NCBI GenBank assembly: GCA_903927905.1
Contig: CAIYOY010000383.1
Span: 1-64,000, forward strand
Origin: an uncultured Verrucomicrobiales bacterium
Lineage (GTDB): Bacteria; Verrucomicrobiota; Verrucomicrobiia; Limisphaerales; Palsa-1400
Reading direction: 5' to 3'
Length of the DNA: 64,000 nucleotides
Within the stretch, counting starts at the first letter, position 1. Every line of letters begins with the position of its first letter. Below, in pieces: positions 1-64,000 of the stretch. The position numbers and the translations under genes were made by a program. Below the pieces are notes generated by a model. The model was not told the DNA's origin. It was given only the letters and a program-made list of their open reading frames with translations, and searched no databases.

Positions 1-37
1 AATGGTAAAGATGCTTTGAATCACTCCACACCTTCTG

Positions 38-80
38 CCCGGCGACGCTGCTGCGGGTCACAGACCCGCGCTCCGGCCCC
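38..80. repeat. REP-like palindrome GCGGGTC-aca-GACCCGC
   Basis: 7-bp perfect stem at 53-59/63-69, followed by GCGCTCCGG; similar flank at 40790-40803. Confidence 0.5.
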
Positions 81-174
81 ACTGAAGTATGCTCCATTCT
101 TCAAAGTAGCCCACTACCCACTTTTATGTCCTCTTGCATATTGGCTGAAAAAGGGGTGATAATACCTCGCAGGC

Positions 175-1257
175 ATGGCTAGCCAAAACAAAATATTAAT
201 GCTGGATGACGACCAGGCATTGCTCGATCTCTATCAGGACATCCTGAAAGAATTACCGAGCAAGCCCGAAGTCATCATCTCCAATTCCGGCGCCCGCGCC
301 ATCGCCTTGCTTGAATCCGAACCCTTCACCCTTCTCATCACTGATCTTAAAATGCCGAAGATGGACGGCCTGCAAGTCCTTTCCATTGTCCGCCGTAAAT
401 TTCCCGAACTGCGCATCATCTGCCTGACCGGCGTCCTCGATGAAGAATACCGCTCCCGCGCCTACGCCATGGGCGTCGAGCTGTTCTGGCAAAAACCCAG
501 CAGCACCGAGGAAATGAACATGTTCAAGGATTGCGTCGAATCCCTGCTCGGCCGCGAAGCCGCCGGACTCGGGTTCCGCGGGGTGCAAAGCAAAAGCCTG
601 ATGGACCTCATCCAAATGGAATGCCTCGCCCAAAGCTCCGCCGTCCTCCGCATCACCCAGGGCGGCGTGGAAGGGAAAATCTGGATCTCGTCCGGCGATA
701 TAGTTGACGCCGCCGCCCACAACCTGACCGGTGAAGCCGCCTTCAAAGAAATTTTTTCGTGGAAGGGCGGTAATTTTGAGATCCTCCCGCATGAGCCTGA
801 TCGGCCCCGCACGATCATGACTTCGTCGCAAAATTTATTGCTGACCACTTCCCAGGAGATTGATGAAGCGCGCGGTGATCAAGCCCAGGTTCAAGCCAAC
901 GGCGAACCGACCGCCGCCGCCGCCGCTTCCGGCCTAGCGGCCCTGGCCCGTTTTGAAGGCGTCGAATTTGTCCTGACCACCACGGCCGACGGGAAAAAGG
1001 CGTCCGAATCATGGGGCTTGGAAAACGCCGGACCGGTGGCAGAATGGGTGCGTGAAGTTTACCCGCGATTGCGGTCTTTGGGGGAAAAACTGGAAGCGGG
1101 CGAGTTGAACAATGTCAAGGCCACCGGCCTGCAACGGCACCTGGCCATCACCGGCACGGCGGAAAATGCGTTGCTCTGCGTCGGATTTCGTCGCACTCTC
1201 GACGCTGACCAAGTGCAGCAGACCATGAAATTAATTTTTGCCAAATGGGCTTCGTAA
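175..1257 (+). CDS. Response regulator (REC) with DUF4388-like and C-terminal Roadblock/LC7-like region
   Basis: ILMLDDDQALLDLYQ...LLITDLKMPKMDGLQVL receiver motifs; middle region resembles DUF4388; LARFEGVEFVLTTTADGKKASESWG resembles Roadblock. Confidence 0.75.
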   Translation: MASQNKILMLDDDQALLDLYQDILKELPSKPEVIISNSGARAIALLESEPFTLLITDLKMPKMDGLQVLSIVRRKFPELRIICLTGVLDEEYRSRAYAMGVELFWQKPSSTEEMNMFKDCVESLLGREAAGLGFRGVQSKSLMDLIQMECLAQSSAVLRITQGGVEGKIWISSGDIVDAAAHNLTGEAAFKEIFSWKGGNFEILPHEPDRPRTIMTSSQNLLLTTSQEIDEARGDQAQVQANGEPTAAAAASGLAALARFEGVEFVLTTTADGKKASESWGLENAGPVAEWVREVYPRLRSLGEKLEAGELNNVKATGLQRHLAITGTAENALLCVGFRRTLDADQVQQTMKLIFAKWAS

Positions 1258-1556
1258 CAAAATATATTCGGAAAAACGAAAAGCCGAAGTTGAACCGCCT
1301 GCCCAGCGGGAGCTTCACCATTGACGGTGAGGGCAAGATCATCAGCTCAACCGTGGCCCAATCCGTTTCCCCCACGGTGCTCAAGGAGATCAGCCAGCAC
1401 ATTTTGGCCGTCTTCAAAGGGGCGCACGCGGCCAAGGTCCAATTTTCCGAACTGGTGGTCAACTACGAAGCTTTCAAAATCACCGCCCGCGAATTGCGCG
1501 GCGGCGCCATGATCTTTCTTTCGCCGAAAACTACCCAAACCATGCCCCAACTCTAA
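1245..1556 (+). CDS. Small Roadblock-like/hypothetical protein
   Basis: ORF overlapping upstream CDS by 13 bp; GSFTIDGEGKIISS...ELRGGAMIFLSP pattern. Confidence 0.55.
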   Translation: MGFVTKYIRKNEKPKLNRLPSGSFTIDGEGKIISSTVAQSVSPTVLKEISQHILAVFKGAHAAKVQFSELVVNYEAFKITARELRGGAMIFLSPKTTQTMPQL

Positions 1557-1562
1557 TGCCCT

Positions 1563-1958
1563 ATGTCTAACGCGAAACTGGACACGCTTGTCAACCAAAT
1601 GGAGAACTACCTGGAGTGCTTGAAGCAATTCAATCATTTCATTGCCGTGGCCCGCTCCAAAAAATTCACCGAGGAAGATGAAAACCAATTCCTTGAGGTC
1701 AAATCCGTCATCGTGCAAGAATTGGAGACCATCCTGGCCGCCTTCGAAGGCTGTTCGCGCGACGATGTCCACGGCCTGATCTCCGGCGCTCCCAGCCTCC
1801 GTTACCTGAGCGAAAGCAATGAAGGCGTCCTGCGCGGCGTGGAAAACCAGTGGCACAAAGTCTATGTCACCTTCCAGGCCATGCTCGGCCAGCTCAAAGT
1901 CAAACAGCGCGAACACGAGTCCAAGGGTTTCTTCTCCTCCATCTTCAAAAAGAAATAG
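1563..1958 (+). CDS. Hypothetical small helical protein
   Basis: ORF tightly packed between co-directional genes. Confidence 0.55.
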   Translation: MSNAKLDTLVNQMENYLECLKQFNHFIAVARSKKFTEEDENQFLEVKSVIVQELETILAAFEGCSRDDVHGLISGAPSLRYLSESNEGVLRGVENQWHKVYVTFQAMLGQLKVKQREHESKGFFSSIFKKK

Positions 1959-1961
1959 CCC

Positions 1962-2747
1962 ATGACTGACTGGTTGACGGCGACACTGTTGGGGATTGTT
2001 GAGGGCATCACCGAATTCATTCCTGTTTCTTCGACCGGCCATCTGTTGATCGCGGAAAAATGGCTCCCCCGGCAAAGCGATCTTTTCAACGTCGTCATCC
2101 AAAGCGGGGCCGTCGCCGCCGTGATCCCGCTTTTTTGGCCCCGCTTGCGCCAATTTATTTTCCAATGGCGCGAACCGGCCGTTTTTCAGATGATCCAGAA
2201 AGTTTTCGTCGCCTTCGCCCTGACCTGCGTCGGCGGTTATGTTCTGGAAAAGAAACACGTTAAACTGCCCGAACAACTCACGCCCGTGGCCATCGCGTTG
2301 CTGGTGGGGGGGATACTGTTTCTCCTCGTCGAATTTTGGCTGCGCGGCAAACCGGCGCGCAACGAAATCACCTGGACCATTGCCCTGGCGGTGGGCTTCG
2401 CCCAACTGCTGGCCGCCGTTTTCCCCGGCACCTCGCGTTCCGGCGCAACCATTTTGATTTCATTAGTCCTCGGCCTGGGCCGCCCGCTGGCGACCGAGTT
2501 TTCATTTCTGGTCGGCATCCCCACGATGTTCGCAGCGGGTTCCTTGAAAATCTTCAAAGCCTTTCATCATCCCGTCGTTCCAGTCCATGAAAATTGGACC
2601 AATCTGCTGATTGCCACCGTCGTCGCCGCCATCGTTTCCTTCATCGCAGTCAAATGGTTGCTGCGCTATGTCCAAACCCATTCCTTTGTCGGCTTCGGCT
2701 GGTACCGCATTGCCCTGGGTGTTTTGATTCTGGCGGCCTGGGTCTAA
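1962..2747 (+). CDS. uppP: Undecaprenyl-diphosphatase (BacA family)
   Basis: EGITEFIPVSSTGHLLI and PGTSRSGATI signature motifs. Confidence 0.93.
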   Translation: MTDWLTATLLGIVEGITEFIPVSSTGHLLIAEKWLPRQSDLFNVVIQSGAVAAVIPLFWPRLRQFIFQWREPAVFQMIQKVFVAFALTCVGGYVLEKKHVKLPEQLTPVAIALLVGGILFLLVEFWLRGKPARNEITWTIALAVGFAQLLAAVFPGTSRSGATILISLVLGLGRPLATEFSFLVGIPTMFAAGSLKIFKAFHHPVVPVHENWTNLLIATVVAAIVSFIAVKWLLRYVQTHSFVGFGWYRIALGVLILAAWV

Positions 2748-3742
2748 TTACCTTTGGCCCAAGCCAAACCATCCGTTCCCGGCCCGGTCTTGATCAACTT
2801 GGCCACCTTCCAGTTCTTCGTGTCAATCACCACCACTTGCTGGCTGGCATCGCAGGAAACATAGGCTTCGCCGCCGTCGGGCCGGACAATCACTTCCTGC
2901 GGAGTCTTCGGCACATCAATGGTTGCTGCCATTTTCATCGCCGCCAAATCAATCACGCCCACCTTGTTCAACTTGATCAGCACGACCAACAAATGTTTGC
3001 CGTCCGGCGTCGCTGCCGTGCCGTAACCGATGCCGGGCATTTCAATCCGGTTCGCCACTTTCCGAGTGGCGGTATCCACCACCACCAATTCCGGTTTGGT
3101 TTGGTCGGAGGTAAAGGCCCAGCGATCATCCACCGACAGCGAAATCCGTTGCGTCTTCGGCGCGATCGGGATCACCGCCAAAACCTTCTTCGCCGCAATA
3201 TCAATCACCGACATCGTTCCCGGTCCGACATTGGCCGTGTAAGCAAAACGGTTGTCGCTGGAAATCGCGAACATGTGCGATTCGGTTTGCTCCGTCGGCA
3301 GCGCGCCCAGAACTTTCAAGGTTTTCGGATCAATCACCGAAATGGAGTTTTCGATTTCCGTGCCGACGTAGAGCAGATGATCTTTCGGCCCGAAGACCGC
3401 GCAATGCGGACGAACGCCTTTCCCGAAATCCACCGTCCCGACGATCTTATGCGCCGCGATATCAATCACCCGGACCAATTGCCCATCCGTCCCCGGTTTG
3501 CCCACGCCGGCATTCCCATAAATCGGCACATACGCGAGCTTGCCGTCCGGCGACGCCACCACTTCATGCCCGGTCACGCCATCCTCTTCCACCGTGGCGA
3601 TGACCTGGCCCGCGATGGGGTCAACGATGGCAAGCGTGTGGTTGCCTTTATTGGCCACGAGTAAATAACCGGACGAATCCATGGCCGAAGTTTGCCGGGC
3701 CAGCCCTGCCGCCAGCAACAAAATAGAGAAGGTCAATTTCAT
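2744..3742 (-). CDS. Secreted YVTN-family beta-propeller protein
   Basis: Signal peptide MKLTFSILLLAAGLA; repeated VxVIDxxxxKVxxxI / YVxNxxxxTxSVID repeats. Confidence 0.8.
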   Translation of the reverse strand: MKLTFSILLLAAGLARQTSAMDSSGYLLVANKGNHTLAIVDPIAGQVIATVEEDGVTGHEVVASPDGKLAYVPIYGNAGVGKPGTDGQLVRVIDIAAHKIVGTVDFGKGVRPHCAVFGPKDHLLYVGTEIENSISVIDPKTLKVLGALPTEQTESHMFAISSDNRFAYTANVGPGTMSVIDIAAKKVLAVIPIAPKTQRISLSVDDRWAFTSDQTKPELVVVDTATRKVANRIEMPGIGYGTAATPDGKHLLVVLIKLNKVGVIDLAAMKMAATIDVPKTPQEVIVRPDGGEAYVSCDASQQVVVIDTKNWKVAKLIKTGPGTDGLAWAKGN

Positions 3743-4014
3743 ATCTGAAACAATTGACCGGAGGGAAATAGAAGTCAAAGCGAACTGCGTGAACGGGTGC
3801 AAATAAAAGTGATGGTCCGTACTGACGCTCGTCAGCCCATTCCATATTGACCTTAACTTTTAATCGCCCCCGTTCTGGCGATGGGAATGGACAAGGAATA
3901 AACAAGCCTTTAACCTAAAACGAAACCCAGCTTTTATTCGAGGACTGGCATGAACGCCTGAACAATGGGGATAACGTTGGGCTGTCGCTGCTCTCCGATA
4001 GATCAGCTATTTGC

Positions 4015-6954
4015 ATGAATATAAACTCGTTCATTTCAACTGCTCGGAATTTTTTCCGTTGTCGCTTCACGGTCGGTTTACTCCTGTGGGTCACGTTTGT
4101 TCGGGCCGAGGCGGCGCCGAGTCCAGCTCCAGCCAAATCCGCCATCACCTCCCCGCCAGTTTCACCCACAGAGTCGCTCGCAAAAATCCATTTGCCGCCG
4201 GGCTTCTCCGCCGATCTCGTCGCCGCCGAACCGTTGCTCGAATCACCAGTCGCGATTGATTGGGACGATCGCGGGCGGTTGTGGGTCGTGGAAATGGTGG
4301 ATTATCCGATGGGCATGGATGGCAAACAAAAACCCGGCGGTCGCATCCGCGTATTGGAAGATACCAAAGGCACCGGACACTACGACAAGTCCACCATTTT
4401 CGCCGACGGCCTCAATTTCCCCACCGGCCTGCTCGTTTGGCGCGATGGCGTCCTCGTCACCGCCGCGCCGGATATTCTTTTTCTCAAAGACACCGATGGC
4501 GATGGCAAGGCCGATGTCAAACAGGTGTTGCTCACCGGTTTTTCCCAGGGCAACCAGCAGCTTCGCGTTAATGGCTTGCGCTGGGGACTCGATAACTGGG
4601 TGTATTGCGCCAGCGGTTCGCATGACAGCGGTTACGGCAACGAAACCAAAATCAAATCGCTCTTGACCGGCAAAGGCTACGCGCTGGGCAATCACGATTT
4701 TCGTTTCCGACCGGACACGGGCGAGGTGATCGCCGAGACCGGACCGTCGCAATTCGGGCGCAACCCGGATGATTGGGGTTATTGGTTTGGCGAGATGAAT
4801 TCGTGGCCCATCTGGCATTACGTTTTGCAGGATCGTTACATCAGCCGCAATCCGTATGTTCCTGCGCCCGATCCCGAGCACCAGATCGTCACGCCCAAAA
4901 ATCCGCCGGTCTATCCCGCGAGCAAACAGGAAAAGCGCTATCACAGTTTCACCGACGCAGGACATTTTACCTCCGCATGTTCCGCCACCATTTACCGTGA
5001 CGAACTCCTTTTCGGCCCCGGCCCGAATCGACACGCCTTCACCTGCGAACCGTTTTCCAACCTCGTGCAACACAACATCGTCACGGATGAAGGCGTGACC
5101 TTCACCTCACATCGCGATCCGAAAGAGAAAACGGATTTCTTCGCCAGTGAAGATCGCTGGTGCCGCCCGGTGATGACACGCACCGGTCCTGACGGCGCGC
5201 TCTGGGTGGTGGACATGTACCGCTACATCATTGAGCATCCCGAGTGGCTGCCGGCCGAAGGACGCGCGGAACTGATGCCGCATTACCGTCTGGGCCAGGA
5301 ACGCGGTCGCATCTATCGCGTTTTCCCCGGTCAACAGCCACCAGCCATCCCTCGCCAACTAGGCCAACTCTCCGCCGCAGAACTAGTCAATGCGCTTGAC
5401 TCCAGCAACGGCTGGCAGCGCGACAAGGCGCAGATGATGCTTTTCTGGAAACACGATCTCAGCGTCGGGCCGCTCCTCGTCAAGATGGCCATGGCAAGCA
5501 AGAATCCCATGGCGCGGCTCCATTCACTTTGGACGCTGGACGGGTTGTGCATACTAGAACCCGATTTAATCGAGCGCGCGCTGGCCGATCCGCATCCGGC
5601 GGTGCGCATCAACGCGCTGCGACTCGCAGAGTCGCGCTCCGGGCCGAACGTCATTAAAGCGGCCGTTCGACTGATGAACGACAAAGATCCGAAAGTCCGC
5701 CTGCAACTCGCCTGTTCGTTGGGCGAATGGACCGACCCGCGCGCCGGAGCCGCGCTCGCGCGTCTCGCCGTGACCGATCACGACGACAAATACATGCTCG
5801 CCGCCATCATGAGTTCCGCCGTGCCGCACAGCGCCGCGCTGGTGGATGCGGCGATTTCCGTGGGCGGAGCGCTTTCTGAACAGGTGGTGAGTCTGGCCCT
5901 GGGTCTGAATCAGCGCGATGCTCTTGCTCGATTATTGACACCCACACTCATCGCCACGGACGGGAAATTCACCGCCGCGCAAATGGATGCCTTCAGCCAA
6001 TTCCTCGACCGCCTGACCCGGCGCAAAACTTCCCTCGCGGAAATGAGCAAAGACAAAGACCTGCTCACCGATATTTTAGCCAAGGCCAGCAGTCTGTTCG
6101 AATTCGCCAGGACGGACAAATCGCTCTCCGCCGTCGGATTAATGGCCCGCGACCCGGATCACCGGGTGGAAACGGTGACCGCGCTGGCCACGATGATCAC
6201 CCCGCAAACTCCGAGCGAAATCCAGGCCGCCGCCGTTCACGATCTCGCCGTCACCGGCGATGATAAAGTTCCCGACCTGCTGCTGGCCGCGTGGCCCGGC
6301 TTCGGCGCAGAAACCCGTCTCGCGGTGTTGGATGAATTATTGGGCCGCGAGCCGTGGGCCTTTGCGTTGGTGCAAAACATTGCCGACGGAAAAATCGGCG
6401 CCAGTTCTTTCGACGCCAGCCGTCGCGGGCGATTGATGCGTTATCCCTCGCCCCGGGTGAAGGAACTGGCCAAGACCGCGTTCAAAGCCACCACCTCACG
6501 CGCCACCGTCATGGCCGATTTCCAACCGGCCCTCGCGCTCACCGGCGATTCGCTCCGTGGCCGCGCCGTCTTCGCCAAACTCTGCGTCTCCTGTCACAAA
6601 CTCGCGGGCCTCGGCAACGAAGTCGGCCCCAACCTCCAGTCCGTCGCCAACCATCCCTCGGAAAAATTGCTCGTCTCCATCCTTGATCCGAACGCGAGCA
6701 TCGAGCCGGGTTACGTCGCCTATTCCTGCAAACTGACCGACGACGAAGAACTCTACGGCATCATCGCCGCCGAAACCGGCAACAGCCTGCTCTTCAAAAT
6801 GGCCGACGGAAAATCGCGCACCCTCCTGCGCTCCGACATCGCGTCGCTCCGCAGCTCAAATCTGTCTCTCATGCCGGAAGGGTTGGAAGCTGGTTTGAGC
6901 AAGCAGGATTTGGCTGATTTGATTCATTTTCTGCAAAGTCCAATACAGCCTTGA
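4015..6954 (+). CDS. PVC-type membrane-bound dehydrogenase with HEAT repeats and C-terminal cytochrome c (CVSCH)
   Basis: HLPPGFSADLVAAEPLLESPVAIDWDDRGRLWVVE N-terminal domain; HEAT-like middle; LCVSCHKLAGLGNEVGPNL haem motif. Confidence 0.85.
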   Translation: MNINSFISTARNFFRCRFTVGLLLWVTFVRAEAAPSPAPAKSAITSPPVSPTESLAKIHLPPGFSADLVAAEPLLESPVAIDWDDRGRLWVVEMVDYPMGMDGKQKPGGRIRVLEDTKGTGHYDKSTIFADGLNFPTGLLVWRDGVLVTAAPDILFLKDTDGDGKADVKQVLLTGFSQGNQQLRVNGLRWGLDNWVYCASGSHDSGYGNETKIKSLLTGKGYALGNHDFRFRPDTGEVIAETGPSQFGRNPDDWGYWFGEMNSWPIWHYVLQDRYISRNPYVPAPDPEHQIVTPKNPPVYPASKQEKRYHSFTDAGHFTSACSATIYRDELLFGPGPNRHAFTCEPFSNLVQHNIVTDEGVTFTSHRDPKEKTDFFASEDRWCRPVMTRTGPDGALWVVDMYRYIIEHPEWLPAEGRAELMPHYRLGQERGRIYRVFPGQQPPAIPRQLGQLSAAELVNALDSSNGWQRDKAQMMLFWKHDLSVGPLLVKMAMASKNPMARLHSLWTLDGLCILEPDLIERALADPHPAVRINALRLAESRSGPNVIKAAVRLMNDKDPKVRLQLACSLGEWTDPRAGAALARLAVTDHDDKYMLAAIMSSAVPHSAALVDAAISVGGALSEQVVSLALGLNQRDALARLLTPTLIATDGKFTAAQMDAFSQFLDRLTRRKTSLAEMSKDKDLLTDILAKASSLFEFARTDKSLSAVGLMARDPDHRVETVTALATMITPQTPSEIQAAAVHDLAVTGDDKVPDLLLAAWPGFGAETRLAVLDELLGREPWAFALVQNIADGKIGASSFDASRRGRLMRYPSPRVKELAKTAFKATTSRATVMADFQPALALTGDSLRGRAVFAKLCVSCHKLAGLGNEVGPNLQSVANHPSEKLLVSILDPNASIEPGYVAYSCKLTDDEELYGIIAAETGNSLLFKMADGKSRTLLRSDIASLRSSNLSLMPEGLEAGLSKQDLADLIHFLQSPIQP

Positions 6955-7048
6955 TAACGGGTCAGGGAAATTTTAATATACACGCAAGTGACAGGCGCGT
7001 CCGAAGGGGCGGCAACGGATCAGTAGTCTGAATTTAAAAACCAAGCCA

Positions 7049-9313
7049 ATGAAAGGGTCTGGCATAAAGATGCAATGGAAACGTTTCGAAAAAACGTTTG
7101 CTTGGATATTGTTACTGACAGCCGCGCTTTGGTCACCGTGCGCTCACGCGCAACTGGTGGCTGACGGCCAGACAAATATATTGGATGGAACAACGGTCAC
7201 CTTGACCAAGGTGATCGCCGTTGGCACCAACGGCACCCTCACTCGATTGATTCTGACCAACGGAGCCACGATCATCAGCAGCAACGTGACCGAAATCATC
7301 GGTTATAACCAGTCTGCTAAAACAAACAGGGTCGTTGTCAGCGGCCCCGGTTCGGCCTGGACAGGAATAAGCAATTTTTTTGTTGGCCTGAATGGTTCTT
7401 TCAATGAATTGGATATTCTTGATGGCGGACTCGTCTCTGATGCATCGGGATATTTGGGTTATAATACACCGAGCAGCAACAACCTTGCCTTGATATCAGG
7501 AACCGGTTCTGTGTGGTCGAACAGCGCCCTTTTTGGATTGGGGTATGGCGGGAGCCGCAACCAGATAATCGTCACCAACGGAGGGACATTTTATGGTGGA
7601 AGCTCGACCAATAATGGCACCAGCAACATGTCCGGCACTAACACCGTTACCATCACCGGCACCAACTCGAGTTGGATCGGAGGAAATGGCTTGTCCACGT
7701 TTGGGCAAGGAGGAACTCAATTATTGATCAAAAATGGCGGCTTATTGAACCTCTCTGCCAGGACGTTGGAGATTGGTCCTTCCACATCCCCCGATTATCT
7801 CACAGTGGCCGATCCCGGATCTTTGCTTCTATGCCGACAATTTCTTATAGACACTTTAAGCCCAAGCAATCAGTGCGTAATCAGCAACGGAGCAACGCTC
7901 CGGATAGCCACTTCCAATGGTCCTGCGTGGGCGGATATTCAGGGCACGGGCACCAAAGTAACTGTCACCGGAGCAGGATCTGTTTGGACCAATGATTACG
8001 ATATGAATTTTGGTGACGTTTCCAACGTCCTCCTCATCGCCAATGGCGGGAGGGTTTTTGATCGAAATGCCTCTATTTTATCCACCACTCACGTGACCGT
8101 ATCCGGGACCAATTCCCTCTGGAATAATGCGGGCCAATTGCAACTCTGGTCTCCTTATTTGCAACTATTCATCACCAATGGCGGAAATATGATCGATAAT
8201 TCCTGCTACATGGGGCTGGGCAATGATTTAGACAATTGTTATGCGCTGGTTACCGGGGGTGGTTCCGTCTGGAGCAATCAGACCTTTTTGGACGTAGGAG
8301 GGCAATTGGTTATATCCAATTCCGGCACACTGGTGGCGCAAAATTTGACCCTTCAAAACGACAGCACTTACAACAGCAATTACGTTACGGTGACCGGAGG
8401 CAATTTAATCGTGACGAACAACAACTCCGGAAATCTCTATGTTCAAGGTGGAACCCTGACCCTTAGCTCAGGATTGATCCAATGCGACACGCTTTCATTA
8501 AGCAATAGCAACTCGGGCAGATTCATTTTCAATGCTGGAACAGTGCTGGCTCATAATTTCATTTATCGCAACATGACCAACATGGTCGTTGGCAACGGCA
8601 CCAACGCGGCCACCCTCAATCTCACTGCGGCTGGCGGCAGTGGGGGGAGTCACCAATTTCTCAGCGGCCTGTTTGTTTCAAGCAACGCCCTATTGACCGG
8701 AGTGGGCACGATCAATGGGAATATTTATATCAGAGCAGGCGGAACGTTTTCTCCCGGCACCACAGACATCCTTTCACTGACGGCCAGCAATGGATTGGTC
8801 TTGAGCAACGGCAGCTTCACGCTTCTCGGATTGAAACCGGGCACCAGCCAAAATTATCACGTGGATGGACTGACGAATGTGGTTTTTGGCGGCACGTTGC
8901 AATTGACCAATCTTGACGGGGGGGCCTATGGCGACGGCTTGAGTTTTGCGCTTTTCAATTCGACCCATTATTCCGGTGGTTTTAGTAATATCATCCCGTC
9001 GAATCCCGCTCCCGGACTTCGTTGGGACACAAATGAGCTGGCCGTGGATGGCACGCTGCGGATTTTTTCCACCAATACCCCCAGTCCGCACATCACTGGC
9101 ACAGCCCAATCCAATGGGAATGTCGTGATCTCTGCCTCCGGTGGCATTTCTTACGACCCGTGCTACCTGTTGACGAGTACCAATGTCGGCGCCCCAATCT
9201 CCAATTGGACCTGCATCGCCACAAATGCCTTCACCACGAACGGCGTCATCAGTTTTACCAACCTGATCAATATTGGAGTGCCTTCAAGTTTCTATCAACT
9301 CAAGGTCAATTGA
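7049..9313 (+). CDS. Secreted beta-helix protein with T5SS/PEP-CTERM-type repeats
   Basis: Signal peptide; repeated V(S/T)GxGSxWxxxxxxxVG...LxIxNGGxxxD; C-terminus SSFYQLKVN. Confidence 0.65.
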   Translation: MKGSGIKMQWKRFEKTFAWILLLTAALWSPCAHAQLVADGQTNILDGTTVTLTKVIAVGTNGTLTRLILTNGATIISSNVTEIIGYNQSAKTNRVVVSGPGSAWTGISNFFVGLNGSFNELDILDGGLVSDASGYLGYNTPSSNNLALISGTGSVWSNSALFGLGYGGSRNQIIVTNGGTFYGGSSTNNGTSNMSGTNTVTITGTNSSWIGGNGLSTFGQGGTQLLIKNGGLLNLSARTLEIGPSTSPDYLTVADPGSLLLCRQFLIDTLSPSNQCVISNGATLRIATSNGPAWADIQGTGTKVTVTGAGSVWTNDYDMNFGDVSNVLLIANGGRVFDRNASILSTTHVTVSGTNSLWNNAGQLQLWSPYLQLFITNGGNMIDNSCYMGLGNDLDNCYALVTGGGSVWSNQTFLDVGGQLVISNSGTLVAQNLTLQNDSTYNSNYVTVTGGNLIVTNNNSGNLYVQGGTLTLSSGLIQCDTLSLSNSNSGRFIFNAGTVLAHNFIYRNMTNMVVGNGTNAATLNLTAAGGSGGSHQFLSGLFVSSNALLTGVGTINGNIYIRAGGTFSPGTTDILSLTASNGLVLSNGSFTLLGLKPGTSQNYHVDGLTNVVFGGTLQLTNLDGGAYGDGLSFALFNSTHYSGGFSNIIPSNPAPGLRWDTNELAVDGTLRIFSTNTPSPHITGTAQSNGNVVISASGGISYDPCYLLTSTNVGAPISNWTCIATNAFTTNGVISFTNLINIGVPSSFYQLKVN

Positions 9314-9375
9314 TCGGCCCTGATTCAAAACTCTGCACCAAATAATCCTGTCTGCGAATCTGTTTCCGGGTTACA

Positions 9376-12300
9376 TTGGCGGTAATTTCCACAGTTGTGT
9401 TTGACGCTTATCACATATCGGGATCGGTGGGTCGCTGGCCCAGCCTCGTTCCGCGAACACTTCTGATTTTGTTTTTACTGGCTACCCGGCCTGCGGCGAT
9501 CCAGGCCGCCTATACCGGTTCCGTGGCGGTGGTCCCGGTCAATTCCTCCATTCAAAGCGCGGGCACCGAGATCATGGGCTCCGGCGGCGGCACCGGTAAT
9601 TTTATTTATAAGGGCGGCGGCAATGCCGTGGACGCTGCGGTCGCGACCGCCTTGGCCGCATGCATCATAGTCCCCTCCAGTTGCAGCTTGGGCGGCTACG
9701 GCGGACATATGATGATCTGGAAATCTGGCTGGGACGGCGATCCGCAAAAGGCCACGTGCATTGATTTCAATACCGCCGCCGGTTCGCTCGCTTCCTCGAA
9801 CATGTTCGTCGGCAGCGTCAATTTGACCAATGGCCACTGGACCGGCACCTTGCCCGCGGCCAATCTCGTCGGTTGGAAAACAACCGGAGTTCCCGGCACG
9901 TTCGCGGGCTTATACATGGCCCAAACCAATTATGGACGGAAGATCAACGGCACGAATTTTTTTCCGTTCGCCGAAATCATGAAGACCGCCCTCGCTCGCG
10001 TGGCCAACGGACAGGCCATCGCCACGCCGTATTACACTTTGACCAGCGTGAGCAATTTGCTCATGGACCTTTACACCAATGCCGATCCCAACGCTGTTTT
10101 CTATACCGGCGATATCGCCCAAGCCATCGCCGCCACCATGCAAACCAACGGCGGACTCGTCACCTACGCCGACATGACGAATTATCGTCCGCGCGAAGTG
10201 ACGCCGTACGCGCGCCACTTCAGTTGTCCCGGTGGCACGCCCGCAACGGTCTATATGGCACCGCTCGGTTCGTCCGGACTTTCGGTCATGCAGGAACTCG
10301 CCATGATCGAAGCGCTCGGTTGGACCAATGGCCCGACCGGCACCTGGGACAATCTGCACTACTGGCATTCGCGCGCGGAAGTGGCACGCTTGAGTGTGAA
10401 GGACCATTATCAATGGATGGGCGATCCGTCGGCCGGAGTGACGCCGCCGGATTTTCTCGGCAACGGCAGCACCAATTTCTTCGATCAAATGCTGGCCCAC
10501 GCCACAATCAGTTATTCTGCGGCTTGTCCCTGGGATGCGAACGAAATCCGGTTGACCAATAGCTACGCCAATTTGATCACCGATGCTGTCAATCAACAAA
10601 CCAATCTGACCATTTCCGTGGATTGGGATGACATTCGTTACGGCACTTGCAATATTTCCACTTCGGATCAATGGGGCAATTGCGTCGCGGTCACTCTGAG
10701 CATGGGCGCGAGCTACGGCGCGCATGTGGCCGTGACCAATCGCGCCATCGTCTTTGGTCAGAGCATGGCGCTCTTCGATGCGCGGCCCGGCTGGCCGAAT
10801 TCCATCGCTCCCGGCAAACGTCCGGTGGATAATATGAGTCCTGCGATTGTCGTTCCCGATCTTCCAATTTCGCCCACGAACGGTTCCGCCGGTGGCCGTC
10901 CGCCATTCGCCGTCGGCGCGGCAGGCGGTTCCACCATCGAAAATAATATGGCGATGCAGTTGGCCAAATATCTGATGGACGGCCCGTCCAGCAGCACGGT
11001 GGATCCGGCTTATTGGTTGTATAATTTCGAAGCCAACACCGATATTTACATGCTGCCATCGTTTCCCGCCGGCGTGGCGAGTTATCTGAATTCCGTGGGT
11101 TTTGCCACTTCCACAAGCCCTCCGGAAACCGGCCTCGTGTCCCACGTCGAAGCCTGGATTGCTCCCGCCATTTTGACGCCACCCACCGGCAGCAACATCA
11201 CCAGCGGCAGTTCAATTTCTTTGGCCGTGACCGCCACGGGTTTGCCCTTGTTTTACCAATGGTCCACGAATGGCGTCCCGCTGAGCGATGGCGGAAGCAT
11301 CACCGGCAGTCAAACATCACAACTCAACATTTCTGCCATCGCCCAGGGCGCGGCTTATACTGTGACAGTCAGTAATGGTGCCGGAATCGTGACCAGTTCT
11401 GCGGCAAATCTGACCGTTGATGGCAAACCCGCCATCGTCACGCAACCCGCCAGCCTGACCAATGCCATCGGCTCTACCACGACGTTTTCCGTTTCCGCCA
11501 TTGGAAACAATCTCGCGTATCAGTGGATGAAAAATGGTTCGCCGCTCGCCGCCACCAACAGCGCATTGATTCTGACCAACGTTTACGACCAAGCCTCCTA
11601 CTCGGTCGTGATCACCAACGTCCAGGGCAGCGTCACCAGCGCCATAGCGACCTTGACCATCGTGCTGCCAAACACCCTGCTGCTCTATGAGCCATTCGAT
11701 TACACAAATGTCGGCAGCTCCGTCAGTGCTAACACGCCGACGAACTGGACCTTCGGCGGCTCCGGCGCCGACGATCTGAATGTCGCCAGCGGAAACCTTT
11801 CCTATCCGGGGTTGGCGGCCTCCATCGGCAATAGCGTGACCAACGGCGGCGCGGGCCTCGGCGTCCGCCGTTTGCTCGGCACCAATATCAGCGGCGGCAA
11901 AATTTATTTCTCCGCCTTGCTGCGCATCAATGATCTCGGCTTCGGCTCGTGGAACGGCCAGACCTCCAGCCTCGCGTCCCTGACCGCGCCTGACAACACC
12001 AGCTTTCGCCTCCAGGTCATTGTCAAATCAAATTCGCCCAACGGCTATCTCATCGGCACCCAAAAAAGCGGGACCGGCGCGACTTCCACTCTGGACACGA
12101 CCGAACGTCATGCCGGTGACACTTTATTTCTGGTCGGCAAATACGATTTCACCGTCACGCCCAACGTGGCGAAATTATGGGTTAATCCCGCCGTCTTCGG
12201 CTCAGTCACCGAACCTTCCAACGGCGCTATCACCGCCACGAACGGTCTGGACGGTTTCACCATTGATCGCTTTAACCTCCGTCAAAACGCCGCCACCGGC

Positions 12301-12597
12301 AGCTTCAGTGTGCCGACATCAGTGCAATGGGATGAACTGCGTTTCGGTCTCGCATGGTCCGACGTCACGCCGCCCGCGCTGGTGACGTTGACTGGCTCCG
12401 CCCGGGCCGGTCCCGGGTCGTTTCAATTCTCCTATACCAATCTTAGCGGCCTGACCTACACCGTTTTCGCCGCCACGAATTTGATCGATTGGAACGCCAT
12501 CGGGCAGGCCACGCAGATTTCATCCGGGATTTTTCAATTCACCGATTCCGCGACCGCGAATTTTCCTTATCGTTTCTACCAACTGCGTTCACCCTGA
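9376..12597 (+). CDS. Gamma-glutamyltransferase-like protein fused to Ig-like and C-terminal domains
   Basis: GGGNAVDAAVATALAACIIVPSSCSLGGYGG; GTCNISTSDQWGNCVAVTLS (Thr nucleophile region); PGKRPVDNMSPAIVV; tandem Ig-like VTQPASLTNAIGSTTTFSVSA...YQWMKNGSPLA. Confidence 0.8.
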   Translation: MAVISTVVFDAYHISGSVGRWPSLVPRTLLILFLLATRPAAIQAAYTGSVAVVPVNSSIQSAGTEIMGSGGGTGNFIYKGGGNAVDAAVATALAACIIVPSSCSLGGYGGHMMIWKSGWDGDPQKATCIDFNTAAGSLASSNMFVGSVNLTNGHWTGTLPAANLVGWKTTGVPGTFAGLYMAQTNYGRKINGTNFFPFAEIMKTALARVANGQAIATPYYTLTSVSNLLMDLYTNADPNAVFYTGDIAQAIAATMQTNGGLVTYADMTNYRPREVTPYARHFSCPGGTPATVYMAPLGSSGLSVMQELAMIEALGWTNGPTGTWDNLHYWHSRAEVARLSVKDHYQWMGDPSAGVTPPDFLGNGSTNFFDQMLAHATISYSAACPWDANEIRLTNSYANLITDAVNQQTNLTISVDWDDIRYGTCNISTSDQWGNCVAVTLSMGASYGAHVAVTNRAIVFGQSMALFDARPGWPNSIAPGKRPVDNMSPAIVVPDLPISPTNGSAGGRPPFAVGAAGGSTIENNMAMQLAKYLMDGPSSSTVDPAYWLYNFEANTDIYMLPSFPAGVASYLNSVGFATSTSPPETGLVSHVEAWIAPAILTPPTGSNITSGSSISLAVTATGLPLFYQWSTNGVPLSDGGSITGSQTSQLNISAIAQGAAYTVTVSNGAGIVTSSAANLTVDGKPAIVTQPASLTNAIGSTTTFSVSAIGNNLAYQWMKNGSPLAATNSALILTNVYDQASYSVVITNVQGSVTSAIATLTIVLPNTLLLYEPFDYTNVGSSVSANTPTNWTFGGSGADDLNVASGNLSYPGLAASIGNSVTNGGAGLGVRRLLGTNISGGKIYFSALLRINDLGFGSWNGQTSSLASLTAPDNTSFRLQVIVKSNSPNGYLIGTQKSGTGATSTLDTTERHAGDTLFLVGKYDFTVTPNVAKLWVNPAVFGSVTEPSNGAITATNGLDGFTIDRFNLRQNAATGSFSVPTSVQWDELRFGLAWSDVTPPALVTLTGSARAGPGSFQFSYTNLSGLTYTVFAATNLIDWNAIGQATQISSGIFQFTDSATANFPYRFYQLRSP

Positions 12598-12603
12598 TTC
12601 ACC

Positions 12604-13650
12604 TCAAAGCAAAGTCATTTGCTTCCCTTCCGGTCCGCGAAACGAATCAATGGACAAGCTCGGGCTTTTGCCTTCGATCCCGGCTTTGCGGCAGGCGATG
12701 GCAAAAGTCTGTTTGATTTGATCGGCAAAAATTCCTTCACCCTTCATGCGCGACCCAAAATTAGGATCATTCAATTTTCCGTCGCGCAGGCTGCGGATGC
12801 GGTTGAGGACATTTTCTTTTTTATCCGGGAAATGGGCGGTCAGCCATTGTTCGAATAGATCTTTCACCGCGAAGGGCAGGCGCACGATGTTGTATCCGGC
12901 GAATTGTGCCCCGGCTTCAGTGGCGCGCTCGATGATTTTCAGCAACTCGTGATCAGTCAGCGCGGGAATGACCGGCGCGGCCAGCACTCCGACCGGGATG
13001 CCCGCATCGGCCAATTTTGCGATCGCGGCCAAGCGTTGCTGCGGCATGGAGGTGCGCGGTTCCAACACGCGGGTGAGATCGGAATTCAGCGATGTGACCG
13101 AAATCATCACCGCCACGGCCTGATGTTTGGCCAATTCCTGCAACAGATCCAGATCACGCGTCACCAGAAAATTTTTAGTGATGATGACTACGGGATTGCG
13201 ACATTCCGCCAGCACCTCGAGGCAACCGCGCGTGATGCGCAACTTGCGTTCGACTGGTTGGTAGCAATCGGTATTGGCGCTCATGGCGATGACGCGCGGT
13301 TTCCATTTGGGTGAGGAAAGCTCCTTGCACAACAGTTCCGCCGCGTTTTCTTTGACCATGATCTTGGTTTCAAAATCAACCCCAGCAGACATGCCAAGGT
13401 ATTCATGCGAAGGCCGGGCAAAACAATAAATGCAACCGTGTTCGCAACCGCGATATGGATTGATGCCAGTGTCGAAGCCGACATCCGGGCTATCGGTGTG
13501 CGATAGAATGGAAACGGTTTTGTCCTTGAGAAATTGCGTCTGGGGCGCGGAGGGAATTTCGACCTCGTTATCCGGATCGGCTTCCAAGTGCAATTTCTCA
13601 AACCGGTTGGCCGGATTGGAAGCTGCGCCTCTGCCGCGGAACGAAGTCAT
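12604..13650 (-). CDS. Radical SAM protein (PA0069/Rv2578c family)
   Basis: GINPYRGCEHGCIYCFARPSHEYLG CxxxCxxC cluster motif. Confidence 0.88.
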   Translation of the reverse strand: MTSFRGRGAASNPANRFEKLHLEADPDNEVEIPSAPQTQFLKDKTVSILSHTDSPDVGFDTGINPYRGCEHGCIYCFARPSHEYLGMSAGVDFETKIMVKENAAELLCKELSSPKWKPRVIAMSANTDCYQPVERKLRITRGCLEVLAECRNPVVIITKNFLVTRDLDLLQELAKHQAVAVMISVTSLNSDLTRVLEPRTSMPQQRLAAIAKLADAGIPVGVLAAPVIPALTDHELLKIIERATEAGAQFAGYNIVRLPFAVKDLFEQWLTAHFPDKKENVLNRIRSLRDGKLNDPNFGSRMKGEGIFADQIKQTFAIACRKAGIEGKSPSLSIDSFRGPEGKQMTLL

Positions 13651-13741
13651 AAGTGAGTTAAAGATAATCCATTTATCATCTTGTCCAACTTTTAAAAACT
13701 CGCTCCCTCGAAATTTTTCCTTAAAATTTACCGGTCACTTG

Positions 13742-14221
13742 ATGAACAAAGCTCAAATCATAAAACAGATCGTCGCCGGTTTAACTGAAAGCCTGGAGAT
13801 TTTGCAGAAGGCGGCCCAAGCCTCGCGGGCCGAGGCCACGCACGAAAGCAGCAAAGCGGAAAATAAATACGACACGCGCGGACTGGAAGCCTCCTACCTC
13901 GCCGGCGGACAAATGCGGCAGGCCAAGGAAATCATGGACGCCATCAATCTTTACGAGGTTTTGACCACGCAGAAATTTGGCAAAGATGAGCCGATTGATT
14001 TGACCGCGTTGGTGGAATTGGAAACCGATGGTGTCAGCAACTTTTACTTCATCGGCCCTAAAAGTGGCGGTTTGGAGATCAAAGTAAAAGGCCAGGAAAT
14101 CATGGTCATCACCCCGCAATCACCGCTCGGCCAAAATCTGATGGGCAAAATATCCGGGCAGCAATGGAAAGCGCAATTGGGCGGAACGTCTGTGAAATAT
14201 CACGTTGTTTCCGTAAGCTAA
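13742..14221 (+). CDS. GreA/GreB-like transcription elongation factor family protein
   Basis: N-terminal coiled coil with AEATHESSKAENKYDTRGLEASYLAGGQ, C-terminal GreA-like VITPQSPLGQNLMGK; internal ATG of the longer ORF 13430-14221. Confidence 0.65.
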   Translation: MNKAQIIKQIVAGLTESLEILQKAAQASRAEATHESSKAENKYDTRGLEASYLAGGQMRQAKEIMDAINLYEVLTTQKFGKDEPIDLTALVELETDGVSNFYFIGPKSGGLEIKVKGQEIMVITPQSPLGQNLMGKISGQQWKAQLGGTSVKYHVVSVS

Positions 14222-14225
14222 GATG

Positions 14226-14322
14226 GGAGCGCGGAATTTATTCCGCTTCAACTCGATAGCGACGGAAAAGCATCGAACGTCAAAGAATGTGTCACGTCGA
14301 AGCGGCATAAATGCCGCACTCC
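14226..14322. repeat. Inverted pair of REP-like palindromes between convergent genes
   Basis: GCGGAATTTATTCCGC (14231-14246) and GCGGCATAAATGCCGC (14302-14317), arms GGAGCGCGGAATTTATTCCGCT / AGCGGCATAAATGCCGCACTCC. Confidence 0.8.
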
Positions 14323-14327
14323 TACTC

Positions 14328-15716
14328 TTACTCCAAAATTTCTTTCAAGACCCGGCCCTGGACATTTTTCATTTCCAGCCCAAGCAACGCGGCGGCGGTC
14401 GGCGCGACATCAAGGTTGTCAATGGAATCGAGCTTCACCCCTTTTTTGATGCCTGCGCCCCATGCCATGAACGAAGCCTGCATTTGCGGCATCAACGGAC
14501 TATGGCCGTGTGCGCCCAGCAACTTCGCTGATTTGGCGGTTACGAAGGTTTCTCCATCCGTCCCGTCCGAAATGGAATAATCGTCTTTGGCCGTCAGGAT
14601 CAGATCGCCCATGCGTGGATCAACATCAGGCGTCGGCAAGCCGAACTTCGCGTAATCTTTTGGTTCCAGGACCAAATCAATCCCTTCGGCACCCTTGAAC
14701 ATCGCGGCGATTTTCTTGGTCCAGGCCGGCAGATTCTTTTTGTCGTTGATATAAATGTAGCAACTGCCGCCCTGGCTGATCGAATAGGCCGGCGATTTAT
14801 TTTTCGGAACTTTGGATTTATACAAACCAGCCTGGCGCAGTTTCACATTGGGTTCGATTTTTTGGTGATAGCCGACAAAGCCATGGTCGGACGTCACAAT
14901 TATAGTGGCTTTGCCCGGATACTGGGCTGCAAGGGCGGCTTTCACTTCTTTCACCCGTTGATCGGCGGCGTGCAGCGCGGCATAAGCTTCGGGACTGCGC
15001 GGGCCGTGTTCGTGTTCCAGATGATCCACCGCGATGAGGTGCAATAAAGCCAGGCCGGGATGATGTTTGAGCGCGAGCAGAAACATTTTGGTGTACATGA
15101 GGTCGCGTTCTACGCCCATGCCGGAATTGCGCCACACTTCCTGTTTCTCAACGGGAATCCCGGCCGCCACACTCTCGGCCCATAGTTCGGGCGTGCAATA
15201 TTTTTTAAAATGTTCGTCCGTCCCGACATCAGGAATGGTCCAGTCCAACGTGTGAGCGTTGCGGCTGGCGGGCCAGAGAATGGCGGCGGTTTTAATGCCG
15301 GCATCGTGGGCCACGTCATAAATTGTTGGGGCCTTCACCAGTTCGTCTTTGTCGAAAATGGGGTCGGAGATGAGCTGGATGGTCTTGCCAGTGGAGCGTT
15401 CCCAATATTTATTGCCGATGACCCCGTGGCGATCCGGCGTGACGCCGGTCACCAGCGTGGTGTGATTCGCCCAAGTGGAGGTTGGCAGCACCGGTTTCAT
15501 GCTTTTGGCGGATGCGCCTTCAGCCATGAGCGCGTGCAAGGTGGGAATGTCCGCTTTGGGATCATCCAAATAGTACGACGCCATGCCGTCAATCGAGATG
15601 ATGACCACGATGTGACCGTCGTCTTTGGCGGCTTGCGTGAGGTTAAACGCGCCCATCAGAACCGTGACCAACAGGCAAATTTTCAATGTATATTTATTCA
15701 TCATAAGAACAGACAC
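14328..15716 (-). CDS. Alkaline phosphatase / type I phosphodiesterase-nucleotide pyrophosphatase family protein
   Basis: VVIISIDGMASYYLDDPKADIPTLHALMAEGA...STWANHTTLVTGVTPDRHGVIGN. Confidence 0.85.
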   Translation of the reverse strand: MSVLMMNKYTLKICLLVTVLMGAFNLTQAAKDDGHIVVIISIDGMASYYLDDPKADIPTLHALMAEGASAKSMKPVLPTSTWANHTTLVTGVTPDRHGVIGNKYWERSTGKTIQLISDPIFDKDELVKAPTIYDVAHDAGIKTAAILWPASRNAHTLDWTIPDVGTDEHFKKYCTPELWAESVAAGIPVEKQEVWRNSGMGVERDLMYTKMFLLALKHHPGLALLHLIAVDHLEHEHGPRSPEAYAALHAADQRVKEVKAALAAQYPGKATIIVTSDHGFVGYHQKIEPNVKLRQAGLYKSKVPKNKSPAYSISQGGSCYIYINDKKNLPAWTKKIAAMFKGAEGIDLVLEPKDYAKFGLPTPDVDPRMGDLILTAKDDYSISDGTDGETFVTAKSAKLLGAHGHSPLMPQMQASFMAWGAGIKKGVKLDSIDNLDVAPTAAALLGLEMKNVQGRVLKEILE

Positions 15717-15798
15717 TTGGGGAGACGTGACGGAGATAAATTAGTTACAAGAACTTGTGACCGGGAAAGGGGTGATTGATCAGACCGCGACGGATGAC

Positions 15799-15838
15799 TG
15801 CGCCAAACTTTGTAACGATTGTTACAAAGTTTGGCGCA
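15799..15838. promoter_or_regulatory. Perfect 18-bp-arm palindrome TGCGCCAAACTTTGTAAC-gatt-GTTACAAAGTTTGGCGCA
   Basis: Seen directly in the divergent intergenic region. Confidence 0.85.
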
Positions 15839-15898
15839 CGAAAATGTTCGCGTGTAAAATTTCTCGCTTTCTCCGACTGACCTTGGCCAACATTTCCC

Positions 15899-17734
15899 GT
15901 GTCCGCCAAACGCCACAGCCCCAAAGAACAGACGCCAGCCAAACCGGTCGCTCGTTCTTTCACAGTTCAGATCTGTTTGGGTCTCATGGTTTGCACACTG
16001 GTGGCATACTGGCATGTGACGAAGTGCGATTTCATCAGCTTCGATGATCTCAAATATGTCCGGGACAACAAAATGGTCAATATCGGGCTGACTTGGCGCG
16101 GTATTGTTTGGGCCTTCACTCATGCTTACGCGAGCAATTGGCATCCGCTCGCGTGGATCTCGCACATGATTGATGTCCAGCTTTTCGGACTGAAACCAAC
16201 GGGGCACCACTTCATCAACCTCGCGCTGCACACGACCAACAGCGTTTTAGTTTTTCTGGTGTTGAAGCGCATGACCGGCGCGCAATGGCGGAGCGCGTTT
16301 GTGGCTGGACTGTTTGCGCTCCATCCGTTGCGCGTGGAATCGGTCGCGTGGGTGGCTGAGCGAAAGGATGTCCTGTGCGGATTTTTCTGGCTGCTGACCA
16401 TTTGGTTTTATGCGGGCTACGTACAAAAGAAAACTTTAGTGGCCCAATTTTCCGCCATCGGCTGTTTCATCCTCGCGCTTCTTTCTAAACCAATGGCCGT
16501 CACCCTTCCCTGCGCCCTTCTCCTCCTAGACATCTGGCCACTCCAACGCTGGGACCCTTTCAATCCGCAATCTGCAATCCGCAATCCACAATTGTTAGAA
16601 AAGTGGCCCTTCTTCCTGCTCATCCCAGTAATGAGCGTAGTAACTTTCTTCGCCCAAAAATCCGGCGGCGCAGTCATCGCTCTAAGCTCTCTGTCCCTGC
16701 ACGATCGCTTCACCAACGCGCTCGTCTCATACGCTTCCTATGTCCGCAAAATGTTTTGGCCATCCGACCTCTCGCTTTTTTACCCACATCCCCCGCGCGG
16801 CGCAGATTGGCCGATGGAACGGATCGCGTTGGCGGCGGTTGTCCTGGTGGCCATCACGGTGGTGATGCTTTGGCAGGCAAAACGACGGGCTTATTTTGCC
16901 GTCGGTTGGTTCTGGTTTTTAGGGACGCTTTTTCCGGTGATCGGTTTTTTTCAAGTCGGGCCGCAAGCGATGGCTGATCGGTTCACGTACATTCCGATGA
17001 TCGGACTGTTTATCATCATTGCCTGGGGCGCGGTGGATTATATAAAAAAGCCGGCTGTTCTCGCTCCTGCCGCCATCGTCGTGCTGGCGTTGTGCTTTGG
17101 ATTGACCGTCAAACAAGTTGGCCACTGGGACAATTCAATCACCGTGTTCACTCACGCCATAGACGTGACCACGAATAATGCGCTCGCCCATAACAATCTT
17201 GCTTCTGCACTGGATGAACACGGCCAGTCAACTGAAGCGCGGCAGCATTATATCAAATCCCTGGAAATCGAACCCGGCTACGCTCTGGCCCACAATAATC
17301 TCGGTTACATGATCGCGATGGACGGAAAACTCGACGAAGCTATCGGCCATTTCAAAGCAGCTCTCGTGTCGGATCCTGGCTACGGCGGAGCGATGCTTAA
17401 TCTCGGCAATGCTTACGCCGTTCAAGGAAAACTCGATGAAGCCATCGCCCAATTCAAAGCCGCCATCGCCATCGAACCCGACGACAGCGACGCGCAGGAC
17501 AACCTCGGTAACGCGTTGACCCAGCAAGGCAAACTCGACGAAGCCGCGCAGCACTACACCGCGTCCATCACCAGCAATCCCAACAACAGCCAAGCGCATG
17601 TCAATTTTGGCCTTCTCCTTGTGCGCCAGGGAAAAAACGACGAAGCCCGCCAGCATTTCACCGAAGCCCTCCGTCTCAATCCCAAAGAAACCACCGCCCA
17701 AAAAGAATTGGATCTCTTGCTGAAGAAAAAATAA
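15899..17734 (+). CDS. Multi-pass membrane protein with C-terminal TPR repeats (TMTC/glycosyltransferase-like)
   Basis: HPLRVESVAWVAERKDVL motif typical of this TPR membrane family; C-terminal tandem TPRs (NNLASALDEHGQSTEARQHYIKSLEIEPGYALAHNNLGY). Confidence 0.78.
   Translation: MSAKRHSPKEQTPAKPVARSFTVQICLGLMVCTLVAYWHVTKCDFISFDDLKYVRDNKMVNIGLTWRGIVWAFTHAYASNWHPLAWISHMIDVQLFGLKPTGHHFINLALHTTNSVLVFLVLKRMTGAQWRSAFVAGLFALHPLRVESVAWVAERKDVLCGFFWLLTIWFYAGYVQKKTLVAQFSAIGCFILALLSKPMAVTLPCALLLLDIWPLQRWDPFNPQSAIRNPQLLEKWPFFLLIPVMSVVTFFAQKSGGAVIALSSLSLHDRFTNALVSYASYVRKMFWPSDLSLFYPHPPRGADWPMERIALAAVVLVAITVVMLWQAKRRAYFAVGWFWFLGTLFPVIGFFQVGPQAMADRFTYIPMIGLFIIIAWGAVDYIKKPAVLAPAAIVVLALCFGLTVKQVGHWDNSITVFTHAIDVTTNNALAHNNLASALDEHGQSTEARQHYIKSLEIEPGYALAHNNLGYMIAMDGKLDEAIGHFKAALVSDPGYGGAMLNLGNAYAVQGKLDEAIAQFKAAIAIEPDDSDAQDNLGNALTQQGKLDEAAQHYTASITSNPNNSQAHVNFGLLLVRQGKNDEARQHFTEALRLNPKETTAQKELDLLLKKK
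16561..16595. repeat. Period-7 tandem repeat (CAATCYG)n inside CDS
   Basis: CAATCCG CAATCTG CAATCCG CAATCCA CAATTGT, encodes NPQSAIRNPQLL. Confidence 0.85.
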
Positions 17735-17748
17735 GCCGGCAGGATTTG

Positions 17749-18954
17749 CTATTCCGCCGCCGCCTGCCAGCCGGCCTTTTTCAATCCCATCTTCTGCTCA
17801 TAAGTCCCCAAGGCCTTGCTTTCAGTCTTGTCCAGCGCCTTCAATTCCTGATCCAGATAGGCCAACCGCGTCTGGGCCGCATGGGCGATGGCGGACTTGG
17901 GAAATCGTTCGATCAACCGATGCAACACTTGTTCCGCTCCGACGATATCGCCCCCATGTTTGACATACAGCGTCGCCAGCAGATTCATCCACCGCCCGAT
18001 ATGCGCGACGCTTTCACTCGGATGCGCGATGAGTTGTTCCAATTGATCCACCGCCAATTCCAATCGCTGAAATTTTTCCGCATACAGCAACGCCAATTTT
18101 TCCCGCGTGTCGGTGTCCATCGGATGCCGCTCCAATTGCTTGACGTATTGATTGGCCAAGACGGCTGGATTGATTTCAGCCTCCTCCTTTTTCACATCGT
18201 TACGCAAGCCGATGTTTCGTATACCGGGAGTCACTTCAAATTTTCGTTTGGCCTGGTCCTTTAAAAGGCTGTCCACCGAATCCATCCGGGCGATGCGTTG
18301 TTCGGCTTGTTGTGCCAGTTGGGTGTCGGGATAAGCGTCCACGATCCGCTGCAACAGCGCGCTGGCCGCCGCCGTATCCTGCGTGTATTTCAATTGCCAA
18401 TCGGCCAGCGTTTGCAATGCCGCCGCCGTGGAGTGAGGCGGCACCTGGCCGGTCGCCAATAATTTTTCCACCGTGAATGTTCCAGCCGCCAGATCTTTCA
18501 GGTCTTCCGTTTGAATCGCCGCCAGCAACATGGTTCCGGTGAAATCATCAGGAAATTTCTCCAATTGCTTGTGGATCTCAGCGATGGCTTCATCATAGAA
18601 ATTGTTTTGCCGTTTGCTTTCGGCCATGGAATAAAGCGGCTTCGCTTCCACCTCCTGATCCCCGCCGTCAAAGAGACCGGTCAGCGGGCTGGCTACCCAG
18701 GCCCCGATATTTGGCGCCCAGGTAATGGCGATGGGCAAGCCAACCAAGACCGCGAGAATCGGCCAAAGCGGCGGAATAAGCAGGCGCATCCCCAAAAGCA
18801 AGCCCGCCACAAAAATCACGGTGAGAAACCATTTGAAAACCAAACGGGCAGGATCTTCGCTGCGCTCCAGGGCGCGCCAGCCAAAATAGCCAAGGAAGGC
18901 CAGCACAAAAACACCGCTGGCTATTCCAGAAATACTTTTCCACGCCGTCTCCAT
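17749..18954 (-). CDS. Membrane-anchored TPR-like hypothetical protein
   Basis: N-terminal TM segments; TPR-like YSMAESKRQNNFYDEAIAEIHKQLEKFPDDF. Confidence 0.7.
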   Translation of the reverse strand: METAWKSISGIASGVFVLAFLGYFGWRALERSEDPARLVFKWFLTVIFVAGLLLGMRLLIPPLWPILAVLVGLPIAITWAPNIGAWVASPLTGLFDGGDQEVEAKPLYSMAESKRQNNFYDEAIAEIHKQLEKFPDDFTGTMLLAAIQTEDLKDLAAGTFTVEKLLATGQVPPHSTAAALQTLADWQLKYTQDTAAASALLQRIVDAYPDTQLAQQAEQRIARMDSVDSLLKDQAKRKFEVTPGIRNIGLRNDVKKEEAEINPAVLANQYVKQLERHPMDTDTREKLALLYAEKFQRLELAVDQLEQLIAHPSESVAHIGRWMNLLATLYVKHGGDIVGAEQVLHRLIERFPKSAIAHAAQTRLAYLDQELKALDKTESKALGTYEQKMGLKKAGWQAAAE

Positions 18955-19089
18955 GTATTGGAATCTAGCCTAATCCAATTTTGGCGTAAATCAAATAAAC
19001 GACCGGGGTCATGCGTGATTGGCTCGAACAGGCCTTTGGCCTTGACCAAAATTTTCCATGTGGCACCTTAAATCCAGAACTTTTACGCC

Positions 19090-19395
19090 ATGAACTTCAG
19101 GAAACTTTTTACAAAATTGGGCCCAATCGGATGTATCGCCGCCGCCTTGATATTCGCCAACACTCTCCGTGCTGCTGATTCCACCAATAACGCCACCGCC
19201 TCCAATAACGAGAAAAAGGCGGAACAACATGAAAAGGCTGCCGAGGCCGAGGCTGAACACAACGAACACAACAGCGAAAGCGCCGCCCAGCATCACGAAG
19301 AATCCGCCGCCGCCGCTGCTCATCACGAGAGCAATAACAATAAATCCGCAGAAGCAGCCAAGCATCACACCCCAAAGCCGCCGGCCCATAAATAG
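19090..19395 (+). CDS. Small secreted Ala/Glu/His-rich low-complexity protein
   Basis: Signal peptide LGPIGCIAAALIFANTLRA then HEKAAEAEAEHNEHNSESAAQHHEESAAAAAHHESNNN. Confidence 0.5.
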   Translation: MNFRKLFTKLGPIGCIAAALIFANTLRAADSTNNATASNNEKKAEQHEKAAEAEAEHNEHNSESAAQHHEESAAAAAHHESNNNKSAEAAKHHTPKPPAHK

Positions 19396-19407
19396 ACGGG
19401 CGGAAAA

Positions 19408-22206
19408 TTAATCCCGCTCAGGGAATTCAAACGTGGCCTTGTTCTTTTCGTCCAGGACGAGGAAGGCGGAGAACGGCTTGCCGGCTTTGGAGATGAAATT
19501 GGTGAACAAATCGGTTCGTCCGTCTTTAATCAGTTTATTCAACTCCTCGTGATTGATCGCCTGCTGGCAGATGACTTTGCCGACTTTGAATTTGCAGGCG
19601 CGTTTGTCTGACTGCGTTTTCTCGCAGAGATATTCTTTTTCTGTTTCAAAAACACGGCCTTTGCAGATCGGGCAAACGGCGACCGGTTCTTTGCCGGTGA
19701 AATCCACTTTGACGACCGGCTCTTTCACTTTGGCCGGGCCGGATTTCTTTTCGCCGCGCGGTTCAAACTCGAAGCTGGTGCGGCCTTCTTTGGGATTCCA
19801 GACGAGATAGGCTTTGAACGGACGGCCTTTTTTGGAAATAAATTTCTCGAGCAGATCAGTTTTACCGGTGGCCAAAAGTTTCGCGACCTGTTCGGGTTCG
19901 ATGGGGCGCTGTAAAATGATTTTGCCGGTGCGGAAATCGCAGCCCATTTGGCGGGCATTTTTTTCGCAGCAATAATTCATGCCGTGCTCATAGACCGGCG
20001 AGCCGCACTTGGGACATTTACCGAGTGAAGTCTTGCCGGTGAAATCGGTGGCTTCGGCGGCGGCCTGGTCTTCGGCGTTCTGCTGACCGAAATCGAATTC
20101 CGGTTTCCATTCGGGCGACATCTTGATGATGGCGGCGAAGGGGCGGCCCATTTTGCTGCGGAATCCCTGGAGCGGGCCGACCACTTTTTTACTGATAAGT
20201 TCCTCGACCTCAGCATTTTCCAACTGGCGGCTGGCGACGATTTTCCAAAGGGCAAAGTCGCAGTTGGAGCACTGGAATTTTTTGTAATTCTCTTTGATGA
20301 CTCCCCCGCATTTCGGGCAGGGCACCTTCAGATCGGTGTAATTGCCCGGGACCGTGTCGCTTTCGTGCTGTTTGGCTTTGCTGACGATTTTGCGGGTCAT
20401 CTCCTCGATCTGATGCATGAACTCCGGCCGCTGCAATTCGCCGCGCTCCATCTGCTTCAGCTTGAATTCCCAATCGCCGGTCAATTCCGGCGCGGACAAT
20501 TCCGGGATGTCCAATCCGCGCAAAAGAGTGATGAGCGAAAATGCCTTGGCCGTCGGCTGCAATTCACGGAAATTGCGCAGCAGATATTTTTCAAAAAGCA
20601 GGCCTTCAATGATGGCCGCGCGGGTCGCTGGCGTGCCGAGTCCTTTTTGGCTCATGGCTTCGCGTAACTCCTCATCCTCGACCAATTTCCCGGCGCCTTC
20701 CATCGCGCTCAGCAACGTGGCTTCCGTGTAACGCGCGGGCGGCTTGGTCTGCGTCGCGATAAGTTCGATCTCTTTGGTTTTGACCTGTTCGTTCGGTTGC
20801 ACCGGGCAAAGACTCGGAGTCTGATCTTCTTTTTCCGCTTCCTTGCCATAGACCGCCGTCCAACCGGCCACGACCATGACCTTGCCTTCGCTTTTGAATG
20901 GCTCTTCCAACACGCGCGTGATGCGTGTCGTGACCAAAAATTCCGCCGCCGGATAAAACACGGACAAAAACCGCCGCGTCACCAGATCGTAAAGCTTCTG
21001 TTCAGGTTCGCTCAGACCTTTCGGGGCCTGGGAAGTCGGGATGATGGCATGGTGATCAGAAATTTTTGTGTTATTGAAAATGCGTTTGTTAGGCCGCACC
21101 CAACCCTGCTTCAAAACATCTCCCGCCAACGGCCCATACTCGCCCTGACTCAGCATTTGCAGCGTCGTCTTCACCGTATCCAGATAATCTTCCGGCAAGG
21201 CGCGCGAATCCGTTCGAGGATAGGTCAACACTTTATGCCGTTCGTACAGGGCCTGGGCCAAACCCAAAGTATTTTTTGCAGAGAAACCGAAACGACTGTT
21301 GCCGTCGCGTTGCAGACTGGTCAAATCATAGAGCAACGGCGAGAGCGACGTGGTCGGCTTGCTCTCTTCCGTGGCGATGCCGATCTGGCCGAGGCATTTC
21401 GCCTTGATCGCATCGGCTTTTTTGCGGTCCCAAATGCGTTCCGCTTTTAGATCAACGTCCGTTTCCTTTTTATCCCTGGTAAATTTTTCATCGAACCAGC
21501 GGCCGACATATTCGCCGGCCTTGGCGCCGAAAGTGGCGTGCAGTTCGGCGTAATCGCGCGGGACAAAGTTTTTAATTTTTTCCTCGCGCTCGACCACGAT
21601 GGCCAAAGTCGGCGTCTGCACCCGGCCAACCGTGGTCAAATGGAACCCGCCGGTCTTGGAATTAAAGGCGGTCAAGGCGCGCGTGCCATTTATGCCGACC
21701 AGCCAATCCGATTCCGAACGGCAGACGGCGGCATCGGCCAGCGGTTGCATGGATTTGCCATCGCGCAACGCGGCAAACCCATCGCGAATGGAAGCCGGCG
21801 TCATGGATTGCAGCCAGAGCCGTTGGAAAGGCTGCTTGGCCTTGGCGTGCTGGATGATGTAACGGAAAATCAATTCCCCCTCGCGCCCGGCGTCGCAGGC
21901 ATTGATCAGGCGATCCACGTCCTTGCGCTTGAGCAACTTGAGCAGGACCTTAAGGCGATCCTCCGATTTCTCGATCGGTTTGAGATCGAAGTTCGGAGGA
22001 ATGACGGGTAAATGGGCGAACGTCCACTTGCCGCGCTTGACCTCGACCCCTTCCGGGAGGCTAAGCTGAAGCAAATGGCCGACCGCTGACGAAAGGACAA
22101 ATTGGTCACTTTCGAAATGATCGCCTTCTTTTTTAAAACCGCCGAGCGCCTTTGCTATATCGCTCGCGACCGACGGCTTTTCCGCTATAATTAACGCTTT
22201 TCCCAT
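19408..22206 (-). CDS. topB: DNA topoisomerase III-type IA topoisomerase with C-terminal zinc-ribbon repeats
   Basis: MGKALIIAEKPSVASDIAKAL, NACDAGREGELIFRYI Toprim, YPRTDSRALPEDY active site, three CPxCGxxx...C repeats. Confidence 0.92.
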   Translation of the reverse strand: MGKALIIAEKPSVASDIAKALGGFKKEGDHFESDQFVLSSAVGHLLQLSLPEGVEVKRGKWTFAHLPVIPPNFDLKPIEKSEDRLKVLLKLLKRKDVDRLINACDAGREGELIFRYIIQHAKAKQPFQRLWLQSMTPASIRDGFAALRDGKSMQPLADAAVCRSESDWLVGINGTRALTAFNSKTGGFHLTTVGRVQTPTLAIVVEREEKIKNFVPRDYAELHATFGAKAGEYVGRWFDEKFTRDKKETDVDLKAERIWDRKKADAIKAKCLGQIGIATEESKPTTSLSPLLYDLTSLQRDGNSRFGFSAKNTLGLAQALYERHKVLTYPRTDSRALPEDYLDTVKTTLQMLSQGEYGPLAGDVLKQGWVRPNKRIFNNTKISDHHAIIPTSQAPKGLSEPEQKLYDLVTRRFLSVFYPAAEFLVTTRITRVLEEPFKSEGKVMVVAGWTAVYGKEAEKEDQTPSLCPVQPNEQVKTKEIELIATQTKPPARYTEATLLSAMEGAGKLVEDEELREAMSQKGLGTPATRAAIIEGLLFEKYLLRNFRELQPTAKAFSLITLLRGLDIPELSAPELTGDWEFKLKQMERGELQRPEFMHQIEEMTRKIVSKAKQHESDTVPGNYTDLKVPCPKCGGVIKENYKKFQCSNCDFALWKIVASRQLENAEVEELISKKVVGPLQGFRSKMGRPFAAIIKMSPEWKPEFDFGQQNAEDQAAAEATDFTGKTSLGKCPKCGSPVYEHGMNYCCEKNARQMGCDFRTGKIILQRPIEPEQVAKLLATGKTDLLEKFISKKGRPFKAYLVWNPKEGRTSFEFEPRGEKKSGPAKVKEPVVKVDFTGKEPVAVCPICKGRVFETEKEYLCEKTQSDKRACKFKVGKVICQQAINHEELNKLIKDGRTDLFTNFISKAGKPFSAFLVLDEKNKATFEFPERD

Positions 22207-22392
22207 CAGAAACTCTCGTAACTGCTCAATTTAGTTGTGCCTATCTCTTTTCTCTTGATTGCCGGAAAGTGGCTCAAACCAAGCCGGATGTCAAAGGGGT
22301 ATTTTTTGCAACCGGCAAATAAAGAGAATTTAATGTTAGGTTTAAGGAGTCGATCCACCGTCGTCAAAAGCACTTTGGAGGACAGGAAACTC

Positions 22393-22420
22393 GAAGCACG
22401 AATTCCGAAATCCGAAACAA
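22393..22420. repeat. Period-7 tandem repeat
   Basis: GAAGCAC GAATTCC GAAATCC GAAACAA. Confidence 0.7.
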
Positions 22421-22490
22421 ATTTTAAATCTGAATGACGGAAATGGGGATAAACCATGCCGCCTGGCGGAAAATTTTTTGCGGGACGAAC

Positions 22491-22540
22491 CTTAATTTGG
22501 CTTAATTTACCTTTATTTACCTTCATTTGTCTTAATTTCA
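22491..22540. repeat. Period-10 tandem repeat, five units
   Basis: CTTAATTTGG CTTAATTTAC CTTTATTTAC CTTCATTTGT CTTAATTTCA. Confidence 0.85.
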
Positions 22541-22590
22541 TACGAGGCAAAATCATAGCGGCAAAATCATCTTCCGGGAAAAATTTTGAA

Positions 22591-22650
22591 ATGGGTGCCG
22601 TTAGGTCGAGTCTGCTGTCGCTAGGTGTCGTTAGCTCGAGTTTGGCGTCG
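22591..22650. repeat. Imperfect 30-bp tandem duplication
   Basis: ATGGGTGCCGTTAGGTCGAGTCTGCTGTCG / CTAGGTGTCGTTAGCTCGAGTTTGGCGTCG, about 23/30 identical. Confidence 0.7.
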
Positions 22651-22926
22651 GTAAATGAAGGTTTTAACCCGGTTGTTTGAACGAAAGCGAGGCTGTGGCG
22701 CAGGGCGGCGAATGTTGAGGCCGGGGGTTTTGAATGCGATGATGGAGCAGGGCGGCACGCTCTCGTTGAGGGCGAGTGTGACGGTTTGTTCTTCATGTAT
22801 GGCTGTAATTGGTCCATTGGGGGCAGTTTGGCAGAAAAACGGCGGGCTGTCGTGTACATGGTGGACACCATTCCCATATTTCTCACTATTCTCTTAGCTC
22901 AGCGCGAATTCGGAAGGGAACCCGGT

Positions 22927-23523
22927 TCAACTCAAAAACTCAAGCTGTTTGCGAATGTCCGGTGAACAATTAAATTTTCCATTTCCGTCCCAAACCAACA
23001 AAACGCCTCGATCTTTGATCAAATAATCCTCCATCCAGCGGTTTTCTTTGGGTAATGGATTCTCGATCACCAATACAAGTTTGGCCTCTTTCACATTCTG
23101 GATGTAGCGATACTCGTAAAGTTGGGAAAGGCCGCGCCGAATTTGTGAGTGCGGATTATGTTCCGTCGTGGATTTCATCTCGAACAGGTAATCTGCACCA
23201 TCCCAGCGGGCCGAAAGATCAACGTAACGGTTGGCCTTGGGAATGGCTCCACGTTGCCGCAAACGTTCGGCCATCAGATTCACCAGGGATTCATGGCTGG
23301 TGGTGGCGCGCTCGCGTTTTGCCCGATCAACGTAATACGCAATGGCCTCCTGCTTGCTGGCAACTCGTTGGGCCTGCTCCTGGTATTCCTTCAAATCATA
23401 ACGATGCGGGAAAATGGGTTCGTCGTCTGACTCGTAACGGACGAGCGGCACGACGAGGTTTGCGAACCAGAGTAATTTCCTCTTTCCAGAATTCTTCTGC
23501 TTTTGTTTTAAATTGGACGCCAA
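22927..23523 (-). CDS. Predicted PD-(D/E)XK-type nuclease
   Basis: YVDLSARWDGADYLFEMKSTTEHNPHSQIRRGLSQLYEYRY (D...ExK...Q); start uncertain, overlaps next ORF. Confidence 0.55.
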   Translation of the reverse strand: MASNLKQKQKNSGKRKLLWFANLVVPLVRYESDDEPIFPHRYDLKEYQEQAQRVASKQEAIAYYVDRAKRERATTSHESLVNLMAERLRQRGAIPKANRYVDLSARWDGADYLFEMKSTTEHNPHSQIRRGLSQLYEYRYIQNVKEAKLVLVIENPLPKENRWMEDYLIKDRGVLLVWDGNGKFNCSPDIRKQLEFLS

Positions 23524-23728
23524 TCATCGGGTCGTCCGGATAGGTCTGTCCGCATCCGCATGGATACTCAAACCAAACAACTTTTCCCTGCTTTCTGAGA
23601 AAACGAGCGTTTGCTGTATCATCAGCAAGAAGAACCACTTTCACGATGTCACCAATTTTAAAGGGAGCACCAACAACATCATGGTGGATACCGTGAGTTG
23701 ACCGGATATTTTTCATCACCCGGCCCAT
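23396..23728 (-). CDS. Small hypothetical protein, SH3/KOW-like
   Basis: FKIGDIVKV...KQGKVVWFEYPCGCGQTYPDDPMIGVQFKTKAEEFWKEEI; overlaps 22927-23523 by 128 bp. Confidence 0.5.
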   Translation of the reverse strand: MGRVMKNIRSTHGIHHDVVGAPFKIGDIVKVVLLADDTANARFLRKQGKVVWFEYPCGCGQTYPDDPMIGVQFKTKAEEFWKEEITLVRKPRRAARPLRVRRRTHFPASL

Positions 23729-24432
23729 GCTTGATGAAGCGCAGTCGCTTCAAATTCTTTCGTATGCATCTCGGAAACCAACTCGTAACTTGTGAATCGA
23801 GTTCGTGTTACTATCGTTGAGAATGACGGGTGAGTAATCTTGGAAGCAAACTCTTGCTTACGGGGCGCGGGAGATACGATGCGAAAGGTAGAGTGGAAGC
23901 CGCTGAGCAAAACAAACTTTAGGAAAGCGCTGTGCATATCCGTCGTGTTTTCAACTTCGATAAACTCAGTCGGCATTTTTCGGTCGTCAAACCAGATGAC
24001 ATCTACTGCGGAGGCCCTACGAACCACATCCTCGTATGTGAACGGGTAAATATCGTCCACAGTTACCATGTCGCCGAGCTTCTTGCCGAGAAAGGTCCTT
24101 CCACGATCTTGTTTTGGGACAAACGTTTTTTGCTTTTTCAAATTTCCAAGTTCGACAAGTAAACCTTGGTAATAACTATGATCGCTCTCCGGCTTCGGTT
24201 TTGATCTTAGATCAGCAGGCAACTTGTCCTTGGCTTCCAGCAAAGCCCACAATCCGGGGCGTATTTTGAAAAAGAACTTTGAATTTTGAACAATGCGATT
24301 GATGGATTTGAACGGTGTTTTCGTTCCCCACTCCACGCCAGAAATTTTTAAGGCTTCCTTGTAAAGATGACCGAGCGTTGCATAACCGCCATTTGCTTTC
24401 ATTGCTTCGACGACTGCTTCGCGTTGGTTCAT
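23716..24432 (-). CDS. HARE-HTH-like winged-helix fused to restriction-endonuclease-like domain
   Basis: MNQREAVVEAMKANGGYATLGHLYKEAL...TPFKSINRIVQNSKFFFKIRPGLWAL; VDVIWFDDRKMPTEFIEVENTTDMHSAFLKF. Confidence 0.6.
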   Translation of the reverse strand: MNQREAVVEAMKANGGYATLGHLYKEALKISGVEWGTKTPFKSINRIVQNSKFFFKIRPGLWALLEAKDKLPADLRSKPKPESDHSYYQGLLVELGNLKKQKTFVPKQDRGRTFLGKKLGDMVTVDDIYPFTYEDVVRRASAVDVIWFDDRKMPTEFIEVENTTDMHSAFLKFVLLSGFHSTFRIVSPAPRKQEFASKITHPSFSTIVTRTRFTSYELVSEMHTKEFEATALHQAWAG

Positions 24433-24486
24433 AACAGAGAGATTGCCGGTTTTTTAATTATTGTCATGCAGTTTTTCTGCGTGGAG

Positions 24487-24882
24487 TCAACATAAACTAG
24501 AAACATAAACTAGAAACGGGCGCAAATCCGGGAAGCGGTGTTTCAGGTGAAAGAACACGGCCCCGCCGCCGATAAATGGCTCCATGTAACGGTAAATTTC
24601 ATGCGGGAAGAATTCTTCAAGCTGGCGCAGGAGGCTGGCTTTGCCGCCCACCCATTTCAGGAAAGGCTGGGCTTCAATGCGCTTCGGCACGATAAAAGGC
24701 ATGGCGAGTTGTTCTTCTTTGAGCAGCGAGCCGTTGGTTCCTGTCTTCTTGATTGGGCGGGATAATGGGTCGGGGAATTTGCGGTGGATGACGTAGCGCG
24801 CCTTAGGATCGGATCTCTGATCCAGCCGCTTCTTTAAAGCGGCTTTTTTCCCTTTCGGAATACGCCGCGACTTCTCAGACAT
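24487..24882 (-). pseudogene. Truncated Dam/D12-class N6-adenine DNA methyltransferase (N-terminal part only)
   Basis: QPFLKWVGGKASLLRQLEEFFP...YMEPFIGGGAVFFHLKHRFPDL SAM-binding motif; no DPPY motif; ORF ends in a 13-bp tandem repeat. Confidence 0.75.
24491..24516. repeat. 13-bp perfect tandem duplication CATAAACTAGAAA x2
   Basis: Seen directly; spans the 3' end of the truncated methylase ORF. Confidence 0.85.
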
Positions 24883-25033
24883 TCACCATGGATCCATCCC
24901 GATCCGAGGCCAAGGATCAAGGAATTTTTACCATTTTCGATAGTTTTGAGATTTGGCTCCAAAAACTTCCGTGAGGTCTTCAATGAACTACTGTCGAAAT
25001 AAGACAGGTTTAATTATCAATGGCCCGATAAAC

Positions 25034-25057
25034 CACCCCGGCTCGCGAGTACGACTC
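25034..25057. repeat. 24-bp direct repeat copy 1, CACCCCGGCTCGCGAGTACGACTC
   Basis: Identical to 25837-25860. Confidence 0.9.
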
Positions 25058-25137
25058 GCCCACGAATTTGTTTCAGATTTCGTGCTTTAAGTTTCCCCAT
25101 TGCCAAGGCGGTCGCGGCCCGTTAAATTCTTCCCAGC

Positions 25138-25464
25138 ATGATTCAACGGCGCGACATCAAAAAATGGTGCGATACAGTGGCCCGGGAATTTCAACCCGAC
25201 CGCATCATTCTTTTTGGCTCTTACGCCGCCGGCCAGCCGACGGAAGATTCGGACGTTGATCTTCTGATCATCATGCCTTTGGGCCGGGGGCGGCGCGATG
25301 TCCGGCAGGCGGCCGCCATCCGGGACCGCGTTCGCGCACCGTTCCCGATGGATCTCATTGTCCGTTCCCCAAGGCAAATCGCGCGGCGATTGTCCGGGCA
25401 AGATGGGTTTATCACCGGAATCATGGAGGACGGGCGGTTGATGTATGAAAGCAAGCACGCGTGA
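25138..25464 (+). CDS. MNT-type minimal nucleotidyltransferase
   Basis: IILFGSYAAGQPTEDSDVDLLIIM (GSx9DxD). Confidence 0.85.
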   Translation: MIQRRDIKKWCDTVAREFQPDRIILFGSYAAGQPTEDSDVDLLIIMPLGRGRRDVRQAAAIRDRVRAPFPMDLIVRSPRQIARRLSGQDGFITGIMEDGRLMYESKHA

Positions 25465-25828
25465 ATGGGTGGCCAAGGCGGAGGAAGATTTCCTCGCCGC
25501 CAGCGCGCTGAATCGGCGGCGCAATAAACCGCTCTGGACCATCGTTTGTTTTCACGTTCAACAAGCGACGGAAAAATATCTCAAAGCCCGGCTGGAAGAA
25601 GCGGGTTTGCCCGTTCCAAAAACTCATGATCTTCTGTCGCTTCTGACGGTCGTCGCCCCGGTGGAACCGTTATGGTCGGCCTATACGAGTTCATTCAACC
25701 TGCTGGTCAGTTATGCCGTGCAGGCGCGTTATCCCGGCAATTCAGCGACCAAATCCGATGCCCAACATGCGATCAAACTTTGCCGCCAGTTCCGTAAAGA
25801 AGCCCGCCGCACGTTGGGATTGAGTTGA
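25445..25828 (+). CDS. HEPN domain protein partner of MNT
   Basis: WVAKAEEDFLAASAL...CFHVQQATEKYLKARL...PKTHDLLSLL...ARYPG; 20-nt overlap with MNT gene. Confidence 0.85.
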   Translation: MKASTREWVAKAEEDFLAASALNRRRNKPLWTIVCFHVQQATEKYLKARLEEAGLPVPKTHDLLSLLTVVAPVEPLWSAYTSSFNLLVSYAVQARYPGNSATKSDAQHAIKLCRQFRKEARRTLGLS

Positions 25829-25836
25829 TTTTCATA

Positions 25837-25860
25837 CACCCCGGCTCGCGAGTACGACTC
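25837..25860. repeat. 24-bp direct repeat copy 2
   Basis: Identical to 25034-25057. Confidence 0.9.
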
Positions 25861-25902
25861 ACCCCACCGTTAATCTCTGTCCATCCGTGGTTAACAACCG
25901 TC

Positions 25903-25930
25903 AACCTTAAATTTTAAACTTTGAACTTCC
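25903..25930. repeat. Period-7 tandem repeat
   Basis: AACCTTA AATTTTA AACTTTG AACTTCC. Confidence 0.65.
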
Positions 25931-25952
25931 TCGCGCCCGGGCGTATTCTGTC

Positions 25953-26195
25953 GTGGATATGAAGCCAATCGTTAATCTGGAAGAATCCCCCGGCAAAACG
26001 GTGGGGCGGAACACCAGCCGTCCCGGGGATTATGAACGATTGGCCAAAACCAGTCAGGCCATGATGCCGCGCCTGCCCTTTCCCAAAGGCGTCTTTCGAT
26101 TCCGCACCCACGAAGAAGCTGACGCATGGACGGACCAACACATCCTGACCGCGGCGCTGGAGAAAGCCCGCGCCCACCAGAAAAAAACGACTTAA
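25953..26195 (+). CDS. Small protein preceding NTase (possible cognate antitoxin)
   Basis: 80-aa ORF overlapping next gene; FRTHEEADAWTDQHILTAALEKARAHQKK. Confidence 0.5.
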   Translation: MDMKPIVNLEESPGKTVGRNTSRPGDYERLAKTSQAMMPRLPFPKGVFRFRTHEEADAWTDQHILTAALEKARAHQKKTT

Positions 26196-26698
26196 GCCGC
26201 CTCTGCGCCGAACTAAACCGCTGCAACGCGCGTTATCTCGTGGTGGGCGGATTCGCCATCATCGAAGCCGGTTTTCCGCGCTTTACCGGAGACATTGATC
26301 TGCTGGTGGACACCTCCCCGGAAAATGAGCAGCGGATTTTTGCCGCATTGCGCACCCTGCCGGACAAGGCGGTGGATCAACTCAATCCCGGTGATATCGA
26401 ACGTTACACTGTGGTCCGCGTCGGTGATGAAATCGTGGTGGACCTGATGAAAAGCGGTTGCGGAGTGGATTATGCCGACGGCATTCGCGATGCCATCTGG
26501 CGTGAAATCGAGGGGGTCCGGATTCCGTTTGCATCGCCGCAAACCTTGTGGCGCATGAAACAGACCCCACGGGAAAAAGACATTCCTGACCGGCAATTTC
26601 TTCGCCAGCTATTGGCTGCCCAGGGAGCCGACGTATCCGAAGCAGACCAGCCCAAAACCATTGGCCAATGGTTGCGAAATATCTTCGGAAAGAAATAG
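26126..26698 (+). CDS. Nucleotidyltransferase family protein (AbiEii/DUF6036-like)
   Basis: YLVVGGFAIIEAGFPRFTGDIDLLVD (GG...DxD); start uncertain. Confidence 0.7.
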   Translation: MDGPTHPDRGAGESPRPPEKNDLSRLCAELNRCNARYLVVGGFAIIEAGFPRFTGDIDLLVDTSPENEQRIFAALRTLPDKAVDQLNPGDIERYTVVRVGDEIVVDLMKSGCGVDYADGIRDAIWREIEGVRIPFASPQTLWRMKQTPREKDIPDRQFLRQLLAAQGADVSEADQPKTIGQWLRNIFGKK

Positions 26699-26730
26699 GG
26701 CAACTCCGAGCTCCCGACTCTACACGTCCT

Positions 26731-28173
26731 TCACTTTCCAATACAAAACTGACTGAAGATCGAATCCAACAAATCTTCCGTGGTGGTTTTTCCGACGATT
26801 TCACCCACCGCATTGACGGCGATGCGGAGGTCAACGGCGGCGAGGTCGAGGCTGATATTTTGGCGCAAGGCGGTGGCGGTGCGTTCGACGCCGATGCGCG
26901 CGCGGTTCAAGGCTTCTTGATGGCGGGCGTTGATCATCACTTGCAACATCTCGGAATGGATTTCTCCGGCCCAGACCAATTGTTTGATGGCGTCTTTCAG
27001 ATCTTCCAAGCCTTTGCCGGTCAGGCAGCAGAGGCGTATGGTGGCGGGAGTGGCTTTTTGACTAAAATCCTCACCTCTCCCCGGCCCTCTCCCCTCCATC
27101 GGATGGAGCGGAGAGGGAGAAGATGTTAAGGCCGGCAATGTCAGACGAGTGGGCAGATCGGTTTTATTTTGGACGAGGATGCGTTTTTTGGCGGAAAATT
27201 CGGCGAGAAGCTTTTCGTCGGAAGCGGAAAGGGGTTCGGAACCATCCAGCACATGCAAAATGAGTTCGGCGGCATCAAGGCTTTGGCGGCTGCGGCGGAT
27301 GCCTTCGATCTCGATTTCATCGGCTGAATCGCGCAGGCCAGCGGTGTCTATGAAAACGATGGGCAACCCTCGGATGTTGGCCGTTTCCTCGATGGTATCG
27401 CGCGTGGTGCCGGGAATGGGCGAAACGATGGCGCGATCGCGACCGAGTAATTGATTCAGGAGGCTGGATTTGCCCACGTTGGGTCTGCCGACAATCGCCG
27501 CGCGGATGCCTCGGCGCAAAATTTGGCCTTCATTGGCCGTGCGCAGCAATTCCGCCATGAATTTTTCCGCTGCGCGCAATTTTTCGATCAACTTGTCTTT
27601 GGTGTCCGGCGCGATGTCTTCATCGGGAAAATCTATGTGCGCTTCGACGTGCGCGAGGACTTTAATCAGGTCATCGCGCAAAAGATTGATGCGTTGAGAA
27701 AGTTTGCCGGCGAGTTGCTCGTTGGCGGCGGCGAGGGCGAGTTCGGTGCGGGAATGGATCAGGTCGGCCACGGCTTCTGCCTGGGTGAGATCAATCCGGC
27801 CATTGAGAAAAGCGCGGCGGGTAAATTCGCCGGGTTGGGCCAGGCGTGCGCCGTTTTCCAAAAGCGTTTCCAAAACCATCTTGGCCGGGAGCAATCCACC
27901 GTGACAGGCGATCTCCACCACATCCTCACGGGTAAAAGTGCGCGGGGCGCGCATGACACTGAGCAGCACTTCATCCACCACTTGGCCGCGATGGATAATT
28001 TTCCCGAAATGAATGGTGTGGGTCGCGGCGGCGGTCGGCTTTTGTGAAAACTTACCAGCCGGTTGGAAACAAGCCTCAGCAATAGCAAGCGAGTGAGGTC
28101 CCGAAACACGCAGCACAGCCAGCCCACCTTCTCCCAAAGGGGTAGCGATAGCGGCGATAGTTTCGGTAAACAT
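26731..28173 (-). CDS. mnmE: tRNA modification GTPase MnmE (TrmE)
   Basis: TIAAIATPLGEGGLAVLRVSG; GRPNVGKSSLLNQLLGRDRAIVSPIPGTTRDTIEE; C-terminal CIGK. Confidence 0.95.
   Translation of the reverse strand: MFTETIAAIATPLGEGGLAVLRVSGPHSLAIAEACFQPAGKFSQKPTAAATHTIHFGKIIHRGQVVDEVLLSVMRAPRTFTREDVVEIACHGGLLPAKMVLETLLENGARLAQPGEFTRRAFLNGRIDLTQAEAVADLIHSRTELALAAANEQLAGKLSQRINLLRDDLIKVLAHVEAHIDFPDEDIAPDTKDKLIEKLRAAEKFMAELLRTANEGQILRRGIRAAIVGRPNVGKSSLLNQLLGRDRAIVSPIPGTTRDTIEETANIRGLPIVFIDTAGLRDSADEIEIEGIRRSRQSLDAAELILHVLDGSEPLSASDEKLLAEFSAKKRILVQNKTDLPTRLTLPALTSSPSPLHPMEGRGPGRGEDFSQKATPATIRLCCLTGKGLEDLKDAIKQLVWAGEIHSEMLQVMINARHQEALNRARIGVERTATALRQNISLDLAAVDLRIAVNAVGEIVGKTTTEDLLDSIFSQFCIGK
27069..27131. 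repeat. Palindromic repeat inserted in frame in mnmE
   Basis: CCTCACCTCTCCCCGGCCCTCTCCCCTCCATCGGATGGAGCGGAGAGGGAG hairpin; related copy at 34989-35022. Confidence 0.8.
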
Positions 28174-28176
28174 ATT

Positions 28177-28360
28177 CAGTCGAAAGTCGAGGGTCGAGGG
28201 TCGAGAGCCGGAGAAGCAAGCTGCACGACGAAGGCCGAGAGTCGAGAGTCGAGAGCTAGAGACGGAAATGCCGTCCACTTTTCAAATCGAACGCTGTTTT
28301 TCATATTTTATTGAGCATTTCTGGCTCTCGACACTCGACCTTCGCCCCTCGACTACTCCC
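28177..28360. repeat. GTCGAGR period-7 repeat blocks with an inverted copy
   Basis: CAGTCGA AAGTCGA GGGTCGA GGGTCGA ...; inverted arms 28192-28209 and 28323-28340 (17/18). Confidence 0.85.
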
Positions 28361-28625
28361 GATGCCCGTGACAGTTTCCGGCGGCGTTTTCAGCATCGCG
28401 CCCTTCGAGCCAAAGGCGCGCTTTTTGATAACTTTTTTTGTGCAAATAATGGAGCAAATCAGGCGCGGTTTTGGGCGGGAGCTGTTTCGTCAGCTCTTCC
28501 AATCGGGTAAAAATCGGGAGCAAATTGGGCTTTGGATTGCTTGTAGCCATCTGCGCCACAGTGCTTTCCAACTCCAGCAAGGTCTTGAGAATGTCGTTTT
28601 CAGTTTGAGTCATAGAATCATGCAA
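28353..28625 (-). CDS. Small hypothetical protein
   Basis: ORF MTQTENDILKTLLELESTVAQMATSNPKPNLLPIFTRLEELTKQLPPKTAPDLLHYLHKKSYQKARLWLEG, plausible helical composition. Confidence 0.5.
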   Translation of the reverse strand: MHDSMTQTENDILKTLLELESTVAQMATSNPKPNLLPIFTRLEELTKQLPPKTAPDLLHYLHKKSYQKARLWLEGRDAENAAGNCHGHRE

Positions 28626-28772
28626 GGCTGTTGCCCCAATTGACGGCGTTTCTATCGCCCGCCAAGCAAATTAAAACAAGAAAAATCGCTTCATCAGCCA
28701 GAAAAGCGTGGCCAAATCTGCATTAACCCTGTAAAGTTACTCACTCTGAAGAAAATAGACAGAAAAGTAACA

Positions 28773-30602
28773 ATGGAAAAACTTTCCCAGACGGCTTCCT
28801 TTTTAGGAATCGAATGTGGGGGGACACGCAGTATTGCCCTTTTGGCTCCCGGCGGCGACCGGCCTTGTATTCGGGCGGAATTTGGCCCGTGCAACCTCCG
28901 CTTGATCACCGATGATCAACTGGCAGAACACTTTACGAAGATCAGCGGTTTGCAAACCAAAGGCACCCCCAACCTCACCGGCATCGCCATTGGCATTGCT
29001 GGCGCCCGCACTGAAGCCGATCGCGCCCGCATCCGCGCCGCTGCCGCCAAAGTCTGGCCCAAGGTCCCGTGTTACGCCACTAACGACCTCGAAACTGCTT
29101 TGGTCGCTGCCGAAAATAACGGTGAATCACAGCCAGCCGCCCGCATTTTGGTTCTTAGCGGCACCGGTTCTTGTTGCTTTGGCCGGACCAGTGCCAAGAA
29201 GACCCTCCGCTATGGCGGTTGGGGGCACCTTTTGGGCGATAAAGGCAGCGGTTACGAAATCGGTTTGCGCGGATTGAAAGCTTCGGTTCACTATTTGGAT
29301 CGCGATGGCAAATGGTCCTTACTCGGCCAGCATCTATTGCACGCCCTGCTCTTGAACGATCCGAACGATTTCATTGATTGGGCCAAGAATGCCGATAAAT
29401 CGGAAATCGCCGCTCTGGCGGTTCATGTTTTTGCCGCGGCGGCCAAGGGTGATAAAATTGCCAAAGATATTTTGGAAGCCGCTGCCGCCAGTTTGGCACA
29501 GGATGGCGCGGATTGCGCCAGCCGCCTGGTCAAACGCGGCGCGCCCGTGGAATTTATTTTGTCCGGCAGCGTGCTGCTGAAGCAACCGGGCTTCGCCAAG
29601 CAGGTGGGCAAGAAATTGGTCAAGCTTTGGCCGAACGCCACGGTCATTCCGTTGGAACGCGAAAGTATTTGGGGCGCGATTGAATTGGCCCGCGAACATT
29701 TCGCCGGCAAAAAACAGTTGACACAACCGGAAGGGGTGGTTCTGCACCGTGGAGAAATCGACGCGGCCATTGTGCCTGTTTCCAAGGCTTTATCGCCGAC
29801 CGAACAACGCAATCCCCGCTCGGCCAAACTCGATCGTCTGCCGCTGGCCAAAGCCATCCAGTTGATGATCGAGGAAGACGCCAATATCCCGAAGGCTTTA
29901 AACAAGGAGAAGCGTCACATCGAACGGACTGTCGCCCTGATCGTCCACTCCTTCAAATGCGGTGGACGGCTGTTTTACATCGGCGCCGGCACCAGCGGAC
30001 GGCTCGGGGTTTTGGATGCGTCGGAATGTCCGCCCACTTTCCGGACGCCGCCCGACCGGGTGCAGGGCATCATCGCCGGCGGCCAGACCGCGCTGTGGCG
30101 CGCCGCCGAGGGCGCGGAAGACGATTCGTTGGCCGGAGCATCGGCGATTGATTATCGTGGTGTCAACAAACGCGATGTGGTCATCGGCATTGCCACCAGC
30201 GGACGGACACCTTATGTCTGGGGCGCATTGGCCGCCGCCAAGAAGCGTGGAGCCAAAACGGTTTTGCTTTGTTTTAATCCGCATCTCGATATTCCCGCCG
30301 CCAGCAAGCCTGACGTGGTCATCGCTCCTGATGTCGGCCCGGAAGTCCTGACCGGTTCAACCCGTCTCAAAGCCGGCACCGCCACCAAACTGGTCTTGAA
30401 CATCCTGACCACTGTTTCGATGGTGCGCATGGGCAAAGTCGTCAGCAACTTGATGGTGGATCTGAACGCCTCCAACAAGAAGCTGCGCGAACGCGCCATC
30501 CGCATTGTCCAAGCCATCACCGGAGCCAATGCCACCGCCGCGCACGCGGCCCTGGAAAAATCCAAGTGGATCGTCAAAACGGCCTGTCAACGGTTGCGGT
30601 AA
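28773..30602 (+). CDS. murQ: BadF/NAGK-type sugar kinase fused to N-acetylmuramic acid 6-phosphate etherase
   Basis: N-term FLGIECGGTRS...LSGTGSCCFG...GGWGHLLGDKGSGYEIG; C-term FYIGAGTSGRLGVLDASECPPTF. Confidence 0.9.
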   Translation: MEKLSQTASFLGIECGGTRSIALLAPGGDRPCIRAEFGPCNLRLITDDQLAEHFTKISGLQTKGTPNLTGIAIGIAGARTEADRARIRAAAAKVWPKVPCYATNDLETALVAAENNGESQPAARILVLSGTGSCCFGRTSAKKTLRYGGWGHLLGDKGSGYEIGLRGLKASVHYLDRDGKWSLLGQHLLHALLLNDPNDFIDWAKNADKSEIAALAVHVFAAAAKGDKIAKDILEAAAASLAQDGADCASRLVKRGAPVEFILSGSVLLKQPGFAKQVGKKLVKLWPNATVIPLERESIWGAIELAREHFAGKKQLTQPEGVVLHRGEIDAAIVPVSKALSPTEQRNPRSAKLDRLPLAKAIQLMIEEDANIPKALNKEKRHIERTVALIVHSFKCGGRLFYIGAGTSGRLGVLDASECPPTFRTPPDRVQGIIAGGQTALWRAAEGAEDDSLAGASAIDYRGVNKRDVVIGIATSGRTPYVWGALAAAKKRGAKTVLLCFNPHLDIPAASKPDVVIAPDVGPEVLTGSTRLKAGTATKLVLNILTTVSMVRMGKVVSNLMVDLNASNKKLRERAIRIVQAITGANATAAHAALEKSKWIVKTACQRLR

Positions 30603-30636
30603 AACTAATCGGCCTTGTCCGGTTGTTGCCGGGGGC

Positions 30637-31887
30637 TCAATTATTTTCCTTGGGAGTAACCAGCGGGCCGGACTTCACCTTGTCCACCTGATTCGTCGGC
30701 TTCGTCTTGAAGGCCGAGCGCAATAGCCAGTGGCGTTTCAAACCTTCCACCAAGCCATCAGTATGAACGATGGCGTCAGAAATGTTTTTCACCAGATTCG
30801 TGTTGGCCGCGACTTGCGTGTTCAAGTTGCTGGTCAGGCTGGCCAGGTTGATGAGCGATTGATCCAGTTCGGTCGCCAGCGTGGTCAAGTTGGTGTCGGC
30901 GCTGTCAAGCGTGGCGTGGGCGGAAGTCAGGGTGTCGTTGGCTTTGGCCAGGGTTTGTTCCAATTGCGCGTGGAGATTGGTCGGAATCAACCACTCGCCC
31001 AGCGAACCATGCGGGTCGCGCAAGTTGGCGGTGATGACGTTGAGATTCGAGACGACCGTTTGCGCATTGAGCATGGTGGCTTGAGCCGTGGCGGCGGCAC
31101 CACTGGCATTGGTCAACAAACCGGACACTTGATTGGTTAACCTCAGGAAATTGGGCAAGGCCGCCTCGACCGCCGAAACCAGGGCTTCCAGGCGCTCGGT
31201 CAGGGCCGCAGATTCGAGCGGAGCGATCCAGTAAGGTTTCGCCCCGGCGAGGTTGGTGTAAAAATGTTCCGGTTGTTCCTTGATGATTTTGTTCAAGGCG
31301 TTGGTGGCTTCCAGGGCGATGGTATGAGGATTGTATTCAGCGTCTTCGGTGTTGGCCTCCTCCGCTTTCTTGTCCTTTTCCAAAATTTGCTCGGACAGTT
31401 TTTTATACTCATCACGAACCGCCGAGTGGATCAAAACGGAGACATTGCCATTGGTGTCCGTTCGGACCGTCGCATCGCCGGTTTGTCCTTTGACGATTTC
31501 CAGATAACGATTGCCGAGGAAATCCGAAGGGGCCACCCGCACGCGTGAATCCAACCAGATGTATCCGTAGTACGGCTCTTTGATCCAAAAGGAAACGGTC
31601 ACGCCATAATAGGCATCGGGCGGCTCAGTATCGATCTTGGTGATTTCACCGACGTCAAACCCCATGAGTTTTACCGTGTTGCCGACCTTGATGCCGGTGG
31701 CGTTGTTCAGGCTGGTGGAATATTTCACCTTGGTGTCGAACCACCCCTTGCTTTGAGCGCGATTATGCAGATAGTAGGCAAAGCCGGCGATGAGAATGAC
31801 GGTGGCTAAAATGATGAACCAGCCGACGGCGCGTTCCACCCGGCTGAGCCGGGTGCGCAATTGCGGAGTTAAGTCTTGTAGAGCCAT
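30637..31887 (-). CDS. MlaD/MCE-family substrate-binding protein
   Basis: Single N-terminal TM; YSTSLNNATGIKVGNTVKLMGFDVGEI MCE motif. Confidence 0.85.
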   Translation of the reverse strand: MALQDLTPQLRTRLSRVERAVGWFIILATVILIAGFAYYLHNRAQSKGWFDTKVKYSTSLNNATGIKVGNTVKLMGFDVGEITKIDTEPPDAYYGVTVSFWIKEPYYGYIWLDSRVRVAPSDFLGNRYLEIVKGQTGDATVRTDTNGNVSVLIHSAVRDEYKKLSEQILEKDKKAEEANTEDAEYNPHTIALEATNALNKIIKEQPEHFYTNLAGAKPYWIAPLESAALTERLEALVSAVEAALPNFLRLTNQVSGLLTNASGAAATAQATMLNAQTVVSNLNVITANLRDPHGSLGEWLIPTNLHAQLEQTLAKANDTLTSAHATLDSADTNLTTLATELDQSLINLASLTSNLNTQVAANTNLVKNISDAIVHTDGLVEGLKRHWLLRSAFKTKPTNQVDKVKSGPLVTPKENN

Positions 31888-31893
31888 GATTTT

Positions 31894-31921
31894 ATTGCGG
31901 ATTGCAGATTGCGGATTGGGG
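31894..31921. repeat. Period-7 tandem repeat; exact reverse complement of 16561-16585
   Basis: ATTGCGG ATTGCAG ATTGCGG ATTGGGG. Confidence 0.9.
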
Positions 31922-31942
31922 AATAAACGTTGAATATTTCAT

Positions 31943-32701
31943 TTAAGTTTCCTCTGAGGGCAGGTCGTAGATGTCATCAAGATTTTTCAATTCATTGCGT
32001 CCACCGACGACTTGCCATCGTTGATCGCGGAGCAGGGCGAATTGCCGGCCGGAATCGGACCACGGCGCGACATCGTTGGTGGCGACGACCAACGTGGTTT
32101 TTTTGGCCGATAGTTGCGCGAGAAAATCGAGCCACCACCGGCGATGTTTCGGTTCCAGCCCGGCCAGAGGCTCGTCCAACAATAACAATTCCGGTTGGAG
32201 CGCGAGGGCACGGGCCAGGCCGACGCGTTGCCGCCAGTTAATTCCCAGGTTGGAAGTGGTGCTTTTGGCAAATTCCGCCAAGCCGGTCAATTCGAGCAAT
32301 TGTTCGACCACGGCGGGAATTTTTTCTTCTTCACCAAGGCCGTGATATTGCAATGGCAGGGCGACATTCTCGGCCACGGTCAGATGGGAAAACATGCGTC
32401 CGCCGTTTTTGAAAACCAGCCCCGTGCGGAGACGTTGTTTGAGCAGTTCATCTTCGTCCAAGGCATAAAGATCCTGCCCAAAAATCCGAAACTCGCCCGC
32501 CGCCGGGCGTTGCAAACCGGCGGTGGTCGCCAGCAAATCGCTTTTGCCCGAGGCATGAGCGCCGCCGATGACCCAAAATTCGCCGCCTCCCACTTTCCAA
32601 TCCATGCCCTTGATTTGCACTTGGGCAGTTTGCAGTGAGGTCACATCGGCCTGGATGGCCTCAATCAATGGAGCATGGTTGGCGATGTTTTCCACAATCA
32701 A
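31943..32701 (-). CDS. ABC transporter ATP-binding protein (MlaF-like)
   Basis: GGAHASGKSDLLATTAGL (Walker A-like), GINWRQRVGLARALALQPELLLLDEPLAGLEP. Confidence 0.85.
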   Translation of the reverse strand: MIVENIANHAPLIEAIQADVTSLQTAQVQIKGMDWKVGGGEFWVIGGAHASGKSDLLATTAGLQRPAAGEFRIFGQDLYALDEDELLKQRLRTGLVFKNGGRMFSHLTVAENVALPLQYHGLGEEEKIPAVVEQLLELTGLAEFAKSTTSNLGINWRQRVGLARALALQPELLLLDEPLAGLEPKHRRWWLDFLAQLSAKKTTLVVATNDVAPWSDSGRQFALLRDQRWQVVGGRNELKNLDDIYDLPSEET

Positions 32702-33582
32702 ATGGCCAGGTAAAAAATGATGAACAAAGCGTCAAGCAAAACGGCGGCGACAACGCATTTGACCACGGCGCGGGTGGTGGCGCCGGAAACTTCCTCCAAT
32801 TGCAACGGTTGCGCCAGGCCTTCATACGAGGTGACGAGGGCGATGATGACGCCGAAGGAACACGTCTTGAGCGCCAGCAGGACAAAATCTTCCCAGAGCA
32901 ACGCGCCGGCCAGTTGTTTAAAATAATCGCCGGGCAGAATCGGCACTTCTTGCAAGAAGGCGAACAGGTAACCGCTGATCAAGGCGAACAGAATCAGATA
33001 GATGGTCAGGGCGAAAGTGGCCAGCGCCAACCCGATGACCCGCGGGACCACGAGATAATGCACCGGATCAATCCCGAGCGCCTCCAGTGCTTCCACTTCA
33101 CCCAGAGCGCGCGCCGTGCCCAGCTCAATGACGTTGGCCGTGCCGATGCGGGCAAGAACCAGGAGGGCGGCGAGAATCGGGCCAAGCTCCCGCACGACCA
33201 CTGTCACCATCACGGTGCCGAGCAAATTTTGTACTCCAAAACGGCTGGTGAGAAAAACTGTCTGACCAATGACCACCAGGCCCAAAGCCGCCGCCAGAAA
33301 AATAACCATGGGCATCAGGCGCACTCCCGCCCGGGTGATCTGCTTGCGGATCAATGGATGGATCAACGATCGGGAATCATTATATTTGGTCACCGCAACC
33401 CCCAACGTGATCAACAAAAACGCCGTCAACCCCCGAACCGTCTCAATAAACCGAAAGACCTTATGCCCCACAGACGACATAAAAGAGCGCGGCAGCGTGC
33501 CGAAGGCGGGAACCTTCGGAAACTCGACTGCTGGCAAATTATTTGGCACAAGAAAGATTAATCCATCAATCGGAGGCTTCAA
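32698..33582 (-). CDS. ABC transporter permease (MlaE family)
   Basis: MVTVVVRELGPILAALLVLARIGTANVIELGTARALGEVEALEALGIDPVHYLVVPRVIGL. Confidence 0.9.
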   Translation of the reverse strand: MKPPIDGLIFLVPNNLPAVEFPKVPAFGTLPRSFMSSVGHKVFRFIETVRGLTAFLLITLGVAVTKYNDSRSLIHPLIRKQITRAGVRLMPMVIFLAAALGLVVIGQTVFLTSRFGVQNLLGTVMVTVVVRELGPILAALLVLARIGTANVIELGTARALGEVEALEALGIDPVHYLVVPRVIGLALATFALTIYLILFALISGYLFAFLQEVPILPGDYFKQLAGALLWEDFVLLALKTCSFGVIIALVTSYEGLAQPLQLEEVSGATTRAVVKCVVAAVLLDALFIIFYLAI

Positions 33583-33701
33583 GGGAGGATTTTGCGATAT
33601 TGTTTGTCACGTTTTCCTGTTCGGCGGACACTTATAAGGGTGAAGGAAACAACACATTTACAAATTAACAGTTGTATCCGGCCGGTGCGGACTCGTAATT
33701 T

Positions 33702-34070
33702 ATGATTGTGATGCGGCGGAGCATTTTCATGGCAATGATTTTCAGTTTGTTTCTGGCGGCTTGCGGTCGCAATTCCGCCGCGTTGCCGCCGGCCAACCCG
33801 GAACAATTGCGCCTCGATTGCATTCATTTGCTTAGTCAGCCGGAAGGCGAAATAGCATCGGACAAATGGGCCAGATCCATCACGGCCTTGAAACCGTTGG
33901 AGGTCTCCCGCGACGCCGATCACATCGTCATCACGCAACAGCACGAGGACGGGCGGTTCAGCCGGGGTTACTATGTTTATGCCGATCCCCAGACGATTCC
34001 ACCGGGCAAAGGGGTCTGGATCCAAAAGACCGAGTGGAAAGGCATTTATATTTATAAGACGCAATACTGA
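33702..34070 (+). CDS. Small putative lipoprotein
   Basis: MAMIFSLFLAACGR lipobox-like. Confidence 0.55.
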   Translation: MIVMRRSIFMAMIFSLFLAACGRNSAALPPANPEQLRLDCIHLLSQPEGEIASDKWARSITALKPLEVSRDADHIVITQQHEDGRFSRGYYVYADPQTIPPGKGVWIQKTEWKGIYIYKTQY

Positions 34071-34928
34071 GTGAAACGAACCGAGACAAATCAAAACAAA
34101 GTGAGACAAAGCGAGACAAGGCGCGGGTTCACGCTGATTGAACTGCTGGTGGTCATCGCCATCATCGGGATTCTCGCCGCTTTGCTCTTGTCCGCCCTGG
34201 CGACGGCCAAAGACAAGGGGGTGCGCACGGCCTGTCTCAACAATCAAAAACAAATCTGCCTGGGCGGGCAGATTTATGCGGACGACGACAAAAAACACGC
34301 GTTCAACGGCACCGCCAATTTCAAGGAAGACGACTTGAACTGGGCATTCCCCGCGTATGTGCCCAACTTGAAAACGTTCACCTGCCCCGCCACCCAGAAT
34401 AAATTAGTTGACAGTCGCCAGCCCGTTCCGGCCGTTTATCCCACGCCCGGCGAAGATTGGAGCGGGATGACTTACAGCGAACGGCTTCACGGCAACACTT
34501 TCATCGTGCCCGATCTCCAGCAAATCAATCCCGACGGCCGCGTCGGAACCTCCGGCGGCACCAGTTATGAAATGGCCGGCTATTTGCACGGCTCGTGGTC
34601 ATTGAACGAAAATAATGTCCGCAAAACCCAGTCCACGGTGACCGGTTACATTTACCAACTGGACAACAGCGGCGGTGAGTTTGCCGAATTTAATTTCCTC
34701 GGCCAAGCCGGCGGCCCGGCGGATATGTGGACTTGTTACGATGCGGACGATCCCGGCTTCGGCGATGACAGCCGACCGAATAATGATTATCCCGATCCGG
34801 GCGATAACCACGGAATACGCGGGGAGAACGTCGGTTTTTGCGATGGCCATGCCATCTGGGTGCCGCGAAGCGGTTATCTGCGCAGTTGGTTTCGCGGGAC
34901 GGATGAGAGTCACCAGCCGATCCAATAA
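34071..34928 (+). CDS. Prepilin-type N-terminal cleavage/methylation domain protein
   Basis: [31 protein letters not shown]...[16 protein letters not shown] start. Confidence 0.88.
34081..34120. repeat. Period-10 tandem repeat encoding prepilin leader peptide
   Basis: CCGAGACAAA TCAAAACAAA GTGAGACAAA GCGAGACAAG. Confidence 0.8.
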
Positions 34929-35088
34929 GGTAGTGTCCTAATTTAAAAAGCGAAGACAAAGTCAGCGCTACGCGGAGAGATTACTCGACCTCACCCCGGC
35001 CCTCTCCTCCGAGGAGGGAGAATTTATCGCCGTCGCGGTTAGCATTTTATGCGGGCTGCCTATTTAAACATCAAATTAGGACACTATC
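34929..35088. mobile_element. 160-bp MITE-like element with 16-bp TIRs and 8-bp TSD
   Basis: GGTAGTGTCCTAATTT ... AAATTAGGACACTATC (15/16), flanked by TCCAATAA at 34921-34928 and 35089-35096. Confidence 0.9.
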
Positions 35089-35161
35089 TCCAATAACGAA
35101 GCATTGGCAATGGGCGGTTTTTGGGTTTAAATGACGGGGCGCGCACCCAACGCGCACTAAA

Positions 35162-38100
35162 TTGAACCAGATTCTTCAGATCGCAGGACTGTTGTGTCTT
35201 GTTATTTTGGCGGCGATGGCCTGGACGGCCGCCCTCCGAAAACAAGTCCGCCGCCAAACCGATTTATTACGGGAACAGTTGCGCCGTGAATTGACGCTGG
35301 CTGAGCTCGGCCAGAAACTTTCCTGCGCCGACACGGCCCTGAGCGCCGCCCGCATCATCGTGGAAACCGCCGACCAGTTGCTGGGCTGGGATGCCTGCGC
35401 AGTTTATCTTTATCTGAACGATAAAAATAAAATCGAGCCGATCCTTAACGTGGATCTGGTGGAAGGAAAGCGAGCGGATGTGCCCAGCACTTATGACGGA
35501 GGCGATCCCAGCCCGATGGCGCGCGAGGTCGTTGAAATGGGGCCACGCCTCATCCTGCGCGACAAAACCAAAACCGCCGCGGGCCAGTCTTTGAAATCTT
35601 TTGGCGATGCGGGCAAAAAATCGGCCTCGCTTATGTTCGTGCCGATGCACGACGGGCCAAGGGTCATCGGTGTCCTGTCCATCCAGAGTTATCAATTCAA
35701 TTTTTACGATCAGACGAAACTTCACCTGCTCCAATCCCTGGCCGACCATTGCGCCGGCGCGCTCGAACGCATCCGCGCGCGCGAGGCGTTGAAACTGGCC
35801 TACGACAAACTGGAATCGCTGGCCGCTGATCAACAGGCGGAACTTCATCGGTCGAATACCTGGTTGCAACAGGAATTCCTCGAACGCCGCGATACCCAGG
35901 CGGCGTTGACCGCCGGGCAGCATTTGCTGGACGCGCTCCTGGATAACGTGCCCGACCTGATTTATTTTAAAGATTCCGACGGACGGTTCACCCGCATCAA
36001 CCGCGCCGGCCTGCGCAAACTCGGCCGCGAGGAGGAAAAAGATGTGCTGGGCAAGACGGACTTCGATTTCCTTCAACCCGAATATGCCCAAGCCGCCGAA
36101 GCGGACGAAAAGGAAGTCATGCGCAGCGGAATTTCCATGCTGGACAAGGAAGAGCATGAATTCTGGCTCGACGGCCTGGAAAGCTGGGTCGTCACCACCA
36201 AAATGCCGCTGCGGGACAAAAACGGCGTCATCGTCGGCACCTTCGGCATCAGCCGCGACATCACCGCGCGCAAACGGGTGGAACTGGCCCTGGCCAAGCA
36301 CGAAGCGGAGCAGCGGATGATATTTGACTCCGTCCCGGCCATGATCTGTTACAAGGACACGCACAACACCAATCTCCGGGTCAACAAATTCGCCGCCGAA
36401 TTGATCGGTCTGCTGGCGGACCAGATCGAAGGCCGCAGTGATTTTGATCTGATGCCGCAATACGCGGAACAATATTATCGCGACGACTTGGAAGTGATCG
36501 AATCCGGCCAACCCAAACTCGCCATCATCCAACCCTATGTCCGGGCCAGCGGCGAGACCCGCTGGCTGCAAACGGATAAGATTCCGTATTGCGATCCCGA
36601 TGGCAAGGTGGTCGGGGTGATCGTTTTCGCCACCGACATCACCGAGCGCAAGCTGTTTGATGAAGCGCTGCAAAAAGCCAACGACGACCTGGAACGACGC
36701 ATCGAAGAACGCACCGCCAAGCTCTCGCGGGCGGTGGCCTTGCTAAAACAGGAAATTGCGGAACGCCGCCAGGTGGAGGTTCGGAACGAAGCCTTGTCCC
36801 ACTTGGGCCAGCAATTAAGCCTGGCCACCGACTCGGTCGCCGCCGGTCATATCATTCTGGACGTGGCCGACCGGCTCCTGGGCTGGGACGCTTCTTATCT
36901 GCACCTGTTCACCCCGGACTTGAAACAGAACGTGCCCATCCTGATGTACGATCTGATTGACGGGAAGCGAACGGAAGTGGAGGACAAGGACATCGAATTT
37001 TCCGCGCGCGACCGGCGCACCATCGAACACGGGGCCGAACTGGTCAACACCCCTTCCACCGGGACACTTCCTTTTGGCAGCCCCAGGCGCACTCCTTCAC
37101 GCCTCTACGTGCCGATCCGCAACGGCGCCAAAGTCATCGGCGTGATGTCGGCCCAAAGTTACACCGAAAATGCTTATGACAAGGAGGATTTAAACATCCT
37201 GCAAGCCCTGGCCGATTTTTGCGCCGGAACGCTGGAGCGCATCCAGGCCGAGCAATCGCTCCGCCATTCCGAGGAACGTTTTTCCAAGGCTTTCCGCTCC
37301 AGCCCCATGCCCATGACCTTGAGCAATCAGGACCGGGGCACCTTCCTGGATGTCAATGACAGCCTGTTGCGTTTCCTGGGTTACACCCGCGAGGAAATGC
37401 TGGGCCGAAACGCGTTCGATCTGGGCATTTGGTTCCGACCGGAAGATCGCGCTGTCATGATTTCGCTGTTGCAGGAAAAAAATTCCGTGCGCGAATGGCC
37501 CACGCAGATGCGCACCAAAACCGGCGCGGTGCGCGACGTGATCATTTCCGTTGAGCCGATGGATTTCGCCGGCCAGCCGAATATCCTGTCCATCATTCAA
37601 GACGTGACCGAACGGCTCAACCTGGAGGCCCAATTGCGTCAGTCGCAAAAAATGGAGGCCGTCGGCCAATTGGCGGCAGGGGTGGCCCATGATTTCAATA
37701 ACATCCTGACCATCATCCAGGGCCATGCCGGCATGTTGCAACAAGTCCGCAATCTGCCGGAAAATATCAGCCGCTCGCTCACCCAGATTTCGGCGGCGGC
37801 GGATCGCGCCGGTTCGCTCACCCGCCAATTGCTCACTTTCAGCCGCAAACAGGTGATGCAACCCCGGCAGCTCGATTTGAACGCCGTCGTCGGCAACGCC
37901 GCGCAAATGTTGCAACGTCTGCTCGGTGAAAACATCACGCTCCACTTCGATTATTCCGCGTCGCTGCCTCCCATCCAGGCCGACCCTGGCATGATGGAAC
38001 AAATCATTGTCAACCTCGCGGTCAATGCGCGCGATGCCATGATCGCCGGCGGGAAACTCAGCATCAGCACCCAGTCGGTGATGGTGGATGACGAAAATAT

Positions 38101-38773
38101 CCGGCGCAACCGCGAGGCCCGCACCGGTCGTTTTGTTTGCCTGCGCGTGGCCGACAACGGTTCCGGCATGGATGAAGCCACGCTGGGCCGCATCTTCGAG
38201 CCGTTCTTCACCACTAAACAAGTCGGCAAAGGAACCGGTCTGGGATTGGCCACGGTCTATGGCATTGTCAAGCAACATCAGGGGTGGATCGAAGTCACCA
38301 GCACGCCGGGTCAGGGAACTGTTTTTCATATCTATTTTCCAGCCAGCACTCTGGCCCCGGTGCCCACCGCCGAGGCGGCGGCAGCGGTCGCGCCCAAAGG
38401 CGGGACCGAAACCATCCTGGTGGTGGAAGACGAATTCACCCTGCGCGAACTGGTGCGCAATCTCCTTCAACATTTTGGTTATCGCATCCTGGAAGCCGCC
38501 AACGGCCCGGAAGCCCTGAAAGTCTGGCGCGCTCATCGCTCGGAAATAAGCCTTATGTTGACTGACATGATGATGCCGGAGGGACTTTCCGGCTGGGAAC
38601 TGGCCAAGCGCATTCACCAGGAACAACCCGATCTGAAAGTCATTTACACCAGCGGTTACAGTGTGGATTTATTCGGCGAAAACCGGGAATTGCGTGAAGG
38701 CGCGAACTTCCTGCCCAAGCCCTATCATCCCGTCACCCTGGCCAAGGCCATCCGTGATTGCCTGGATTCTTGA
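35162..38773 (+). CDS. GAF/PAS multi-sensor hybrid histidine kinase with C-terminal receiver
   Basis: Two GAF-like and several PAS regions; [26 protein letters not shown]-box; [29 protein letters not shown] receiver; non-ATG start. Confidence 0.9.
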
Positions 38774-38812
38774 TTCTATGGGCTCTGTATATCATCCAGC
38801 CCTTGCCATAGC

Positions 38813-39658
38813 ATGAAATCACCGGCACCAGTAAAAGGGTTTACGCTGATTGAATTGCTCGTGGTTATTGCCATCATCGCCATTTTGGCGGCCATGTTGT
38901 TGCCGACCTTGGCCTCGGCCAAACATAAGAGTCGGGACATCAAGTGTGTCAATAACTTGAAACAGATTACGTTGGCGGGGCTAATGTACATGAACGAGAC
39001 GGGGCGAACCATCGTGGCTTGTACTACAAATGATTCGCGCGAGTGGGTGGACCGTTTGGCTCACTATGGATTATCGAGCAATCTCCTTATTTGTCCCACT
39101 ACTCAGCCAAAGCCTGGCCAAGCGCCCGGAGCTAACGCGCCAGGATCAGCCAGCCAAACCTGGGATGCCTGGCCACCGAATACGCCACTTACCAGTGGCA
39201 GCTACGGCATGAACGGCTGGCTTTTTTCATGGGATCCGAGTATAACAAGCATTAACTCGGGTTGGAGTTATCCGCCGCCTTTTCAAGTCGGCAATAATCC
39301 GCAATTTACCTTCACCACACCGAATTCGATCAAAATACCAACGCAGACACCCTTCTTTAATGATGCGATTTGGTGGAATGAATGGCCATTTGAGACTGAC
39401 CAACCTGCTCCAGACCTTTCTCAAGGAGCGGCTGCCAACATTACCGGCATGCAACGCTGCACCATCTGGCGGCATGGCGGCGGAAAAACCGCGACGGCAC
39501 CCACACCAGTCAAACATACCATTTTGGGCTCGGTGTTGCCTAATGAGGCTGCCATCAATATTGGCTTTGCCGACGGCCATGTGCAACAGACCAAACTCAA
39601 AGACCTCTGGACCCTCTATTGGCACGATCAGTGGAAGGCCCGGACTCAGCCGCCATGA
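38813..39658 (+). CDS. Prepilin-type N-terminal cleavage/methylation domain protein
   Basis: [33 protein letters not shown]...[15 protein letters not shown]. Confidence 0.88.
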
Positions 39659-39743
39659 ACATGATTTACTTTGTAGAAAACATCGAGAACAGGCCGCTGA
39701 AGCTGTTCACCATAACCAAGCCGCCCCGCCACTGGGATTGAAA

Positions 39744-39778
39744 AATAGCCGATAGATGATAGACGATAGCCAATAGAC
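39744..39778. repeat. Period-7 tandem repeat
   Basis: AATAGCC GATAGAT GATAGAC GATAGCC AATAGAC. Confidence 0.85.
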
Positions 39779-39816
39779 GGCAAAAGGGATAAAGGTTTCT
39801 ACAAAGCAAACATGCT

Positions 39817-40635
39817 TCAAGCTGCCACCAACGAAACTTTATATTTCTTGGCCAACTCCGCCACCGCTTCCGTTTCCAAAATCAACGTCTTGCCTGGCTC
39901 AAAGGCCAGCACGGAAATTTTTGCCGTGTGACAGGTCTCGACCGTTTTCGGCCCAAGACATGGAATATCAAAACGCAGGTCATGCTTCTCTTTGGCCACC
40001 TTCACCGCCACCGCGCCGCCGTTCGGGCCGGCCAGTTCGCCCCCGCGTTGCAGGCAGGCGTCTGTCCCTTCAAAGCCTTCCACCGCCAGCACGGTTCCAG
40101 ATTTCACCACCACGGTCTGGCCGATTTCCAATCGCGAACTTTCCTTGGCCAATCGAAAACCAAATGCCACTTCTTGTTTTTGCGTCGCGGTTAATTTTGG
40201 GCCCAACGCAAAACCCGCTCCCGCCATCAGCGGTTGCAGCCAGGGTAGCGGTTCAATCAATTCAATCCCGTCTTTTTTCATTTCCTCGGCGATCCCGCCA
40301 AAAATGGTGTGCGCGTTCTTTTCCTTCAATCGCATCATTAGGGTCATCGCGCGCAGATCCGGGCGCAGATCGAAAAGGTTTTTGGGCGCGATCTGGCCGA
40401 GCATGACACATTGTTGCACTTTGCCTTGCTTGAGCGCGCTGATCATCTTACCCAGTTGCCCCACCTTGACCCAGGTGATCTCATCCACCAGCTTCGCCAG
40501 GGCGGGATCGGTTTCGCCGTCAAACGCCACCGCGACCAATCGTTTCACGCCGAGCGCGCGGGCTTGTTGGGCGAAGAGCAAGGGCAGTGAACGGTTCCCG
40601 GCGATGATCCCGATGGTTTCAATAGATGGCGGCAC
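39817..40635 (-). CDS. lpxI: LpxI-family UDP-2,3-diacylglucosamine pyrophosphatase (DUF1009)
   Basis: IGIIAGNRSLPLLFAQQARALGV; VEGFEGTDACLQRGG; DIPCLGPKTVETC. Confidence 0.88.
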   Translation of the reverse strand: MPPSIETIGIIAGNRSLPLLFAQQARALGVKRLVAVAFDGETDPALAKLVDEITWVKVGQLGKMISALKQGKVQQCVMLGQIAPKNLFDLRPDLRAMTLMMRLKEKNAHTIFGGIAEEMKKDGIELIEPLPWLQPLMAGAGFALGPKLTATQKQEVAFGFRLAKESSRLEIGQTVVVKSGTVLAVEGFEGTDACLQRGGELAGPNGGAVAVKVAKEKHDLRFDIPCLGPKTVETCHTAKISVLAFEPGKTLILETEAVAELAKKYKVSLVAA

Positions 40636-40689
40636 AAAACAGAATTAGCCATACTTCGCGGGGGGGAGCAACTATTTAGGGTGTGATTT

Positions 40690-40824
40690 TAAGTGCCGAT
40701 CAAGAGGGCATGGTCCGAACAAAGGCCTCGGGTAAATTTTCACCGGTCAGCAGCGCGCCACCCGCTGCGACTGGTCCCCCACCCCCACACAGTCGCGCTC
40801 CGTCCGAAAATTGACCGGCACTTA
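40690..40824. repeat. MITE/REP-like element with short TIRs
   Basis: TAAGTGCCGATC ... GACCGGCACTTA (11/12) with internal GCGACTG/CAGTCGC stem. Confidence 0.55.
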
Positions 40825-40946
40825 CAATCGCCTGCAACCATTTAAGCGCTTCTTTTTTATCTGATTGAAGCCGGGCCGCTTTTCGGTAAGAATCCTGCTG
40901 ATCACATTACGTCTCAAGTCTGCGAAGTCTTGGGGCGAATGAACTT

Positions 40947-43900
40947 ATGAATTTTCGTTTCCGAACTGCCTGGCACCCAATCCAGGCCGCGCTGCTGCTT
41001 GGCCTGCTGGGTCTTATCCCGGCCCAAGCGGCCGGGAAAAGTGTCCAGTATCTGGATCAGCTCTGGCAAATTGAGGACGGTTTGCCTGGCCAGATCGTTC
41101 GCCAGGTTCTCCAGGGCCATGACGGTTATCTTTGGGCCGCCACCAGTCAAACGCTCACCCGCTTTGACGGCCTGCATTTTTCCCTCAACAATTTCCCCAC
41201 TTACGAAAAGGACCGGCAATATCTGGCGCTCGCGAAAACTTCCGACGGCAGCATGTGGGTTTCGTCCAGTGACGGCCTGGCCCGGTTTAAAAACGGCCAG
41301 ACCACTTTTTACACCCAAACCAACGGCCTGCCCTGCAACTACATCCTGACCGTTTATGAAGACCGGCATGGCACCATCTGGATCGGCGCGACCAACGGAC
41401 TGGCCAAATTTCAGAACGAAAAATTTATCCACTTGACCAGTAACGAAGGCTTTCTGGAAAATTCCGTCCGCGCCATTCTGGAAGATCATGCTGGCACGCT
41501 TTGGGTCGGCACGGTCGAGGGTTTGATCGAATATCGCGAGGGCCACACCATTTACCACACTCAAACCAACCTCTACCATAATTCGGTCCAATGCCTGGCC
41601 GAAACCGCCGACGGCAGCCTGTGGGTCGGCACCAGTGATGGCCTGGATCGCTACCGTAACGGTGTCTGCACCACTTACAATCAAAGAGAAGGCGAACTTT
41701 ACGATCACAATGTGCGCGCGCTTTATGAAGGGCCGGACGGCGGCTTGTGGATCGGTTCGCTCGGCGGGTTGCAGCGCTTTCACCGGGAAAAATTCGAGCG
41801 CGTCGCCATCGCCGGAGATTTGGCGGCGGATTATGACAACGCCGTTCCCGGCTACGTTTATTCGATCTGCGGCGACAGTGAAGGAGACATCTGGGTCGGC
41901 ACCAGCCTCGGGTTGAACCGGCTCAAACCGCAACTGTTCCGCACCCTGCGGAAGGAAGACGGCCTGCCGGAACGCCAGATCAATTCCGTCCTGCAGGATC
42001 ATAATGGCGATCTGTGGGTTGGGACCTACGGCGGTGGGCTGGCGCAAATCCATGAAAATAAAATCAAGACTTGGACCACCCGCGATGGTTTGAACAATAA
42101 CCACATCTATGGCTTGTGCGAAGACCACTCCGGCGGCCTCTGGGTTGGCACCAAAAACGGCGGTCTGGATTATTTTATCCACGGAAAAGTCGCCAAGGAA
42201 TACAACATCACCAACGTGGCCAATCTGGCGGACAAAACGGCCAGAGTCATCGTGGAAGATCGCAGGCACGATGTCTGGGTTGGCGGCAATAATGGCTTAA
42301 GCTGCCTCCATAACGGCGTTTTTCGAGCCCCTGACCTCAATCTCACCGTGGTCAAAACTATTCTCGAGGATGAGCAGGGAAATATCTGGGTTGGCTTCAA
42401 ATCGGGGCTGGCCCGCATCACTGACGGCCAGACCAAAATTTTTGGCCGGGCTGACAATTTCCCCGTCGAAATGGTCAATGCCCTCTGTCAAGGTGATCAC
42501 GGCAGCATTTGGGTCGGGACCGATACCGGCCAACTGTTTCGCCTGAACAATGGCACCATCAAAACCTGTCCATCCACCCAATCTCTCTTCACCCGAATCC
42601 TGCATATCTTCGACGATAATACCGGCCATCTCTGGATCACCACGCAACGCGGCGTCTTTCGCCTGAACAAAACCCAGCTTGAAACCGGCTCGGACCCCGC
42701 CGTCCAGGCGGTCGCCTATGGCAAACTGGACGGCATGAAGCGCGCCCAGTGCAACGGCATTGCCCAACCCTCGGGTTGGAAATCCGCCGATGGACAACTC
42801 TGGATTCCAACCATCGCCGGGCTGGTATCGGTGGATGTCAAGTCGGTCCAGGCCAATCAGACCATCCCGAAAGTTGTCCTGAAAGAAGTCATTGTTGACG
42901 GCCAGCCCATTGCCATGGAAGGCGTCGCCCCCCGCCTGCCGCCTGATTGCGAAATTGAATTTACCAGCACGGCCCTCAGCCTCCAATCGCCGGAACATAT
43001 CCTCTTTCAATGCCGCCTCTCTGGATTGGACGCCAAATGGCAAAACCTCGGGACCCGGCGCACTGTCCACTACCCTCATCTGGCGGCGGGCAACTACATT
43101 TTCCAGGTGCGCGCTTGCAACAGCGAAGGACTGTGGAATCCGGTGGGCGCATCGTTCGCTTTTGTCATCGCACCCTATTTTTACGAAACGGGAGGATTCT
43201 GGTTGCTGGGTTTGATCGTCGTTGCCGGTTCTGTTTTGGCTCTGTTTCGGTTCCGCGCCCACCAACATGAATTGCGTGAAAAGAAACTGACCCGTTTAGT
43301 GGAAGAAAAAACCCGCGGGCTGGTCGAAACCCAGCAAATCGTCCTGCGCCAGGAACGTCTGGCCGCCGTCAGCCAGTTGGCCACCGGCATCGCCCATGAA
43401 TTCAATAACATCCTGACCATCATCCAGGGCCACACCGCTCTCCTGATGGAAAACCCGAATCTCGATGCCGAGTCCATCAAATCGCTGAACCATATCGGCG
43501 AGGGCGTCGATCGCACGGCCAAGCTCACCCAACAAATCCTCGCTTTCAGCCGCAAACAAATCATGCAGCCTCAAGTCCTTGATCTCAACGCCGTCGCCGG
43601 CCACATCACCCAGGTGCTCGGCCGTTTGCTCGAAGAAAATGTCCGCGTCTGCTGTGATTTTGATCCCAAGATTCCCACCATTGAGGCCGACCCCGGCATG
43701 ATCGAACAAATGGTCATGAACCTCGCGGTCAACGCCCGCGACGCCATGCCCAAGGGCGGCCAATTAACCATCGCCACTGCTAACGCCACCTTCAATCAGG
43801 CGGATGTCCTGCTCCGGCCTGAGCGCCGTCCGGGTTCGTTTGTGCAATTGAGCGTGACCGACACCGGCTGCGGCATGGCTCCCGCCGTGGTCAATCGCCT

Positions 43901-44492
43901 CTTCGAACCGTTTTTCAGCACGAAAGAAGTCGGCAAAGGCACCGGCCTTGGCCTGGCCACGGTGTACGGCCTGGTGAACCAGCATCAGGGTTGGATCGAG
44001 GTGGATAGCACGCTGGGAAAAGGAACAGCTTTTCGCATCCACTTTCCCATCAGTGGCAAACCTTTGCCCGTTATCCCGGAGAAAACTTCGCCCGCAAAAA
44101 CAGGCGGTCACGAAACCATCCTCGTGGTGGAGGATGAACCGGTCTTGCGCGAGCTCGTCCGCGAAATTCTGCAGGACCAGGGTTATACCATTCTCGAGGC
44201 GGGCAACGGCGTCGAAGCGATCGCCGTCTGGGAGAAGGAGCGGCAGCGGATTGATTTGTTATTGACAGATATCATCATGCCCGAGGGGATTTCCGGCCAT
44301 CAACTGGCGGCCCGTTTTCAGGCGGACAATCCAAGTCTGCCCGTGATTTTCAGCACCGGCCACAGTCGCGAGATGATCGAGCGCAACCATGGCACCGCCC
44401 CCGGCACCCTCTTCCTCTCCAAGCCTTATCATCCGGCGCAGCTTTCCGAAACCGTCCGGGAATGTCTGGATGCCGCCCGCGCCAAAAAATAA
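40947..44492 (+). CDS. Two-component propeller-sensor hybrid histidine kinase with receiver
   Basis: Repeated GxLWVGTxxGLxR propeller units; [39 protein letters not shown]. Confidence 0.93.
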   Translation: MNFRFRTAWHPIQAALLLGLLGLIPAQAAGKSVQYLDQLWQIEDGLPGQIVRQVLQGHDGYLWAATSQTLTRFDGLHFSLNNFPTYEKDRQYLALAKTSDGSMWVSSSDGLARFKNGQTTFYTQTNGLPCNYILTVYEDRHGTIWIGATNGLAKFQNEKFIHLTSNEGFLENSVRAILEDHAGTLWVGTVEGLIEYREGHTIYHTQTNLYHNSVQCLAETADGSLWVGTSDGLDRYRNGVCTTYNQREGELYDHNVRALYEGPDGGLWIGSLGGLQRFHREKFERVAIAGDLAADYDNAVPGYVYSICGDSEGDIWVGTSLGLNRLKPQLFRTLRKEDGLPERQINSVLQDHNGDLWVGTYGGGLAQIHENKIKTWTTRDGLNNNHIYGLCEDHSGGLWVGTKNGGLDYFIHGKVAKEYNITNVANLADKTARVIVEDRRHDVWVGGNNGLSCLHNGVFRAPDLNLTVVKTILEDEQGNIWVGFKSGLARITDGQTKIFGRADNFPVEMVNALCQGDHGSIWVGTDTGQLFRLNNGTIKTCPSTQSLFTRILHIFDDNTGHLWITTQRGVFRLNKTQLETGSDPAVQAVAYGKLDGMKRAQCNGIAQPSGWKSADGQLWIPTIAGLVSVDVKSVQANQTIPKVVLKEVIVDGQPIAMEGVAPRLPPDCEIEFTSTALSLQSPEHILFQCRLSGLDAKWQNLGTRRTVHYPHLAAGNYIFQVRACNSEGLWNPVGASFAFVIAPYFYETGGFWLLGLIVVAGSVLALFRFRAHQHELREKKLTRLVEEKTRGLVETQQIVLRQERLAAVSQLATGIAHEFNNILTIIQGHTALLMENPNLDAESIKSLNHIGEGVDRTAKLTQQILAFSRKQIMQPQVLDLNAVAGHITQVLGRLLEENVRVCCDFDPKIPTIEADPGMIEQMVMNLAVNARDAMPKGGQLTIATANATFNQADVLLRPERRPGSFVQLSVTDTGCGMAPAVVNRLFEPFFSTKEVGKGTGLGLATVYGLVNQHQGWIEVDSTLGKGTAFRIHFPISGKPLPVIPEKTSPAKTGGHETILVVEDEPVLRELVREILQDQGYTILEAGNGVEAIAVWEKERQRIDLLLTDIIMPEGISGHQLAARFQADNPSLPVIFSTGHSREMIERNHGTAPGTLFLSKPYHPAQLSETVRECLDAARAKK

Positions 44493-44634
44493 AAAATTGG
44501 GATGTCCTACTGTTTTTGCGGGATGTTCATTTCACGCTTCCACTATTGAATTTCCGGGAAACCTTCCCCATACTTTAATTCGATTGAATGGTGTTCCAAT
44601 ACTCAACGAGCAGCCAGCCCGCACCGATCTAACA

Positions 44635-45795
44635 ATGATCGCATCCGCTGGAGTCCCCTTTACGCCCACGGAAGAAGCGTTCCGCTTTATCTGGGAACAT
44701 TCCCTGGATGGCATGAGGCTGACCAACGAGGAAGGGATCATGGTCATGGTCAACGACGCTTTCTGCCGGCTGGTCGGAAAAAATCGCGAGGAATTGATCA
44801 ATCAACCGCTCTCCATGATTTACCAGACGGATCACGCCCCGGTCATGGCCAAACACATTGACCGGTTTGCCGCCCGCAATGTCGAACCGCTGTTCGAGCG
44901 TGAATTATTTCTCTGGCACGGCCTGAAAGTCTGGTTCGAGCTGTCAAATAGTTTTATCGAAATCCCCGGCCAGGCAACCTTGTTGCTCAGTTTGTTTCGC
45001 GACATCACCGACCGCCGCCAGGCCGAGGAGAAATTGCGCGACTTCACCGCCCGGCTGGAACGGAGCAACCGCGAATTGCAGGATTTCGCCTACGTCGCCT
45101 CGCACGATCTGCAGGAACCGTTGCGCAAAGTCACGGTATTCGGCGACCGTTTGAAGACCAAATTCAGCCCGGCCCTGGGTGACGAGGGCCGCGACTATTT
45201 GGACCGGATGTTAAAAGCGACCGACCGGATGCAGTCGCTCATCAACGATCTTCTGACCTATTCCCGGGTGGCCAGCAAACCCCAGGGTTTTGCGGCGGTG
45301 GATCTGGCCGAGGCGGCCCGGGAAGTCGTCAGCGATCTGGAAGGGCGCATCGAGCAGGTGAATGGCAAGGTGGAGATCGGCGCGCTGCCGGTGATTGAAG
45401 CCGAGTCCCTCCAGATCCGCCAGTTGTTCCAAAACCTCATCGGCAACGCCCTGAAATTTCACCGGCCCGGAACCAAGCCGCGCGTGACCATCGAAGCCGC
45501 CTATTTCGCCCAGCCGGCCCATTTGACAGCGGACGGCAAGCCCCACCCGATGATCCGCCTGACCGTGGCGGACAACGGCATCGGCTTTGATGAAAAATAT
45601 GCCGAGCGAATTTTTCAGGTGTTTCAACGATTGCACAGCCGCGCGGCCTACGAGGGCACCGGCATGGGGCTGGCCATCGCGCGAAAGATCGTCGAACGCC
45701 ACCACGGCAGCATCGCCGCCCAAAGCAAGCCCGGCGAAGGCACCACTTTTATCATCACTTTACCTATCAAACAGCAAACACCCAACAACTCATGA
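44635..45795 (+). CDS. PAS sensor histidine kinase
   Basis: FIWEHSLDGMRLTNEEGIMVMVNDAFCRLVG PAS; YVASHDLQEPLRKVTVF H-box; start chosen at MIASAG. Confidence 0.9.
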   Translation: MIASAGVPFTPTEEAFRFIWEHSLDGMRLTNEEGIMVMVNDAFCRLVGKNREELINQPLSMIYQTDHAPVMAKHIDRFAARNVEPLFERELFLWHGLKVWFELSNSFIEIPGQATLLLSLFRDITDRRQAEEKLRDFTARLERSNRELQDFAYVASHDLQEPLRKVTVFGDRLKTKFSPALGDEGRDYLDRMLKATDRMQSLINDLLTYSRVASKPQGFAAVDLAEAAREVVSDLEGRIEQVNGKVEIGALPVIEAESLQIRQLFQNLIGNALKFHRPGTKPRVTIEAAYFAQPAHLTADGKPHPMIRLTVADNGIGFDEKYAERIFQVFQRLHSRAAYEGTGMGLAIARKIVERHHGSIAAQSKPGEGTTFIITLPIKQQTPNNS

Positions 45796-46253
45796 ATAAA
45801 CCCGGAAAACTAATTACGATACTGCTGGCCGACGATGATCCCGATGATCGGCAAATGACCCAGGAAGCCCTGTCGGAATGCCGCCTGGCCAACGAAATGC
45901 ACGTCGTGGAAGATGGCGAAGAACTCCTGGATTATCTGTTCCGACGCAACAAATACGCCAACCTGGCCAAGGAACCGCTGCCCGGCTTGATCCTGCTTGA
46001 CTTGAACATGCCCCGCAAAGACGGTCGCGAAGCGCTCAAGGAAATAAAAGCCAATCCCGATCTGCGCCGCATTCCCGTCGTCGTTCTGACCACTTCCAAG
46101 GCGGAGGAGGATATTTTGCGCACCTACGATCTCGGCGTGAATTCTTACATCACCAAACCGGTGACTTTTGATTCGTTGGTGGATACGATCAAGGTCCTGG
46201 GCCGGTATTGGTTTGAAATTGTGGAATTACCGCCGGATGAACATTCCATTTGA
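45792..46253 (+). CDS. Single-domain response regulator (Rcp1-like)
   Basis: ILLADDDPDDRQMTQEAL...LPGLILLDLNMPRKDGREALKEIK...VVLTTSKAEEDI; ATGA overlap. Confidence 0.92.
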   Translation: MNKPGKLITILLADDDPDDRQMTQEALSECRLANEMHVVEDGEELLDYLFRRNKYANLAKEPLPGLILLDLNMPRKDGREALKEIKANPDLRRIPVVVLTTSKAEEDILRTYDLGVNSYITKPVTFDSLVDTIKVLGRYWFEIVELPPDEHSI

Positions 46254-46256
46254 CCC

Positions 46257-48158
46257 ATGACTAACGGCCCCATTCGCGTCCTGCTGGTGGATGATGATGA
46301 AGATGATTACATCATCACGCGGGATCTTTTCAGCGAATTGGACGCGAAGTCGTATCAGTTGGACTGGGTCAAAACTTATGAAGCCGGGCTGGAAGCGATG
46401 ATCCGGCGGCAACACGATGTTTGCATCGTTGATTTTTTTCTCGGCGCGCGCACCGGACTGGATCTCCTCAAACAAGCCAAATCTTACGGTGCCCAGGCCC
46501 CGATCATCCTGTTGACCGGCCAGGGCGACCATAGCGTGGACTTGGATGCCATGCGCGCCGGGGCGGAGGATTTTTTGGTGAAAGGCCAGATCACCGCCAA
46601 ATGGCTCGAGCGCGCCATCCGTTACGCCATTGAACGCAATCGGGCCGAGGAAAAAATCCAGAAGCTCGCGGCCTTTCCCCGGACTAATCCCAATCCAGTG
46701 CTGGAGTTCAGCGCCGAAGGGAAGATGACTTACAGCAATGACGCAGCCCAGCGCATGGCGGCGTCGCTCGGCAAGGACTCCCTGCTGCCCGCGCTGCCGC
46801 CGGACACGCAAATCATCATCGTGGAGTGCCTCCTGTCCGGCCAAAATAAAATCAACCTCCAGACCTCGCAGCAGGGGCGCACCATCTCCTGGTCGTTCAT
46901 CCCGAATACCGCGAGCAAGACGGTGCATTGTTACGCCAATGAAATCACCGACCGTTTGAACCTGGAAGCGCAACTGCGCCATTCGGTCAAGATGGAAGCC
47001 ATCGGCCAGTTGGCCGCCGGCGTGGCCCATGATTTTAATAACATTCTCACGGTCATTCAGGGACATGCCGACCTGTTGCTGCACTCGCCCAAGGTGACGC
47101 CGGAAACGGAAAAGCCCCTGCTGCAAATTTGCCAGGCCTCGGAACGGGCCGGCAAACTGATCAAGCAACTGCTCATGTTCAGCCGCAAACAGGTCCTGCA
47201 ATTGCGCTTCGTGGATGTGAATGAGATCATCAGCAATGTCAGCAAGATGTTGCAACGCCTGCTCGGCGAACATGTCCAATTTGACTTTATCCAGGGCCAG
47301 AACCTGGCCCCCATTTATGCCGACGTCGGCATGATCGAGCAAATCCTCCTCAATCTTTCAATCAATGCGCGCGATGCCATGCCCGGCGGCGGACGCCTGA
47401 TCATCAGCACGGCACAGGTGGTCTTGGAGCCGATGGCTTCGATCCTGAATCCCGAGGCGCGCCCCGGCAATTTCATCTGCCTCAGTGTCAAAGATACGGG
47501 TTGCGGGATGGACCATGCGACCCTGCATCATCTCTTCGAGCCGTTCTTCACCACGAAAGAAACCGGCAAGGGCACCGGCCTGGGGCTGGCCACGGTCTAT
47601 GGCATTGTCAAACAGCATCAGGGCTGGATCGTGGTGGACAGCCAGCTCAATGCCGGCTCGACCTTTTCCATTTTTCTGCCCAGCGCGGCGCGCGAAACCG
47701 CCACGGTTGCGCCGGAAGCGCCGGAAGCCAGGCCGACCGTGCCCGGCGGCCATGAGACCATTTTGGTGGTGGAGGATGAATCGGCCTTGCGAGAATTGGT
47801 GGTCAGCATTCTTGAGCTTTACGGTTACAAGATCTATCAGGCTGAAACCGGGGTGGCCGCGCTGAAAGTTTGGGAAAAACACAAAGATGAAATTGACCTT
47901 CTATTGACTGACATGGTCATGCCGGAAGGGATTTCAGGACGGCAATTGGCCGAGCGCTTGCACCAGGAAGATCCCGAACTGAAAGTCATCTATACCAGCG
48001 GTTACAGTCCGGGCATGGCGGGCAAGGACATCGCTTTGCTGGAAGGGTTTAATTTCCTGGCCAAACCGTATCCGCCCAATCGTCTGGCCCAGGTGGTCCG
48101 CGAATGTCTCGACGGGGTCAAAAAGGGCCACACGGAATTATACCGGAAAAACAAGTGA
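46257..48158 (+). CDS. REC-(PAS)-HK-REC hybrid histidine kinase
   Basis: N-term [49 protein letters not shown]-term LLTDMVMPEGISG. Confidence 0.92.
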   Translation: MTNGPIRVLLVDDDEDDYIITRDLFSELDAKSYQLDWVKTYEAGLEAMIRRQHDVCIVDFFLGARTGLDLLKQAKSYGAQAPIILLTGQGDHSVDLDAMRAGAEDFLVKGQITAKWLERAIRYAIERNRAEEKIQKLAAFPRTNPNPVLEFSAEGKMTYSNDAAQRMAASLGKDSLLPALPPDTQIIIVECLLSGQNKINLQTSQQGRTISWSFIPNTASKTVHCYANEITDRLNLEAQLRHSVKMEAIGQLAAGVAHDFNNILTVIQGHADLLLHSPKVTPETEKPLLQICQASERAGKLIKQLLMFSRKQVLQLRFVDVNEIISNVSKMLQRLLGEHVQFDFIQGQNLAPIYADVGMIEQILLNLSINARDAMPGGGRLIISTAQVVLEPMASILNPEARPGNFICLSVKDTGCGMDHATLHHLFEPFFTTKETGKGTGLGLATVYGIVKQHQGWIVVDSQLNAGSTFSIFLPSAARETATVAPEAPEARPTVPGGHETILVVEDESALRELVVSILELYGYKIYQAETGVAALKVWEKHKDEIDLLLTDMVMPEGISGRQLAERLHQEDPELKVIYTSGYSPGMAGKDIALLEGFNFLAKPYPPNRLAQVVRECLDGVKKGHTELYRKNK

Positions 48159-48284
48159 TTGGGTTGATCGAAGCGGGCAGAGGAATCTAAAATATTTACA
48201 GCGTCGAACCAAGAAATTAAACAAGCGAAATCAAACTTAGATTTCGCGTCCCGCACCTCGCTGAGATCAGCCAAGCGAGCCGCA

Positions 48285-48318
48285 GCAATTCCATGTAACA
48301 TATGTTACATGGAATTGC
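48285..48318. promoter_or_regulatory. Perfect 34-bp palindrome GCAATTCCATGTAACATATGTTACATGGAATTGC
   Basis: Seen directly; upstream of pfk. Confidence 0.9.
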
Positions 48319-48431
48319 CACGGCTTTGAGTTTCCCCTTTACAGTTTAGCTTCAGGTTGGCAAGGTTCGTTTCGTATTTATTGCCGGTACTACCCAACTG
48401 GCAAAGCCACAGTTCGAACCCATTTACACCT

Positions 48432-49703
48432 ATGGCAGAATTAATCGGAAATCTTTTAGTCGCCCAATCAGGCGGGCCCACCGCCGTGATCAACGCCAGC
48501 GTTGCCGGCGTCGTGCAGGAAGCCAAAAAACACGCCTGCATCAAAGGCATTTACGGCGGCATGAACGGCATCCTCGGAATTCTCAACGAGCAGTTGATGG
48601 ATCTGCGCGCGGAAAAGGATGAGGTCATTGAAGCGCTAAAGCACACTCCCGCCGCCGCGTTGGGCACCTGCCGTTACAAGATCGATTTTAAAAAGAAACC
48701 GGAAAAAGCAGCCAAAGACATGGATCGGTTGTTCCAGGTTTTTGAGGCGCACGACATCCATTTTTTCTTTTATGCCGGAGGCAATGATTCGCAGGACACA
48801 GCCGATAAAATTCACGGAGAAGCGATCAAGCGCGGGTATGAGATGCGGGTCATCGGGGTGCCGAAGACGATTGATAATGATTTGCCGCATACGGACCATT
48901 GCCCGGGATTTGGCTCGGTGGCGAAATATAATGCCACCACGGTGATGGAAATCGCCACCGACGTCAGCAGCATGGCGACGGATGACGGGGCTTGTTGCGT
49001 GGTGGAGGTGATGGGACGCGGGGCGGGCTGGATCGCGGCCAGCACGGTTTTGGCGCAACGCGCGCCCGGTGATGCGCCGCATATCATTTTGTTGCCGGAA
49101 ATTCCGTTTAATGAAGCGGCCTTTTTGGCCAAGGTGAAATCGGTCGTGGCCAAGCTGCGCTACTGCGTGGTGGTGGTCGGCGAAGGGTTGAAGAAGGAAG
49201 ACGGCACTGAATTCAGCGCGGACACGACTCGCTTGGACGCGTTCGGCCACCCGGTGCTTTCCGGCGCGGCGGAGCGGTTGGCGGAAATTGTTTACGGGAA
49301 ATTGAACACCAAAACGCGTTCGGTGAAGCTCGGTTACGCCCAACGCTGCGCTGCGCATTACGCCAGCGCCACCGATGCGGCGGAAGCGGCCGCCTGCGGT
49401 GAAGCAGCGGTGCGAGCGGCCACCGAAGGCAAGAGCGGTTACATGGTGAAGATCGTTCGCACGCAACAATCTCCTTATAAATGGAAAACCGATCTGCAAC
49501 CGCTGAAAGACATCGCCAACGTCGAGCATTTCATCCCGCGCGATTGGATCAGCGCGGATGGGTTCATGCCGAACGAAAAATTTGTGGACTATGCGCGTCC
49601 GTTGATCGAAGGAGAAACAAAAGTCCCGACCGAAGGAGGCTTGCCCAAATTCGCCGTGCTGGAAAAGAAGCAATTGCCGAAAACGCTGGGGAAGAGAAGT
49701 TAA
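48432..49703 (+). CDS. 6-phosphofructokinase (probably PPi-type)
   Basis: LLVAQSGGPTAVINASVAG; YAGGNDSQDTADKI; GVPKTIDNDLPHTDHCPGFGS; start at internal MAELIGN. Confidence 0.88.
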   Translation: MAELIGNLLVAQSGGPTAVINASVAGVVQEAKKHACIKGIYGGMNGILGILNEQLMDLRAEKDEVIEALKHTPAAALGTCRYKIDFKKKPEKAAKDMDRLFQVFEAHDIHFFFYAGGNDSQDTADKIHGEAIKRGYEMRVIGVPKTIDNDLPHTDHCPGFGSVAKYNATTVMEIATDVSSMATDDGACCVVEVMGRGAGWIAASTVLAQRAPGDAPHIILLPEIPFNEAAFLAKVKSVVAKLRYCVVVVGEGLKKEDGTEFSADTTRLDAFGHPVLSGAAERLAEIVYGKLNTKTRSVKLGYAQRCAAHYASATDAAEAAACGEAAVRAATEGKSGYMVKIVRTQQSPYKWKTDLQPLKDIANVEHFIPRDWISADGFMPNEKFVDYARPLIEGETKVPTEGGLPKFAVLEKKQLPKTLGKRS

Positions 49704-49909
49704 AAAAAGGATTTTGGACTCGCGCGAAGCGTCTGGTGCGCCTTGTTAGTTGGCGTTTTTTGTCGGCACAGCGTCAAAAGGGGTAGAGAGCTAACCACAC
49801 TCCAGGCGCTTCGCGAATTTTTCCATTTGATCCACCTGCGCGCACAGGCGCACCGGTGTTAACGCAAATCATGGCTTGACTCCCGGTCGGGGCCCGATAA
49901 TTTTCGCCT

Positions 49910-51991
49910 ATGTCAAAATCGGGCAAAAAAGCATGTTTTTTATTGGTTGTTTTGACCCATTTTCTCCTACTGGCTCCCTTTGGCTCCGTGGCGGCAGCGA
50001 CCGCCAATTTCAACACCATTTTCCACTACAGCGTATTTTATTATGACGATAACATGGACTTCAATCCTGGCATCTTTCTGGGTATTACCGGCGAAGTTCA
50101 TGGCAATCGAAATATTTACGTAGCCGCCTTAGCTAGCCTGACATTCTCCAACGAAGTAGAAGCGGCGGGGAATATAATTAGCGGGAAAAACCCGGCCAGT
50201 CCGCTGGCCGCCGGCACCGGTCCGGTGAATTTCCTGAGTACAAAAACCTCTGGAACACCCATTTATTTTCTCCCAAGTGACGCAACCAGTCAAAACTTCA
50301 ATGGACATGCCCTTGTTGAGGTGCCACCCGTAGGAGAATCGTCCACCACTGGATTTGGAACGAACCGACTTTACAATCAGGTGGACATGATTATCACCAT
50401 AACCAACAGTCCAACCAATCCGGTCGTGATCCAAGCCAAGAGTGGGATAGCAATCAACGGCGGGCTGACCACCACCATCCCTTGGACCAATTTTTTATCC
50501 ACAAATCTGACGTTCTATGATTTCCGTCAATCAGCCACGATCCAAGCCGTCACCCTTGATATTGGTAAATTAAAACGATGGAGCGAAACTAATTCCCTGT
50601 TACGACCCTTGTTGGGCAATAGGGATGTCACATCTGTTTTCCTCGCCGATGTGCGCGCAATGGCCAGCACCAATCAGTCAGGCATCGTGATCACCAACGG
50701 GAAATTCCTTCCCTCGCTCGGGTTAACGATTGTCACGCCTAATCCTGTTTTTACCCTAGGAGATTTCAATACGACCATTGATGGAACCAACTTCTATCCC
50801 GGGACCAATGACACATCACATACACGACCGGCCGCAATCATGTGTGATGCAATTAATATATTATCGAGCTCCTGGAACCCGGGCGCCTTCGTTTTAGCCA
50901 CCCGAATTGCCGCCAGCACTACGGTCAATGCCGCCATCGTGACCGGCAATGTCACCACCACTAACAGCCACTACAGCGGAGGGGTGGAAAATTTTTTCCG
51001 ATTTTTGGAAGACTGGAGCTTTGGGACGTTTACATACAACGGATCCATGATCCAACTTTTTGCCAGCCGAATTGCCACTGCCCCGTGGGTCGCCCCCGGC
51101 CCATCAGCCAGCGTTTATAATCCTCCCGTCTGTCATTGGAATTTTGACCGGAATTTTTTAAATGCGGCAAAAGTACCGCCCTTGACGTTTTATATTGATA
51201 CAGGGCCGGTTCCGTTGCCGACCATTTTGGCCGATCCTCAAAGCACAAATGTTCTAGTTGGAAGTTCTCTGACCTTGAGTGTTTTCGCGACCAACAATTT
51301 TTCTGGTTTCTATGCAACCACCCCTCTGACTAATCAATGGTATTTCAATACCAACACTCCGCTGACCAAGGCCACCAACAACACCCTGATCTTGACCAAT
51401 ATCCAACTGGCCCAAGCCGGAGTGTATCACGTTATGGTCTCCAATGCTGCCGGAGGGGTCGCCAGCGCCTTTGCGACCGTCACCGTGACGAAGAGCGACA
51501 CCGTAACCACCCTTGGCGCCTTGCCTTGGTCGCCTCAGTTCCAACCCTTAGATTTTTCTGCCACCGTCACCGCTGCTTCCGGAACGCCTACTGGCCAAGT
51601 CGAATTCAAAGACGGCGTCAATAGCTTGGGCTCCGCTCTCTTAATTTCCGGCACAGCCCTGTTGAACAACATCAACCTTTCTCTCGGCAATCATACCATC
51701 ACCGCTTATTATTCCGGTGACGCCAAATACAACGCCAGCAGCTCCAGTTCCGCCGTGCAACGTCTTGGGTTTTATTTCCTGCCACCAATCTTGAAACCAG
51801 ATGGAACGGTGAGTCTGGGTGGCTCAAGCACTCCCGGTCAAACCGCCGTTCTGGAACACGCGGACGCCTTGCAAACCCCGATGATCTGGCTCCCGCTTGA
51901 CACCAATACGGCCGACACCAACGGTCGCTACAATTTCATTCAACCCATTTCTGGCGCTACTTCCAGTTTTTATCGCCTGCGCCTGCCGTAG
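49910..51991 (+). CDS. Secreted protein with Ig-like domains and FYRLRLP C-terminus
   Basis: Signal peptide; Ig-like ILADPQSTNVLVGSSLTLSV; Big3-like TGQVEFKDGVNSLGSALL...HTITAYYSGDAKYNASSSS. Confidence 0.75.
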   Translation: MSKSGKKACFLLVVLTHFLLLAPFGSVAAATANFNTIFHYSVFYYDDNMDFNPGIFLGITGEVHGNRNIYVAALASLTFSNEVEAAGNIISGKNPASPLAAGTGPVNFLSTKTSGTPIYFLPSDATSQNFNGHALVEVPPVGESSTTGFGTNRLYNQVDMIITITNSPTNPVVIQAKSGIAINGGLTTTIPWTNFLSTNLTFYDFRQSATIQAVTLDIGKLKRWSETNSLLRPLLGNRDVTSVFLADVRAMASTNQSGIVITNGKFLPSLGLTIVTPNPVFTLGDFNTTIDGTNFYPGTNDTSHTRPAAIMCDAINILSSSWNPGAFVLATRIAASTTVNAAIVTGNVTTTNSHYSGGVENFFRFLEDWSFGTFTYNGSMIQLFASRIATAPWVAPGPSASVYNPPVCHWNFDRNFLNAAKVPPLTFYIDTGPVPLPTILADPQSTNVLVGSSLTLSVFATNNFSGFYATTPLTNQWYFNTNTPLTKATNNTLILTNIQLAQAGVYHVMVSNAAGGVASAFATVTVTKSDTVTTLGALPWSPQFQPLDFSATVTAASGTPTGQVEFKDGVNSLGSALLISGTALLNNINLSLGNHTITAYYSGDAKYNASSSSSAVQRLGFYFLPPILKPDGTVSLGGSSTPGQTAVLEHADALQTPMIWLPLDTNTADTNGRYNFIQPISGATSSFYRLRLP

Positions 51992-52053
51992 CGGTCCGAT
52001 GCTATAAGGAAACAAGACTTGTTTGGTCGTGGTAAACGGCATATGGTTTAAAC

Positions 52054-52332
52054 ATGAAAATGGTTACTGTCCTTGAAGCACAGAATCAGCTTGGTCGTTT
52101 GGTGGCTGAAGCTTCGCGGGGAGACATCATTGTCCTGACGGATGGGGCCGTTCAAGCCACGCTGGCCCCTTGTGTTCCAAGTCCGCAGCTTGATCCAGAG
52201 GAAGACACGCCTCAGTTGGAAAATGAATTATTGAAAGCAGTCCGAGGGCCGCACGCTCCTTTTTCCAAATCCGAACTTCGTCAAATCGCCGACCGGACCA
52301 TCCAGGAAGAGGGGGCGCGACGACCGCGATGA
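52054..52332 (+). CDS. Phd/YefM-type antitoxin
   Basis: MKMVTVLEAQNQLGRLVAEASRGDIIVLTDGAVQATLAP. Confidence 0.82.
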   Translation: MKMVTVLEAQNQLGRLVAEASRGDIIVLTDGAVQATLAPCVPSPQLDPEEDTPQLENELLKAVRGPHAPFSKSELRQIADRTIQEEGARRPR

Positions 52333-52667
52333 AACTCGTCCTGCACCGTTCTGATTATTTTAATCTCGATTTTGATTTGCAATACCGGTGGTATTTGAAA
52401 AAAGCCGGATTGGAAGTAGCGGAGCGATATTTGAATGCACTGCTTCTGACTTTGGACGAGTTGGCCATGCAGCCAGACTTGGGGCGGGAACGGCATTTTC
52501 GCCATCGGGAATTAGCCGGCATCCGCACTTTCCGCCTGGTTGCGCCCTTTTCCGTTCATCTGATTTTCTATCGGCACACTGAAACAGAATTATGGGCTGA
52601 GCGTTTGATGTCGGGGGTGCGCGATTTGCCAAGACGTTTAAGGGAACCGCCGGATTCGGCAGAATGA
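52329..52667 (+). CDS. RelE/ParE-type toxin
   Basis: WYLKKAGLEVAERYLNALLLTLDELAMQPDLGRERHFRHRELAGIRTFRL..HLIFYRH; ATGA overlap with antitoxin. Confidence 0.82.
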   Translation: MKLVLHRSDYFNLDFDLQYRWYLKKAGLEVAERYLNALLLTLDELAMQPDLGRERHFRHRELAGIRTFRLVAPFSVHLIFYRHTETELWAERLMSGVRDLPRRLREPPDSAE

Positions 52668-52718
52668 CCGATGCAATCAGTTGCAGACAAACCAGATTCA
52701 ATAGTATCCTTCACCTGA

Positions 52719-54065
52719 ATGACCGTTGCTCCCGCAATTTCTATACCAGTCGTTTCGGCCAAACCGAAGCGGCATTCTCATTTGCACGACTTGGATTATT
52801 CCGTGGTGCAACAGTGCATGCACTGCGGGCTTTGCCTGCCGACCTGCCCGACCTACGACGCCACCAAGCTCGAGCGAAACAGCCCGCGCGGACGCATCGC
52901 GCTGATGCGGGCCATCGCCGATGATAAACTGGAACCGACGAAGGCTTTTGCGGATGAGATGTATTTTTGCCTGGGTTGCCTGGCGTGCATGACGGCTTGT
53001 CCGGCGGGCGTGAATTACGCGGAGCTTTTTGAACACGCGCGGGCGGAGGCGGAGCAAAGCCGGGTGTTGGACAATCCGAAACGGAGTTTTATCCGGGCGC
53101 TGACGTTGCGCTGGCTGTTCATGGATTTGGGACGGTTGCAGTTGCTCGGCTTTCTGATCCGATTTTATCAGCAGCTTGGATTGCAGAGTTTGCTGCGAAA
53201 TTCAGGGGTGTTGAAATTGTTGCCGAAACGATTACAGGAATTGGAGGCGATGACGCCGACGATTCAACCGCAGTTCACTGCCGATCTGGTGACGCCAGTG
53301 ACGCCGGCTTTTGGGGTGAAGAAATATCGTGTGGCGGTATTGACCGGTTGCGCGCAGGACCTGATGTATAGTGATGTAAACCGTGACACCGTGGAAGTAT
53401 TGGCGCGGAACGATTGCGAGGTGGTCACGCCGCCGGAACAAAATTGCTGCGGCTCGCTGCACGCGCACAACGGCGAGTGGGGCATGGCCCAGGAATTGGC
53501 GCGCAAAACCATTGACCAGTTTCCGCCGGAACAATTCGACGCCATCATCAGCAACGCGGCGGGGTGCGGGTCGCATCTAAAACATTATTCCAGCCTGCTG
53601 GCGGATGATCCGGTTTATGCGCCGCGCGCAAAATTGTGGGATGCAAAATTGAAAGACATTCACGAATGGCTCGCAAAAATTGGGATTCAAACCCCGCCCG
53701 CCATGAACGCCCCGGCGCAGACGGTGACCTATCACGAAGCCTGTCATTTGTGCCACGGCCAGAAAATCACGGCCCAGCCGCGCCAGCTTTTGAAGGCGAT
53801 CCCGAATCTGACGTTGACCGAATTGCCGGAAAGCAATTGGTGCTGCGGCAGCGCGGGGATTTATAATTTGATCCAGCCAGAGATGGCGAATCAGCTTTTG
53901 GACCGCAAATTGGGACATATTGTGGAAACGAAGGCGCCGATTGTGGCGACGGGGAACCCGGGGTGTCTGGCGCACATGACGAATGGAGTGCGCCGCCAGA
54001 ATCTGCCGGTGCGCATGGTGCATCCGATCACTTTGCTGGCGGAAGCCTATCGAAGAGGGAATTAG
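52719..54065 (+). CDS. glcF: Glycolate oxidase iron-sulfur subunit-like protein
   Basis: CMHCGLCLPTCPTY and CLGCLACMTACPAGV; CCGSLHAHNGE; SNWCCGSAGIYN. Confidence 0.9.
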   Translation: MTVAPAISIPVVSAKPKRHSHLHDLDYSVVQQCMHCGLCLPTCPTYDATKLERNSPRGRIALMRAIADDKLEPTKAFADEMYFCLGCLACMTACPAGVNYAELFEHARAEAEQSRVLDNPKRSFIRALTLRWLFMDLGRLQLLGFLIRFYQQLGLQSLLRNSGVLKLLPKRLQELEAMTPTIQPQFTADLVTPVTPAFGVKKYRVAVLTGCAQDLMYSDVNRDTVEVLARNDCEVVTPPEQNCCGSLHAHNGEWGMAQELARKTIDQFPPEQFDAIISNAAGCGSHLKHYSSLLADDPVYAPRAKLWDAKLKDIHEWLAKIGIQTPPAMNAPAQTVTYHEACHLCHGQKITAQPRQLLKAIPNLTLTELPESNWCCGSAGIYNLIQPEMANQLLDRKLGHIVETKAPIVATGNPGCLAHMTNGVRRQNLPVRMVHPITLLAEAYRRGN

Positions 54066-54098
54066 ACTTTTTAGCCGTTTCACTTTAGCCTCTTTTCC

Positions 54099-55070
54099 AT
54101 GAGCCATCTATCTCGCGCTCGCGCTGTGTTTGACATTGAGTTGGCCGCCCTGAAATCGGTGCGGGCCCAACTTGACCAAGCCTTTGATGAGGCGGTTGAA
54201 ATCGTTGTCGAATCACTGCGGCAACGCGGCAAAGTAGTCATCGTCGGCATCGGTAAATCCGGCAATATCGGCCAAAAAATCGCCGCCACCATGACCAGCA
54301 CCGGCTCGACCAGCGTGGTACTCAATCCGGTGGATGCGTTGCATGGGGATCTGGGAATCGTGTCGGATGGGGATGTCGTTCTGGCACTGAGTTATTCGGG
54401 GGAATCGGAAGAGTTGTTGAATTTGATCCCGGCGCTCAAACGGTTTTCGGTTAAAATCATTTCTTTCACCGCCACCAATAAATCTTCTCTCGCGCGGCAC
54501 AGCGATGTGGTGGTGAAGGTCAAGGTTTCCAAGGAAGCGTGCCCATTCAATCTGGCCCCGACCGCCAGCACCACGGCCATGCTGGTCATGGGCGATGCGC
54601 TGGCCATGGCGATTTTGCATGCGCGCGGGTTTAAGGAAAAGGATTATGCCAAACGCCATCCCTCCGGCGCGATTGGCCGGGCCATGCTGCTGAAGGTGCG
54701 CGACATCATGCGAACCGATGCGCGCAACGCGATCGTTGCGGAAAATATCACGGTGAAAGAAGCGTTGCTGGTCATGACCCGGGCGAAGTCCGGCAGTGTC
54801 AGCATCATCAATAAGCGCGGAAAATTGACCGGCGTCTTCACCGATGGCGATCTGCGCCGGCACATGACGGATGATGGGCTGATTCTGTTCAAGCCCCTGG
54901 CCAGCGTGATGACGAAGAATCCGATCTGCGTGCAGGACGACGCGATGGCACAGGAGGCATTGAAAATTTTCAACCAGCGGAACATTGATGACTTGGTGGT
55001 GGTGAACAGTAAACATGAGCCGGTCGGGCTGATTGATTTGCAGGATTTGCCCAAGTTGAAATTGATGTAA
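54099..55070 (+). CDS. kdsD: KpsF/GutQ arabinose-5-phosphate isomerase (SIS + CBS)
   Basis: GKVVIVGIGKSGNIGQKIAATMTSTGSTSVVLNPVDALHGDLG; CBS tandem. Confidence 0.93.
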   Translation: MSHLSRARAVFDIELAALKSVRAQLDQAFDEAVEIVVESLRQRGKVVIVGIGKSGNIGQKIAATMTSTGSTSVVLNPVDALHGDLGIVSDGDVVLALSYSGESEELLNLIPALKRFSVKIISFTATNKSSLARHSDVVVKVKVSKEACPFNLAPTASTTAMLVMGDALAMAILHARGFKEKDYAKRHPSGAIGRAMLLKVRDIMRTDARNAIVAENITVKEALLVMTRAKSGSVSIINKRGKLTGVFTDGDLRRHMTDDGLILFKPLASVMTKNPICVQDDAMAQEALKIFNQRNIDDLVVVNSKHEPVGLIDLQDLPKLKLM

Positions 55071-55140
55071 GTGGTCTGTTGTTTGTGGTCAGTTGTCCGT
55101 CGGCGTTGCGCAATAGTTTCACGGACTACTGACCACTGAC
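55071..55140. repeat. Period-7 repeat folding into a 16-bp hairpin after kdsD
   Basis: GTGGTCT GTTGTTT GTGGTCA GTTGTCC; arms 55085-55100/55121-55136, 15/16. Confidence 0.85.
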
Positions 55141-55146
55141 AAATTT

Positions 55147-55926
55147 ATGCCAGCAAAATCATTTACTCTAATTTGTGCGCTCCTGTGCGGGGGTATTACC
55201 CTGTACGCCCAGGACAAACCGCAGGACAAAATCTTCGCGGCGCAGACGTTTGAGAAGCAAATCACCAAGACGCTCCACAGCGATTATCTTTTGTTTCTGC
55301 CAAAAGGGTATGACGCCAAGGCCGAGAAAAAGTGGCCGTTGATCCTGCTGTTGCATGGCGCGGGAGAGCGCGGGACGAATGTCTGGCGGGTGGATATTCA
55401 TGGTCCGTCCAAATACATTCTCGAACACCCGGACTTTCCTTTCATCATGGTGTCGCCGCTTTGTCCAGAAGGGCAGACCTGGTCGAATGAAACACTGATG
55501 GAATTGTTGGATAAAGTAATGGCGAGCCATCAAGTGGATGCAGATCGGGTTTATCTGACGGGGTTGAGCATGGGTGGATATGGGACGTGGAGCCTTGCCC
55601 TGGCTTATCCGGAAAAGTTTGCCGCAGTGATTCCGATTTGCGGGGGGGGCGATTCTTTGCCGGTTCATTTGGCGCGCACCGGTTATACGACGGCGGCGAA
55701 AAAAGAGGCGATGAAAAATCTGCCCATCTGGGCATTTCATGGCGGCAAAGACACGGTGGTGCCGCCGGATGATTCCGAGCACATGGTCAAAGCCTTGAAG
55801 CTGCTGGGCGCGAAAGAAGTGAAACTGACGATTTACCCCGAGGCCACGCATAACTCCTGGGCGCAAACGTACAGCAATCCAGAGATTTACGATTGGTTGT
55901 TGCAGCATAAAAGAACCAGACCCTGA
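55147..55926 (+). CDS. Secreted esterase / prolyl-oligopeptidase-like alpha/beta hydrolase
   Basis: LILLLHGAGERGTN; VYLTGLSMGGYGTWSLALAYPEKFAAVIPICGGG. Confidence 0.88.
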   Translation: MPAKSFTLICALLCGGITLYAQDKPQDKIFAAQTFEKQITKTLHSDYLLFLPKGYDAKAEKKWPLILLLHGAGERGTNVWRVDIHGPSKYILEHPDFPFIMVSPLCPEGQTWSNETLMELLDKVMASHQVDADRVYLTGLSMGGYGTWSLALAYPEKFAAVIPICGGGDSLPVHLARTGYTTAAKKEAMKNLPIWAFHGGKDTVVPPDDSEHMVKALKLLGAKEVKLTIYPEATHNSWAQTYSNPEIYDWLLQHKRTRP

Positions 55927-56115
55927 ACCAGGATTCCGCCGACTCAAGTCTTTGAATTGTCGCCGGATCGTTTCATCACTGGATTGACAAAGGCCGGGAA
56001 TAATGGCAGGATATTCTCCCGACGAGATTCATCTGCCAAAACCCGGCAGACTCCCCGCTTTAACTGTTCCCTCTCCGCGATCCATTCGCGGGGCGGACTA
56101 TTTTATTTTATTATT

Positions 56116-57033
56116 ATGAAAACTGGCTATTTGATTGACATGGATGGCGTGATTTACCGGGAGAATCAGCTCATTCCCGGCGCGGTGGAATTTGTCAGCG
56201 CGCTGAGCGCGACGGGCACGCCGTTTCTGTTTTTGACCAATAATTCCGCCCCGACGCCGGAAGATCTTGCCGTCCGGCTGAAGCACATGGGCATCCATAA
56301 TGTGTCGCCCCGGCACTTTTATACTTCGGCGCTGAACACGGCGGATTTTCTCAGTGAGACGGACCCAAGCTGCACGGTGTTTGTGGTGGGAGAAGGCGGG
56401 TTGCTGGCGGCATTGAATGAACGGAAGATCGCTAATGACTCGATCAAACCGCGTTATGTGGTGGTGGGGGAAGGTTCGGTTTCGATGGAGCGACTGGCCA
56501 AGGCGCATGAGTGCATTGAACGCGGCGCGCGATTGCTCGCGACCAACCCGGACAATTGGTGTCCGGTTTCCAGTGAGAAAACGCGGCCTGGTTCGGGGGC
56601 AACGGTGGCATTTTTGGAGGCCAGCACTGGTCGGCGCGCGTATTATCTGGGCAAGCCAAACAGCTATATGTTTCATCGCGCGCGCCGCAAACTGGCGGAC
56701 ATCACGCACACGGAACCGAAGCAGGTGGTGATGATTGGCGACACGATGGAGACAGACATTCGCGGCGCGTTTGAAGCCGGCATGCAATCGTATCTGGTTT
56801 TGAGCGGTTCAACGCGTTTTGAAGATTTGAGCGATTATGTTTATCAACCAACACGCTTGTTGCAAAGTGTGGCCGAACTGACCGAGGAAATTAAAACGGG
56901 TCTGCCGTCGGATGGCAAAGCCGCAGAAATTTTTCCGGGCAAAAGTTCAGACAGTCATAAATCCGGGCATCGGCATCAGACGGATATTTTTGCGTTTCAC
57001 AAACCGCGCCCCCGTCCCGCGATGACGAAGTGA
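56116..57033 (+). CDS. HAD-IIA family hydrolase (NagD-like)
   Basis: MKTGYLIDMDGVIYRENQLIPGA; LFLTNNSAPTPEDLA; VMIGDTMETDIRGAFEAGM. Confidence 0.9.
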   Translation: MKTGYLIDMDGVIYRENQLIPGAVEFVSALSATGTPFLFLTNNSAPTPEDLAVRLKHMGIHNVSPRHFYTSALNTADFLSETDPSCTVFVVGEGGLLAALNERKIANDSIKPRYVVVGEGSVSMERLAKAHECIERGARLLATNPDNWCPVSSEKTRPGSGATVAFLEASTGRRAYYLGKPNSYMFHRARRKLADITHTEPKQVVMIGDTMETDIRGAFEAGMQSYLVLSGSTRFEDLSDYVYQPTRLLQSVAELTEEIKTGLPSDGKAAEIFPGKSSDSHKSGHRHQTDIFAFHKPRPRPAMTK

Positions 57034-57052
57034 CAAGCGGCATTTTGACGGC

Positions 57053-57211
57053 AGCTCCAGAGGAGCGGACTGTCTATAGAAAAGAATTCTTAAAATTATT
57101 AAAGCTCCGTAGGAGCGATCTGTAATTCTTTAAATAAAACAACAGGTCGCTCCTACGGAGCTTTATTCGCAAGACACAACATTACTATAGACAGGCCGCT
57201 CCTCTGGAGCT
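57053..57211. repeat. Nested double inverted repeat
   Basis: Outer arms 57053-57079/57185-57211 (26/27), inner arms 57101-57123/57142-57164 (22/23). Confidence 0.92.
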
Positions 57212-57274
57212 TCCCGGTCTCCCGGCTTTCAGGGTTGAACTTTCTTCGGCAAACCCTAAACTTCTCAGCAACAG

Positions 57275-58354
57275 ATGGGAAATTCATTTGGCCAACTTTT
57301 TCGCATCACCACCTGGGGCGAGTCTCACGGTGGTGGAATCGGCGTTGTCATTGACGGCTGTCCGCCGCGCTTGAAGCTCACGGAAGCAGACATCCAGCCT
57401 GATCTTGATCGCCGCCGCCCCGGGCAATCCAAAATCGTCACTCCCCGCAAGGAAGCGGATCGTGTGCAAATTCTTTCCGGCACTTTCGGCGGAAAAACCC
57501 TCGGCACGCCCATTTCCATGTGGGTCAAAAATGAGGACATGCGGCCGGAAGCGTATTCGGAAATGGCGACCATGTTCCGCCCGTCTCACGCTGATTACAC
57601 TTACCAGGCCAAGTACGGCATTCGCAATTGGCAGGGCGGCGGGCGCACCAGTGCGCGGGAAACGATCGGTCGCGTTGCGGCCGGGGCCGTGGCCAAGAAA
57701 ATTTTGCGCGAACAATTTGGCGTCAACGTGCTGGCTTTCGTGCAACAGGTGCAGAAGCTGACGGCCAAAGTGGACGCCAATACCGTGACGTTCAAACAAG
57801 TTGAATCGAACATCGTGCGCTGCCCAGATCAAACTGCGGCGGAAAAAATGATTCGGCTGATTGAAAAAGTCCGCCGGGCCGGAGACAGTGTCGGCGGCGT
57901 GATCGAATGTGTGGCGCGAGGGGTTCCGGTGGGATGGGGCGAACCGGTGTTTGACCGCTTGGAAGCAGATTTGGCCAAGGGAATGTTGAGTCTGCCGGCG
58001 TCCAAAGGTTTTGAAATCGGTTCGGGTTTTGCTGGAACGTTGTTGACTGGTACGCAGCATAACGATGCGTTTCGTATGAAGGGCGGCAAAATCCGCACCA
58101 CGACGAATCTTTCCGGCGGCATTCAGGGTGGAATTTCCAACGGTGAGACCGTTTATTTTCGCGTCGCCTTTAAACCGGTGGCGACAGTGCTGCGTCCGCA
58201 ACAGACGGTGGATGTGAATTTCAAGAACGCCATTCTCAAAGCGCGAGGCCGTCATGATCCTTGTGTGTTGCCGCGAGCGGTGCCGATGGTGGAAGCGATG
58301 GCCGCGCTGGTGCTGGTGGATCACGCTTTGCGGCAGCGCGCGCAATGTGGGTGA
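57275..58354 (+). CDS. aroC: Chorismate synthase
   Basis: [48 protein letters not shown]. Confidence 0.96.
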
Positions 58355-58365
58355 TACACCTGCGC

Positions 58366-59481
58366 TTATCTAAGCAGCCAGTACATCAGTAAATAGTACC
58401 CACCGAAGATCCAGATCACTGCCGCCATGGCTATATATGGGCCATAGGGCAAACGACTGGACCAGGCTTGTTTCCGCAAAACAATCAGTGTGATTCCCAC
58501 GGCTGCGCCGATCACGGAACTGATGGCCAGGGAAAAAATCACCGCCGGCCAGCCAAGAAATGCGCCGATGGCGGCCATGAATTTCACATCGCCCAGACCC
58601 ATCGCTTCGCGCGGCAGAATGATCCGGTCGGTCACGGCTTCCATGTACAAAACTTTTTCGGGATCAAAAGTGTCTTCGCCGATTTTCAGTTCTTCCGGCT
58701 TCAGGCACACCGCCACGTTCAGATAGCAACGATCCACCATTTCGACGGTTTTGGCCTGCAAAAGAACCGCGTCCGATTTTCGGTAGAAAAGATCATCAAA
58801 CGGAACATCCTGGTCGGGCAATTTGATTCCTTCATCGGTAAAGAAAATTTTGGCGCCCGCCGGCAGATTGATTTTCTGCCGGCCAAACAACAATTTGCCG
58901 AGGCGCAGAATGAGATACACCACCCCGCCGCCCACGGCCATGCCGAGCAGGCTTTGGCGCATGGCCGCGCCGGAATCTTGCAAGCGGTGAAATCGCGGCA
59001 GGGTAAAATGCAATGACGGCACCAGGAAGGAACAAATGAATCCGGCCGCCATCCCGCCGATGGTGATCTCGTCGGGGATGATAAAATGCTCGAAGTCAAT
59101 GAAGGTGGCGGCGATAAATCCGGCGAGCAAAAGACAGTAGGCCAGAACCAACCAAGCGGAGATCCCGCCAAAACAAATCCAGCAGGCGGCAAACATCAGT
59201 CCAGTCAACAATTCGACCAGAAAGTAACGCATGGAGATGGGCGTTTTGCAATTGGCGCATTTGCCGCCCAGCCAGAGCCAGGTGACCAGCGGGATGTTCA
59301 GATACCAGGGGATGGAATAATTACAGTGCGGACAATGTGATGGCGGGCTGACGATACTCTCGCCGCGCGGCATGCGATGGATGCAGACATTCAGAAAACT
59401 GCCGACGATGCAGCCGAACATGAAGAAGGCCAGCGACCAAAAATGAAACGGCACCCGGGCCCATGTCTCGGCATCAAACAT
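58366..59481 (-). CDS. Prepilin peptidase / A24 leader peptidase
   Basis: GCIVGSFLNVCIHRMPRGESIVSPPSHCPHC...CKTPISMRYFLVELLTG; GLGDVKFMAAIGAFLGW. Confidence 0.93.
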   Translation of the reverse strand: MFDAETWARVPFHFWSLAFFMFGCIVGSFLNVCIHRMPRGESIVSPPSHCPHCNYSIPWYLNIPLVTWLWLGGKCANCKTPISMRYFLVELLTGLMFAACWICFGGISAWLVLAYCLLLAGFIAATFIDFEHFIIPDEITIGGMAAGFICSFLVPSLHFTLPRFHRLQDSGAAMRQSLLGMAVGGGVVYLILRLGKLLFGRQKINLPAGAKIFFTDEGIKLPDQDVPFDDLFYRKSDAVLLQAKTVEMVDRCYLNVAVCLKPEELKIGEDTFDPEKVLYMEAVTDRIILPREAMGLGDVKFMAAIGAFLGWPAVIFSLAISSVIGAAVGITLIVLRKQAWSSRLPYGPYIAMAAVIWIFGGYYLLMYWLLR

Positions 59482-60487
59482 AGATATTTTTCTCCAAAGC
59501 CGCGCGCATGACTTGAATCGGAGCGGCTTGCCCGGACCAAAGCTCCAAAGCTTTCGCGCCTTGGTAAAGCAACATGCCCAGACCATTGGCCGTTTGGCAG
59601 GCGGTTCCGCCACCGGGCAAGGCCGAGGCTTTTTTAGCTTCGGCCAGCAACGGAGTTTCTGCCGGGCGATAAATCATATCATACACTCTTTTTGGCTGGC
59701 GGGTCTGGAGCCAGGCCAAATCAATCGGCAACGCGTCGCTGGATTTAAGCCCCAACGAGGTGGCGTTGATCACCAGGTCAACCGGATCATGCGGATAGCC
59801 GTATTGCAGATTAACCCCGGAACCGGACAACAAGTTGCGCAACTCGCTTTCCTTTTGTTGATTTTGGAAAACGATTTTTATTTGCTGGCCGGATTGTTCG
59901 CGACGTATTTCCAAGGCGATCTGAATGGATTTTTCTTCCGTGCGATTGGATAAAAAGAGCAGCCCAACACCTTCCTGAACCAGGCGGATGGCGGTGGCCC
60001 GGGCAGCGCCGCCAGCCCCAAGCAACAACACCGAGGCACTTTTTAAATCCGGCCATTTAAAAGATTCCTTAAGATCCTGAATAATGGCATCCGCGTCCGT
60101 GTTATAGCCGTGGCTGCGAATTTCCGTGATTTCGTCAGCGGGAACTTTTGCCAACGGAACCCATTGGCCGTTTTTATCGCGGGTTTCAAAAACGATGGTG
60201 TTCACCGCGCCCCACAATTTCGCCCGCGCATCCACCACATCCACCATGTTCAGCGCGAGTAATTTGTGTGGCACGGTCAGATTCAGCCCGAGGTATTTCA
60301 TGGCTTTCGCGCCTTCGATGGCGGCGCGCAAATCATTGGGATGCACCTCGAAAGCGACATAGCGCCAATTTAAGTTTAGAGCGGCGATGCCGGCATTTTG
60401 CATCGCGGGGGAGGCGGAATGTTTGATGGGATGGCCGTACACCGCGCAGATGCGCGTGACAGCATTGATTGCAGAACCATCCGACAT
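59474..60487 (-). CDS. aroE: Shikimate dehydrogenase
   Basis: AVYGHPIKHSASPAMQNAGIAALNL; LNLTVPHK; VLLLGAGGAARATAIRL. Confidence 0.94.
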   Translation of the reverse strand: MSDGSAINAVTRICAVYGHPIKHSASPAMQNAGIAALNLNWRYVAFEVHPNDLRAAIEGAKAMKYLGLNLTVPHKLLALNMVDVVDARAKLWGAVNTIVFETRDKNGQWVPLAKVPADEITEIRSHGYNTDADAIIQDLKESFKWPDLKSASVLLLGAGGAARATAIRLVQEGVGLLFLSNRTEEKSIQIALEIRREQSGQQIKIVFQNQQKESELRNLLSGSGVNLQYGYPHDPVDLVINATSLGLKSSDALPIDLAWLQTRQPKRVYDMIYRPAETPLLAEAKKASALPGGGTACQTANGLGMLLYQGAKALELWSGQAAPIQVMRAALEKNIYV

Positions 60488-60569
60488 AGGGAGGTTATAG
60501 GGCAAGCAGAACCGAAGTTCAAATTGCAAACTTGGCTAATTTGGAGCGGGGACGGGCCGTCCCCACTCC

Positions 60570-61352
60570 TTACTTTAGTGCACCGAACACCGTTTGCAGC
60601 AACTCCGTTGTGCGGGCGGCGGGGCTCGAACGGATTTTCGCTTCTTCCACTGCGACCAGTTTGAAGAGGCTGTCCAGGGCCTTATCCGTGACGTAACCAT
60701 CAACGTCCACCGCCTTGTTGTTCAAATATTCGGAGCCCGATTTGAGAAAGCCGCCGAAGGCATCGGAGGAGGTCAGTTGTTCCGACTTGTTCATCATCGC
60801 CTTGTAGGCTTTGGTCACGTGCGCGGCGTCGGTGGCTTTTTTCACGATGGGCAGGAACCTGACAGTCAGGTTGGTGCTGGTGGTTTTGCGAAAATAGAGG
60901 GTGGCGGCGTTGGTCGGGCCGGTCAAAATGCTTTTGGCATCGGCAATGGACATTTGTTTGACGGCATCGGCGAAAACATCCACCGCCACCGGCACGGCCT
61001 GTTCCGCCGCACGATTCATGGTCAGGACAAATTCATCGGCCATCTTTTCCTGATGCAACGTGCGCAGGGTTTTTTCCACTTTTTGCAATTTATCCGGCAT
61101 GGGGATGCGCAGAGTGGCATTGGTGAAAAACCCGTTGGTCCGGCCCAATTCGCCGACCGCGCTCTTGACGCCGTTGGCCAGGGCATCCTTCAAGGCGCCC
61201 ACCATTTGATCCTGGGAAAGCGGAACGGAGGAATCCAGGGTTTTGCCGCCGGTGATTTTGGACAAGCCAAGCTGGTCCAGCACACTCTGGGCGCGCGCCA
61301 CGTTCAAGGACAACAGTGCGGCGACCACACAAAAGGAAATAAAACGTTTCAT
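60570..61352 (-). CDS. DUF4197-family secreted protein
   Basis: Signal peptide; ALKDALANGVKSAVGELGRTNGFFTNATLRIPMPDKLQKVEKTLR. Confidence 0.8.
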   Translation of the reverse strand: MKRFISFCVVAALLSLNVARAQSVLDQLGLSKITGGKTLDSSVPLSQDQMVGALKDALANGVKSAVGELGRTNGFFTNATLRIPMPDKLQKVEKTLRTLHQEKMADEFVLTMNRAAEQAVPVAVDVFADAVKQMSIADAKSILTGPTNAATLYFRKTTSTNLTVRFLPIVKKATDAAHVTKAYKAMMNKSEQLTSSDAFGGFLKSGSEYLNNKAVDVDGYVTDKALDSLFKLVAVEEAKIRSSPAARTTELLQTVFGALK

Positions 61353-61406
61353 GCCGCCATTAAGAAGCTTTTCCGCCCGATTGGCAATTCAATTTACAGA
61401 CGGGCG

Positions 61407-62162
61407 CTATTTTTTCACCAGAAATTTTGCCTGGCCCTTGAGCCGTTGCCCGGCGCGAACCAGGGCGCGCTTGACCCCGCAAAAAAGCCAGAACGAGCCT
61501 TCATGATATCGGCGCAGATGCAATATTTTGGGAACGGCTTCGCCCTTGCGCCAAACGTAGGGATATTTCACCAGGCAGGTGTTGTACTCCGGCGGGAGCG
61601 TTCCGATCTTGAGCTCCGTTTCCCAAAGCAATTCGCGCAGGGTGATTTGATCCGGGAAAAATCCGGCCGCATGGTAGTTTTTGCTCCAGGTTTGGAGCAG
61701 TTGGACGACCTCCGGGGTTTGCCGGAAAAGCATCACGCCGCTGCTGAATTCCGGGAAGCTCGGCGGCAGATCCCTTTTCCATTTTGTTTTCGGCGTGTTC
61801 CGGATGCAATCATGGGTCAACGCCAGATCATATTTTTCCAAGAGCGTAAAAACTTCCCGGAGATCCACCACCACTTCGGTATCGGTATCCAGAAAAAGAG
61901 TTTCGGCAAAGGGCGATTGGCTGATGTAATCCACTTTTGACCGCGGATGAGGATTTTCTATCAAAGAGTGGGAGTGGAAGGGTGAGTCGCCATTGTGCGC
62001 AAACAAGCCCAACTCCAAGTCAGAGAATAAATGAACGAGCAAGCCGGGGCAAAGCCGTCGCACCGACCAGGCGGAGCGGATCGCCGATCGAATATACTTC
62101 TCCCCAGTCGCCACATAAATCACACCCTGGGCAGTGTTTGAGTTAGTTTTCATATAACGCAC
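61407..62162 (-). CDS. Glycosyltransferase-like (nucleotide-diphospho-sugar transferase) protein
   Basis: GVIYVATGEKYIRSAIRSAWSVRR; ETLFLDTDTEVVVDLREVFTLLEKYDLALTHD (DxD). Confidence 0.75.
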   Translation of the reverse strand: MRYMKTNSNTAQGVIYVATGEKYIRSAIRSAWSVRRLCPGLLVHLFSDLELGLFAHNGDSPFHSHSLIENPHPRSKVDYISQSPFAETLFLDTDTEVVVDLREVFTLLEKYDLALTHDCIRNTPKTKWKRDLPPSFPEFSSGVMLFRQTPEVVQLLQTWSKNYHAAGFFPDQITLRELLWETELKIGTLPPEYNTCLVKYPYVWRKGEAVPKILHLRRYHEGSFWLFCGVKRALVRAGQRLKGQAKFLVKK

Positions 62163-62345
62163 ACTCCGAACTCCAAACCTGAGACGGCCTGTTTGGGCCG
62201 CTGGTTACTGACGTTGTTTCTAAAAACAACAGGACAAACAATATTTTAAACTAAAATTTCCGGTGAAAGGCAAAGGTTTTCGGCCTGAATTTTAAAATTT
62301 TCACATCGGCTTGCGGTGCAAGGGCGTAGAGCTTAAATTCAGGTC

Positions 62346-62867
62346 ATGGCCAAGACATTATTGACGTTCGTGGACGATATTTACGAAGATTTGGAATTGT
62401 GGTACCCGCTGCTCCGTTTGCAGGAAGCGGGTTACGGGATGTGTTTGGCCGCGCCTGAAATCCGCACTTACGCGGGGAAGCATGGTTATCCGGCGACGAG
62501 TGATTTATTGTTGCGCGAGGCGAAGAGTGAAGATTTCTGCGGCCTGCTGATTCCGGGCGGATTCATGCCGGATAAACTGCGTCGTGATCCCAAAGTTCTT
62601 TCCCTCACGCGCGAATTTTTTGAGCAGGGCAAGCTCGTCGCCTTTATCTGTCACGGCGGCTGGATTCCGATCTCGGCGAAGATTCTCCAGGGCAAGCGAG
62701 TTACCGGTTCCCTCGGCATCAAGGATGATTTGGAAAACGCCGGAGGGATTTGGGTGAATGAGCCGGTGGTGGTGGACGGGAATTTGATCTCCAGCCGCAC
62801 GCCACGGGACCTCGCTCCGTTTGGCAGGGCGATGGTGGATTTTCTCGAAGGCAAGTTCGCAGCTTAA
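62346..62867 (+). CDS. DJ-1/PfpI family protein
   Basis: FCGLLIPGGFMPDKLRRDPKVLSLTREFFEQGKLVAFICHGGWIPISAKILQGKRVTG. Confidence 0.92.
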   Translation: MAKTLLTFVDDIYEDLELWYPLLRLQEAGYGMCLAAPEIRTYAGKHGYPATSDLLLREAKSEDFCGLLIPGGFMPDKLRRDPKVLSLTREFFEQGKLVAFICHGGWIPISAKILQGKRVTGSLGIKDDLENAGGIWVNEPVVVDGNLISSRTPRDLAPFGRAMVDFLEGKFAA

Positions 62868-63997
62868 ACTTTTGGCTCCCAGCCCGCCCGATATTCCCGT
62901 TTCCATAACGCATCCGCTTCCGGATCGCCCACGACTTTGCGCGTCGTGGCGTCGAAGTTCAGGGTGTGCCCGGTGCGATAGGCGATGTTTGCGAGGTGGC
63001 ACAGCATCGTGCTCTTCTGGCCTTCTTCGATCGGCGCGTTCGGCTTTTTCCCGCTGCGCACGCAATCAATAAAATTCTGGAAATGTAGCTTGTCCATCTT
63101 CGGACCCGGTACTTCGAGCGCGACTTTATTGTTCGGATCGTAAATTTTGTAGCGATCACCGCCGATGAACATCGTCCCCTTCTCGCCGTAAAACATCATG
63201 CCGAAAGTCTCGTTCTCAAACCCGTGCGGGTCGCAACTGTGCGATTCGAAGGTGGCTCCCTTGTCACCGAAATCATACGCCGCGATGCAGGTGTCCGGCG
63301 TTTCCTGGTCGTCTTGGAAATGATAGCGGCCACCGGTGCAACTGATGCGCTTGGGATAATCCACCTGCAAGCCCCAACGGATCACGTCCAGGCAATGGAT
63401 GCCGTTGTTGCCGACTTCGCCATTGCCCCAATGCCAGCGCCAATGCCAGTTGTACGGCACCAAGTTGTTGACATAAGGGCGTTCGGGCGCGGGTCCCTGC
63501 CAGAGGCCGAAATCCAGCGCGGCTGGCACCGGTGTCGCGTGACCGGTCCCGATGGAACCGCGCGTGTTGTTGTACCAGCAACGGCCAAAATGAACTTTGC
63601 CCAGAACGCCACTGTGGATCTTTTCAATCGCTTCCCTGATCCATGGAACGCTGCGGCGTTGCGTGCCAAGCTGGACGATGCGATTGTGTTTTTTAGCCGC
63701 CGCCACCAGCATTTCGGCTTCGTTCGGGTCATGGCTGCCCGGTTTTTCCACATAGACATGTTTGCCCGCCGAGCACGCCAAAATCGCCGCCGGCGCATGC
63801 CAATGATTCGGCGTGGCGATGGAGACGGCGTCCACCGATTTGTCCTCCAGCATCTGGCGAAAATCGGCCACGCCTTTTGGGTTATGGCCCTTCTTCTTCG
63901 CCGCGTCCACCGCCTTGCTCAGCGCCTGGCTGTCAACATCACAGATATAGGCAATCTCCACGTTGGGCAAGCCGCCGAACATGCTGAGATGGGTCAT
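62864..63997 (-). CDS. Gfo/Idh/MocA family oxidoreductase, partial (5' end beyond window)
   Basis: EIAYICDVDSQALSKAVDAAKKKG; VSIATPNHWHAPAAILACSAGKHVYVEKPGSHDPNEAE. Confidence 0.93.
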   Translation of the reverse strand: MTHLSMFGGLPNVEIAYICDVDSQALSKAVDAAKKKGHNPKGVADFRQMLEDKSVDAVSIATPNHWHAPAAILACSAGKHVYVEKPGSHDPNEAEMLVAAAKKHNRIVQLGTQRRSVPWIREAIEKIHSGVLGKVHFGRCWYNNTRGSIGTGHATPVPAALDFGLWQGPAPERPYVNNLVPYNWHWRWHWGNGEVGNNGIHCLDVIRWGLQVDYPKRISCTGGRYHFQDDQETPDTCIAAYDFGDKGATFESHSCDPHGFENETFGMMFYGEKGTMFIGGDRYKIYDPNNKVALEVPGPKMDKLHFQNFIDCVRSGKKPNAPIEEGQKSTMLCHLANIAYRTGHTLNFDATTRKVVGDPEADALWKREYRAGWEPKV

Positions 63998-64000
63998 GCC

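Follow-up and report, generated by a model that had tools for sequence, protein, structure and literature searches.

The window, that is, the whole 64,000-bp stretch of DNA analysed here, corresponds to contig C383 of the genome of an uncultured Verrucomicrobiales bacterium (G000, hereafter the host genome; 4.74 Mb in 427 contigs, ∼81% complete). Only two palindromes with perfect arms of ≥10 bp and loops of ≤12 are present in the window (Table 1). The first one lies in the gap between the stop codon of a sensor kinase gene (48158) and the ATG of the phosphofructokinase gene (pfk; 48432). As reported in the preliminary description of this DNA, it is fully self-complementary, with 17-bp arms and no loop (GCAATTCCATGTAACATATGTTACATGGAATTGC); the expectation for a perfect 34-bp palindrome in 64 kb is ∼4e-6 (4^-17 × 64000), and the predicted fold is a 15-bp stem with a 4-nt loop. 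The second one is located between two divergent genes around 15.8 kb, and its family-wide portion, as described below, is the 34 bp at positions 15802–15835. No match to Rfam families was found in the window. A third palindrome (27085–27117; CCCTCTCCCCTCC...GGAGAGGG) is G+C-rich and imperfect. Since very similar palindromes (CCCTCTCCCC...GGGGAGAGGG) are present in the Verrucomicrobiota loci L184, L185 and L239, it probably represents another type of dispersed repeat or terminator.

Table 1. Palindromes and adjoining genes in the window
Feature	Position	Strand	Remarks
Type I phosphodiesterase/nucleotide pyrophosphatase-like gene	14328..15716	-	Beside the family A palindrome; PF01663, E 4.4e-54
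Family A palindrome	15799..15838	.	40 bp; 18-bp arms, 4-nt centre GATT
Core of family A palindrome	15811..15826	.	TGTAACGATTGTTACA
TPR protein gene, glycosyltransferase-like N-terminal part	15899..17734	+	TPR families, weak PF13231; start codon uncertain
Hybrid sensor kinase/response regulator gene	46257..48158	+	Upstream of the family B palindrome; PF00512, PF02518, PF00072
Family B palindrome	48285..48318	.	Perfect 34 bp; 113 bp before the pfk ATG
Core of family B palindrome	48294..48309	.	TGTAACATATGTTACA
Phosphofructokinase gene (pfk)	48432..49703	+	Downstream of the family B palindrome; PF00365, E 1.8e-55

The two palindromes have the same TGTAAC-N4-GTTACA dyad at their cores, a match that had also been recognized correctly in the preliminary description. 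With ≤2 mismatches allowed, the core was found three times in the window (0.67 expected). Random frequency had been named there as a possible objection to the core, and the exact core occurs six times in the whole host genome, against one occurrence of the reversed control. The operators of the CRP/FNR and BlaI/MecI/CopY types (TGTnA-N6-TnACA, TACAnnTGTA), which we take to resemble this core, were dropped as candidates once PaaX-like genes bracketed by the palindromes had been found (see below).

Pattern searches of the host genome revealed that each palindrome is a member of a dispersed repeat family. Five of the six exact-core sites, including the 15.8-kb copy, are an identical 34-bp palindrome (GCCAAACTTTGTAACRATYGTTACAAAGTTTGGC), and two additional copies contain one or two changes, giving seven copies of this family (family A). 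A search allowing changes detected 17 copies close to GCARNNNNRTGTWACATATGTWACAYNNNNYTGC, among which is the pfk element (family B). These copy numbers are lower bounds, because the host genome is incomplete and fragmented. Both families have a length of exactly 34 bp and GC...GC ends, and the outer arms, previously regarded as unrelated, are in each case the signature of a separate family. The family B core was also found 10 times in the related genome G052, with no match of the reversed control. In the family B copies, which are not fully independent of each other, variable positions of the arms are mutually complementary in 70 of 102 cases, compared with 48.8 ± 5.6 by random half-site pairing (P = 1e-4); the variable core position is complementary in 8 of the 17 copies (8.7 expected) and thus shows no pairing constraint. 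This suggests that arm pairing matters, or that one arm is copied from the other, and that the core may be read as sequence.

Apart from the palindrome itself, no common flanks or tag of the A and B copies were found in the host genome, and no T-run follows any of them. Pairs of copies are limited to four (period 37–48). A placement in promoters, which had been expected of these elements, applies to part of the copies: 11 of the 20 that could be classified, using a simple ORF caller, are in divergent intergenic regions. Because there are no common flanks and divergent regions are favoured, some A and B copies may serve as operators in the host genome. The genes adjoining the copies are functionally mixed, which does not fit the previously proposed joint control of glycolysis and the 15.8-kb divergon. 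An effect on pfk is possible but unsupported, and would be a by-product, perhaps a co-opted one.

By profile search, exactly two genes encoding proteins with the PaaX_M domain (a Cas2-like central domain) were found in the host genome. The gene on contig C418 is bracketed by family A palindromes (1589–1622 and 2524–2557), and that on contig C398 has a family B palindrome on one side (1264–1297) and a pair of them on the other (2149–2182/2196–2229). G052 has a single PaaX-like gene, immediately preceded by one of its ten B-type sites. The view that one transcription factor acts on both palindromes is therefore abandoned, because there are two families and each flanks a different PaaX-like paralogue as its cognate gene. 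The dyad as a regulator site survives in the sense that it occurs above chance, lies between genes and is most likely a protein recognition site; the single factor does not. Adjoining the A-bracketed gene on C418 (locus L005, 2650–4413), there is a gene for a 587-aa protein that reads as a fusion of an acetyltransferase-type domain with an aminotransferase.

Both proteins match PF20803 strongly (PaaX_M; E 2.6e-17 and 4e-17) and PF08223 weakly. Their predicted layout comprises an N-terminal DNA-binding part, a central Cas2-like domain and a PaaX-type C-terminal part. Both fall short of the PaaX equivalog (57 bits against a cut-off of 264.55 bits) and are thus PaaX-like, but not PaaX. No conserved paa-type neighbours of the PaaX-like genes were found. 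The best solved relatives by sequence and fold are Escherichia coli PaaX (8A39) and Rv0674 (3KFW), followed weakly by Cas2 proteins; the confidence of the structure model, for which 14 sequences were used, is moderate (pLDDT 68), and the N-terminal winged helix is not confidently modelled. An aspartate in an FDxP motif, which 59 of the 60 aligned sequences have but E. coli PaaX and Rv0674 lack, is taken to be at the position of the first-strand aspartate of Cas2, which is a hint, though not proof, of nuclease activity. The similarity to E. coli PaaX covers most of the protein length in sequence and fold, and extends to the site: the inverted repeat bound by E. coli PaaX (TGATTC-N27-GAATCA) spans 39 bp (PMC9493321), close to the 34–40 bp of the A and B palindromes. 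In contrast to E. coli PaaX, however, the proteins described here are unlinked to paa genes, retain the FDxP aspartate, and are encoded by genes that have palindromes on both sides together with dispersed copies elsewhere.

In 97 genomes of the same order, PaaX-like genes often have long palindromes upstream and directly downstream, with sequences that are different but related. One of these genomes, G030, contains four PaaX-like paralogues, each with its own palindrome. The same pairing recurs in a sample of 80 PaaX-like loci from a scan of GTDB genomes, the titles of which refer to Verrucomicrobia, Limisphaerales, Opitutales, Akkermansiaceae, Kiritimatiellae and alike (three are labelled only 'bacterium'). 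A long palindrome is present ≤200 bp from the gene in 62 of the 80 loci (46 have one upstream, 49 downstream and 33 both); the remaining 18 have none that passes the threshold. Palindromes number 3.10 per kb close to the gene, compared with 0.034 per kb in the rest of these loci, a 93-fold difference. The upstream and downstream palindromes of the same locus are 91% identical over 26 bp, compared with 51% for palindromes of different loci (P < 1e-4). The similarity of the palindromes also tracks that of the PaaX-like proteins (Mantel r 0.47). Palindrome sequences thus differ between genomes though matched within a locus, as expected if the protein and its own recognition sequence diverge together. 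We also observed that palindromes reach 60 bp at L190 (upstream of the PaaX-like gene) and at L247 (downstream; perfect), and that the outer arms at these two loci differ between copies yet stay self-complementary. At ∼1412 of L008, a locus of the relative G044, in the genome of which no PaaX-like gene was detected, TGTAACAATTGTTACA forms the centre of a near-perfect palindrome of 46 bp.

The arrangement around the gene is also informative. The upstream copy is placed just before the start codon. The downstream copy is mostly ≤15 bp from the stop codon, with a convergently oriented gene following in 30 of 46 cases. Autorepression calls for a site upstream of the gene; a simple operator is insufficient to account for a second copy at the stop codon that mostly faces a convergent gene. 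The PaaX-like loci have no conserved gene neighbours, the commonest neighbour family being present at 5 of 82 loci. Apart from paaX, one pair of dprA genes (73% identity) and distant family relatives such as sulfatases, no target genes were found to be shared between genomes. A regulon conserved across genomes is thus not apparent.

Dispersed copies are more numerous in several relatives. Sequences matching TTTGTNNCATATGNNACAAA with ≤1 mismatch were found 71, 24, 23 and 20 times in G047, G093, G041 and G030, respectively, and the reversed control had no match in the 97 genomes. In G047, many copies form doublets with an exact period of 76 bp, and periods of 119–121 bp are also present. The spacers of 15 of the 76-bp doublets are homologous (mean identity 49%, compared with ≤29% for shuffled spacers). 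A doublet of like kind directly follows the PaaX-like gene of this genome (spacer similarity 0.50; null maximum 0.46). The G047 copies are mostly in convergent or tandem gaps, only one being in a divergent region. In G041 and G030, the palindromes are inside longer homologous dispersed repeats; the 23 copies of the TTTGTCGCATATGCGACAAA palindrome in G041 (L275–L281) are found in repeats of >180 bp, and a separate repeat with GGCAAAGGAATGGAGGCAAAGGAATG, recurring in intergenic DNA, is present beside the palindromes at L275 and L276.

The conservation of these elements in relatives, which had been left as a question, turned out to be twofold: the gene–palindrome pairing is phylum-wide, but individual copies can be missing. 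In G084, a congener of G041 in a genus other than that of the host, the palindrome is absent from all four orthologous intergenic regions, the flanking DNA of which is ∼81–95% identical; in one of them, the unaligned gap is 205 bp compared with 439 bp in G041. No clean empty site was found in the congeners G084 and G080, in which the flanking genes align (72–95%) but the intergenic DNA is too diverged to align, and no target-site or flank duplication above background was detected at the paaX cassettes. The pairing is not absolute, because no PaaX-like gene was detected in G041, a 96%-complete genome, or in G074, which has five copies. Gene loss or incomplete assembly may account for this; the G041 copies would be orphans, or their gene absent from the assembled sequence.

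We consider it rather probable that these are REPtron-like cassettes, in which a PaaX/Cas2-like protein, instead of a Y1 transposase, recognizes palindromes that spread through the genome. The pfk palindrome would be one copy of family B, with its cognate PaaX-like protein encoded on C398, and the 15.8-kb palindrome a copy of family A, with the second paralogue on C418 as the cognate protein; the palindrome–paaX-like gene–palindrome cassette would be the REPtron-like unit. The protein, probably as a dimer covering ∼34–40 bp, would bind the palindromes of its own family and would repress itself through them, and the palindromes would spread to intergenic places with the participation of this protein, alone or as palindrome–spacer–palindrome doublets. 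This reading is supported by the finding that the only two PaaX_M genes of the host genome are located one inside A and the other inside B palindromes, and by the frequency of the pairing, the within-locus match and the tracking of the protein in the phylum sample. It is further supported by the downstream copy at the stop codon, the unconserved neighbours, the dispersed copies and doublets, the more extended homology of flanks in G041 and G030, the absence of copies in G084, and the lack of such palindromes at Y1 loci (see below). Several findings count against it, namely the lack of a clean empty site and of target-site duplications, the absence of shared flanks and the operator-like preference for divergent regions among the host A and B copies, the apparent absence of the gene from G041 and G074, and the 18 loci without a palindrome. 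Furthermore, the function of classical PaaX proteins is repression and not mobility. On the sequence comparisons, recognition of the palindromes by the PaaX-like protein is very likely, and mobility of the palindromes is likely but unproven. They may be spread by the PaaX-like protein or be operators multiplied in another way. We offer only tentatively, as a possibility on the doubtful side, the stronger proposal that a PaaX/Cas2-like protein with a Cas2-type aspartate both recognizes and mobilizes perfect palindromes, singly or as palindrome–spacer–palindrome units.

An alternative that we regard as unlikely, though deserving serious attention, is that two PaaX-type repressors act as broad regulators with the palindromes as their operators, without any mobility. 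In the host genome, B copies are near pfk, aconitase, rhamnose isomerase, dsbD and other genes, and the excess of divergent regions and lack of shared flanks are as this explanation predicts, as are the repressor function of PaaX members, the palindrome-like 39-bp span of the E. coli site (PMC9493321) and the copy just before the paaX start codon. However, it does not account for the second copy after the stop codon, for the fixed-period doublets with homologous spacers and the longer shared flanks in other genomes, or for arm positions that pair beyond half-site conservation. The convergent or tandem gaps occupied by most G047 copies, the lack of target genes common to genomes and the absence from the congener G084 also argue against it.

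It is very improbable that Y1 transposases (RAYT) have spread the palindromes as ordinary REP elements, the PaaX-like gene being adjacent by coincidence or as a passenger. Y1_Tnp proteins are encoded in all 13 genomes tested, the doublets resemble REPINs, and GTAG-type REPs have been reported in the verrucomicrobium O. terrae (PMC3733652). Nevertheless, the same scan of 20 Y1 loci (60 kb) detected only one palindrome, of unrelated sequence, in contrast to the enrichment at PaaX-like loci; Y1 genes are equally frequent in palindrome-poor genomes (G080 and G084), and the palindrome sequence tracks the PaaX-like protein. A classical RAYT/REP system was thus rejected. Least probable of all is a function as RNA-level hairpins (terminators or processing signals), which the strong hairpins, the arm covariation and the position just after the paaX stop codon would suit, but which is argued against by the lack of T-runs (excluding intrinsic terminators), the copies upstream of genes and in divergent regions, the lack of Rfam matches in the window and the unconstrained core position, and which leaves the pairing with PaaX-like proteins unexplained.

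REPtrons, consisting of REP/REPIN sequences and TnpA-REP (RAYT) (PMC3116915, PMC8266576, PMC2817692), resemble the cassettes described here in that palindromes bracket one gene, further copies are dispersed between genes (both single and as spaced doublets), palindromes and proteins diverge together, and there are several paralogous sets per genome; the constant-spacing doublets of G047 are a particular similarity to REPINs. They differ in that the protein here is PaaX/Cas2-like (PaaX_M, PF20803), not an HUH Y1 transposase, and in that the palindromes are mostly perfect and longer (34–60 bp), are present in ∼7–71 copies, as opposed to often >100 in REP systems, and, in families A and B, lack the GTAG or CGTC end tag. 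Miniature inverted-repeat transposable elements (MITEs) are likewise short, non-autonomous dispersed repeats of inverted structure, and the homologous spacers in G047 and the homologous copies in unrelated places in G047, G030 and G041 are similar to them. Unlike MITEs, however, no transposase with matching ends was identified and no target-site duplication was seen at the paaX cassettes, and in the host genome the homology between A or B copies stops at the palindrome itself. We found no published description of PaaX-linked palindromes in Verrucomicrobiota in a full-text collection with few subscription journals.

These results indicate that the arrangement known from REP and RAYT, in which a gene is bracketed by its own dispersed palindromes, occurs around a non-Y1 protein as well, and they offer a particular protein family as the explanation for the long perfect palindromes of Verrucomicrobiota genomes. 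They also provide protein–DNA pairs that can be tested, two in the host genome and four in G030. The question raised is whether PaaX/Cas2-like proteins are capable of mobilizing DNA, or whether the operator of a repressor can spread through the action of the repressor itself. If the stronger, tentative proposal is true, the cassettes would be functionally equivalent to RAYT/REPIN, though with a protein of unrelated fold, and a repressor family could be linked to the Cas2 line of DNA-handling proteins.
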